From contig ONEJ01000018.1 of assembly GCA_900316805.1 (NCBI GenBank), positions 1 to 36,608 on the forward strand: a stretch of 36,608 nucleotides of DNA, read 5' to 3'. This stretch comes from an uncultured Lachnospiraceae bacterium (lineage in GTDB: Bacteria; Bacillota; Clostridia; Lachnospirales; Lachnospiraceae). A program made the position numbers and the translations under genes. The notes below the pieces were generated by a model. It was not told the DNA's origin. It worked only from the letters and a program-made list of their open reading frames with translations, and ran no database searches. Below, one piece after another: positions 1-36,608 of the stretch; the first letter of the stretch is position 1, and each line of letters begins with the position of its first letter.

Positions 1-174
1 ACGGTTCCGGCTGCAATAAGTGAACTTGAAAAAATAACAATTGTAAAAAACAGCAAAGATGTGTATATCAGAAGATATGGATTGACCCAAAAACAGAAGA
101 ATATACTGAAACAATTTGGGATAACTGAAAGCTACATAAATCAGGTGGCGGATCAGATGAATTCCAGGAATTAG
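1..174 (+). CDS. 3' end of an unidentified gene (partial)
   Basis: An open frame runs in from the left edge of the window and stops with TAG at 172-174, giving 57 residues. The visible C-terminus is basic and helical, containing the stretch YGLTQKQKNILKQFGI. It has no start codon inside the window. The style resembles the tail of a transposase or other DNA-binding protein, but no catalytic motif is visible, so no function is assigned. A gap of about 130 bases of AT-rich DNA with no clear gene separates it from the next promoter. Confidence 0.45.
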   Translation, partial: TVPAAISELEKITIVKNSKDVYIRRYGLTQKQKNILKQFGITESYINQVADQMNSRN

Positions 175-305
175 TTATACAAAAAAGTAAAGTTAAGGAT
201 ACTATATGGATAGAAAATGGATTTAAGCATAGCGATAAATGGAAATAAAACGGTAAGATAATAAAGGCGTGGAATAAATATAGAGTAAAAACGGATAAAA
301 AACGG

Positions 306-334
306 TTGACGAACGGATGAATACCGCCTATACT
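306..334 (+). promoter_or_regulatory. Promoter of the XRE-Uma2 gene
   Basis: TTGACG (306-311), a 17-bp spacer and TATACT (329-334) form a near-consensus sigma-A promoter about 33 bases before the start codon. The -10 hexamer lies in a small palindrome, CTATA-C-TATAG (328-338). That could be a site for the protein's own helix-turn-helix domain, but this is inference. Confidence 0.7.
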
Positions 335-366
335 ATAGTAAGAAAATGGTAAAGGGGGTAACCGGT

Positions 367-1155
367 ATGACCATAGAAGAGATGAAGAAGAAAAAGCAGG
401 AGAAGGGCTATAGTTATGCCCGGATGGCAGAACTGTCAGGGGTTCCTCTGGGTACGATCCAGAAGATTTTTTCCGGGGAGACTACAAGTCCCCGCTATGA
501 TACCCTGCAGGCTTTGGAGAATCTGTTTTCAGAGTCTTTTGCAAAACCCGTTACAGAGCCTTTGATGGTGAAGGAGGAGCTGAGCTATCAGGTACATACC
601 CAGGGTTCCTATACGGTGGAGGATTACCGGGCACTGCCGGAGGAACGCCGGGTGGAGCTGATTGACGGCTATTTCTATGATATGGCGGCACCGACATTTC
701 TGCACCAGCAGATTGCGGGGGAGATTTACCGCCAAATTGCGAATTATATTTTGGACAACGGGGGAAGCTGCAAGCCTTTGATCTCTCCGGTGGATGTACA
801 GCTGGATTGTGATGAGAGGACGATGGTACAGCCGGATGTAGGCATCTTATGCCATGATGATAAGATCGAGAAGTGGGGCGTATACGGAGCTCCGGAATTT
901 GTGCTGGAGATTATTTCTCCGTCTACCAAGCGCAAGGACTGTATCAAGAAACTGGTTAAGTACATGGATGCCGGGGTACGGGAGTATTGGATTCTGGATC
1001 CATACCAGAAGAAGCTTCTTGTCTATCTGGCAGAAGGGGATGCCTGTCCCATCATCTATGGATTGACAGACCCGGTGCCGGTCAGGATATACGAGGGGGC
1101 ATTAGAGATTCGCTTCGAGCATATTCTGAAGTGGATCGAGGAGGCGGAAGCCTGA
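367..1155 (+). CDS. XRE helix-turn-helix / Uma2-family (DUF820) endonuclease-like fusion
   Basis: The N-terminal ~60 residues form an XRE-type helix-turn-helix (YSYARMAELSGVPLGTIQKI and the following helix). Residues ~75-260 match the Uma2/DUF820 family, a PD-(D/E)XK nuclease-like fold. Visible family motifs are ERRVELIDG, VQPDVGIL, EFVLEIISPST, a following lysine, and VREYWILDP. ATG 367 was chosen over the in-frame ATG 346 because AAAGGGGG at 351-358 lies at proper spacing from it; the protein is then 262 residues. Uma2 proteins are often multicopy and their substrate is unknown; an HTH fusion is common in Clostridia. The gene stands alone behind its own promoter. Nuclease activity is inferred from the fold, not shown. 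Confidence 0.88.
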   Translation: MTIEEMKKKKQEKGYSYARMAELSGVPLGTIQKIFSGETTSPRYDTLQALENLFSESFAKPVTEPLMVKEELSYQVHTQGSYTVEDYRALPEERRVELIDGYFYDMAAPTFLHQQIAGEIYRQIANYILDNGGSCKPLISPVDVQLDCDERTMVQPDVGILCHDDKIEKWGVYGAPEFVLEIISPSTKRKDCIKKLVKYMDAGVREYWILDPYQKKLLVYLAEGDACPIIYGLTDPVPVRIYEGALEIRFEHILKWIEEAEA

Positions 1156-1317
1156 TAGATACAAACTTTCAATGTACTAGACGATTGACGAAAATCTTAT
1201 GTTTTGTATTGATGCAGGTTTGAAGAGGAAAACCACAGATTTTTACGAAAACTCACATAAAAATGCAATAACATGGCATCCTAACGGAAAAGACATTTGT
1301 CAATTACGGAGGTTACC

Positions 1318-2259
1318 ATGAAAAAAGGAAAAGCAGCGATCATAGGATGTGGATTTGTAGGTTCCAGTTCCGCCTTTGCCCTGATGGGCAGTGGACTGTT
1401 TACGGAGCTTGTGCTTCTTGATGCGGACGAAGACAAGGCGGTGGGAGAGGCGATGGATATTTCCGATGGTGTCCCTCTGGGACGACCTACGAAAATTTAT
1501 GCAGGCAGCTATGATGACATTGCAGATGCGGAACTCATCGTGATTACTGCCGGAGCCAATCAGAAGCCCGGAGAGACGAGACTGGATCTGGTGCATAAGA
1601 ATATTTCGATTTTTAAATCGATTATCCCGCAGATCGCATCCCGCAGGTTTGAGGGAATTCTACTGATCGTAGCGAACCCGGTGGATATTCTGACCTACAC
1701 GGCGCTGAAACTGTCCGGGTATCCGGCAAACCGCGTCATCGGTTCAGGAACAGTTTTGGACAGTGCCAGATTAAAATACCGTATTGGGGAGCATCTGGGG
1801 GTAGACAGCCGCAGTGTTCACGCTTTTATCATTGGAGAGCATGGGGACAGCGAGATTGCCGTCTGGAGCAGTGCCAATGTGTCGGGCGTGCCCATGGAGC
1901 GCTTTTGTGAAATGCGGGGACATGTGGATTATGGCTGTGCGGACGAGGAGATTGCAGAGGAGGTTCGCGGACGAGCCTATGAGATCATTGACAAAAAGGG
2001 GGCAACCTATTATGGAATTGCCATGTCTGTGAGGCGGATCTGCGAGGCTATTGTAAGGGATGAGAAATCCATTCTTCCGGTATCTGTATTGATGACCGGT
2101 GAATATGGTATTTCTGATGTGGTCTTAAGCTTCCCTTGTATTGTGGGAGCCGGTGGCTGTGAGACAAAGATTCCTATTGCCTTAAGTCGGGAGGAAAGTA
2201 CACTGTTGCAGGAATCGGCGAAGACTCTGCAAGAGATTCTCAGATCTGAATCTGAATAG
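1318..2259 (+). CDS. ldh: L-lactate dehydrogenase
   Basis: NAD-dependent reduction of pyruvate to L-lactate in the cytoplasm, a fermentative redox sink. The 313-residue length is normal for the family. The Rossmann motif GCGFVG is at residues 10-15. The substrate loop AGANQKPGETR has Gln82, equivalent to Gln102, which marks LDH rather than malate dehydrogenase (Arg there), and Arg88. LDSAR supplies Asp148 and Arg151, and IIGEHGDSE supplies the catalytic His175. ATG 1318 is preferred over an upstream in-frame TTG (1297) because GGAGG (1308-1312) sits 5 bases ahead. The gene is monocistronic or loosely linked to the methyltransferase 72 bases downstream. I see no clear promoter or terminator in the 160 bases upstream. 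Confidence 0.96.
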   Translation: MKKGKAAIIGCGFVGSSSAFALMGSGLFTELVLLDADEDKAVGEAMDISDGVPLGRPTKIYAGSYDDIADAELIVITAGANQKPGETRLDLVHKNISIFKSIIPQIASRRFEGILLIVANPVDILTYTALKLSGYPANRVIGSGTVLDSARLKYRIGEHLGVDSRSVHAFIIGEHGDSEIAVWSSANVSGVPMERFCEMRGHVDYGCADEEIAEEVRGRAYEIIDKKGATYYGIAMSVRRICEAIVRDEKSILPVSVLMTGEYGISDVVLSFPCIVGAGGCETKIPIALSREESTLLQESAKTLQEILRSESE

Positions 2260-2331
2260 GGAATGAACGGAATTAACAGGAGAGGAAAATGAGATTGCTA
2301 TGAGAAGAAAAAACGAGGGGATAAACAGAAC

Positions 2332-3150
2332 ATGATAGAGATTACAGATTTTAGGGATCCGGCATTGGACCTTTATGCCAGAACGCCGGAGGTACAGCTT
2401 CTACGTTATCGGGAACCCAAGCCCGGCGTATTTATTGCGGAGAGCCCCAAGGTAATCGAGCGTGCTCTGGACAGTGGCTACGAACCGGTTTCTTTTCTGA
2501 TGGAGCCAAAGCATGTGGAAACCCAGGGAAAAGAAATTCTGGAGAGATGTCCGGATGTGCCGGTGTACGTGGCGGAGCTTTCGGTACTGAATCAGTTGAC
2601 AGGATTTTCTCTGACCCGCGGGATGCTCTGCCTTATGAACCGTAGAGAAATTCTGCCCATAGAAGAGGTCTGTCAAAATGCCGGCAGAGTTGCGGTTCTT
2701 GAGAATGTGGTAAATCCAACCAATATCGGAGCTATCGTGCGCTCAGCGGCGGCACTTGGCATGGATGCAGTCCTGTTTACCTCTGACTGCAGCGATCCCT
2801 TGTACCGCCGGGCTGTCCGGGTCAGTATGGGAACGATTTTTCAGATTCCCTGGACTATTTTTGACAAAGAGAAATGGGCAGCAAGTGGTGTGGAGATGCT
2901 TCATGAGCTGGGCTTTCAGACGGCGGCTATGGCGCTCCGTGAAGATTCTCTTTCCATTGGGGATGAGAGACTTCGATCGGAGAAGAAGCTGGCCATCGTG
3001 CTGGGAACAGAAGGAGACGGGCTGGCGGACCACACCATTGCAGGATGTGATTACACGGTGAGGATTCCCATGACCCATGGAGTAGACTCTCTGAATGTGG
3101 CAGCTGCCAGTGCTGTGGCATTCTGGCAGCTGAGGAGCGGTAAGGATTGA
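2332..3150 (+). CDS. TrmH/SpoU-family RNA 2'-O-methyltransferase
   Basis: A SPOUT-class methyltransferase predicted to use S-adenosylmethionine to methylate a ribose in tRNA or rRNA. The 272 residues show an N-terminal substrate-binding region (~1-105) and the three SpoU motifs: ENVVNPTNIGAIVRSAAALG (~123-142, catalytic Asn and Arg), a middle RRAVRVSMGTIFQIP, and the C-terminal knot motif with VLGTEGDGL, IPM and DSLNVAAASAVA. The start ATG 2332 overlaps the stop of a tiny upstream frame (ATGA) and has AGGGG 11 bases upstream. The exact target cannot be told from sequence; rRNA is as likely as tRNA. Confidence 0.9.
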   Translation: MIEITDFRDPALDLYARTPEVQLLRYREPKPGVFIAESPKVIERALDSGYEPVSFLMEPKHVETQGKEILERCPDVPVYVAELSVLNQLTGFSLTRGMLCLMNRREILPIEEVCQNAGRVAVLENVVNPTNIGAIVRSAAALGMDAVLFTSDCSDPLYRRAVRVSMGTIFQIPWTIFDKEKWAASGVEMLHELGFQTAAMALREDSLSIGDERLRSEKKLAIVLGTEGDGLADHTIAGCDYTVRIPMTHGVDSLNVAAASAVAFWQLRSGKD

Positions 3151-3186
3151 TTAACGAAAAATTTGTTGAGACGATACATAGGAACA

Positions 3187-3873
3187 CTACAGCGAATCTG
3201 CAGGATTTTCTTCACTTTGAATAAACATTAGGAGAAATCCTGCAAATAGAAGAAAACTGCTGCACCAGATGGCCCGTTGGGAGAAGTACCGGATCAACAC
3301 ATTGCCCAGAACTGCCCCCAGGATAAAGCATAGAATAATCTGGTAGTAAATCAGCCCTTTGTGGAGAAACTTCTTATCCTTAGAACTGATGAAATCACAC
3401 ATGGCCTGGGTGCCGGAGCGGAGATTTCCAATGCACATGGTGGTGGCAGATGCGTTTCCCTTAACTTTACGGAAGCTTTCCACCTGGATACCGCAGGCGA
3501 AAGAGACCAGAGCGTTGGCAGGCAGATGATAGGTGGCAGGAATAAATCCTACAGCAAACAGTATGATACATTCCATTAGTACGGCCAGCTGCCGCCAGTG
3601 GAATATACCGTCCTCTGTACATATATGGTGCGCAACTTCTGCTAAAACAATGCCCAGAGCAAAGGAGAGTACCGGGAAGAAGTACCGGAGTGCTTCTCCG
3701 AAATTTCCCTCCGACAGATTGACGCCGAACAGCAGGATATTTCCTGTCTGGGCATTGGCGAATACCTGTCCTCTGAAAATGTAGGTATAGGCATCCATCA
3801 GACCGCCGGAAAGCGCCAGAAGGACGGCGAGTCTGCGGGATTCTGAAATTTGTCCTTTGTATGTGTTAGGCAT
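3187..3873 (-). CDS. YoaK/DUF1275 family membrane protein
   Basis: A 228-residue integral membrane protein with about six hydrophobic segments. The N-terminal family signature is recognisable (LALSGGLMDAYTYI, then FANAQTGNILLFGV), as is the central GNASATTMCIGNLRSGT block. The family is found across bacteria and its substrate is not established; transport is often assumed. It is the last gene of a minus-strand three-gene cassette. Its start overlaps the upstream glycosyltransferase stop by 8 bases, which suggests translational coupling. No convincing terminator is seen after its stop. Confidence 0.88.
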   Translation of the reverse strand: MPNTYKGQISESRRLAVLLALSGGLMDAYTYIFRGQVFANAQTGNILLFGVNLSEGNFGEALRYFFPVLSFALGIVLAEVAHHICTEDGIFHWRQLAVLMECIILFAVGFIPATYHLPANALVSFACGIQVESFRKVKGNASATTMCIGNLRSGTQAMCDFISSKDKKFLHKGLIYYQIILCFILGAVLGNVLIRYFSQRAIWCSSFLLFAGFLLMFIQSEENPADSL

Positions 3874-5272
3874 GATTTTCTCCTAGTGTTCCGGTTATTT
3901 TTTGATAAATTTTTCTTTGCATTATTTGCCCGATAGGATAGGACAGTACTCCGGCGGCAACACCGATCATCCATACAAAGCGCCACCCGATCAGCAATCC
4001 CACAGGAATCATAAGGATAGCTGCGATCGCCCAATAGATTCCCTGTGCTTTGCCACTTTGTATATGAAGCTCCGCCAGCAGATCGCGGCCTGCCGATGGG
4101 TGGGGTGCATTCTCAATAAACTCTGCTGCGCCGGCAGTTCCGGGGCAGTTTCGGAAATCTTTGCTGCACGCTTCGGCATTTTGCGCATAGCTGGCGTTCC
4201 CCAGAATCTCCTCTACAGCTGCTTTGATCCCTGCGACGGTGTCCGTCTGCAGCAGGATACCTGTATTTATTTCTGTCACCCTTCTTGCCACGGCAGCCTG
4301 TTCATTGGTCTGGGGATAAAGTACCATCGGAGCAGCCATATACAGGCTTTCGGAAACGCTGTTCATGCCGCAGTGGGTAATAAAAACATCGGCTTTTGAG
4401 AGGATGTCCAGCTGATCCACATAGGGATAGGCTTTGATGTTATCCGGCAGTTTGTCAGGAATCTTCTTTTCCATATTCTGTCCGCAGGAAATAATGACAT
4501 CCACTTTCAAATCCTTCAGAGCTTCGATACATTTCCTATAGAAATCGGGCAGGTCGTTGACGACGGTTCCCATGGAAATATAAATGAGTGGCCGTTCCTT
4601 TGTCTTTTGGGGCCGTGCCTTGGAAAACACAGATGGTCCCACAAAAGCATAGTGGTCGGAGAAACTTTCTGCATAGGGCTGGAAGAATTTTGAGGTATAG
4701 ACCACGGAATCTGTGCTGTTGTCGTTCTGGACAAGGGAAAGGGCGTTATTCACGTGATATCCGAAGGGTTTTAACTTCTCCAACTCTTTGGAAATCCTTG
4801 GGAGTCCGAAAATCATATCAGCCATTTCCTTCGGGCTGTTCTTCATATATTGGGAGGACAATTGATTGAAGGCAAAGGTGCTGACGGACACCACAAGGGG
4901 AACCTTATGTTTCCAGGCGTTTAATTTGCCCCAGAAGCACACTGCGTCCGTGTACACAACATCCGGCTGAAAGGCCGCAAATTCCTCGCTGAGGAAACTG
5001 TCCATATTTAAGGTGATGCGGATATCCTGTATGGTCATTTCGGTGGAGGAGACTTTTTTCAGTCCGGCCTCTTCCTGCTTTGTCAGCTCCGGCAGAAACC
5101 GGTCACAGGATACAAACTCTGCATTGGTGGCTTTGATCTTAGTTTCAAATTCATCGAAAGAATAAAAACGGACGATGTTCCCCCGCCGGACAAGTTCTGC
5201 GGCTACAGGAAGCATTGGGTTGGTATGTCCGTGGGCAGGAATACAGAAAAAGGCTATTTTTTTCAATTTCAT
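3866..5272 (-). CDS. MGT-type (GT1 family) glycosyltransferase with C-terminal membrane anchor
   Basis: A GT-B fold UDP-glycosyltransferase of the macrolide-glycosyltransferase/UGT type, 468 residues. The acceptor-side start contains PAHGHTNP (~12-19) with the usual catalytic-base histidine. The C-terminal donor-binding domain begins near PLIYISMGTV and has the signature THCGMNSVSESLYMAAPMVL followed by PQTNEQ. Unusually for simple MGTs, residues ~410-455 hold two hydrophobic segments, so the enzyme is probably membrane tethered. The acceptor (lipid, drug or sterol-like) is unknown. It overlaps the AbrB-like gene upstream by 4 bases and the DUF1275 gene downstream by 8, forming a tight operon. 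Confidence 0.9.
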   Translation of the reverse strand: MKLKKIAFFCIPAHGHTNPMLPVAAELVRRGNIVRFYSFDEFETKIKATNAEFVSCDRFLPELTKQEEAGLKKVSSTEMTIQDIRITLNMDSFLSEEFAAFQPDVVYTDAVCFWGKLNAWKHKVPLVVSVSTFAFNQLSSQYMKNSPKEMADMIFGLPRISKELEKLKPFGYHVNNALSLVQNDNSTDSVVYTSKFFQPYAESFSDHYAFVGPSVFSKARPQKTKERPLIYISMGTVVNDLPDFYRKCIEALKDLKVDVIISCGQNMEKKIPDKLPDNIKAYPYVDQLDILSKADVFITHCGMNSVSESLYMAAPMVLYPQTNEQAAVARRVTEINTGILLQTDTVAGIKAAVEEILGNASYAQNAEACSKDFRNCPGTAGAAEFIENAPHPSAGRDLLAELHIQSGKAQGIYWAIAAILMIPVGLLIGWRFVWMIGVAAGVLSYPIGQIMQRKIYQKITGTLGENHA

Positions 5273-5484
5273 TCACCATCCCCTCCATTTTGAAATGCAA
5301 TATGGAACAACTCTGCAAAGGCTCCCTTGGGAGGAATTGCAATCCCCTGTTTCTCATCTCCCAGGAGCAGCAGGGTATCTCCCGGTTTTATCCCCAAAAT
5401 GTCCCGGGCCTGTTTGGGGATCACAATCTGACCCTTTTCGCCCACCGTTGCAGTCCAGGCGTATTTTCCTTCTGGTGCTTTCAT
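5269..5484 (-). CDS. AbrB/SpoVT-MazE-like swapped-hairpin DNA-binding protein
   Basis: A 71-residue protein with a SpoVT-AbrB domain: the core reads GEKGQIVIPKQARDILGIKPGD, the typical loop-hinge-helix, followed by a short tail. It leads the minus-strand cassette and overlaps the glycosyltransferase start by 4 bases (ATGA). GAGGT lies about 5 bases ahead of the ATG. Proteins of this size act as dimeric or tetrameric transcription regulators, often of their own operon, and a perfect inverted repeat overlaps the cassette promoter just upstream. No toxin partner is visible, so an antitoxin role is unlikely here. Confidence 0.88.
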   Translation of the reverse strand: MKAPEGKYAWTATVGEKGQIVIPKQARDILGIKPGDTLLLLGDEKQGIAIPPKGAFAELFHIAFQNGGDGE

Positions 5485-5496
5485 TCTTACCTCTAA

Positions 5497-5751
5497 AAGT
5501 ATGATTTATACAACAAATCATACTATAAAATCAGAGTTCTGGCAATAGAAAGATCTTATTATCTGAAACTGCTGCTGATTATCGTCTGTGTGGCAAATCT
5601 GGGATATTTAGCGTTGGGGTGCAGTACCACATTGGAGGAGGCAGTGCTTGCAAATAAAATTGCATATCTGGGTGGTTGTTTTATGTCTCCCATTATGGCA
5701 GCATGTATGTGTTCCCTATGCAATATAAAAATGAAAATAAAAACAGGGTGA
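5497..5751 (+). pseudogene. Fragment of a multi-pass membrane sensor (N-terminal module) without start or output domain
   Basis: A plus-strand frame open from 5497 to TGA 5749-5751 encodes a hydrophobic stretch (LLLIIVCVANLGYLAL) followed by STTLEEAVLANKIAYLGGCF. That pattern matches the N-terminal membrane module seen ahead of GGDEF or kinase domains in many Lachnospiraceae sensors. There is no suitable start codon before the conserved part, and the frame stops after two membrane segments with no output domain. It lies across the minus-strand cassette promoter and ends inside a terminator hairpin, so it is best read as a decayed remnant. Confidence 0.5.
5499..5545 (-). promoter_or_regulatory. 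Promoter and candidate operator of the AbrB-MGT-DUF1275 cassette
   Basis: On the minus strand TTGCCA (5540-5545), a 17-bp spacer and TATGAT (5517-5522) form the promoter. A perfect 9-bp inverted repeat, GTATGATTT (5499-5507) and AAATCATAC (5515-5523) separated by 7 bases, covers the -10 and start-site region. It is well placed for repression, possibly by the AbrB-like protein itself. Confidence 0.65.
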
Positions 5752-5785
5752 ATGGCTTCAAAGAAGGCACATTCATCCTGTTTTT
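5740..5785 (-). terminator. Bidirectional intrinsic terminator
   Basis: A 15-bp stem, AAAACAGGGTGAATG (5740-5754) with its near-perfect complement 5770-5784 (one G.U), surrounds a loop that itself contains CTTC/GAAG. It is followed by T-rich sequence on both strands. It ends the EAL gene on the minus strand. Confidence 0.85.
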
Positions 5786-5786
5786 G

Positions 5787-7472
5787 TTAAGTATAATTTT
5801 CCACTATAATCTTTTCCAGCTGTTCAATAGGCACCGGCTTCGAGTAGTAATATCCCTGATGCCAGGTGGCACCAAAACGGCTGATATAGTGATTCACGTC
5901 TTTGTTTTCGATTCCCTCAATACAGGTTTCCGTGTCTGTCCGCTTAGCGTAATCCACAATGGACTGGATCATAGCCTGATTCTGTGGCTTGTCCTTGATA
6001 TCCTTGATAAAACTCATATCCACCTTAAGTTCATCGAAGGGAAGCGCCAGTGCCAGACTTAAGGAACTGGTTCCTGTCCCAAAATCATCCAGAGCAATTT
6101 TAATCCCCTGCGCATGGAAGAAGCCGACCTCTTGTTCAAGAAAAGCCAGATCAAGATTTTTGCATCGTTCCGTCAGTTCCAGACAGAGTTCATCCGGCTG
6201 GGACTGGGTCTCCTTCAGGATGTCCATAACTGCGGCGCGGAATTCTTTTCGCTCCAGCTGCGCAGCGGTAATATTGACATTGACGAAAAAGTTCGGTATT
6301 CTATTTCGAATTTTCTTGATGTCGTACAGTGCGGTGCGAAGGATCCAGTTGCCTAAATCAAACATACAGGGATCCTGTTCCAGCCATTCCATAAATACAC
6401 CGGGAGTTACCAGACCGTAAGGCTCCAGCTCCCAGCGGATCAAGGCTTCCATACCGCAGATTTTTCCGGTTTTCGTATCTGCAATTGGCTGGTAGAAGAG
6501 GCGGAAGCCTCTGAAATCGGTAATGGCACACTGATGAATCACGCCTATCAGATTAAACTGCTTCTCGTTATTTCCACAGAATTCGTCGTTGAAAATAATC
6601 AGCTCTCCGTGGTGCTCAGCTCTGGAATGGTTTACGGCAAAAGTCAGGCGGCTTCGTACGGCGTTGGGATCTTTCATATCCGGATTTACAAAAACTGCTC
6701 CGGCTGATGTCTTTAATGGTATGATGCTATCATTTACAGAAACCTGATTCAGCAGCGCTTCCGCAATCCGACCGTGGGTATGAAACAGTTCATCTTTCGT
6801 AATCTGCTCAAAGGCAACTACAAATTTAGCTCCGAACAGACGATATACGCGACCGGAAGATCCCGCTTCATGCTGCAGGACATCGGCTACTCCGCCTAAA
6901 AGTCCATCGGCAAAATCATTTCCGTACAGGACATTGATGTTGCTGAACTGGTCAAGGGTGATCTTTAAAAGAGCAGGAGAACCTTGCGAAGATAAAAAAT
7001 CTGAAATTTTCTGGTTCAGGGCTGGTTCCGTGCGAAGTCCCGTCACGGAATCCACATCTTCGGAGATTCCATAATTGTTGTATCTGATAATGATAATAAA
7101 GGGTTGTCCATTTTCATCATAGATCATTCTGGCTGTCGCACAGATCCGCTGATAATTTTTCCCGTTCCGTACACGGTATTCCCAGGACTTGTCCAGATTT
7201 TCCCCGGCTACGAGGTCCGCAAAGCCTTTTCGAAACACCGGCAGGTCATCCGGGTGGACAAGTTTATCGCTTTTTTCTTTGCCTCGAAGGGTGTAGTTTT
7301 CCTTTAGGCCGAAAAAGTCTATTGCCCCCTGTGACCACCAGGTGAGATCGTTTCTCAGGTTGGTAATGGAAATATAGGATTTTTTCGAAAGGGATGTAAT
7401 GGCTGAAACAATTTCCGGAAAGAAACCACTGATATCCTTCCAGAAAGAATCGGAATTTGTGTTCGAATTCAT
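5787..7472 (-). CDS. PAS / degenerate GGDEF / EAL domain c-di-GMP phosphodiesterase
   Basis: A 561-residue cytoplasmic signalling protein with no membrane segment. Residues ~30-135 are PAS-like. Residues ~140-300 are a GGDEF fold whose active-site loop is degenerate (RLFGAKF at ~211-217 instead of GGDEF), so it should not make c-di-GMP. The EAL domain (~320-560) keeps the key motifs: EALIRW (342-347), NVNITAAQL, ELTER, DDFGTGTSSL, KVDMSFI, EGIE and QGYYYSKP, so it is predicted to hydrolyse c-di-GMP. A strong RBS (AAAGGAG) precedes the ATG; the gene has its own promoter and terminator and is divergent from the sulfur locus. Confidence 0.93.
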   Translation of the reverse strand: MNSNTNSDSFWKDISGFFPEIVSAITSLSKKSYISITNLRNDLTWWSQGAIDFFGLKENYTLRGKEKSDKLVHPDDLPVFRKGFADLVAGENLDKSWEYRVRNGKNYQRICATARMIYDENGQPFIIIIRYNNYGISEDVDSVTGLRTEPALNQKISDFLSSQGSPALLKITLDQFSNINVLYGNDFADGLLGGVADVLQHEAGSSGRVYRLFGAKFVVAFEQITKDELFHTHGRIAEALLNQVSVNDSIIPLKTSAGAVFVNPDMKDPNAVRSRLTFAVNHSRAEHHGELIIFNDEFCGNNEKQFNLIGVIHQCAITDFRGFRLFYQPIADTKTGKICGMEALIRWELEPYGLVTPGVFMEWLEQDPCMFDLGNWILRTALYDIKKIRNRIPNFFVNVNITAAQLERKEFRAAVMDILKETQSQPDELCLELTERCKNLDLAFLEQEVGFFHAQGIKIALDDFGTGTSSLSLALALPFDELKVDMSFIKDIKDKPQNQAMIQSIVDYAKRTDTETCIEGIENKDVNHYISRFGATWHQGYYYSKPVPIEQLEKIIVENYT

Positions 7473-7526
7473 GTAGAAGTCTCCTTTCTACCATAATAGC
7501 CATGCATAATTATACAAAACAATTGT

Positions 7527-7556
7527 ATTATAGCACGAAATGACCGTTTCTGTCAA
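7527..7556 (-). promoter_or_regulatory. Promoter of the EAL gene
   Basis: On the minus strand TTGACA (7551-7556), an 18-bp spacer and TATAAT (7527-7532) are both consensus hexamers, about 55 bases before the start codon. It is back to back with the plus-strand cysteine-leader promoter. Confidence 0.8.
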
Positions 7557-7566
7557 AATATGGGTG

Positions 7567-7595
7567 TTGACTTTTACCTTAGGCGGTGTTATGAT
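7567..7595 (+). promoter_or_regulatory. Promoter of the cysteine-leader / cysE transcript
   Basis: TTGACT (7567-7572), a 17-bp spacer and TATGAT (7590-7595). The leader peptide, attenuator-like hairpin and serine acetyltransferase gene follow. Confidence 0.75.
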
Positions 7596-7603
7596 AACTA
7601 TAT

Positions 7604-7621
7604 CATAGTAAACATACTAAA
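7604..7621 (+). promoter_or_regulatory. Candidate sulfur-regulator operator, copy 1
   Basis: CATAGTA-AA-CATACTAAA lies 8 bases after the -10, around the expected start of transcription. It contains the inverted repeat TAGTA-N4-TACTA. Closely similar sites occur at 8562-8579 and 21207-21223, both at promoters of sulfur-related genes. A CymR/Rrf2-type or other cysteine-responsive repressor would fit, but the regulator is not in the window. Confidence 0.5.
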
Positions 7622-7651
7622 AAGATATGAATTCAGAGAAAGGAGTACAGG

Positions 7652-7759
7652 ATGCGGAAAATAACTGACGATAGAAAGAATATGCTTATGAATATGTGTT
7701 GCTGTCAGACTGTATATTTCATACCGTCTGCTTTTCGTATGCATTGTGCTAAACCATAA
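7652..7759 (+). CDS. Cysteine-rich leader peptide (35 aa)
   Basis: A short reading frame with a good RBS (AAAGGAG, 7639-7645) encodes 35 residues containing MNMCCCQ, i.e. three consecutive cysteine codons (TGT TGC TGT, residues 16-18) and a fourth Cys at residue 32. It ends 18 bases before an intrinsic terminator and sits upstream of a serine acetyltransferase gene. This is the layout expected for ribosome-mediated attenuation by cysteine supply. Poly-cysteine leader peptides controlling sulfur genes are known in mycobacteria; the role here is inferred from position and composition. An internal start at ATG 7682 is also possible. Confidence 0.65.
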   Translation: MRKITDDRKNMLMNMCCCQTVYFIPSAFRMHCAKP

Positions 7760-7777
7760 GAGGAGTTGATATTCGTG

Positions 7778-7807
7778 GCTGCGCATGACATGCGCAGCTT
7801 TTTTTAT
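7778..7807 (+). terminator. Attenuator-type terminator between the Cys leader peptide and cysE
   Basis: GCTGCGCAT (7778-7786), GAC loop, ATGCGCAGC (7790-7798), then a run of T. The perfect 9-bp GC-rich stem plus U-tract lies between the cysteine leader peptide and cysE and would stop transcription before the gene unless prevented. Confidence 0.85.
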
Positions 7808-7865
7808 ACCATGAAGTTGTAAAAGTTGCAGACATAATCGAGATGAGGAAGAGGGAGTGATTGTT

Positions 7866-8582
7866 ATGGCAGAGGCGCAGGATGTTGGCCAGATGGTGGA
7901 AACCGTTTTGGCGGATTATGAAAAAGGAAGGGATATTGATGCAATTAATATCTACAATAAACCGGATCGGGAAGAGGTCCGGACTTTAGTTCGTGAACTG
8001 TTCCGTATTGTTTTCCCGGGATATTTTAAGGACAAATCGGTAAAAATCTATAATCCGAAAAACACGATGGCGGTGGTAATGGAAAACGTGTATTACCATC
8101 TCCGCAAACAGGTGTTGCTGGCATTGGATTTTTGTAAGAGACGGGGTACCCTGACCGAGGAGGAGCGGAAAGAGGAGAGTGAATCCATCTGCCGTAAATT
8201 CTTCGAAAAGCTGCCAGTTGTCCGGGAGTATGTAGAGACAGATCTGCAGGCGGCTTTTGACGGAGATCCGGCGGCGGGGTGTAAGGAGGAAATCATTCTG
8301 GCTTATCCGGGACTGACGGCTTCTACCATCAACCGGACGGCCCATGAACTGTATTTATTGAAGGTACCTGTTTTGCCGAGAATCATGACAGAGTATGCCC
8401 ACTCCGTTACGGGGATTGACATTCACCCCGGAGCAACCATAGGAAAGTATTTTTTCATTGATCATGGAACCGGTATTGTGATTGGGGAGACAGCGATGAG
8501 TGGTATTACATTATTTAAAATCGTTGACATCGTATCAGAAACATGCTATTCTTTTACAAAGCATAGTATTCATATTAAATAA
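7866..8582 (+). CDS. cysE: Serine O-acetyltransferase (EpsC/CysE type), C-terminally truncated, probable pseudogene
   Basis: Serine acetyltransferases make O-acetylserine from serine and acetyl-CoA, the first step of cysteine synthesis. Residues 1-210 match the EpsC-type enzyme: helical N-terminus, TASTINRTAHELY, HSVTGIDIHPGATIG, then FFIDHGTGIVIGETA with the catalytic Asp-His pair at 199-200. At ~residue 211 (about base 8496) homology stops. The remaining 28 residues are unrelated and are read through a second promoter region. About one third of the left-handed beta-helix, including much of the acetyl-CoA site, is missing, so activity is doubtful. ATG 7866 follows AGGGAG; GTG 7857 is an alternative start. 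The cyanobacterial srp locus also pairs a serine acetyltransferase with the encapsulin SrpI. Confidence 0.85.
   Translation: MAEAQDVGQMVETVLADYEKGRDIDAINIYNKPDREEVRTLVRELFRIVFPGYFKDKSVKIYNPKNTMAVVMENVYYHLRKQVLLALDFCKRRGTLTEEERKEESESICRKFFEKLPVVREYVETDLQAAFDGDPAAGCKEEIILAYPGLTASTINRTAHELYLLKVPVLPRIMTEYAHSVTGIDIHPGATIGKYFFIDHGTGIVIGETAMSGITLFKIVDIVSETCYSFTKHSIHIK
8524..8552 (+). promoter_or_regulatory. Promoter of the yezD-like gene
   Basis: TTGACA (8524-8529), 17-bp spacer, TATTCT (8547-8552). It lies inside the out-of-family 3' end of the truncated cysE frame, which supports the idea that a deletion fused cysE to the upstream region of another transcription unit. Confidence 0.65.
8562..8579 (+). 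promoter_or_regulatory. Candidate sulfur-regulator operator, copy 2
   Basis: CATAGTA-TT-CATATTAAA begins 10 bases after the -10 element, nearly the same distance as copy 1 (9 bases at 7604). Two substitutions in the central and right part separate it from the other copies. Confidence 0.45.
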
Positions 8583-8611
8583 GTATGATATATGCACAGG
8601 GGGGTGAGGTT

Positions 8612-8752
8612 ATGTCGGATGAAAGGAAAAATTATCTTGACGTGATCGATAATCTGGTGAGGCAGATGAAGTTTGGAACCGTCACCATTATCGTACAGGA
8701 TGGAAAAGTGATACAAATTGATAAAACAGATAAAATACGATTAAAAAACTGA
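8612..8752 (+). CDS. YezD-like small protein (DUF2292)
   Basis: A 46-residue protein with the DUF2292 pattern: an N-terminal helix, then FGTVTIIVQDGKVIQIDKTDKIRL. The family is usually found beside sulfur-assimilation and cysteine genes in Firmicutes; its biochemical role is unknown. GGGGGTGAGG upstream is a strong RBS. It is followed within 10 bases by a terminator. Its own promoter and the shared operator fit the cysteine regulon. Confidence 0.8.
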   Translation: MSDERKNYLDVIDNLVRQMKFGTVTIIVQDGKVIQIDKTDKIRLKN

Positions 8753-8759
8753 CCGGAAA

Positions 8760-8809
8760 ACCGGAGGTTTTTGCAGAAAGAATCAATCTGCGGAAACCTT
8801 CGGTTTTTT
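8760..8809 (+). terminator. Intrinsic terminator after yezD
   Basis: ACCGGAGGTTT (8760-8770) pairs with AAACCTTCGGT (8794-8804, one G.U); an inner stem GCAGA/TCTGC extends it, and a T-run follows. Anything downstream needs readthrough or its own promoter. Confidence 0.85.
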
Positions 8810-8823
8810 GTTATTGAAAATAA

Positions 8824-8888
8824 GATGCTGTGGCCGTTGGCATAGGCTTGCAACGCCGAAGATGTTGGTTCGAGTCCAACCAGTATCG
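8824..8888 (+). tRNA. Shortened tRNA-Cys-like sequence (anticodon GCA), possibly a non-canonical or degenerate tRNA
   Basis: The ends fold as a tRNA. Acceptor GATGCTG (8824-8830) pairs with CAGTATC (8881-8887, one G.U), with discriminator G8888. The T-arm is perfect: GTTGG, loop TTCGAGT, CCAAC (8864-8880). In the middle, TAGGC-TTGCAAC-GCCGA (8843-8859) forms a 17-base arm with one A.G mismatch and a 7-base loop presenting GCA, a Cys anticodon. That leaves only GCC-GTT-GGC (8833-8841) for the D-arm. Alternatively GGC 8845-8847 completes a normal D-arm whose loop contains TTGG, and the anticodon stem is then incomplete. Total length of 65 is about 8 bases short. CCA is not encoded. It may be a minimal tRNA-Cys tied to the sulfur locus or a tRNA damaged by a small deletion between GGC repeats. 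Confidence 0.5.
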
Positions 8889-8934
8889 CTAGTACAGCGT
8901 TATTGGTTCAGTTATTTACGAAACGCTGTACTTG
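8889..8934 (+). repeat. Solo/remnant MITE end sequence
   Basis: Starts with CTAGTACAGCGTT (8889-8901), the same 13 bases as 13802-13814. The segment 8909-8932 is the exact reverse complement of 13804-13827. GTACAGCGTT and AACGCTGTAC (8892-8901, 8922-8931) pair as a 10-bp hairpin. It looks like the two ends of the 13.8-kb MITE brought together by internal deletion. It abuts the tRNA-like 3' end and runs into the upstream region of the JAMM gene. Confidence 0.65.
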
Positions 8935-8952
8935 GAAAGGAAGTGTTATGAG

Positions 8953-9384
8953 TTGCTTGTCTTTCTAAATGGAACAAAAGACCAGATGATACTGCAGGCA
9001 GTAAAGGATTATCCCGAGGAATGCTGTGGTGTTCTAGTGGGACAATGTACCCACGGGATTCGAAACGTTACCAGAGTAATTCCGGTAAGAAATGAAAAGC
9101 TTACGGGAAAAAGTACCGGTTTTGCCATAGAGCCGCTGGTAATAATGGAAATCGAGGAGGAAGCAGTGGAAAATGGGCAGGAAATTATTGGCTTTTATCA
9201 TTCCCATCCGGACTATCGGGCAGAATTGTCTACTGAGGATGAAAAGTACATGATTCCGGATCTGTCCTATCCGATTATGTCTGTTCAAAAGGGCAGCTGC
9301 CGGGAACTGGTCAGTTATGTGAAGAAAAGTCAGCGGGAGGAAATGATTTTCCGGGAAGAAACACGGAAATTTAATTTGAGCTGA
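8953..9384 (+). CDS. JAMM/M67 family metallopeptidase (Mec/CysO-cysteine peptidase-like)
   Basis: A compact 143-residue zinc peptidase of the MPN+/JAMM family. An early Glu pair lies in EECCGVLVG, and the catalytic block is YHSHPDYRAELSTED: HxHP, seven residues, Ser, two residues, Asp, all present. In Mycobacterium tuberculosis a relative (Mec) releases cysteine from the carrier CysO. Here the next gene encodes a CysO/ThiS-like carrier fused to its activating enzyme, so release of cysteine or processing of the fusion is a reasonable inference. The start is uncertain: TTG 8953 lies 9 bases after GGAAAGGAAG, TTG 8932 is also in frame, and ATG 8948 is out of frame. The MITE remnant probably reshaped the 5' end. 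Confidence 0.85.
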   Translation: MLVFLNGTKDQMILQAVKDYPEECCGVLVGQCTHGIRNVTRVIPVRNEKLTGKSTGFAIEPLVIMEIEEEAVENGQEIIGFYHSHPDYRAELSTEDEKYMIPDLSYPIMSVQKGSCRELVSYVKKSQREEMIFREETRKFNLS

Positions 9385-9394
9385 CGTCTATAAT

Positions 9395-9466
9395 CTGTGA
9401 TACATCGAAACCGTACCATGGGGGCAGCCCATTTGGCGGAGGTAGATTTTTCATGGGCTGACGTCT
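9395..9466 (+). repeat. Structured intergenic repeat, copy A
   Basis: Between the JAMM and ThiS-ThiF genes. A weak first hairpin (GATACAT...GTACC) is followed by a strong one, CAGCCCAT (9425-9432) with ATGGGCTG (9453-9460). The loop 9433-9455 matches the loop of copy B (15517-15539) at 19 of 23 bases, while the stem bases differ. GCTGACGTCT occurs directly repeated at 9380-9389 and 9457-9466. It ends just before the RBS of the next gene. It could be a mobile small repeat or a cis-acting RNA. Confidence 0.5.
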
Positions 9467-9484
9467 TAAGAAGGAGGAAAACAA

Positions 9485-10942
9485 ATGAGTGTTACGGTAT
9501 ACGTGTCGGCTACGCTCCGGGTTTTTGTCAATCGGAATCAGGAGCTTAAAGCCCGGGGAAACACTATAAAGGAAGTGTTGGAAAACTTAAGGGACGAGTA
9601 CCCGGAACTGGAAAAGGCATTATTTGAGGAGGATGGCAGGATCCGTCCCTTTGTGGCAGTGTATGTCAATGAAAAGAATGTTACCGGGCAGCAGGAGACC
9701 GCCCTACAGGAGGGAGATATCTTAAGGCTTCTTCCTGCCATTGCAGGAGGAGCACCGGTTACCAGCGTGATTTCCGATGAGAGACGAAAGGAAATTGCCT
9801 TGGATGATAAAGAAATCGAGCGGTACAACAAGCATTTGATGCTTCGGGAAATCAGTGTCAAGGGACAGAAAAGAATACGGGCGGCTCGTGTGGTGGTTAT
9901 CGGATTAGGAGCATTGGGCTCTCCGGTGATTCAGTATCTGGCTGCTGCCGGTGTGGGGACTCTTGGGATTATTGATTTTGATGAGGTTTCTCTGGGAAAT
10001 CTTCAAAGTCAGGTGATTCACGGCACCCGGGATGTCAACCGGCCGAAAATTGCTTCCGCCAGAGACGGTATCCGTGCCATTAACCCCTCCGTGAAGGTTG
10101 TGGCGGAAAAGGTCAAGGTGGATGCTGACAATATTGAGGAGTTCATCGAGGATTATGATATTGTGGTGGATTGTACGGACAATTATAAGTCCCGGTATCT
10201 CATCAACGATGCCTGTGTGCTTTTAAAGAAGCCACTGGTATTTGGCGCAATCTATCAGTATGAAGGGCAGGTCAGCGTGTTTGATACAAAGCAGGGACCC
10301 TGCTACCGCTGCCAGTTTCCGGCTCCGCCGCCGGCAGGGCTGGTACCAACCTGCGCGGAGGGAGGAACCATCAGTCCTCTGGCGGGAATCGTGGGGAGTT
10401 TTCAGGCCAATGAAGTGCTGAAGTTGATCATTGGCGGAGGCGAGAGTCTGGTGGGAAAGATGCTGGTCATCGACACTTGGAATCTGCACACCTCCATCCT
10501 GCAGGTGGAGAAAAATGAAGCCTGCCCCCTTTGCGGCAGCCATCCATCAATCCTTGAGGTGGAGGATTTTGACTACGAAGATTTCTGCGGACTCAAGGAG
10601 GAAGAGACAGAAATTCCGGTAGAGGGAATTGAAGCGGATGATCTGGCAGACCGCATTGAGCGGGGAGATCCCATGACCATTGTGGATGTGAGAGAGCCTC
10701 ATGAAAGAGCCATCCAGCGGTTCCCCAATGCAATCGTGATCCCCATTGGGCAGCTGGTGAGACGTATGAAGGAACTGGATCCGGATGTGGACACCATCTT
10801 TGTCTGCCGGGAGGGAAAGCGAAGTATTCTCGCCATCAACACGCTGAGGGAGGCCGGTTACAAAGGACCCATGTATAATCTGAAGGGAGGTATCGAGGCA
10901 GCCAAAAATATTATCTTCTCCAACGAAGGTGCATGGCTGTAA
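9485..10942 (+). CDS. ThiS/CysO-like sulfur carrier - ThiF/MoeB E1-like - rhodanese fusion protein
   Basis: A 485-residue three-domain fusion. Residues 1-89 are a beta-grasp carrier ending in the di-glycine AIAGG (Gly88-Gly89). It is followed immediately by Ala-Pro and a ThiF/MoeB adenylyltransferase: ATP-binding GLGALG (140-145), zinc cysteines 273, 276, 347 and 350, and Cys290 in PTCAEGG. Residues ~380-480 are a rhodanese domain with active-site Cys441 in CREGKR. The order equals CysO plus MoeZ joined in one chain: the enzyme would adenylate the carrier tail and the rhodanese would deliver sulfur as a thiocarboxylate. The tail is blocked by the fusion, so cleavage after Gly89 seems required. 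A very strong RBS (AAGGAGG) precedes it. Upstream JAMM, downstream encapsulin and desulfurase. Confidence 0.93.
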   Translation: MSVTVYVSATLRVFVNRNQELKARGNTIKEVLENLRDEYPELEKALFEEDGRIRPFVAVYVNEKNVTGQQETALQEGDILRLLPAIAGGAPVTSVISDERRKEIALDDKEIERYNKHLMLREISVKGQKRIRAARVVVIGLGALGSPVIQYLAAAGVGTLGIIDFDEVSLGNLQSQVIHGTRDVNRPKIASARDGIRAINPSVKVVAEKVKVDADNIEEFIEDYDIVVDCTDNYKSRYLINDACVLLKKPLVFGAIYQYEGQVSVFDTKQGPCYRCQFPAPPPAGLVPTCAEGGTISPLAGIVGSFQANEVLKLIIGGGESLVGKMLVIDTWNLHTSILQVEKNEACPLCGSHPSILEVEDFDYEDFCGLKEEETEIPVEGIEADDLADRIERGDPMTIVDVREPHERAIQRFPNAIVIPIGQLVRRMKELDPDVDTIFVCREGKRSILAINTLREAGYKGPMYNLKGGIEAAKNIIFSNEGAWL

Positions 10943-11038
10943 GTTTAGCAGAAAGTAACTATCCGGATTTATCAGGAACACGGGCACGGATGGATACAAG
11001 ATACATAAAAATAATTTTCACCCAGGAGGTAAAAGCAA

Positions 11039-11989
11039 ATGTCAAAAGAAGAACAACAGGGAATTAACGCATTGGGAGCACAGGCCGCTTATAATCTGGC
11101 CAATGTGACCAAAACAAAACCGCAGTACCGGGCAATCACACCAAAGTGGCTGACAAAACTGCTGGAATTCAAGGGGCTGGAAACCGGAATTTATCGTGTC
11201 AATAAGGTGGTTGAGGGAGATACGCCGCTGGATGTACTCTGCAGCCAGACCAAGAAATCAGATATTATTCCGGATGGATACGTGGAGTATGAAACAGAGC
11301 CAAGAGAGTATCGTCTGAATTCCATTTCCACCATCATCAACGTAAATACGGCAATTGAGGATGTGTACAGTTCTCCCTACGATCAGGTCAAGACCCAGCT
11401 GGAACTGGCCATTGAAAGCTTGAGAGAGCGTCAGGAAAGCCAGCTCATCAATAACGATGATTACGGACTTCTGAAGAATATTCCGGAGTCCCAGCATATC
11501 CAGACCAGAAACGGTGCACCAACGCCGGATGATCTGGATGAACTGATTACCAAGGTATGGAAGGAGCCGTCTTTCTTCTTAGCACATCCCAAAGCTATTG
11601 CAGCATTTGAGAGAGAATGCACCAAGCGTGGAGTACCGCCTGTAACTGTAAATATTGCAGGGGGCACATTCATTACCTGGAGAGGAATTCCGATCATTCC
11701 AACAGATAAGCTTCTGGTGGATGGTTTGAAGGAGCCTAAGAGTCAGAGTGGTAAGACCAACATTCTTCTGCTTAGAACCGGCGAGGCAAAGCGCGGTGTC
11801 ATCGGCCTTTATCAGGCAGGCATGAAGAACGAACAGTCCAGAGGACTTTCCGTAAGATTCCGCGGAATTGATGACAAGGGAGTTGCTTCCTATCTTCTGT
11901 CCTTATACTGCTCAGCAGCTATACTTGCAGATGATGCAATTGCAGTGTTAGAGGATGTTGAGGTAGGTGAGTACTATGATTACGAATAA
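11039..11989 (+). CDS. Family 2A encapsulin shell protein (SrpI-like)
   Basis: A 316-residue HK97-fold capsid-like protein of encapsulin Family 2A. Recognisable family blocks are LGAQAAYNLANVTKTKPQY near the N-terminus, YRLNSISTIINVNTAIEDVYSSPYDQ, the LRERQESQLINN helix, and the C-terminal RFRGIDDKGVASYLLSLYCS. Family 2A shells form icosahedral compartments around a cysteine desulfurase (Synechococcus SrpI and Acinetobacter systems are studied), and sulfur storage has been shown for the latter. The AGGAGG RBS is ideal. The downstream desulfurase gene overlaps the stop by 14 bases, so shell and cargo are coupled. No cyclic-nucleotide-binding insertion is seen, which separates it from Family 2B. 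Confidence 0.92.
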   Translation: MSKEEQQGINALGAQAAYNLANVTKTKPQYRAITPKWLTKLLEFKGLETGIYRVNKVVEGDTPLDVLCSQTKKSDIIPDGYVEYETEPREYRLNSISTIINVNTAIEDVYSSPYDQVKTQLELAIESLRERQESQLINNDDYGLLKNIPESQHIQTRNGAPTPDDLDELITKVWKEPSFFLAHPKAIAAFERECTKRGVPPVTVNIAGGTFITWRGIPIIPTDKLLVDGLKEPKSQSGKTNILLLRTGEAKRGVIGLYQAGMKNEQSRGLSVRFRGIDDKGVASYLLSLYCSAAILADDAIAVLEDVEVGEYYDYE

Positions 11990-13685
11990 TTACATCGGGT
12001 CTGCCGCCGACTACGGGCTTCCCTCGGAGGAGGAACTGGCGGGGCTTGCCGGTCAGCTTCTGACGGATATCGACGGGAGCCTTTTCGAGCCGGAGGTGTG
12101 TGCGGATGGCATTGAAAATCTGGTCACATCCGGAGATACCGGGGTTATCGATACCGCTGCCGGAAAAGCGGGGAAAGTTTTTGGTGAGCTTGGCGTATCC
12201 GATTTTCTGCAGATTGCTGAGGAACTGAAGGAGCCGCAGGTATCGCAGATTTCACAGATTTCACAGGTACCGGCAGGCACATCCTTCCCGCTGCAGGCGT
12301 CAACCGCGGAAGGATATGCGCCGCATGTGGTATCTCAGAAAGAAGCGGAAGAGATAGGTTCCGTCGAAGCCCGGACCACTGCTCTGGATCACAACGTCAT
12401 TCCAGAGCAGGAACTGGCAGGCGGTGGGGAAACGCATACGGTAGGCGGACAGAAAAACAATGGACAGATCGTGGTGGGAACAAAGACGCTGGAGCAGATC
12501 CGTCAGGATTTTCCAATGTTGCAGGAGAAAGTCAACGGCAATCCTTTGATCTGGCTGGATAATGGTGCCACCACCCAGCGGCCCCGGCAGGTGATCGACC
12601 GCCTGTCCTACTATTATGAGCATGAAAATTCCAATGTACACAGAGGTGCCCATACCATGGCGGCAAAGTCCACAGATGCCTACGAGGGGGCAAGACAGAT
12701 TGTAGCAGATTTTATCGGCGCACCCTCGAAGGACAATATAGTTTTCGTCCGGGGCACTACGGAAGCCATCAATCTGGTGGCACATTCCTATGTGAAGCCG
12801 CTGCTGCAGCCGGGGGATGAGATCATCGTTTCTCTTTTGGAGCATCATGCCAACATTGTGCCCTGGCAGCTGATAGCCCAGGAGACAGGCGCAGTCATCA
12901 AGGTCATTCCTGTGGATGACAGCGGACAGATCATTCTCTCGGAGTACGAGAAGCTGTTCAGCAAACGGACAAAATTTGTTTCCGTCACCCATGTTTCCAA
13001 TGTGCTGGGAACCATTACACCGGTAGCGGAAATGGTGGCCATTGCCCACAGACACGGCGTGCGGATTCTCATTGACGGTGCACAGTCCATCGCCCACATT
13101 CCGGTGAATGTCACGGTGTTGGATGCAGACTTCTTTGCTTTTTCCGGTCATAAGGTATACGCGCCTACAGGAATCGGTGCCCTGTATGGGAAGAAGGATG
13201 CCCTTGAGGAGGCAAAACCTTATCACGGCGGCGGCAACATGATTGCGGATGTGACCTTTGAGCGTACTATTTATAATCCGGCACCCAATAAATTTGAGGC
13301 GGGCACTGCCAGTATCGGTGATGCGGTAGCCCTGGGTGAGGCGTTAAAGTATGTGAGTCAGATCGGCATTGCCGCCATCGGTCAGTATGAGCATGAGCTG
13401 GTGGCTTACGGCATGAAAGAACTGGGGAAAATTGATGGTCTTCACTTGATCGGTACCGCCAGAGAGAAATCCAGTGCGCTTTCCTTCGTGCTGGATGGAA
13501 CCACCATCGAAGCTGTGGGGCAGCAGCTGGATCAGCTGGGGATTGCCGTGCGGGTGGGACACCACTGTGCACAGCCGATTCTCCGCCATTATGGTCTGGA
13601 AGGCGTTGTCCGGCCGACCCTTGCGGTGTACAACACACCGGAGGATATTGAGGCACTGGTGAAGGGGATTCGGTCGATTCGGTAG
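11976..13685 (+). CDS. Cysteine desulfurase (SufS/CsdA-like), encapsulin cargo with N-terminal extension
   Basis: A PLP enzyme that takes sulfur from cysteine, giving alanine and an enzyme persulfide. Residues ~171-569 are a complete SufS-type domain: IRQDFPML, LDNGATTQ, NVHRGAHTMA, LLEHHANIVPWQ, IDGAQS, FSGHK with PLP Lys393, RVGHHCAQP with catalytic Cys531. Residues 1-170 are an additional low-complexity, acidic, Gly/Ser/Pro-containing tail, as in Family 2A encapsulin cargo, where the disordered N-terminus directs packaging. It includes a QIS-repeat (QVSQISQISQ, 88-97). ATG 11976 was chosen; GTG 11967 is in frame. It overlaps the encapsulin stop and ends before a strong terminator, closing the operon. 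Confidence 0.94.
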   Translation: MITNNYIGSAADYGLPSEEELAGLAGQLLTDIDGSLFEPEVCADGIENLVTSGDTGVIDTAAGKAGKVFGELGVSDFLQIAEELKEPQVSQISQISQVPAGTSFPLQASTAEGYAPHVVSQKEAEEIGSVEARTTALDHNVIPEQELAGGGETHTVGGQKNNGQIVVGTKTLEQIRQDFPMLQEKVNGNPLIWLDNGATTQRPRQVIDRLSYYYEHENSNVHRGAHTMAAKSTDAYEGARQIVADFIGAPSKDNIVFVRGTTEAINLVAHSYVKPLLQPGDEIIVSLLEHHANIVPWQLIAQETGAVIKVIPVDDSGQIILSEYEKLFSKRTKFVSVTHVSNVLGTITPVAEMVAIAHRHGVRILIDGAQSIAHIPVNVTVLDADFFAFSGHKVYAPTGIGALYGKKDALEEAKPYHGGGNMIADVTFERTIYNPAPNKFEAGTASIGDAVALGEALKYVSQIGIAAIGQYEHELVAYGMKELGKIDGLHLIGTAREKSSALSFVLDGTTIEAVGQQLDQLGIAVRVGHHCAQPILRHYGLEGVVRPTLAVYNTPEDIEALVKGIRSIR

Positions 13686-13724
13686 TTCGCCGCACCTACA
13701 ATTTGATATTTATTTTCAGTTACG

Positions 13725-13763
13725 ATCCCCGGGATGCAGAAGTTGTGTCCCGGGGATTTTTTT
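13725..13763 (+). terminator. Intrinsic terminator of the encapsulin-desulfurase operon
   Basis: ATCCCCGGGA (13725-13734), 13-base loop, TCCCGGGGAT (13748-13757), then seven T: a perfect 10-bp GC-rich stem. Confidence 0.92.
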
Positions 13764-13773
13764 AGACAAATGT

Positions 13774-13801
13774 TTGCTTTTATTTTTTCTCATGGTACAA
13801 T
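13774..13801 (+). promoter_or_regulatory. Weak promoter upstream of the MITE and response regulator gene
   Basis: TTGCTT (13774-13779), a 16-bp spacer and TACAAT (13796-13801). The MITE starts at the very next base, so a transcript from here would carry it as leader. The assignment is tentative. Confidence 0.35.
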
Positions 13802-13967
13802 CTAGTACAGCGTTTCGTAAATAACTGGATCAATAACGTAGAATATTACTTCCAGTGTGCATGTCAAAAAACGTAGGCGTAGCGGGCTACGTCGAGGCTT
13901 TTTGACATGTGCAATGGGAGAAATAGGCAAGTTATTTGATCTAGTTATTTCGAAAACGCTGTACTAG
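13802..13967. mobile_element. 166-bp MITE with inverted ends
   Basis: Terminal inverted repeats 13803-13826 and 13943-13966 agree at about 20 of 24 bases, and both ends carry CTAG (13802-13805, 13964-13967), a possible target duplication. The interior holds a long hairpin: CATGTCAAAAA (13860-13870) with TTTTTGACATG (13899-13909) and an inner CGTAG/CTACG. There is no coding capacity. CTAGTACAG recurs at the right boundary, as if insertion hit a related end. A deleted relative lies at 8889-8934. Confidence 0.75.
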
Positions 13968-14058
13968 TACAGAACTCAATTCAATCATGGGATATGAAAA
14001 AAGAGTATTCGGGGATTCGGAAACATAGTTTTCAAACAGGGAGAAAAAGGAGCGAACA

Positions 14059-14739
14059 ATGCAGCAATACAAAATTTTAATTGTGGAAGATGACCGTGGA
14101 CTTTCCCAGGGAATCGCCATGGCTCTCCGGGAAGAAAATACGTTATTTTTTCAGGCCTATTCTCTCGGTGAAGCCCGAAAGATATGGATGTCAGAGCCTG
14201 TGGACATGGTGCTTCTGGACGTGAATCTCCCGGACGGCAGTGGCTTTGATTTCCTGCAGGAAATTCGGAAAATTTCCCAGGTGCCGGTACTGGTGATCAC
14301 GGCAAATGATCTGGAAACAGATGAGGTCACCGGCTTTTCCCTGGGGGCGGATGATTATATCACAAAGCCCTTTGGTCTGATGGTGCTAAGAGCCCGGGTG
14401 GAGCGGATGAGAAAGCGCATGGAAGGAAAGCCGAAGGGGGCAAATTATAAGGATGACAGCTATGAATTTTTCTTTGATAAGATGAAGTTTTATGCAGAGG
14501 GGCAGGAAATTGTCTTAAGTAAGACTGAGCAAAAACTGCTCCGGCTGCTGACCGCTAATCCGGGGCAGACGCTGACAAGGGAGCGTCTGCTGGAAGTCAT
14601 CTGGACGGATGGCGCGGAGTTTGTGGAGGAAAATGCTCTTTCCGTGGCAGTTAACCGGTTGCGCAAAAAGCTGGAAATCCGCGGGCGGGAAAGCAGCATC
14701 CAGACCGTATATGGGCTGGGGTACCGGTGGAGACGGTAA
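14059..14739 (+). CDS. OmpR-family response regulator
   Basis: A 226-residue regulator with a receiver domain (acidic pair Asp11-Asp12, phosphoacceptor Asp54 in LLDVNLPDGSG, TA motif, Lys in ITKPF) and a C-terminal winged helix ending in SSIQTVYGLGYRW. It is followed by a histidine kinase and an FtsX-type ABC transporter. In Firmicutes that arrangement usually senses cell-envelope stress or antimicrobial peptides and controls its own transporter. RBS AAAAGGAG at ~14044-14051. The 370 bases upstream hold the desulfurase terminator, a weak promoter and a MITE. Confidence 0.94.
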   Translation: MQQYKILIVEDDRGLSQGIAMALREENTLFFQAYSLGEARKIWMSEPVDMVLLDVNLPDGSGFDFLQEIRKISQVPVLVITANDLETDEVTGFSLGADDYITKPFGLMVLRARVERMRKRMEGKPKGANYKDDSYEFFFDKMKFYAEGQEIVLSKTEQKLLRLLTANPGQTLTRERLLEVIWTDGAEFVEENALSVAVNRLRKKLEIRGRESSIQTVYGLGYRWRR

Positions 14740-14793
14740 TTGTATCATGAAATTCTGTATTGGATGATGTTACAGGAGAGATGAGGAAATCCC

Positions 14794-15423
14794 ATGAGAA
14801 CAGGAAAAACATTAAAACGTTTAGACGAAATGCTGACGGAGGCCATGAATGGTACCTTCGAGGAGAGCCGTTACGATGAGACGGAACTGTCGAGACTGGA
14901 ATCCAGGTGGAAGCAGTATCTCACAACCTCCAGAATGTCCATGGAGAAAAATCAGGCGGAACGAGAGAAAATTAAGACATTGGTGTCGGATATTTTCCAC
15001 CAGACAAAGACACCCCTTGCGAACATTTTGCTGTATGCGGAACTGCTTGAAGAGAAGGCACAGGATCCGGAGGAAAAGGAACTGGCAAGACAGATTCTGG
15101 CCCAGACCTCCAAGCTGGAGTTCCTGATTCAGTCCTTGGTAAAAATGTCCCGGCTGGAGACGGAGGTGCTTGCCGTGGAAGTAATAGAGTATGAGTTTTA
15201 TGTCTGCATCAATGTCAGGGATCAGGGCATCGGTATTCCGGAGGAGGAGCGGGCACAGATTTTCGGGCGGTTTTACCGGGGCTCCCAGGTGCAGCAGGAG
15301 GAGGGCGTCGGAATCGGTCTGTATCTGGCCAGAGAAATATTGCAGAGAGAAAACGGATATATCAAAGTGGAGTCAAAACCGGGAGAAGGAAGCATATTTT
15401 CCCTGTTTCTTTCAAAACTGTAA
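14794..15423 (+). CDS. Sensor histidine kinase with internal deletion (probably inactive)
   Basis: A 209-residue soluble kinase relative. The dimerisation/phosphoacceptor region is intact (SDIFHQTKTPLANILLYAELL, His69), and so are the C-terminal boxes: G1 DQGIGIP (143-149), F IFGRFYRG and G2 GVGIGLYLA. Between SRLETEVLAV (~128) and EVIEYEFYVCINV (~129-141) the usual 60-100 residues are missing, including the N-box that binds Mg-ATP. Family members of this type are about 290 residues. The deletion is in frame, near base 15178. Without an N-box autophosphorylation is unlikely, though dimerisation or phosphatase activity might persist. No membrane segment is present. Confidence 0.85.
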   Translation: MRTGKTLKRLDEMLTEAMNGTFEESRYDETELSRLESRWKQYLTTSRMSMEKNQAEREKIKTLVSDIFHQTKTPLANILLYAELLEEKAQDPEEKELARQILAQTSKLEFLIQSLVKMSRLETEVLAVEVIEYEFYVCINVRDQGIGIPEEERAQIFGRFYRGSQVQQEEGVGIGLYLAREILQRENGYIKVESKPGEGSIFSLFLSKL

Positions 15424-15472
15424 GATTTCAGAAAGAATCTGGAAAGAACAACGCCGTATACTTCTTTTTAGC

Positions 15473-15552
15473 CTGTGGTACATCAGAAATGTACCATAAA
15501 TGAAATGTCGGATCAGTTGCCGAAGGCAAATTTTTCATGAACCGATGTTCAA
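15473..15552 (+). repeat. Structured intergenic repeat, copy B
   Basis: Between the kinase and ABC genes. First hairpin: GGTACAT (15477-15483) with ATGTACC (15489-15495), perfect. Second: ATCAGTT (15512-15518) with AACCGAT (15540-15546), one mismatch. Its loop contains TTGCC-GAA-GGCAA and then ATTTTTCATG, shared with copy A (9395-9466). It ends just before an AAGGAGG RBS. Confidence 0.5.
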
Positions 15553-15569
15553 AATAAGGAGGATGAAGG

Positions 15570-16268
15570 ATGAAGGTATTACAGACGAGCGATTTGAAGA
15601 AATATTACGGCAGCGGTGACACGCTGGTAAAGGCACTGGATGGCATTGACCTTTCCGTGGAACAGGGGGAATTTGTATCCATTGTGGGCACTTCCGGCAG
15701 TGGAAAATCCACTCTTTTACATATGCTGGGCGGTTTGGACCGGCCCACCTCTGGCACTGTCATGGTGGAGGGAAAGGATATTTCCGGCCTTAAGGATGAG
15801 GAACTGACCATTTTCCGCAGAAGAAAAATCGGTTTTGTATTTCAGAGCTATAACCTTGTGCCGGTTTTAAATGCGATCGAGAATGTGGTTCTCCCTGTGG
15901 AATTGGATGGGAACAAGGTAGATGAACCTTACGTGGAAGAAATTATGAAACTGCTGGGGTTGGAGAAGAAAAAATACAGTCTTCCTTCCCAGCTTTCGGG
16001 AGGTCAGCAGCAGAGAGTGGCCATTGCCCGGGCACTGGCCGCAAAGCCGGCAATCCTTCTGGCAGATGAACCCACGGGGAATCTGGACTCTGCCACCAGT
16101 CAGGATGTCCTTAGCCTTTTGAAGGTAAGCAGCGAGAAATTCGGGCAGACGGTGGTAATGATCACCCATAACGAAGAAATAGCTCAGCTGGCAGACCGGA
16201 TCATAAGAATCGAGGATGGAAAAATCCTCACAGGAACTCAGGGAAAAGGCGGTGACTGCCATGCGTAA
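15570..16268 (+). CDS. ABC transporter ATP-binding protein (MacB/LolD-like)
   Basis: A 232-residue ATPase of the family that partners FtsX-like permeases. Walker A GTSGSGKS (40-47), Q-loop FQSYNLVP, signature LSGGQQQ (142-148), Walker B ILLADE (162-167) and the switch His in MITHNEE are all intact. It directly precedes and overlaps (8 bases) the permease gene. Together with the regulator and kinase upstream it forms a four-gene operon of the envelope-stress/antimicrobial-peptide type; the substrate is unknown. Confidence 0.95.
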   Translation: MKVLQTSDLKKYYGSGDTLVKALDGIDLSVEQGEFVSIVGTSGSGKSTLLHMLGGLDRPTSGTVMVEGKDISGLKDEELTIFRRRKIGFVFQSYNLVPVLNAIENVVLPVELDGNKVDEPYVEEIMKLLGLEKKKYSLPSQLSGGQQQRVAIARALAAKPAILLADEPTGNLDSATSQDVLSLLKVSSEKFGQTVVMITHNEEIAQLADRIIRIEDGKILTGTQGKGGDCHA

Positions 16269-18879
16269 AGTAAAAAACAAAGCAGTGATCCGCAACCTGG
16301 CAGACAGGGGCTTTCGCGCCAACAAAACAAGAAATCTCATTGCGGTTCTTGCCATCGCACTGACCACACTTTTGTTTACTTCGTTATTTACCATTGGACT
16401 TGGAACCATTGAAAACTTTCAGCGGCAGACCATGCGGCAGTCCGGCGGAGACAGTCACGGTGTGATTAAGGACATTTCCTGGGAACAGTACGAACAGCTG
16501 GAGGAACATCCCTCTATCAAGGAATGTGCGCCCTGTATTCTGGTAGCTGATATGATTGAAAACCCGGAGTTTTTGAAACGCCATGCAGAGGCATGGTATT
16601 ATCCGCAGTATCATTACAAGCACTGTTTTGTGGATATCATCGATGGAAAAGCACCGGAAAAAGCAGATGAGATCCTTATGGATGAAACTTCTCTGCAGCT
16701 ATTGGGGAAGGAGCCAAAGGCCGGGCAGCAGGTGACTTTGCAGATGCGGATCAAGCAGGGAAATGAGGAGGTCACGGAGCGCACCTTTCAGGTTTCCGAT
16801 GTGATGAAAGCGGACTCTGCACTAAATGTAGGATTTATCCTCGTGTCGGAAGCTTATCTGAAAGAGCATGCCGACGAACTAACCTACACCTACCCGGAGG
16901 ACGGTTCTGCAACGGGTGCGGTTCGCATGGATGTGAACTTTTCCAATTCCCTGCAGATACAGTACAAGCTGGATCAGATCATACTGGACAACGGATATGC
17001 TCTTGCGGAGGGAAATCCAAATTACATCGCCAGCAACGCAAACTGGGCATATGTTTCCGACGGAGCGGAGGGGGATCCGGTTATGATTGGTGCGGTCATA
17101 GCGGCTCTGATTTTAATTTTGCTGACGGGGTATCTCATTATCTATAATATATTCCAGATCTCCGTTATGAAGGACATCCGTTACTACGGACTCTTGAAAA
17201 CCGTGGGAACCACAGCCAAACAGATCAAAAGAATTCTAAGACGGCAGGCATTACAGATGGCACTCATGGGAATTCCTGTGGGACTGCTTTTGGGATATTT
17301 GGCGGGGACTGCTATGGTACCGCTGTTTATGAATCTCAGTTCCTATGAGGGGGAGGGGACTGCGGTATCCTTAAATCCACTTATTTTTGTGGGAGCTGCA
17401 GCCTTTTCGCTGATTACCATATTTATTTCCATCAGAAAACCCGCCAGAATGGCTTCCAAGGTATCGCCGGTGGAGGCGGTCCGCTATACGGAAGGGATGG
17501 AAGGAAATCATAAGAAGGCCGGAAAAGTCCGGCAGAAGAAGACTACCGATGGAGGGAAAATCTACCGGATGGCATTTTCCAATCTTGCCAGAAATAAGCG
17601 TAAGACCGCTGTGGTTATTATCTCTCTTTCCCTGGCGGTGGTTCTTCTGAACAGTGTATTTACAGTCACCAATTCCTTTGATATGGATGCTTACCTGAAA
17701 AAATTTGTATCTTCCGATTTCCTTATTGGCAATGCAAAATATTTTGGAATGGATCATTACTGGGGAATTTGGCTGGAGGATGCAGATGAGGAAAATCTGA
17801 CGGAATCCTTTATCGAGGCCTGCGAAAATCAGGATGGCTTTGAGGACGGCGGACGGATTTATGGAACACGTACTGTGGGACTGCAGGCAGCTTCATGGAA
17901 GATGCCGGAGGAACTTACGAAAAATGAGAACGGGGAATACTGCTCGATGTACTCCAACACCCCTATGACGGCGGATGAAAATGGATTGTTTGGGGATGTG
18001 ACGTTGTATGGCCTGGATCGGTTTCCATTTGGAGAAGTTGAAGTCTATGAGGGAGAGGCGGATCCGGATAAACTGTGGGAGAAGCTTTCCACCGGAAAAT
18101 ATCTGGTATATGCTGCCCCGGTGGATGACAACGGCAAGGTACAGACCGAATGGATCAAGCACCATGTGGGAGATCAGGTTACCCTCGTGATGGAGGATGG
18201 AACCACACGGGAATTTGAAATTCTGGCACTGATCAAGGAAAATTTCATTGGACTTACCAACCGGATGTCCTCGGAATTCTCCTATTACACCGCCTCTGAC
18301 GTTTTTAAGGAGATGGCGTCAGAAAAGTTTTTGATGAGCTATTCCTTTGATGTGGAGGACGAAAAGGAAGCAGCCTTCTCGGATTTCGTGGAAAAGTATA
18401 CCACCCAGGAGGAGCCACTGATGGGATACGAATCCAAGCAGATCTGGCTGGAAGATTTCGCCAGTATGACGGATCTGTTCCTTTTGGTAGGCGGAATGCT
18501 GGCACTGGTGATCGGCATCATCGGAATCCTGAATTTTGTCAATTCGATCCTTACGGGAATTGTCACCAGACAGAAGGAACTGGCAATGATGGAGGCCATT
18601 GGAATGACGAAAAAGCAGATTACCCGCATGCTGGCATTGGAAGGCCTCTATTATGCGGGCATTACGATCATTGCCTCCTCTGTGCTTGGCTGCTTGTTTT
18701 CCCTTACCGCTGTCCGCGCTTTGTCCACTGGCTTATGGTTTATGAAATACCATTTTGTCCTTTGGCCCATGCTGCCGGTTTTCCCGGTACTTCTGCATCT
18801 GGGGATTCTGGTTCCGGTGTTTGCTTACCGGCCCCAGAGGAAGATGAGTCTGGTGGAGATGATACGGAGAAACAGATAG
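16261..18879 (+). CDS. FtsX-like ABC transporter permease
   Basis: An 872-residue permease with two FtsX repeats. The first has a membrane segment at ~25-45 (NLIAVLAIALTTLLFTSLF), an extracellular domain (~60-270), then three segments between ~275 and ~405. The second starts with a segment after RNKRKTAVVIISLS (~455) and has a large extracellular domain and three C-terminal segments from ~750. ATG 16261 was chosen because it overlaps the ATPase stop; an upstream in-frame ATG (16216) would lie inside the ATPase gene. It is likely a mechanotransmission or lipid/peptide-handling transporter working with the ATPase before it. Confidence 0.94.
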   Translation: MRKVKNKAVIRNLADRGFRANKTRNLIAVLAIALTTLLFTSLFTIGLGTIENFQRQTMRQSGGDSHGVIKDISWEQYEQLEEHPSIKECAPCILVADMIENPEFLKRHAEAWYYPQYHYKHCFVDIIDGKAPEKADEILMDETSLQLLGKEPKAGQQVTLQMRIKQGNEEVTERTFQVSDVMKADSALNVGFILVSEAYLKEHADELTYTYPEDGSATGAVRMDVNFSNSLQIQYKLDQIILDNGYALAEGNPNYIASNANWAYVSDGAEGDPVMIGAVIAALILILLTGYLIIYNIFQISVMKDIRYYGLLKTVGTTAKQIKRILRRQALQMALMGIPVGLLLGYLAGTAMVPLFMNLSSYEGEGTAVSLNPLIFVGAAAFSLITIFISIRKPARMASKVSPVEAVRYTEGMEGNHKKAGKVRQKKTTDGGKIYRMAFSNLARNKRKTAVVIISLSLAVVLLNSVFTVTNSFDMDAYLKKFVSSDFLIGNAKYFGMDHYWGIWLEDADEENLTESFIEACENQDGFEDGGRIYGTRTVGLQAASWKMPEELTKNENGEYCSMYSNTPMTADENGLFGDVTLYGLDRFPFGEVEVYEGEADPDKLWEKLSTGKYLVYAAPVDDNGKVQTEWIKHHVGDQVTLVMEDGTTREFEILALIKENFIGLTNRMSSEFSYYTASDVFKEMASEKFLMSYSFDVEDEKEAAFSDFVEKYTTQEEPLMGYESKQIWLEDFASMTDLFLLVGGMLALVIGIIGILNFVNSILTGIVTRQKELAMMEAIGMTKKQITRMLALEGLYYAGITIIASSVLGCLFSLTAVRALSTGLWFMKYHFVLWPMLPVFPVLLHLGILVPVFAYRPQRKMSLVEMIRRNR

Positions 18880-18942
18880 GAATTGAGCGCTTCCTGCTTT
18901 TGCTATATAATGAGTAATAATGTTTAAAGTGAGGGGAAGTTT

Positions 18943-21186
18943 ATGTCCATTTTATCAAAGCAGGAGATAAAAGAAGCAAAAAAGTATATGGAACTGGCCG
19001 ATAAATGCTGTAAAAATCTGTCTGCCATTGTTATGGCAAAGAAACAGAAGGAACAGGAAATTAACCGCATTTATCGGACATTAAAAGAAGAAGCAGCAAA
19101 AGAAATATTAGCAGGCATGGATGTGGAACAAATTAATATGGATAAAGAGGGAATCCGTATTAACACTTTGAAAAATGCCGGAATCGATACGGTAGGAAAA
19201 GTACTGGAAAGGAATCAAGACAGCATCCGGGCCATTGATGGAATCGGCGCTGCCAGTGCGGAGAAAATCCTTGCAAATGCCAATGCGATTAAGGCACAGA
19301 CCGTGCAGAGCGCAGAAGTTTCATTTACACCGGAGCATAAGAATGCACAGACGAAGGAGCTGGTCAAACAGCTGAATGGAATTTTAAGGGAGCAGAAGAT
19401 TTTTAAACGGGCAGATGCATTATACAATACCTATTATGGAAATGTCTCCACAGCACTTTCAAAAGCAGAATCGGTGAAGCATGGATTCCGGTGGATATTT
19501 ATGGCAAAGGATAAAAAGGAAGAGGCCAGTGCCGGAGCCAGAGTTTTACAGGAGATTGTAAATGGAGAATTTGGTACAGAAATTCCGTCCTTATACAAGG
19601 AGCATTTTGAGCAGTCCAGAAAAGTAGTTCTTGATTCCTGGAAGGATTTTTGTGAGAGAAATGCAGCGTATTATGCACTTTTAGAAAATATTGTGGATGC
19701 CTGCGAGATACAGAAACGTAGTGGAAAGAAGCTTGCCGAAAGTGATGTGGAAATGATACAGGCTGCAAAGAAAGTAACCGGCAGCACTTCTCTTCCGGCA
19801 GAATTGATTCAGAGCATTGATGCCTATCCACTGGATTTATCCCTGTTAAAGGCAAGTTTAAGACGTTATCAGACCTTTGGTACAAAATATATTCTCCATC
19901 AGAAAAAGGTATTGTTAGGAGACGAGATGGGGCTTGGAAAAACCATGCAAGCCATTGCCGGATTTTGTGACCTGTCCGCAAAAGGTGAGACACATTTTCT
20001 TGTGGTATGTCCCCTAAGCGTGGTGGTAAACTGGAGACGTGAAATTGAATCCCAAAGCGAATTGAAGGCCATTGAGGTATATGGGGAAGGCCGTGACATG
20101 GAAATGACCCAGTGGGCCAGCGAAGGTGGAGTTGCCATTACAACTTATGAGACGCTTGTTAAGGTTCCGGTGCCGCCTACGGTGACAATCCGTATGATGG
20201 TGGTGGATGAAGCACATTATATCAAAAATCCAAAGGCACAGCGTACCCGGGCAGTAGTGGCAGCGGGACAAAGAGCAGAGCGGATTTTGTATATGAGTGG
20301 AACTCCTCTTGAGAATAAAGTGGAGGAGATGCAGTTTCTGATTCGCTGTCTGCAGCCGGAGATTGCAGAGCGGATCGAAGGCATGAAACAGCTTACCCAG
20401 GCAGAAGAATTTCGGAGTGCCATTGCTCCGGTGTATCTGCGGCGTGTGAGAGAAGATGTGTTGAAGGAATTACCACAGCTGATTGAAAAAGAGCAGTGGG
20501 GATTGATGACGAAGGAAGAACTGGCAGCCTATGAGGATGCTCTTATGAGTGATAACTTTATGGCAGTCCGTCAGGTGTCATGGCAGATTTCCGATATGTC
20601 GCAATCAACGAAAGCACAGCGGTTAATGGAGATTTGGGAGGAGGCAAAAGAGGGTGGCAGAAAGCTTATTATTTTTTCCTTCTTTAAAGATGTGTTGTAC
20701 AAAGTGTCGGGTCTTCTCGGAGATTATTGTGTCGGTGTGATTGACGGAAGCATTTCCTCTGAAGAACGTCAGAAAATGATTGATGAATTAAAGACGGCAA
20801 AGGATGGTTCCGCACTGGTAGCGCAGATACAGGCAGGAGGTGTAGGTCTCAATATTCAGGCGGCAAGTGTGGTGGTATTTTGTGAACCACAGATTAAACC
20901 ATCTTTAGAAACTCAGGCTGTGGCAAGGGCCTATCGTATGGGACAGTCAAGATCCGTTCTGGTGCACCGGCTGTTAATACAGGATAGTGTGGATGAGCGG
21001 GTGATGGAAATGTTACATACGAAGGGCGAATTATTTGAACAGTTTGCGGATGAGTCCGTCATTGGCAGAATGGATATTCAGGCGAATGAAGTAAATGAGA
21101 GTGCCACAGAGGCTGTCAGTGAGAAAAAGATGATGACCAATATTATGGAGCAGGAGAAGAAGCGGCTTGGAATAGCAGGAAAATAA
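18943..21186 (+). CDS. SNF2-family DEAD/H ATPase with N-terminal helix-hairpin-helix region
   Basis: A 747-residue SNF2 ATPase. The N-terminal ~270 residues are mostly helical and include a helix-hairpin-helix-like stretch (LKNAGIDTVGKVLE, then IDGIGAASAEKIL, ~70-108) likely to bind DNA. The motor domain has GDEMGLGKT (326-334), DEAH (~422), the Thr/Pro motif MSGTPLENK, and in the C-terminal lobe VGLNIQAAS and motif VI QAVARAYRMGQ. Stand-alone bacterial SNF2 proteins translocate on DNA; some belong to defence systems or prophages and others have housekeeping roles. No methylase, nuclease or phospholipase D partner is adjacent, so function is open. Its codon use looks more AT-rich than its neighbours, which might reflect transfer. 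Confidence 0.9.
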   Translation: MSILSKQEIKEAKKYMELADKCCKNLSAIVMAKKQKEQEINRIYRTLKEEAAKEILAGMDVEQINMDKEGIRINTLKNAGIDTVGKVLERNQDSIRAIDGIGAASAEKILANANAIKAQTVQSAEVSFTPEHKNAQTKELVKQLNGILREQKIFKRADALYNTYYGNVSTALSKAESVKHGFRWIFMAKDKKEEASAGARVLQEIVNGEFGTEIPSLYKEHFEQSRKVVLDSWKDFCERNAAYYALLENIVDACEIQKRSGKKLAESDVEMIQAAKKVTGSTSLPAELIQSIDAYPLDLSLLKASLRRYQTFGTKYILHQKKVLLGDEMGLGKTMQAIAGFCDLSAKGETHFLVVCPLSVVVNWRREIESQSELKAIEVYGEGRDMEMTQWASEGGVAITTYETLVKVPVPPTVTIRMMVVDEAHYIKNPKAQRTRAVVAAGQRAERILYMSGTPLENKVEEMQFLIRCLQPEIAERIEGMKQLTQAEEFRSAIAPVYLRRVREDVLKELPQLIEKEQWGLMTKEELAAYEDALMSDNFMAVRQVSWQISDMSQSTKAQRLMEIWEEAKEGGRKLIIFSFFKDVLYKVSGLLGDYCVGVIDGSISSEERQKMIDELKTAKDGSALVAQIQAGGVGLNIQAASVVVFCEPQIKPSLETQAVARAYRMGQSRSVLVHRLLIQDSVDERVMEMLHTKGELFEQFADESVIGRMDIQANEVNESATEAVSEKKMMTNIMEQEKKRLGIAGK

Positions 21187-21188
21187 GG

Positions 21189-21217
21189 TTGACACAAGGT
21201 GGTTTTCATAGTATCAT
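21189..21217 (+). promoter_or_regulatory. Promoter of the transsulfuration pseudogene
   Basis: TTGACA (21189-21194), 17-bp spacer, TATCAT (21212-21217), intact although the gene behind it is broken. The -35 element starts 3 bases after the SNF2 gene's stop codon. Confidence 0.75.
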
Positions 21218-21223
21218 ACTAAA
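21207..21223 (+). promoter_or_regulatory. Candidate sulfur-regulator operator, copy 3
   Basis: CATAGTA-T-CATACTAAA overlaps the -10 element. It has the same half sites as copies 1 and 2 (7604-7621, 8562-8579) with a spacer one base shorter; TAGTA-TCA-TACTA is an inverted repeat. Confidence 0.5.
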
Positions 21224-21259
21224 CATACAAGAATAGTAGGGTATGAGAGGCGGAAGAAA

Positions 21260-22026
21260 ATGGCAAAGAAAGAGAACAGATTTAAAGATTACGATATCAC
21301 AACCCAGGCAATCCACACAGGCACAGATTATGATAAGGAGACCGGAGCTGTGCGAAGATTGCCCACGAAAATGGTGCGATCCTGTCCGTAGACAACACCT
21401 TTGCCTCTCCTTATAATCAGAGACCGCTGGATTTTGGGGCGGATTTTGTGGTAGAGTCTGTGACAAAATATATCAATGGACACGGAGATGCCCAGGGAGA
21501 TGCCATCATTTCTAATGATCTTGAGATGATGGACCGCATCCGTTATGAGGCGCAGGTCAATGTGGACTCCGTCATCAGCCCCTTTAATGCATGGCAGATT
21601 ATTCGCGGCTCCGTCACTTTTCCGATTCGTATGGACAGAATCAACCAGTCGGCACTAAAAATTGCCCAGTGGCTGGAACAGAGAGAAAATGTGACCTTCG
21701 TTTCCTATCCGGGACTGAAAAGTAATGACAGCTATGAGACGGCTAAGAAGCAGATGCATCATGGATTTGGCGGCGTGATCTCCTTTGGCTTGAATACCGA
21801 TGACAAAACGGTGGAGCATTTCTGCGCCGCCCTGAAGGTTGTGACCTTTGCGGTTTCCCTCGGCCATGATGAGAGCTTGATTTTCCCGCAGCCCAGTTAT
21901 GATGAGCGGATTAACCTGTATCCGGAGAAATTCCGGAAGGGCTTTATCCGTTTCAGCGTAGGGCTTGAGGATGCGGATGACATTATCGGGGATCTGGATC
22001 AGGCATTGCAGGCTGTGGGATTATGA
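21260..22026 (+). pseudogene. Transsulfuration-family PLP enzyme (O-acetylhomoserine sulfhydrylase / gamma-lyase type), internally deleted and frameshifted
   Basis: ATG 21260 opens a frame whose first ~33 residues match the family N-terminus (YDITTQAIHTGTDYDKETGAV). It then shifts and stops at TAG 21389-21391. From about 21358 another frame carries the middle and C-terminal parts: IAHENGAILSVDNTFASPYNQ, the PLP lysine in SVTKYINGHGDAQG, and a complete C-terminal domain to 22026. Roughly 130 residues between these parts, including much of the PLP-binding domain, are gone. Such enzymes make or break homocysteine, cysteine or methionine using sulfide, so this gene fits the sulfur regulon. The exact substrate cannot be told. 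Confidence 0.85.
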
Positions 22027-22128
22027 TACCGCCTATTGCAGCATATGTGGATACATAAAACAAAATGAGTAATTCGGTCAGAAGTATGACCAAAAGGCGA
22101 TCATAAAGTAGAGATGTCAATGAAAAAA

Positions 22129-22160
22129 CGCAGTCCCGTAATCTATAGGACTGCGCTTTT
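22129..22160 (-). terminator. Bidirectional terminator between pseudogene and uracil permease
   Basis: CGCAGTCC (22129-22136) and GGACTGCG (22148-22155) form an 8-bp stem, with A-run before and T-run after, so it can serve both strands. It ends the minus-strand permease transcript. Confidence 0.85.
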
Positions 22161-22179
22161 CTGATCTCTCAGGTAAGAG

Positions 22180-23592
22180 TTAGTTATTCTCTTTTTTCTT
22201 CAGCTCTTTCTCCAGCTCTCTCGGACGAAGATCCACACCTCTGGAGGAATCCGCATCCGGATCATCACCGAAATGATAATCATTTCCAGGCAAAATCAGG
22301 TTCAACAGAATACCTGCGATTGCTGCGATAGCAAGGGAAGTCAGGGTGATAGTGGTTCCTGCAATGGTAAAGGTCAGACCATTGGTGAAACCAAGGCCGC
22401 ACACAAGGATCACACCTGCAATGATCAGGTTACGGGACTTGGTGAAGTCTACGTGATTTTCCACAACGTTGCGGACACCGATGGCAGAGATCATACCATA
22501 GAGGATGAAGCTGACACCGCCGATGATGGATGCCGGCATGGAGCCGATCAGCTCAGACACCTTCGGGAAAAAGCTTAAGATCACTGCATATACTGCGGCA
22601 AGTCTAACTACTTTCGGATCGTGGACGCGGGATAATTCCAGAACACCGGTGTTCTCACCGTAAGTGGTGTTGGCCGGTCCACCAATGAGAGCAGAGAGGG
22701 AAGTTGCGATACCATCTCCGATCAGTGTGCGGTGAAGCCCCGGATCCTCTAAGAAATTCTCGCCTACAGTTGCAGAAATGGCAGACATATCACCAATGTG
22801 CTCCATCATGGTGGCAATGGCAATCGGTGCCATGATCAGGATTGCCGTAATGTTGAATTTGGGCAGCTGGAAGGGTGGGAGTCCCACCGGTGCCGCTGCG
22901 GCAATCCCTGCAAAATTTAAGATGGCAGAGCCGTCCGCATTGGTAATGCCAATCAGATGGAGACACAGGGCAAACAAATAGGAAATCACAACACCTAACA
23001 GAATCGGGATAATCTTAAACATTCCCTTGCCCCAGATGTTAAAAATAATGATGACAGCCAGAGCCACCAGAGCAATCAGCCAGTTGGTGGAAGCATTGCT
23101 GACAGCGGATGGTGCAAGGCTCAGTCCGATACAGATGATGATAGGACCGGTAACAACCGGCGGCAGGAAACGCATAACGCGCTTGACACCAACCAGCTTG
23201 ATAACCAGAGCCAGAACCAGATATAACAGGCCGGCAACCAGGATACCGCCACAGGCGTACTGCAGTTTTTCAGAGTCCGGCATATTCTGGAAGATACCGC
23301 TGTCGAAGCTGGCGATGCTGGCAAAGCCCCCCAGAAAGGCAAATGAGGAACCCAGAAATGCAGGTACCTTCAGCTTGGCACAAAGATGGAAAAACAAAGT
23401 TCCAAGACCGGCACAGAACAAGGTAACCTGTACCGAGAGAATCTGTCCCTCGCTTCCGAAGTAGCTGTTTACCAGAATGGGAACCAGAATGGTTGCACCA
23501 AACATGGCAAACATGTGCTGCAGACCTAAGAGCAGCATTTTCGGGATGCCTAAGACGCTGGCGTCTTTAATAATGTCTTTGTGTTGATTCAT
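22180..23592 (-). CDS. uraA: Uracil/xanthine permease (NCS2 family)
   Basis: A 470-residue nucleobase symporter with about 12-14 membrane segments. The family start (GLQHMFAMFGATILVPILV) and the substrate-site blocks MEHIGDMSAISATVGENF and GGPANTTYGENTGVL are typical of UraA/PyrP. ATG 23592 follows AAGGAGG, and 28 in-frame upstream codons are rejected. The acidic-basic C-terminal tail (~435-470) is cytoplasmic. A small CCCGG/CCGGG hairpin lies in the leader, but I see no convincing PyrR site. The symbol assumes uracil; xanthine is less likely. Confidence 0.92.
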   Translation of the reverse strand: MNQHKDIIKDASVLGIPKMLLLGLQHMFAMFGATILVPILVNSYFGSEGQILSVQVTLFCAGLGTLFFHLCAKLKVPAFLGSSFAFLGGFASIASFDSGIFQNMPDSEKLQYACGGILVAGLLYLVLALVIKLVGVKRVMRFLPPVVTGPIIICIGLSLAPSAVSNASTNWLIALVALAVIIIFNIWGKGMFKIIPILLGVVISYLFALCLHLIGITNADGSAILNFAGIAAAAPVGLPPFQLPKFNITAILIMAPIAIATMMEHIGDMSAISATVGENFLEDPGLHRTLIGDGIATSLSALIGGPANTTYGENTGVLELSRVHDPKVVRLAAVYAVILSFFPKVSELIGSMPASIIGGVSFILYGMISAIGVRNVVENHVDFTKSRNLIIAGVILVCGLGFTNGLTFTIAGTTITLTSLAIAAIAGILLNLILPGNDYHFGDDPDADSSRGVDLRPRELEKELKKKENN

Positions 23593-23682
23593 TGGTAGAA
23601 TCCTCCTTATTCTTTTATGTATGATTCGCCCGGGGGAACCGGGAAATTCAACAAAAGCAGTTCGATACCGATACAAAAGCGT

Positions 23683-24426
23683 TTAGGGGTTCACCGGATC
23701 ATACGAGGGGAGTTCACCTCGGAGCTCCAGATACAGGTTGGTAAGAGTCTGCTTCTGGTAGGGCATGATCCAGAGGCTTCCGATGCCCAGGGTCAGCAGA
23801 TTCAAAAGCTGCATGCCGATAAAGCTCAGATAGATATAAAAAAGTCTTCCCTTATGCTTTTTCATGAGAATTCGGCTGTCATGGATTGCCTGGGTCGGTG
23901 TGAGGTTCGGGTCATCCAGAAGCAGATACAGTGGAAACGTATACAGTAACTGCAGAAATACCGTCAGGATCAGACTGATCACTGTCAGCAGGGTGGAAAT
24001 CAAGACCTGTGTGAGATCCAGGGATTTGTTAGGTTTTATGAAAAGAAAGTAAGCTGCCAGCATCGGCGCAAGGGCAGCTATCTGCATTAGGGTCAGAAGA
24101 AATCCCGTGAGGATGAAACGATCCGGATGATTTTTAAAACCAAAGAATACAGAGTTTAGTTCGTACTCTTTTCCCCTAGCTAAAGACAGGTGGATCTGTG
24201 TCATGCCGGCAGATAATACGACAGAAAGCAGGGAAATCAGAAATTCTGCCAGATAAAAAATGATGGTCTGGGAAACCGGCTGGGAATTTTTCTGAAGCAT
24301 GGAAAATGGCAGTTCCGCTACCATGGGAATGCTTCCGGTGATGAGCAAAGCTGCCATAGGGATTCCATACCGCCCGCTTAAATTCTGTCTTGCCATACGT
24401 TTGAGTTCTTTACAGGGTCTGTTCAT
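23683..24426 (-). CDS. DUF975 family integral membrane protein
   Basis: A 247-residue protein with an amphipathic N-terminal part (KELKRMARQNLSGRYG, a DUF975 hallmark) and about five or six membrane segments. The C-terminal region contains SRILMKKHKGRLFYIYLSFIG, which is typical of this Firmicute family. No biochemical role is established. It sits between the metalloprotease-like gene upstream and uracil permease downstream on the same strand, probably as part of a loose operon. Confidence 0.87.
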   Translation of the reverse strand: MNRPCKELKRMARQNLSGRYGIPMAALLITGSIPMVAELPFSMLQKNSQPVSQTIIFYLAEFLISLLSVVLSAGMTQIHLSLARGKEYELNSVFFGFKNHPDRFILTGFLLTLMQIAALAPMLAAYFLFIKPNKSLDLTQVLISTLLTVISLILTVFLQLLYTFPLYLLLDDPNLTPTQAIHDSRILMKKHKGRLFYIYLSFIGMQLLNLLTLGIGSLWIMPYQKQTLTNLYLELRGELPSYDPVNP

Positions 24427-24443
24427 AATTAAGTAAAACTCCT

Positions 24444-25025
24444 TTAAACAGCGAGGTCAATGTTGGCTCCGAGAAAGCGCGGAGTATCATAGGCTTTCAG
24501 TTCCTTCTGATAAGGGTTGTCCTCGTTTGTGTATTTGATCATCGTGTTCGTGGTGCCTCCCGACACGTAGCTTCGTCCGCACTCCGGACAAATGGCTGTG
24601 TGGATATTGACTGTTGCCGATAAAACTTTGCCGTTATTTTTGGCAGCTTTGTTGTAGGCATTGGTTACGTGCTCATTCTCATGTGCCCGCACAGCGGCGC
24701 CGGCAGACTGGGGAGAAATATGGGCGGCGGATTTGAAAGAGACATTACTTTCATCGGAGCCGTCCTGATATTTGCGGGTTTTACAGGTTTCGCAGTCCTC
24801 CGGGGAGGAGCGGCGACCCGGTTTCTTATTCTTATCCGGATCTGCATTCTTGACAGGTGACTGGGAGTCAGGTCGTTTCGTATTTTCCGTGGAGTCTGTT
24901 GAAGCAGGTTTGTTTTTCTGCGCTTCAGAAAACGCGGAGGAATCCTGTGGCATCTCGTCTGCATGATAATTCTGGGTCGTGAAATTATATGGCCTGTAGT
25001 TGCCGTAACCGGTTCCAATTGTCAT
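24444..25025 (-). CDS. SprA-related putative metalloprotease
   Basis: A 193-residue protein. Residues 1-75 are polar, Ser/Lys/Pro-rich and probably disordered. After that, a Cys pair (CETC, 78-81), the block SAGAAVRAHENEHV with an HExxH zinc motif (115-119), and a second Cys pair (CPEC, 146-149) followed by GRSYVSGGTT are seen. This arrangement matches the SprA-related family, named from Shewanella and widespread in Clostridia, whose function is poorly known. No signal peptide is visible. A strong RBS (AAAGGAGGGG) precedes it; 97 bases separate it from the divergent DUF2752 gene. Confidence 0.8.
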   Translation of the reverse strand: MTIGTGYGNYRPYNFTTQNYHADEMPQDSSAFSEAQKNKPASTDSTENTKRPDSQSPVKNADPDKNKKPGRRSSPEDCETCKTRKYQDGSDESNVSFKSAAHISPQSAGAAVRAHENEHVTNAYNKAAKNNGKVLSATVNIHTAICPECGRSYVSGGTTNTMIKYTNEDNPYQKELKAYDTPRFLGANIDLAV

Positions 25026-25122
25026 AAAACCCCTCCTTTCGTTTGACTTTGACTTTCACTTTCATCTATATTATGATGTTGTTGTCATAAGATGAAATAT
25101 TATCTATCAGAGGATAAAAAGT

Positions 25123-25566
25123 ATGCGTAAACAACTGTTAAAAACGGATCCGCTGCTGGATCTATGCTTCTATATCATTGGCTGGGTGTGCCTTGGACTT
25201 GTAGTCCTTGGCTGTATCGCAGTAAAGCTTGGCGTCCTTCAGATGCTGGGTGGGCTTCCTCCCTGCGCCCTGCACCGGCTGACAGGATATTACTGCCCTG
25301 GCTGTGGCGGAACCCGCGCCGTTGTGGCACTTTTCCATGGAAAAATCCTGACTTCCCTCTATTACCATCCCATCGTTGTCTATACGGCAGTGATGGGGAG
25401 CTGGTTCATGGTCTCCCAGACGATGGAACGCCTGTCCAAGGGAAAATGGAAAGTGGGACTTCGTTACCGGGATATCTATCTTTGGATCGCACTGGCAATC
25501 GTAGTGCTGAACTGTCTGGTCAAAAATCTGGTTCTGGCAATTACCGGAGTCCCACCTATGGCATAA
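25123..25566 (+). CDS. DUF2752 membrane protein
   Basis: A 147-residue protein with about three membrane segments and the family signature YYCPGCGGTRAV (Cys58, Cys61) between the first two. It is widespread in Clostridia and Bacteroidetes; the function is unknown. The paired cysteines could bind metal or form a disulfide. It is divergent from the SprA-like gene, and its 3' end overlaps the convergent DUF4190 gene by 11 bases. Confidence 0.87.
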   Translation: MRKQLLKTDPLLDLCFYIIGWVCLGLVVLGCIAVKLGVLQMLGGLPPCALHRLTGYYCPGCGGTRAVVALFHGKILTSLYYHPIVVYTAVMGSWFMVSQTMERLSKGKWKVGLRYRDIYLWIALAIVVLNCLVKNLVLAITGVPPMA

Positions 25567-25936
25567 GCTGCTGCATCATCTCGTTGTAATCCATGTCGGC
25601 CATATCGGCAGAAGCCTTCAGAATTCCCTCGATACTGCCATATTGCAGCAGAGCCACCGCGAAGGAAAGTCCGTATAAGATAATTGTAGCTGAAAGACCA
25701 ATAATTCCAAGAATCAGCCCAAGCTGTGCTCTGGCCCCATAAGTCATACCGCCGCCCCGGGAAAGGGATGCGAAGATGATGGCAAGGGCACCGCAGGGAA
25801 TCGAAATATACAGGCAGGTACAGCTTATGAGGGAGATGATCCCAAGGGTCATGGCTGTAATCTCCATGCGTTCCGACCGGCGGTATGGGCCCGGCTGGTA
25901 AAAAGTATTGTTGTATGGCTGGTTTTGCATATCCAT
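25556..25936 (-). CDS. DUF4190 domain membrane protein
   Basis: A 126-residue protein with a polar Tyr/Asn/Gln/Pro N-terminus (~1-25) and two membrane segments (MTLGIISLISCTCLYISIP and LGLILGIIGLSATIILYGLS) flanking the small loop SRGGGMTYGARAQ, the DUF4190 pattern. The acidic C-terminal tail lies outside the domain. Function unknown; such proteins are common in Lachnospiraceae. The gene converges on and slightly overlaps the DUF2752 gene, with no room for a terminator between them. Confidence 0.82.
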   Translation of the reverse strand: MDMQNQPYNNTFYQPGPYRRSERMEITAMTLGIISLISCTCLYISIPCGALAIIFASLSRGGGMTYGARAQLGLILGIIGLSATIILYGLSFAVALLQYGSIEGILKASADMADMDYNEMMQQLMP

Positions 25937-25960
25937 TTGAGGCCTCCGTAATTGGTACTC

Positions 25961-25990
25961 TTGATTTTATTCTATCACTTCATATATAAT
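25961..25990 (+). promoter_or_regulatory. Promoter of tex
   Basis: TTGATT (25961-25966), 18-bp spacer, TATAAT (25985-25990), 37 bases before the start codon. Confidence 0.6.
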
Positions 25991-26027
25991 AGGAAAAGCA
26001 AAAAATGCATTGAAAGGAAATTTTTAT

Positions 26028-28370
26028 ATGGAAATCTCAGAGAAAATAGCACAGGAACTTGGAATTCGGCCCGGTCAGGCACAGGCAGCCATTCAGCTGA
26101 TCGATGAGGGATGCACGATCCCTTTTATTGCCAGATACCGCAAGGAAGCCACCGGCGCGCTGAACGATGAGGTTCTTCGTGATTTATATGACCGTCTGGT
26201 CTATCTTAGAAACCTGGAGGATAAAAAGCAGACCGTCATTGCTTCCATTGAGGAGCAGGGCAAGCTGACAGAGGAGCTCCGCGCCCAGATTCTGGCAGCC
26301 GAGACTCAGGTGGCGGTGGATGATCTGTACCGCCCGTACCGTCCGAAACGCCGGACAAGAGCCACCATCGCGAAAGAAAAGGGGTTAGAGTCACTGGCAG
26401 AGCTTATTATGAAGCAGGAACTTTCCACACCCCTTATGGAGGAGGCGGCAAAGTATATTAACCCGGAGAAAGAGGTGCAGACGGCCGAGGAGGCTCTGGC
26501 GGGAGCAAAGGATATCCTTGCGGAAGCAGTTTCCGACAATGCAGATTACCGTACCAGAATCCGTGAGCTTACCATGAAGGAGGGACGGCTTCTCTCCAAT
26601 GCCAAGGATCCGGAGGCGGAATCCGTATACGAAATGTATTACGAGTTTGACGAGGCACTTTCCAAGGTGGCAGGACACCGTACCCTCGCCATTAACCGCG
26701 GGGAGAAGGAGAAATTCCTTGTGGTAAAACTGGAAGCTCCGGTGGAAAAAATCGTAGATTATCTGGAGCGTCAGCTGATTACCAATGGGCAGGCAGAAAC
26801 GGCCCAGGTGCTCCGGGATGTAGCAGAGGATGCTTATGACCGCCTGATCGCACCGGCCATCGAGCGGGAGATTCGAAACGATCTGACGGAAAAAGCCGAA
26901 GACGGTGCCATCAAGGTTTTCGGAAAGAACTTAGAGCAGCTTCTCATGCAGCCTCCAATTGCAGGACAGGTGGTTCTGGGCTGGGATCCGGCCTTTCGTA
27001 CCGGCTGTAAGCTGGCGGTTGTGGATCCGACCGGAAAGGTATTGGATACCACCGTCATTTATCCGACGGCTCCCCAGAACAAGGTGGAAGAGGCTAAGGC
27101 CGTATTAAAGAAGCTGATTTCCAAGTATCACATTACTCTGATTTCCCTTGGAAACGGAACGGCATCCCGGGAATCCGAGCAGATTATTGTGGAGCTGTTA
27201 AAAGAGATTCCCGTACCGGTGCAGTACGTGATTGTCAACGAGGCGGGAGCTTCCGTCTATTCAGCCAGCAAGCTGGCCACAGAGGAATTCCCGAATTTCG
27301 ATGTAGGGCAGAGAAGTGCGGCTTCCATGGCCCGCCGTCTGCAGGATCCACTGGCAGAGCTTGTGAAGATCGATCCGAAATCCATCGGTGTGGGCCAGTA
27401 CCAGCATGACATGAATCAGAAGAAGTTAAGCGAAGCCCTGTCCGGTGTGGTGGAGGACTGCGTGAACCGCGTGGGTGTGGATTTGAATACTGCTTCCGCG
27501 TCCCTGTTAGAATACATTTCCGGCATCAGCAAGACTATCGCGAAGAATATTGTGGCTTTCCGGGAAGAAAACGGAGAATTTACCGCCCGCTCCCAGTTGC
27601 TTAAGGTGGCAAAGCTGGGCCCCAAGGCTTACGAGCAGTGTGCCGGCTTTATGCGGATCACCGGTGGAAAGAATCCGTTAGATGCCACCGGCGTTCACCC
27701 GGAATCCTATGGGGCAACCAAGGAATTGTTGGAAAAATCAGGCTATACCTTAAAGGATGTGGAGAGCCGTGCGGTGGCCGGTATCTCCAAAAAAATCAGT
27801 GATTACAAGACCCTGGCAGAAGAACTAGGCATCGGAGAACTGACCCTTCGGGATATCGTGAAGGAACTGGAAAAGCCTGCCCGAGATCCCAGAGAGGATA
27901 TGCCAAAGCCTATTCTTCGAAGCGATGTGCTGGAGATCAAGGATCTGCAGCCGGGTATGGTACTCAAAGGCACGGTGCGCAACGTCATTGATTTCGGTGT
28001 GTTTGTGGATATCGGCGTACATCAGGACGGACTAGTACATATTTCAGAAATCTGTGACCACTTTATCAAACATCCCCTGGAGGCCGTCAGTGTCGGAGAT
28101 GTCGTGGAGGTCAAGGTGTTGTCCGTGGACGTGAAGAAGGAACGGATCCAGCTTTCCATGAAGACCGGAACCAATCAGGTAAAGGCTCCGGCCGGCGCCT
28201 TTGGCGGTAGTGGCTCCGGGGAGCGCAAATCCGGAGGAAACAAGGCCGGAGGAAACCGCAGATCCGGTGGGCGCGGAGCGGATTCCGGAAACCGGAACTC
28301 TGGCGGAAAGAATAAGAAGGATCAGGGACTAAACCTGTCAGGACTTAAGAACTTTATGCACAATCGTTAA
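26028..28370 (+). CDS. tex: Tex family RNA-binding transcription accessory protein
   Basis: A 780-residue homologue of Tex/YdcI. The N-terminal helical region starts with the characteristic GCTIPFIARYRKEATGALND. A YqgF-like RNase H-fold domain (GWDPAFRTGCKLAVVD, ~321-336) follows, then helix-hairpin-helix repeats (VGVDLNTASASLLEYI) and an S1 RNA-binding domain at ~641-712 (GTVRNVIDFGVFVDIGVHQDG). The last ~65 residues are a Gly/Arg/Ser/Lys/Asn-rich tail that probably adds nucleic-acid affinity. ATG 26028 follows GAAAGGAAA and is preferred to TTG 26010. It is a conserved housekeeping factor linked to transcription and stress. Confidence 0.95.
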   Translation: MEISEKIAQELGIRPGQAQAAIQLIDEGCTIPFIARYRKEATGALNDEVLRDLYDRLVYLRNLEDKKQTVIASIEEQGKLTEELRAQILAAETQVAVDDLYRPYRPKRRTRATIAKEKGLESLAELIMKQELSTPLMEEAAKYINPEKEVQTAEEALAGAKDILAEAVSDNADYRTRIRELTMKEGRLLSNAKDPEAESVYEMYYEFDEALSKVAGHRTLAINRGEKEKFLVVKLEAPVEKIVDYLERQLITNGQAETAQVLRDVAEDAYDRLIAPAIEREIRNDLTEKAEDGAIKVFGKNLEQLLMQPPIAGQVVLGWDPAFRTGCKLAVVDPTGKVLDTTVIYPTAPQNKVEEAKAVLKKLISKYHITLISLGNGTASRESEQIIVELLKEIPVPVQYVIVNEAGASVYSASKLATEEFPNFDVGQRSAASMARRLQDPLAELVKIDPKSIGVGQYQHDMNQKKLSEALSGVVEDCVNRVGVDLNTASASLLEYISGISKTIAKNIVAFREENGEFTARSQLLKVAKLGPKAYEQCAGFMRITGGKNPLDATGVHPESYGATKELLEKSGYTLKDVESRAVAGISKKISDYKTLAEELGIGELTLRDIVKELEKPARDPREDMPKPILRSDVLEIKDLQPGMVLKGTVRNVIDFGVFVDIGVHQDGLVHISEICDHFIKHPLEAVSVGDVVEVKVLSVDVKKERIQLSMKTGTNQVKAPAGAFGGSGSGERKSGGNKAGGNRRSGGRGADSGNRNSGGKNKKDQGLNLSGLKNFMHNR

Positions 28371-28386
28371 TTTCGGGGGGAGCGTT

Positions 28387-29739
28387 ATGAAAAATAGTAA
28401 AATGATTCGGGCAGCAGCAGTTGTACTGTCTGCGGCATTACTGACAATATCATCTGTGGGAAATGTATACGCCGGTGTGTGTACGGAAAAGAAAACGTCC
28501 GTGAAAAAGTCCATTACCGCAGAAGGATCCTATGCCAACTGGGATGGTGTGACAAACGTATCGCAGTTTGCCGATGAAAAAGGGAATTTTTGTTTTGCCT
28601 ATGACAACGGAAAATATGTGACGGTTGTAAAGGGAAAGAACAAGATCAATCTCAAAAAGAAAACCTCGACCTTTGGTGCAGTTACCTGCGATGCAGAGGG
28701 ATATTTTTACGTGGTAACCGGTGCTGCCAACAGTTCGACAGACAGGAATAAGAATACGGTATATGTTTCCAAATATGATACGAAGGGCAAACTGCTTGGA
28801 TCCGTGGGGGATGATGGAAGTTCCAGCCTCGCTTATTATTACAATGATTCTTTTCGTACCCAGATTCCTTTCGATGGCGGGAATTGCGATGTGGCCGTAA
28901 ACGGCGATTATCTTGCTGTCAATTATGCAAGAGAAATGTACAGCGGACATCAAAGTAATTCGCTGCTTTTGGTCGACACCGAAACCATGAAAAAAGTACA
29001 TGTGGATGCCTACTATAATTCCCATTCCTTTGCCCAGCGGGTAGTCCCTTATCAAAACGAGTTTCTTCTTGCCAGTGAAGGAGATTGTTATGACCGGGCA
29101 TTTACCTTGTCCACCACTAAGATACAGGCGGGCATGTGCAGCTCACAGAATACCTTTGATTTCTGGGTGAAAAAGGGCACCTTGAATGACTGGAATATGT
29201 TTGCACTCAACAATAATTTTGCACATTTGGGAGGCATTGCGGCAGGAAAGGGTAATCAGGCTGCATTGGTTGCCACATCAGCCAAGTCATTAAGCAGCAA
29301 AGCCCTGAAGGAAAATGAGCAGTTATTCATCCAGATCTTTGACCCTCAAAAAGATCTCAGCAAGGAAAACGGATATATTACCAAGGGGACGCGAAGCGGC
29401 CTGGCGGGACCAAACGGAGATGAGCAGGTCACAAATTATGGTGTGAAATGGCTGACAAATTACAGCAGCAGCTACACCATCAGCAATCCCCAGGTGGTTT
29501 CCACCACGAAGGGGAACTATGTGGTTTTATTCGAGCACTATAAAGGTTTAACTTATCAGGGTGTTTATTATATGGTAATTAATTCCACTGGGAAAATGGT
29601 GGTCAAAGCCACAAGGCTGTCTGCTAACGGATATTTGAATCCAAGCGAAATGCCCGTTTACACAAAAGGTAAGGTATACTGGGCTGGAAACAGCAGGAAG
29701 GATCAGTATATTTACATCAATAGTTTTGCGGTGAAATAA
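28387..29739 (+). CDS. Secreted protein of unknown function (predicted beta-propeller-like)
   Basis: A 450-residue protein with a clear signal peptide (MKNSKMIRAAAVVLSAALLTISSVGNVYA, cleavage near residue 29). The mature part alternates short hydrophobic beta-strand-like stretches with Gly/Asn/Asp turns, for example GNFCFAYDNGKYVTVV, GYFYVVTGAA, GDYLAVNYA, NEFLLASEGD and GNYVVLFEHY, recurring every 40-60 residues. This suggests a beta-propeller. No catalytic motif, sortase signal or cell-wall repeat is visible. It lies 16 bases after tex with GGGGGGAG as RBS. I do not recognise the family. Confidence 0.75.
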   Translation: MKNSKMIRAAAVVLSAALLTISSVGNVYAGVCTEKKTSVKKSITAEGSYANWDGVTNVSQFADEKGNFCFAYDNGKYVTVVKGKNKINLKKKTSTFGAVTCDAEGYFYVVTGAANSSTDRNKNTVYVSKYDTKGKLLGSVGDDGSSSLAYYYNDSFRTQIPFDGGNCDVAVNGDYLAVNYAREMYSGHQSNSLLLVDTETMKKVHVDAYYNSHSFAQRVVPYQNEFLLASEGDCYDRAFTLSTTKIQAGMCSSQNTFDFWVKKGTLNDWNMFALNNNFAHLGGIAAGKGNQAALVATSAKSLSSKALKENEQLFIQIFDPQKDLSKENGYITKGTRSGLAGPNGDEQVTNYGVKWLTNYSSSYTISNPQVVSTTKGNYVVLFEHYKGLTYQGVYYMVINSTGKMVVKATRLSANGYLNPSEMPVYTKGKVYWAGNSRKDQYIYINSFAVK

Positions 29740-29749
29740 CCAAAAACAG

Positions 29750-29778
29750 TTGACATTCGCACCTAAAGTGAATACAAT
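29750..29778 (+). promoter_or_regulatory. Promoter of the riboflavin transporter transcript
   Basis: TTGACA (29750-29755), 17-bp spacer, TACAAT (29773-29778), about 23 bases before the FMN riboswitch. Confidence 0.85.
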
Positions 29779-29800
29779 AGTAACGTATAAATGAACAGGA

Positions 29801-29934
29801 ATTCTTCGGGGCAGGGTGATACAGCAGCAATACATACTGTAGATTCCCGACCGACGGTATAGTCCGTGAACTGCCTTGGCAGCCGAACCGGTGAGATTCC
29901 GGTACCGACAGTATAGTCTGGATGAGAGAAGAAA
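29801..29934 (+). ncRNA. FMN riboswitch (RFN element)
   Basis: The conserved RFN core is visible: GGGGCAGGGTGA near the 5' end, GATTCCCGACCG, GGTATAGTCC, CCGGTGAGATTCCGGTACCGACAG in two parts, and a final GGATG. P1 pairs TTCTTC (29802-29807) with GAAGAA (29928-29933). FMN binding would favour the terminator at 29984-30016 and shut off ribU. Confidence 0.95.
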
Positions 29935-29983
29935 ACATCAGTTGGATCTGCTGGCTGCAGGTCTGTTATAAGCATGATGAGAA

Positions 29984-30016
29984 CCCCGATTGTAGAGATA
30001 CGATCGGGGATTTTTT
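29984..30016 (+). terminator. Riboswitch expression-platform terminator
   Basis: CCCCGAT (29984-29990) pairs with ATCGGGG (30003-30009), followed by A and six T, about 60 bases ahead of the ribU start codon. It is the FMN-controlled stop. Confidence 0.9.
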
Positions 30017-30077
30017 CCTTTACGAACTTGGAATTCCTGACAGATGTTCATCAACAAGTAGAAAAGGAGAGAAAACA

Positions 30078-30704
30078 ATGAACAACGAAACCAAAGCAGC
30101 AAACACAACCACCAGAGGGATGAGCCGGAGCGTGCGATATGTGACTGTGACAGCAATGCTGGCTGCAATCTCATTTATCCTGCAGTATATTGAGATTTCT
30201 ATTCCGATTATGCCGGCCTTTATCAAATTTGACTTTTCAGATCTTCCGGCACTTCTGGGAAGTTTTGCCATGGGACCGGTATGCGGCGTACTGATCTGCC
30301 TTGTGAAGAATGTGCTGCACCTTGCTTTTTCCAACAGTATGTTTGTAGGAGAACTGTCCAATTTTATACTTGGAGCTGTGTTTGTGGCAGTTGCAGGGGT
30401 AATTTACAAGAAGAAGAAAACAAAGATGGGCGCTTTTGTGGGCGGTATGACCGGAGCTCTTGTGATGGGAGGCTTCAGCTTGATCTCTAACTATTTTCTG
30501 GTTTATCCGGTATACTATAAGGTAATGCCTCAGGAGGTGATTTTGAATATGTATCAGGCAATTCTTCCGTCTGTGAAGTCAATTTTCCAGAGTCTGGTAT
30601 GCTTCAATCTCCCATTTACCATCGTGAAGGGGTTTATCGCAGTAGCCATCTGCATGCTGATTTACAAGCCGCTGTCCCCGATTTTAAAGGGAAAGCAGGA
30701 CTAA
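30078..30704 (+). CDS. ribU: Riboflavin ECF transporter S component
   Basis: A 208-residue membrane protein, the riboflavin-binding subunit of an energy-coupling factor transporter. It has about six membrane segments. The family start VTAMLAAISFILQYIEI, PIMPAFIKFDFSDLPALLGSFAMGP and CLVKNVLHL are recognisable. The control by an FMN riboswitch directly upstream supports riboflavin as substrate. The start at ATG 30078 follows AAAGGAGAG (30061-30069); longer in-frame starts would overlap the terminator. The ATPase and T subunits are not in the window and are presumably shared. Confidence 0.94.
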   Translation: MNNETKAANTTTRGMSRSVRYVTVTAMLAAISFILQYIEISIPIMPAFIKFDFSDLPALLGSFAMGPVCGVLICLVKNVLHLAFSNSMFVGELSNFILGAVFVAVAGVIYKKKKTKMGAFVGGMTGALVMGGFSLISNYFLVYPVYYKVMPQEVILNMYQAILPSVKSIFQSLVCFNLPFTIVKGFIAVAICMLIYKPLSPILKGKQD

Positions 30705-30730
30705 TATCAGGGAACTGAAAAATATTTTTT

Positions 30731-30758
30731 GCGCACCGCAGACGTGGTGCGCTTTTTT
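30731..30758 (+). terminator. Intrinsic terminator after ribU
   Basis: GCGCACC (30731-30737), 8-base loop, GGTGCGC (30746-30752), then six T. Confidence 0.9.
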
Positions 30759-30801
30759 CTTTCCTTTTTGCTAAGAAACTGCTATAATATTAGCTGCAAA
30801 C

Positions 30802-30840
30802 ATCAGTCCGGTTGCCTGGGGCAAATTATACAGGACTGAT
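30802..30840 (+). repeat. Structured leader hairpin related to repeat copies A and B
   Basis: Outer stem ATCAGTCC (30802-30809) with GGACTGAT (30833-30840), perfect 8 bp; inner TTGCC-TGG-GGCAA (30812-30824) followed by ATTATACA. The TTGCC-N3-GGCAAATT core equals that of copy B (15473-15552). It lies 26 bases before the YcxB-like start codon. Confidence 0.4.
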
Positions 30841-30866
30841 ACGTAAAGACAGGAGACAAGAAAGAA

Positions 30867-31370
30867 ATGGAAGTTTCATTTGATGTGCAGTTACAGCCGA
30901 AGGATCTGTTTCGGTTTAATATCTATCAGACCTACACGGGCATGCAGGGCATATTGTCCATTGTCCTTGGAATTCTTGGTTTTGTGATGGCTGGGCTTTC
31001 TGTGGGCAAAGAGGAAATCCCTTATACAATTATGTATATTGTTGTGGGATTGATTTTCCTGTTTTATATTCCTGTGTCCCTGTGGTTTCGGGCGAAGCAG
31101 TCCTTAAAGACCAACGCGGTTCTGGCAGGAAAGCTTCATTATGAGGTATCCGAGAAAGGAATCCACGTGGTTCAGGGAAGGGAAACCGGAGATCTTCCCT
31201 GGGATGCGGTATACAAGTTGGTTTCCAATAAGCATCAGGTTTTGATCTACACCACCAGAGTCAATGCCTACGTGATTCCCAGAGAGCAGATCGGGAATCA
31301 GTATGAGGGATTCTGTCAGGTGGCCCGGAATGTGTTAAAGCCCTTCCGGCTGAAGCTGAAAAAGAAATAG
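30867..31370 (+). CDS. YcxB-like domain membrane protein
   Basis: A 167-residue protein. Two membrane segments (~28-45 and ~55-75) form the anchor, followed by a soluble YcxB-like C-terminal domain with the pattern YEVSEKGIHVVQGRETGDLPWDAVYKLVSNKHQVLIYTT. Function unknown; common in Firmicutes. It stops 9 bases before tsaE, so it probably opens the t6A transcript. Confidence 0.82.
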   Translation: MEVSFDVQLQPKDLFRFNIYQTYTGMQGILSIVLGILGFVMAGLSVGKEEIPYTIMYIVVGLIFLFYIPVSLWFRAKQSLKTNAVLAGKLHYEVSEKGIHVVQGRETGDLPWDAVYKLVSNKHQVLIYTTRVNAYVIPREQIGNQYEGFCQVARNVLKPFRLKLKKK

Positions 31371-31379
31371 GAGCAGGAA

Positions 31380-31823
31380 ATGAATAATCAGAAGGAAATA
31401 ATATTGGAAACCTTTTCCCCGGAGGAAACCTTTGCCCTGGGAGAGAAAATGGGCCGTGAGGCAAAGCCGGGAGAGGTTTATACATTGATCGGTGACCTGG
31501 GAGTTGGGAAGACCGTGCTGACCCAGGGAATTGCAAAGGGACTGGATATCACGGAGCCCATCTGCAGTCCCACCTTCACCATCGTGCAGGTTTACGAGGA
31601 GGGGAGGATGCCCTTTTACCATTTTGATGTGTACCGGATCGGGGATATTGAGGAGATGGATGAAATCGGGTACGAGGACTATTTTTACGGGGATGGCCTC
31701 TGTATGATCGAGTGGGCAAACCTGATTCAGGAGATCCTGCCGGAGCATTACAGGCAGATCACCATTGAGAAGGAGCCGGAAAAAGGCTTTGATTACCGGA
31801 GAATAACAATCCGTTCTATATAA
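31380..31823 (+). CDS. tsaE: tRNA threonylcarbamoyladenosine biosynthesis ATPase TsaE
   Basis: A 147-residue P-loop protein needed with TsaB and TsaD to form t6A at position 37 of ANN-decoding tRNAs. Walker A GDLGVGKT (~39-46), SPTFTIVQVY, HFDVYRI and the late IEWAN motif are as expected. It is followed 17 bases later by tsaB and, after rimI, rnz and one unknown gene, by tsaD. Confidence 0.95.
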   Translation: MNNQKEIILETFSPEETFALGEKMGREAKPGEVYTLIGDLGVGKTVLTQGIAKGLDITEPICSPTFTIVQVYEEGRMPFYHFDVYRIGDIEEMDEIGYEDYFYGDGLCMIEWANLIQEILPEHYRQITIEKEPEKGFDYRRITIRSI

Positions 31824-31840
31824 GAATAAGAGGTTACAAG

Positions 31841-32554
31841 ATGAAGATACTTGCACTGGACAGTTCCGGCCTTGTGGCCAGCGTGGCTGTCGTAGAAGAT
31901 GATAATTTGCTGGGAGAGTATACCATTAATCATAAGAAGACCCATTCCCAGACCCTGCTTCCGATGCTGGATGAGGTGGTTCAGATGATCGAACTGGATC
32001 TGAATACCATCGATGCCATTGCCGTGTCGGCGGGGCCGGGATCCTTTACAGGTCTTCGCATCGGCTCTGCTACAGCCAAGGGCCTGGGGCTTGCGCTGAA
32101 TAAGCCTATCGTTTCTGTGCCAACGGTGGACGCGCTGGCATATAACCTTTGGGGGAGTCCGGATCTGGTGTGCCCGCTGATGGACGCCAGGAGACAGCAG
32201 GCGTATACGGGATTGTATGAATTTGCAGATGGCCAGATGAATACGGTTCTGCCGGAATGTGCCGTTGGAATTGATGAGATTACGGATAAAGTAAATGCCC
32301 TTGGGAGAAAATGTGTTTTTCTGGGAGACGGAGTTCCCATTTTTGCAGAATACTTAAAGGAGCATTTGTCGGTGCCCTTTACTTTTGCACCGGCTCACTG
32401 CAACAGGCAGCGGGCTTCCGGTGTGGCAGCTCTGGGAGAGATACTTTTTGCCCGGGGAGAAGCAGAAACGGCAGCGGATCACAAGCCGGAATACCTGCGG
32501 TTATCCCAGGCAGAGCGGGAGAGAAAAGAGAAGGAACGGGATTTTCGCATATGA
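31841..32554 (+). CDS. tsaB: tRNA threonylcarbamoyladenosine biosynthesis protein TsaB
   Basis: A 237-residue ASKHA-fold partner of TsaD. The N-terminal ILALDSSG, KTHSQTLLPMLDEV and AVSAGPGSFTGLRIG blocks are diagnostic. The metal-binding and catalytic motifs of TsaD are absent, as usual for this scaffold subunit. Its stop overlaps the rimI start (ATGA). Confidence 0.95.
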   Translation: MKILALDSSGLVASVAVVEDDNLLGEYTINHKKTHSQTLLPMLDEVVQMIELDLNTIDAIAVSAGPGSFTGLRIGSATAKGLGLALNKPIVSVPTVDALAYNLWGSPDLVCPLMDARRQQAYTGLYEFADGQMNTVLPECAVGIDEITDKVNALGRKCVFLGDGVPIFAEYLKEHLSVPFTFAPAHCNRQRASGVAALGEILFARGEAETAADHKPEYLRLSQAERERKEKERDFRI

Positions 32555-32982
32555 TGCTGCGTGAAATGACAGGGGAGGATATCCCGGAGGTTGCTGAAAT
32601 CGAGAGGCAGTGCTTTTCCCAGCCCTGGAGCGAGAAGGGCTTTGCGGAAGGCTTGGAGTCTTCGGCAGTTTTTCTTGTGGCAGAAGAAGAGGGCCGCATC
32701 GCCGGTTATATCGGGATGTATATATCCGTCCCGGAGGGGGAGATCACGAATGTGGCAGTAGCGCCATCCCTTCGGGGCCGAGGCATTGGAAAGACTCTTG
32801 TGGAGGCTATGAAGAAGTGGGCCGTTGACCACAGAGTAACAAGGATCGTCCTTGAAGTCCGTGCCGGCAATGAAGTGGCCATTCATGTTTATGAGCTGAC
32901 AGGCTTTGTGAAGCTGGGAATCAGGAAGAATTTTTACCAGTTTCCTACTGAGGATGCCTTCGTCATGGAAGTGAATCAATAA
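32551..32982 (+). CDS. rimI: Ribosomal protein S18-alanine N-acetyltransferase
   Basis: A 143-residue GNAT acetyltransferase. The acetyl-CoA loop VAPSLRGRGIGKTLVEAM and the C-terminal LEVRAGNEVAIHVYELTGF match RimI. Position between tsaB and tsaD is the usual one in Firmicutes. Start at ATG 32551 (ATG 32554 also possible) overlaps the tsaB stop. Confidence 0.92.
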   Translation: MMLREMTGEDIPEVAEIERQCFSQPWSEKGFAEGLESSAVFLVAEEEGRIAGYIGMYISVPEGEITNVAVAPSLRGRGIGKTLVEAMKKWAVDHRVTRIVLEVRAGNEVAIHVYELTGFVKLGIRKNFYQFPTEDAFVMEVNQ

Positions 32983-33007
32983 TCTTTGTATATAGATAGG
33001 AAAAATT

Positions 33008-33919
33008 ATGTTAGATGTATGTTTGTTGGGAACCGCGGGAATGATGCCGCTGCCGAACCGGTGGCTGACTTCCCTGATGTTACGATACAATGGCAGCAGT
33101 CTTCTGATTGACTGCGGGGAAGGCACCCAGATTGCAATCAAAGAGGCGGGACTTAGTTTTAAACCCATTGATACCCTGTGTGTGACCCATTTTCATGCAG
33201 ATCACATCAGCGGTCTTCCGGGGCTTTTGCTTACCATGGGCAATGCCGAGCGGACAGAGCCTTTGACCATCATTGGTCCCAAAGGACTTAGCCGTGTTGT
33301 GGGGGCGCTTCGTACCATTGCGCCGGAGCTGCCCTTTGAAGTTAAGTGCGTGGAGCTGGAAGATGCAGAGGAGTGGGTGGAACGGAATGGTTACCGGATC
33401 CATGCGTTCAGGGTGAAACACAACGTGGTCTGCTATGGTTACTCCGTTGAAATTGCAAGAGCCGGAAAATTCTCAGCGGAGCGGGCGAAGGAACAGAACA
33501 TTCCGCTGAAGCTGTGGAACCCTCTGCAGAAGGGGCAGACCATGGAAATGGATGGAGTCGTCTATACGCCGGACATGGTTTTAGGACCTGCCCGAAAGGG
33601 ACTTAAGGTCACCTACTGTACGGACAGCCGCCCGGTGGATGCCATCGTGCATGCGGCGGCAAAGTCAGATCTTTTTATCTGCGAGGGAATGTATGCGGAG
33701 AAGGAAAAGCTGGCAAAGGCGAAGCAGTATAAGCATATGACCTTTTATGAGGCGGCTGATATGGCAAAGCGCGCAGAGGTGTCGGAGCTGTGGCTGACCC
33801 ATTTTTCCCCGTCCCTGATAAATGCGAAATCTTATATGCCAAAGGTGCGGGAGATTTTTCCTAACGCACATCTGGGCAAGGATGGCAAAACCGTGGAGCT
33901 TATGTTTCAGGAGGATTAG
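33008..33919 (+). CDS. rnz: Ribonuclease Z (metallo-beta-lactamase fold)
   Basis: A 303-residue tRNA 3'-end endonuclease that trims precursors lacking CCA. Features are LGTAGMMPLPNRWLTS, LIDCGEGTQ, the zinc motif HFHADH (61-66), the arm region around KLWNPLQKG, a distal TYCTDSRP with Asp, and LWLTHFSP with the last His. Such activity would suit the tRNA-Ser genes at the right end of the window, which lack an encoded CCA where visible. Placed within the t6A cluster, between rimI and an unknown gene. Confidence 0.93.
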   Translation: MLDVCLLGTAGMMPLPNRWLTSLMLRYNGSSLLIDCGEGTQIAIKEAGLSFKPIDTLCVTHFHADHISGLPGLLLTMGNAERTEPLTIIGPKGLSRVVGALRTIAPELPFEVKCVELEDAEEWVERNGYRIHAFRVKHNVVCYGYSVEIARAGKFSAERAKEQNIPLKLWNPLQKGQTMEMDGVVYTPDMVLGPARKGLKVTYCTDSRPVDAIVHAAAKSDLFICEGMYAEKEKLAKAKQYKHMTFYEAADMAKRAEVSELWLTHFSPSLINAKSYMPKVREIFPNAHLGKDGKTVELMFQED

Positions 33920-33922
33920 TCT

Positions 33923-34513
33923 ATGAAAAAAGCTGGAATCATCATCGCGGCACTTCTCTGTGCCAGTCTGGTCTGGGGAGGCTTTTATCTGGTAAAACAT
34001 CGCGCGGACACCCATTCCGGCGAAGATAAGCAGCTGACCGCTGTGGAGAAGATTATCATGAAGGATCTGGAGAACAACTATCCCAAAACTCCCCGGGCAG
34101 TGGTAAAGCTGTATAACCAGATCATTTCCGTTTACTATGGACAGGAGTATACGGATGAGGAATTTGAGCAGCTGACCACCCAGGCCAGACTGCTGATGGA
34201 TGATGCCCTTTTGGAAAACAACCCGCTGGATGACTATCGGAAAGCGGTAAAAAATGATGTGTTTTATTACAAAAACAGATCCCGAACCATTCGCCAGACG
34301 GATGTCTGCGACACGAACGAGGTGCAGTACCTGACGGATAAGAGCAACGGAGACCGGCTGGCCTATGTGACGGCTTCTTATTTTGTGCAGGAGAAAGAGG
34401 AATTTGACAAGACCTACCAGAAGTACGTCCTTAGACAGGACAGTGAGGGAAGGTGGAAAATCCTTAGCTATTATCAGATCAAAGGAGAATTGTCAGAACA
34501 GGATGATGAATAA
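33923..34513 (+). CDS. Uncharacterised membrane-anchored protein (DUF6715-like)
   Basis: A 196-residue protein with an N-terminal signal anchor ([23 protein letters not shown], ~2-24) and a soluble extracytoplasmic domain rich in Asp, Glu, Tyr and Lys: [34 protein letters not shown], then [20 protein letters not shown]. This arrangement is typical of a Lachnospiraceae family between rnz and tsaD. Function unknown. It starts 3 bases after the rnz stop and overlaps tsaD by 11 bases, so it is cotranscribed and coupled. Confidence 0.8.
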
Positions 34514-35537
34514 TATAGACGTAAATAAGGAAATCAAAATACTTGCAATTGAGAGCTCCTGTGATGAGACTGCAGCTGCAGTTGTGGTTAATGGCCGCGA
34601 CATGCGGTCCAATGTAATCTCATCCCAGATTGACCTTCACACGCTGTATGGCGGTGTCGTTCCGGAAATTGCTTCCCGAAAGCATATCGAGAAAATTAAT
34701 CAGGTCATTGAACAGGCACTTTCGGATGCCGGGGTGACACTGGATGATATCGATGCCATCGGCGTAACCTATGGACCCGGCCTTGTAGGGGCGCTTCTTG
34801 TAGGCGTTGCAGAGGCTAAGGCCATCAGCTATGCAAAAAACATTCCACTGGTGGGCGTCCATCATATTGAGGGGCATATCAGCGCCAATTATATCGAAAA
34901 TCCTGATCTGGAACCGCCCTTTCTCTGTCTCGTGGTGTCCGGTGGTCACACGCATCTTGTGAAGGTAAAGGATTATGGATGTTATGAGGTCCTTGGGCGC
35001 ACCAGAGATGATGCGGCGGGAGAGGCTTTTGACAAGGTTGCCCGGGCAATTGGACTTGGTTATCCGGGTGGCCCGAAGATTGAGAAGGTTTCCCACGAGG
35101 GAGATCCGCAGGCGATTGCATTTCCACGAGCCAAAATTGCGGATGGAGAATACGATTTCAGTTTTAGTGGATTAAAGTCGGCAGTGTTAAATTATCTGAA
35201 CGGCTGCCGCATGAAGGGCATTCCGATTAATCAGGCGGATGTTGCAGCTTCCTTCCAACAGTCGGTGACGGATGTGCTGGTAGGCCATGCGAGACATGCC
35301 ATCCGCCAGTATGGATTGAAAAAGTTTGCGATTGCAGGCGGCGTGGCTTCCAACGGAACAATACGGGCTGCCATGGAACAAATGTGTGCCGAGGAGGGAG
35401 TCCGGTTTTATCGTCCGTCTCCGATATTGTGTACGGACAATGCAGCTATGATCGGCGCAGCGGCATACTACGATTTTATTGCCGGAAAAAGAGCGGGACT
35501 GGATTTGAATGCGGTTCCGAATTTGAAACTGGGGTAA
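34503..35537 (+). CDS. tsaD: tRNA N6-adenosine threonylcarbamoyltransferase TsaD
   Basis: A 344-residue catalytic subunit that moves the threonylcarbamoyl group to A37 of tRNA. It carries [40 protein letters not shown], the metal-binding HIEGH (His121, His125), [22 protein letters not shown] and GGVASN, followed by the late Asp in [12 protein letters not shown] 34503 (or 34506) overlaps the previous gene; AAAGGAG lies upstream at longer than ideal spacing, so translation is probably coupled. Confidence 0.95.
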
Positions 35538-35540
35538 AGA

Positions 35541-36281
35541 ATGAAAAACGCAAAATATACAGCAATTGTGCTTTCGGCCGGTTCAGGAAGCCGTATGCAC
35601 AGTGAAATTCCCAAACAGTATATGGATTTATGCGGATATCCGGTAATTTATTACAGCCTGAAAGTCTTTGGGGAAAGTCCTGTGGATGATATCATTCTTG
35701 TGACAGGGGCGCAGGATCTGGAATTCTGCCGCCGGGATATTGTCGAGAAATACGGATTTTCGAAGGTAAAGGCTGTAGTTGCAGGAGGAAGCGAGCGCTA
35801 TCTCTCGGTCTATGAAGGCCTTAAGGCGGCTCCGGAGACAGACTATGTACTGATTCACGATGGGGCGAGACCGCTCATCGATGCAGACGCTATCCAAAGA
35901 TCCATGGATACCGTGGAAAAGGATATGGCCTGTGTTCTTGCAGTGCCGGTAAAGGACACCATCAAGATTGCGGACGGGAACGGATTTGCAGATACGACTC
36001 CCGACAGGAGCAGGCTCTGGGCAGTTCAGACACCACAGAGTTTTTCTGCAGCGCTTCTAAAGGAAGCATATCAAAAAATGTTTGCTGCAAAGGCAGATGG
36101 AAAAGTGCTTCCGGCTATCACAGATGACGCGATGCTTGTGGAGCAGATGACCAGCTGCAGGGTGAGACTGGTAGAAGGCAACTATACAAATCTCAAGATA
36201 ACAACACCGGAAGATCTGTTGATTGCCCAGGCTTTTTTAGAATCACGAAAAAATTTAGAAAAAAGTGAAATTACGGCTTGA
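35541..36281 (+). CDS. ispD: 2-C-methyl-D-erythritol 4-phosphate cytidylyltransferase
   Basis: A 246-residue enzyme of the MEP isoprenoid pathway that adds CMP to methylerythritol phosphate. The nucleotide loop VLSAGSGSRMHSEIPKQY, VAGGSERYLSVYEGL, LIHDGARPL, PVKDTIK, VQTPQSF and the C-terminal KITTPEDL are diagnostic. It starts 3 bases after tsaD, so it is the last gene of the operon. Confidence 0.95.
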   Translation: MKNAKYTAIVLSAGSGSRMHSEIPKQYMDLCGYPVIYYSLKVFGESPVDDIILVTGAQDLEFCRRDIVEKYGFSKVKAVVAGGSERYLSVYEGLKAAPETDYVLIHDGARPLIDADAIQRSMDTVEKDMACVLAVPVKDTIKIADGNGFADTTPDRSRLWAVQTPQSFSAALLKEAYQKMFAAKADGKVLPAITDDAMLVEQMTSCRVRLVEGNYTNLKITTPEDLLIAQAFLESRKNLEKSEITA

Positions 36282-36306
36282 CACTCATAGATAATGATGG
36301 TAATAT
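36278..36306 (+). promoter_or_regulatory. Promoter of the tRNA-Ser genes
   Basis: TTGACA (36278-36283), 17-bp spacer, TAATAT (36301-36306). The -35 overlaps the ispD stop codon; tRNA starts 37 bases downstream of the -10. Confidence 0.8.
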
Positions 36307-36342
36307 ATGACTTGCGCTGATTCAGGCGCGGACAACTGATAT

Positions 36343-36428
36343 GGAGAGGTATCGAAGTGGTCATAACGAGGCGGTCTTGAAAACCGTTTGCCTGCAAGGG
36401 CACATGGGTTCGAATCCCATCCTCTCCG
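36343..36428 (+). tRNA. tRNA-Ser (UGA)
   Basis: Acceptor GGAGAGG (36343-36349) pairs with CCTCTCC (36421-36427), discriminator G36428. The anticodon arm GCGGT-CTTGAAA-ACCGT presents TGA (serine UCA). A long variable arm typical of class II tRNA-Ser follows, and the T-arm TGGGTTCGAATCCCA is perfect. CCA is not encoded. Confidence 0.96.
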
Positions 36429-36446
36429 TTTGGCAAAGGTGCCGGC

Positions 36447-36475
36447 AGAAAAGAATTCGTAAGAATTCTTTTTCT
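36447..36475 (+). terminator. AT-rich hairpin after tRNA-Ser (UGA), possible terminator
   Basis: AAAAGAATTC (36449-36458) and GAATTCTTTT (36463-36472) pair around GTAA, with a T-rich 3' side. Low GC content makes it weak; it may be a processing site instead. Confidence 0.45.
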
Positions 36476-36526
36476 TCTGAAAAACGATTGCCGATATATG
36501 CTTTATCGTGTGTAGAGCAGCTTTGT

Positions 36527-36608
36527 GGAGAAGTACCCAAGCTGGCCGAAGGGACACCCCTGGAAAGGGTGCAGGTCGTTAATAGCGGCGCGAGGGTTCA
36601 AATCCCTC
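36527..36608 (+). tRNA. tRNA-Ser (GGA), partial at window edge
   Basis: Starts with GGAGAAG. The anticodon arm ACCC-CTGGAAA-GGGT presents GGA (serine UCC). A long variable arm and the T-arm AGGGTTCAAATCCCT follow, and the window ends inside the 3' acceptor strand. Confidence 0.93.

Follow-up and report, generated by a model that had tools for sequence, protein, structure and literature searches.

Background

Elemental sulfur is reportedly held by Family 2A encapsulin shells, as Benisch and others are said to have described in 2024, and to our knowledge neither an exit route nor an acceptor protein for that sulfur has been established. Wolinella makes homocysteine by a protein-thiocarboxylate route, HcyS/HcyF/HcyD-MetY, in which a ThiS-type carrier with residues beyond its Gly-Gly, a ThiF, a JAMM peptidase and MetY occur together. 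Extracts of one paper name rhodaneses and serine acetyltransferases as the most enriched accessory genes of Family 2A operons, and a co-regulated rhodanese was proposed there in 2021 for the encapsulin's sulfur (PMC8346489). Among sulfur carriers, a MoaD-MoaE fusion is cut by a JAMM peptidase to a C-terminal Gly (PMC8832034, in excerpt), and the sulfur source of CysO was called unknown in 2011 (PMC3227635, in excerpt).

The operon and its flanks

The window analysed here is a stretch of 36,608 nucleotides from an uncultured Lachnospiraceae bacterium, a relative of rumen and gut species (GCA_900316805.1, contig ONEJ01000018.1). Four plus-strand genes at 8953-13685 encode, in order, a JAMM peptidase, a fusion of carrier, ThiF-type activating enzyme (E1) and rhodanese, a Family 2A shell protein and a SufS-type cysteine desulfurase, in the following setting:

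7857..8582, plus strand: serine O-acetyltransferase (EpsC/CysE type) remnant; covers model positions 1-91 of 162, last third missing
8612..8749, plus strand: DUF2292 / YezD-OscA-like protein of 46 aa; PF10055 59.7 bits; 32.4 bits against the OscA model, short of the cut-off (85)
8824..8889, plus strand: tRNA-Cys(GCA)-like RNA, no encoded CCA, discriminator G; member of a distinct conserved family
8898..8935, strand unassigned: incomplete copy of a dispersed palindromic repeat; 94% complementarity between 8898-8932 and 13804-13838
8953..9384, plus strand: JAMM/MPN+ (Prok-JAB) metallopeptidase, HSHx7SxxD motif, TTG start; Prok-JAB 59.3 bits
9485..10942, plus strand: carrier-E1-rhodanese fusion, 485 aa; profile matches and structure-database relatives
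9485-9751, plus strand: CysO/MoaD-type beta-grasp carrier; ThiS match, residues 6-89
9746-9751, plus strand: Gly-Gly of the carrier (Gly88-Gly89), internal in the encoded protein
9824-10528, plus strand: ThiF/MoeB E1 domain of the fusion; ThiF match, residues 114-348
10634-10900, plus strand: rhodanese domain of the fusion with CREGKRS loop, residues 384-472
11039..11989, plus strand: Family 2A encapsulin shell protein (SrpI-like), 316 aa; NF041162 495.5 bits (cut-off 380), PF19307 317.2 bits
11976 (ATG) to 13685, plus strand: SufS-type cysteine desulfurase; TIGR01979 SufS 535.5 bits (cut-off 475.1)
about 11976-12470, plus strand: N-terminal extension of the desulfurase, shell-cargo-like by homology
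13566-13568, plus strand: codon of the desulfurase's persulfide cysteine, in the motif GHHCAQP
13724..13758, plus strand: intrinsic-terminator-like hairpin 3' of the operon, 16 pairs followed by a T run; consensus match only
13802..13967, strand unassigned: palindromic (MITE-like) repeat, 166 bp; sequence matches within the genome

The first-pass annotation of this DNA had described four consecutive plus-strand genes, a 14-base overlap of the last two and a closing terminator; all four genes are present, shell and cargo genes do overlap by 14 bases, and the hairpin with its T run fits the terminator as a match to consensus. Its choice of TTG 8953 as the JAMM start is plausible, this codon being preceded by GGAAAGGAAG within a frame that is open from TTG 8932. 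It made no mention of the serine acetyltransferase remnant, the DUF2292/YezD-type gene, the tRNA-like RNA or the dispersed palindromic repeat on both flanks. The full 166-bp repeat has 22 matches on 15 contigs of the genome, mostly partial, with both strands of the palindrome counted and several at contig ends. The unusual tRNA-Cys-like RNA belongs to a conserved family that occurs beside sulfur-metabolism genes, and the DUF2292/YezD-OscA-like family is linked to sulfur starvation by the names of its models; of the best 80 of 116 loci described below, at least 6 have a DUF2292 gene immediately ahead of their JAMM gene.

Shell and cargo

The shell protein, of the HK97 type, matches SrpI (6x8m_A) with an E value of 4.4e-112, scores 382.3 bits against the Family 2B model, below that model's cut-off of 400, and has the SrpI-like domain as its sole Pfam match, with no internal cNMP-binding domain. 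The desulfurase falls short of the cut-off of the Family 2A cargo model (NF041166, 758.7 bits against 800). Its HHCAQP motif, whose cysteine we take to carry the persulfide as in SufS, recurs in 69 of 70 cargos, the window's included. The N-terminal loading motif resembling LARLANEFFS reads LAGLAG in the window, and the pattern L..[LWIMF]A[NGS], a loose one with no background rate, is found in 60 of the 70. The second loading motif, AASPYYFLDG, is another matter: YYFL appears in none of the 70 cargos, and 56 have a Y.P.V.S motif in its stead. Excerpts of the literature state both motifs for most, not all, Family 2A cargos. The genome encodes four further Aminotran_5 proteins (160-310 bits), some of which may be other desulfurases.

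An internal carrier and a peptidase

Residues 1-92 of the fusion have 4n6e_B and 3dwg_C, the latter presumably CysO, as their best solved relatives, and the carrier part scores 54.8 bits against the moaD_arch model (cut-off 49.5); by its sequence, then, the fused carrier is CysO-like. The E1 domain is followed by a C-terminal rhodanese, and the active cysteines are kept: Cys273, Cys276, Cys290, Cys347 and the rhodanese Cys441 are invariant in 28 of 28 fusions and Cys350 nearly so. The fusion scores 368.6 bits against the curated MoeZ model PRK07878, whose cut-off is 647, and its E1 domain is likewise similar to MoeB and Uba4.

Where the carrier of the CysO pathway ends in a free Gly-Gly, the Gly-Gly here is internal, a position that the first reading of the sequence had passed over. 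Gly88-Gly89 is nonetheless invariant in 81 of 81 fusions (the best 80 of 116 loci plus the window), while the residues behind it differ in type and length; within the main clade this linker is fairly conserved. A Gly-Gly that is invariant yet internal implies that the carrier probably has to be released by cleavage, for which the JAMM is a possible candidate, and so suggests a maturation role for that enzyme. The window's JAMM has the HxHx7SxxD motif of its counterpart in the CysO-MoeZ-Mec pathway, and HSHx7SxxD is kept in 65 of 67 JAMMs, this one included. Among the best 80 of 116 loci, the JAMM gene is a usual, not universal, member of the operon: it stands upstream of the fusion in 66, at a median distance of 4 nt, and is absent upstream in 14, ten of which extend 1 kb or more upstream; three of those ten are without a second JAMM in the available stretch.

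Conservation of the unit

Loci were found by a search with the fusion, and the best 80 of 116 form, with the window, 71 clusters at 95% identity. Of these best 80, 78 lie on contigs that continue beyond the fusion, and all 78 have a shell gene downstream of it, so that the linkage cannot be put down to chance; the median gap is 59 nt and the largest 180 (window included), and the two remaining contigs stop within 22 nt of the fusion. The order fusion-shell-cargo is constant in genomes labelled Lachnospiraceae, Ruminococcus and Veillonellaceae, many from rumen samples, and also occurs in named isolates, among them Pseudobutyrivibrio xylanivorans MZ8 and Lachnospiraceae bacterium AB2028, while the sampled fusion-linked shells form one clade (100/99). 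The fused carrier/E1/rhodanese thus belongs with shell and desulfurase cargo to one conserved genetic unit, which bears out the first-pass proposal that a single operon combines a Family 2A shell and desulfurase with a CysO-like carrier.

A neighbourhood check had been proposed for that idea, and its outcome is divided. In the family sample the fusion accompanies the shell in all ten shell-bearing genomes (in one, across two contigs), so the absence that had been named as a refutation does not occur there, and a whole-length fusion match occurs in 2 of 391 genomes of the class, both with a shell. Over all the Bacillota genomes sampled the fusion adjoins the shell in 11 of 21 shell-bearing genomes and is missing beside it in ten, two of which have less than 1 kb of upstream sequence; Family 2 shells in general can therefore do without the fusion. 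Two of the ten, L018 and L019, have shell frames of 475-478 aa and may be Family 2B. The closest relative, L034, has a broken shell gene lacking residues 72-285, through real loss or an assembly fault, and G672, the other same-genus genome of the sample, has no shell. In four relatives, amino-acid changes are fewer than silent ones in fusion, shell, cargo and JAMM wherever these were compared; the serine acetyltransferase remnant shows the same pattern, so this test cannot separate a working gene from one lately broken.

Companion genes

Sulfur-assimilation genes accompany the unit. In 42 wide loci, serine acetyltransferase is found in 32 (two as remnants), MetY in 33, TusA in 31 and a second ThiS-ThiF-JAMM set in 30, the families of these second-set and MetY neighbours having been verified on one locus, L048, only. 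The second carriers, chosen by a C-terminal MGG(G), most commonly end with a residue past GGG (R 20, Q 4, C 3), and such carriers would need trimming. One genome of the phylum sample, from another class, has second-type JAMM, sulfite reductase, TusA, MetY, fusion, shell, cargo and serine acetyltransferase in a single row.

No intact cysteine or homocysteine synthase adjoins the operon in the window, and the truncated serine acetyltransferase there is probably inactive. The genome also encodes a full-length serine acetyltransferase (316 aa) on contig C89, and contig C75 carries CysK (TIGR01139, 450.2 bits), which the operon lacks, together with MetY, ThiF and a sulfite/nitrite-reductase protein; frames between these genes are ThiS-, TusA- and thioredoxin-like, named by likeness, and no JAMM was seen on that stretch. 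A thiS-thiG cluster, with thiH and thiE (named from translations) beside it, sits apart from the fusion on contig C77, which makes it unlikely that the fusion acts solely in thiamine synthesis, one of the cases that had been named as fatal to the proposal. An additional role there is possible: no ThiF was seen on the 8-kb stretch around this thiS-thiG, so the fusion or the ThiF of C75 could also charge the thiamine ThiS.

A proposed route for sulfur

Our best explanation of the operon, to which we give a probability of about one half, is a sulfur relay coupled to the shell. The desulfurase would be packed into the shell via its N-terminal extension, as known for a relative and as homology suggests here, and would strip sulfur from cysteine inside it by known chemistry. 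At the shell or outside it, the fusion's rhodanese domain would receive the sulfane sulfur, and the JAMM would cleave the fusion past its internal Gly-Gly, as MoaD-MoaE sets a precedent, to yield a carrier with a C-terminal glycine. The ThiF-type domain would adenylate that glycine and rhodanese sulfur would convert it to a thiocarboxylate, as known for MoeZ and CysO, whereupon carrier sulfur would reach activated serine or homoserine to give cysteine or homocysteine; the JAMM may also free the amino acid from the carrier, as Mec is known to do with CysO-Cys. In sum, sulfur of imported or stored cysteine would enter new cysteine and methionine under control and without free sulfide. The flow of sulfur and its direction are what we infer. 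As many relatives share this arrangement, the shell may supply a sulfur-delivery line of its own, and the presence of MetY in so many wide loci suggests homocysteine as at least one sink. The full scheme, in which the JAMM frees the carrier at Gly89, the rhodanese draws from the encapsulated desulfurase and cysteine and homocysteine synthesis share the thiocarboxylate, is possible and distinctly tentative.

Shell and desulfurase might instead only store or detoxify sulfur during starvation, with the fusion serving another acceptor (molybdopterin, thiamine, tRNA thiolation) and sharing the operon through regulation. Such a module would fit the ten Bacillota shells without an adjacent fusion, the resemblance of the E1 domain to MoeB and Uba4, the lack of ThiF near the thiamine ThiS and the DUF2292 gene close to the operon here and in other loci; the constant gene order in one clade across differently labelled genomes, and companions that are cysteine and homocysteine genes while thiamine genes lie elsewhere, make it unlikely. 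Methionine might also be the real sink: MetY would then receive cysteine sulfur by way of the fusion and of the second ThiS-ThiF-JAMM set, and cystathionine would be bypassed. This reading overlaps our own and draws on the frequency of MetY, TusA and the second set, on carrier endings that would need trimming and on the MetY, ThiF, reductase and ThiS-like frame of C75. We hold it improbable, as frequent serine acetyltransferase and the CysO-like carrier indicate cysteine as well, neither synthase is intact near the window's operon and the C75 stretch showed no JAMM.

Two further readings fare worse. The fused carrier could be vestigial, or only a regulatory domain of the E1-rhodanese that is never cut free: the linker past Gly-Gly is fairly conserved in the main clade, excerpts of Iyer 2006 describe a Ub-like domain fused to ThiF alongside a separate ThiS in other operons, and the JAMM is absent upstream in ten loci with sufficient sequence. 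An invariant Gly-Gly before varying residues, and a JAMM gene so often and so closely upstream, render this quite unlikely. More doubtful still is the two-way cysteine/sulfur buffer of the first-pass annotation, in which the shell would take up sulfur from cysteine and later give it back, by way of one and the same carrier, for cysteine to be formed again. In its favour, the wide loci often include a serine acetyltransferase, and Family 2A shells reportedly contain elemental sulfur; remaking cysteine would, however, waste ATP at every turn and require two opposite states, MetY is prominent in the wide loci, and the serine acetyltransferase of the window is truncated, its full-length counterpart lying elsewhere. 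One-way delivery to cysteine and homocysteine, as in the relay we prefer, is likelier than this buffer.

Comparison with known systems

The locus resembles the SrpI-CyD Family 2A systems (Nichols 2021; Andreas and Giessen 2021), as excerpted, in its adjacent shell and SufS-type cargo with extended N-terminus, and serine acetyltransferase and rhodanese are already known there as accessory genes; it differs in having the rhodanese in one covalent chain with an E1 and a CysO-like carrier, in the JAMM that usually accompanies the unit and in cargos without YYFL. With the CysO-MoeZ-CysM-Mec pathway of actinobacteria, in the extracts available, it shares a CysO-like carrier, an E1 with rhodanese and a JAMM peptidase, whereas here carrier and E1 form one polypeptide with an internal Gly-Gly, shell and desulfurase adjoin, and the operon has no gene for the O-phosphoserine-dependent CysM. 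The same three protein types make up the Ubl-E1-rhodanese-JAB sulfur operons (Iyer, Burroughs and Aravind 2006, rows 4b-4e), some subtypes of which adjoin cysteine synthase, O-acetylhomoserine sulfhydrylase, SirA and sulfite reductase genes; the excerpts of that paper name neither a shell gene nor a carrier-E1-rhodanese triple fusion for them. The MoaD-MoaE fusions of Deinococcus (DRJAMM), in excerpt, likewise place a carrier ahead of its partner, and the JAMM there leaves a C-terminal Gly, but the partner here is the activating enzyme, not a synthase, and cutting is proposed from the genes.

No protein compartment that has its own protein-thiocarboxylate outlet was described in the literature searched. 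If our reading is true, this would be such a compartment, and a sulfur donor would be named for a CysO-type pathway. As the clade joins rhodanese, activating enzyme and carrier in one polypeptide beside the shell, the question of how sulfur leaves could be addressed in E. coli with four genes.

Operon anatomy and genomic context

The window is the whole of contig C67, one of 103 in an assembly that totals 2.25 Mb and is 82% complete. Gene and domain calls across the window bear out the four-gene operon described in the first-pass annotation, including the 14-base overlap between shell and cargo genes.

Features of the operon and its surroundings in the window
Upstream of the operon: DUF2292/YezD-type gene
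7857-8582, upstream of the operon: serine acetyltransferase remnant (model positions 1-91 of 162 matched)
8898-8935: partial copy of a palindromic repeat, flanking the operon
8953-13685, plus strand: four genes, encoding a JAMM peptidase, the fusion, the shell protein of a Family 2A encapsulin and, as cargo, a cysteine desulfurase of SufS type whose N-terminal extension resembles those of shell cargos
Within 8953-13685, plus strand: the fusion, a beta-grasp carrier, ThiF-type activating domain and rhodanese in 485 residues
13724-13758: terminator-like hairpin, 3' of the cargo gene
13802-13967: full 166-bp form of the palindromic repeat, flanking the operon
21346-22026: gene for a Cys/Met PLP enzyme, apparently lacking its 5' end; the remaining C-terminal part covers profile positions 158-381 of 381
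29798-29937: FMN riboswitch (96.7 bits)

The serine acetyltransferase of the window is cut off after about two thirds, and a complete one lies on contig C89 of the same genome. Another contig, C75, carries a ThiF protein, a MetY-type enzyme, a sulfite/nitrite-reductase-type protein and CysK, together with frames that, solely by translation likeness, resemble ThiS, TusA, thioredoxin and a sulfate transporter. The flanking repeats raised the idea of a mobile unit, which was dropped: the 22 matches of the palindrome genome-wide, most of them partial and including both strands, are spread over 15 contigs, with several lying at contig ends, and it is treated as an ordinary dispersed repeat.

Linkage of fusion and shell

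The fusion was used as a query against 84,980 species genomes, and the best 80 of 116 loci were kept. All 80-locus counts refer to L034-L113, and totals of 81, 42, 67 and 70 take in the window. Search patterns derived from the query favour near relatives, some contigs recur under two names (for example L029/L040, L024/L086, L028/L065 and L033/L035), and some MAGs carry doubtful deposited labels (Fibrobacter, planctomycete, proteobacterium). Among these best 80 of 116 loci a shell gene directly follows the fusion in 78, at a median gap of 59 nt, and in the other two the contig stops no more than 22 nt past the fusion; a shell in 78 of 78 loci with sequence past the fusion rules out chance neighbourhood. 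Clustering of the same fusions and that of the window at 95% identity gave 71 clusters, with a shell in 70 and one of the two contig-end cases as the last. The cargo comes after the shell, their longest open frames overlapping in 72 of 73 scored pairs from these loci, most commonly by 23 bases. The shell gene of L034, the closest relative, is broken; it and the serine acetyltransferase gene there both contain internal deletions, through either real decay or assembly faults.

To offset the bias of a fusion-based search, a census was run from the shell (PF19307 for class and family, NF041162 for phylum), which found it in 7 of 391 class genomes, 10 of 397 family genomes and 7 of 398 phylum genomes, or 21 different genomes overall. 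The first-pass annotation had expected the fusion to recur beside encapsulins in related genomes; this held within the family, where it adjoins the shell in 10 of 10 shell genomes (in G461 the fusion and shell pieces are split between two contigs), and in part more widely, with 11 of 21 shell genomes having the fusion beside the shell and 10 lacking it there (shell neighbourhoods searched throughout, whole genomes in the class set). Of these ten fusion-less loci, two extend less than 1 kb upstream, and two encode shells with long frames, possibly of Family 2B. The eleventh linked genome, from another class, holds in a single row a second-type JAMM, sulfite reductase, TusA, MetY, fusion, shell, cargo and serine acetyltransferase. 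Across the 391 class genomes a whole-length fusion match occurs in two, both shell-bearing.

The shell protein tree took in 41 of 87 rows: fusion loci whose shell scores over 500 bits were sampled at every third, and chosen outliers and all 10 fusion-less rows were added. In this tree fusion-linked shells form one clade with support of 100/99. The simplest reading is that the fusion-shell link arose once and was then retained. Its distribution is patchy, since the other sampled genome from this genus is without a shell.

The fusion protein, its candidate protease and the cargo

The best solved relatives of the carrier domain are the ThiS/MoaD protein 4n6e_B and 3dwg_C, the latter being CysO. 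The fusion clears the moaD_arch cut-off, and the thiS model is absent among the matches listed for it (25 of 27); the one second-set carrier tested, that of L048, passes the thiS model. A fusion serving thiamine synthesis only was rejected, as a thiS-thiG cluster is located elsewhere, on contig C77; a thiamine side job may nevertheless exist, because no ThiF was seen at that cluster.

The Gly-Gly of the carrier is invariant (81 of 81 sequences, from the window and the best 80 of 116 loci), and a linker and the E1 domain come after it. Adenylation of such a carrier requires a free C-terminal glycine. MoaD-MoaE fusions are said to require cutting by a JAMM protease (PMC8832034), and for the present fusion the natural candidate is the JAMM encoded next to it. 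Among the best 80 of 116 loci, 66 have this JAMM upstream. Of the 14 loci without it, four extend less than 1 kb upstream; the other ten, each with at least 1 kb there, count as real absences, and an obligatory JAMM is rejected on them. A second JAMM is present in seven of these ten. The JAMM motif is present in 65 of 67 JAMM sequences from the window and the same loci. Second carriers, chosen by a C-terminal MGG(G) pattern, mostly bear one extra residue past GGG (R 20, Q 4, C 3).

Within the fusion, Cys273, Cys276, Cys290, Cys347 and Cys441 are invariant in 28 sequences and Cys350 nearly so; by analogy with MoeB and rhodanese, these six are the zinc pairs, the E1 cysteine and the rhodanese cysteine. 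Against four relatives, amino-acid changes are fewer than silent changes in fusion, shell and cargo, and less strongly so in the JAMM, which is weak evidence because silent changes approach saturation and the remnant of the serine acetyltransferase leans likewise.

The cargo of the window scores 758.7 bits against a curated cut-off of 800 and is read as a Family 2A cargo whose extension has diverged. Among 70 cargos (the window and the best 80 of 116 loci), HHCAQP is found in 69 and, by a loose pattern, a LARLANEFFS-like motif in 60; the YYFL of the published AASPYYFLDG motif occurs in none of the 70. A Y.P.V.S motif, picked after viewing the alignment, is present in 56 of the 70 N-termini, and is perhaps a different docking peptide.

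A tRNA-Cys-like RNA near sulfur genes

Upstream of the operon lies an RNA belonging to a distinct, conserved tRNA-Cys-like family.

Copies of the tRNA-Cys-like RNA
Window 8824-8889: tRNA-Cys(GCA)-like RNA
L034:9480-9550, L026:7977-8047, L040:9335-9406 and L203-L216: further copies

A covariance model from eight copies scores at least 72 bits in 17 of 397 family genomes, followed by a gap down to at most 60 bits, taken as the start of ordinary tRNAs. When 22 copies (21 distinct) are aligned, standard pairs fill 99.5% of pair cells and two-sided changes number 35, compared with a mean of 8.9 after shuffling; this lean towards pairing is built in, since a tRNA-shaped model was used to find the copies. 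None of the 17 strong copies encodes CCA; all have the anticodon GCA except L026 (ACA), and the five extra aligned copies have GCA (2), CAT (2) or an eight-base loop (1). Ordinary charging is doubtful because CysRS wants U73 and the discriminator of the 17 is A or G.

Each of the 17 has a DUF2292, CysK-like, MetY-like, JAMM/fusion or (by translation) metK-like gene no more than about 3 kb away; for 10 of them a DUF2292 gene, and for 12 a CysK-like gene, is within 3 kb. Specificity for encapsulins was rejected, strong copies occurring in 4 of 10 shell genomes and 13 of 387 shell-less ones, mostly by cysK, metK-like or MetY-like genes. Possibly this is a sulfur-responsive or non-translational tRNA; a literature search on it found nothing, and it merits separate study. 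In L203, L204, L205, L207-L212 and L215 many of the tRNA-like genes cluster with cysK and with genes for NifB-like radical SAM, FeMo-cofactor-domain and NifH-like proteins, often also with DUF2292 (named by translation, the families being tested on L211), and such clusters may be nitrogenase-like sulfur-salvage loci.

A possible sulfur relay and its precedents

The genes that accompany the fusion were counted in the 42 wide loci, drawn from the window and the best 80 of 116, that extend over 5 kb to its left and 6 kb to its right. The JAMM is immediately upstream in 38, a serine acetyltransferase is present in 32 (remnants in the window and L034), MetY in 33, TusA in 31, CysK in 10 and a second ThiS-ThiF-JAMM set in 30. 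We suggest, at about even odds (roughly 0.5), a shell-coupled relay through the fused carrier. The desulfurase would sit inside the shell and its sulfane sulfur would pass to the rhodanese tethered in the fusion; the carrier, freed by the JAMM, would be converted by the E1 domain to a thiocarboxylate, and the sulfur would end in cysteine and homocysteine. The established part of this relay is its genetic unity and conserved residues.

The two-way cysteine buffer first proposed fares less well, as a circle from cysteine to cysteine would spend ATP for nothing unless its halves ran at different times. The companion genes agree better with sulfur being delivered to cysteine and methionine, from imported cystine or from a store. 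A variant of the relay serving homocysteine only seems unlikely. That shell and desulfurase form a store merely co-regulated with the fusion we hold to be about equally improbable. The odds of these two and of the relay overlap, and the rivals are not exclusive.

In the titles and abstract lines of the open-access papers listed on encapsulins (with elemental sulfur, Family 2A desulfurases, rhodanese or serine acetyltransferase) and on thiocarboxylates, sulfur carriers, MoaD or JAMM, no description of the operon was found; the papers listed in the second group do not mention encapsulins, and no literature was found pairing an encapsulin with Lachnospiraceae. Rhodaneses and serine acetyltransferases are the most enriched accessory genes of Family 2A operons according to Andreas and Giessen (PMC8346489), who propose a co-regulated rhodanese at the shell exterior as the sulfur acceptor, and Nichols et al. 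report that an N-terminal domain loads the cargo and that sulfur starvation induces the system (PMC8049743). For CysO, the sulfur source was given as unknown in 2011 (PMC3227635). Operons of carrier, E1-rhodanese and JAB with cysteine and homocysteine genes are described by Iyer et al. (PMC1779556); the passages of that paper on these operons describe no shell, whereas here a shell adjoins the fusion.
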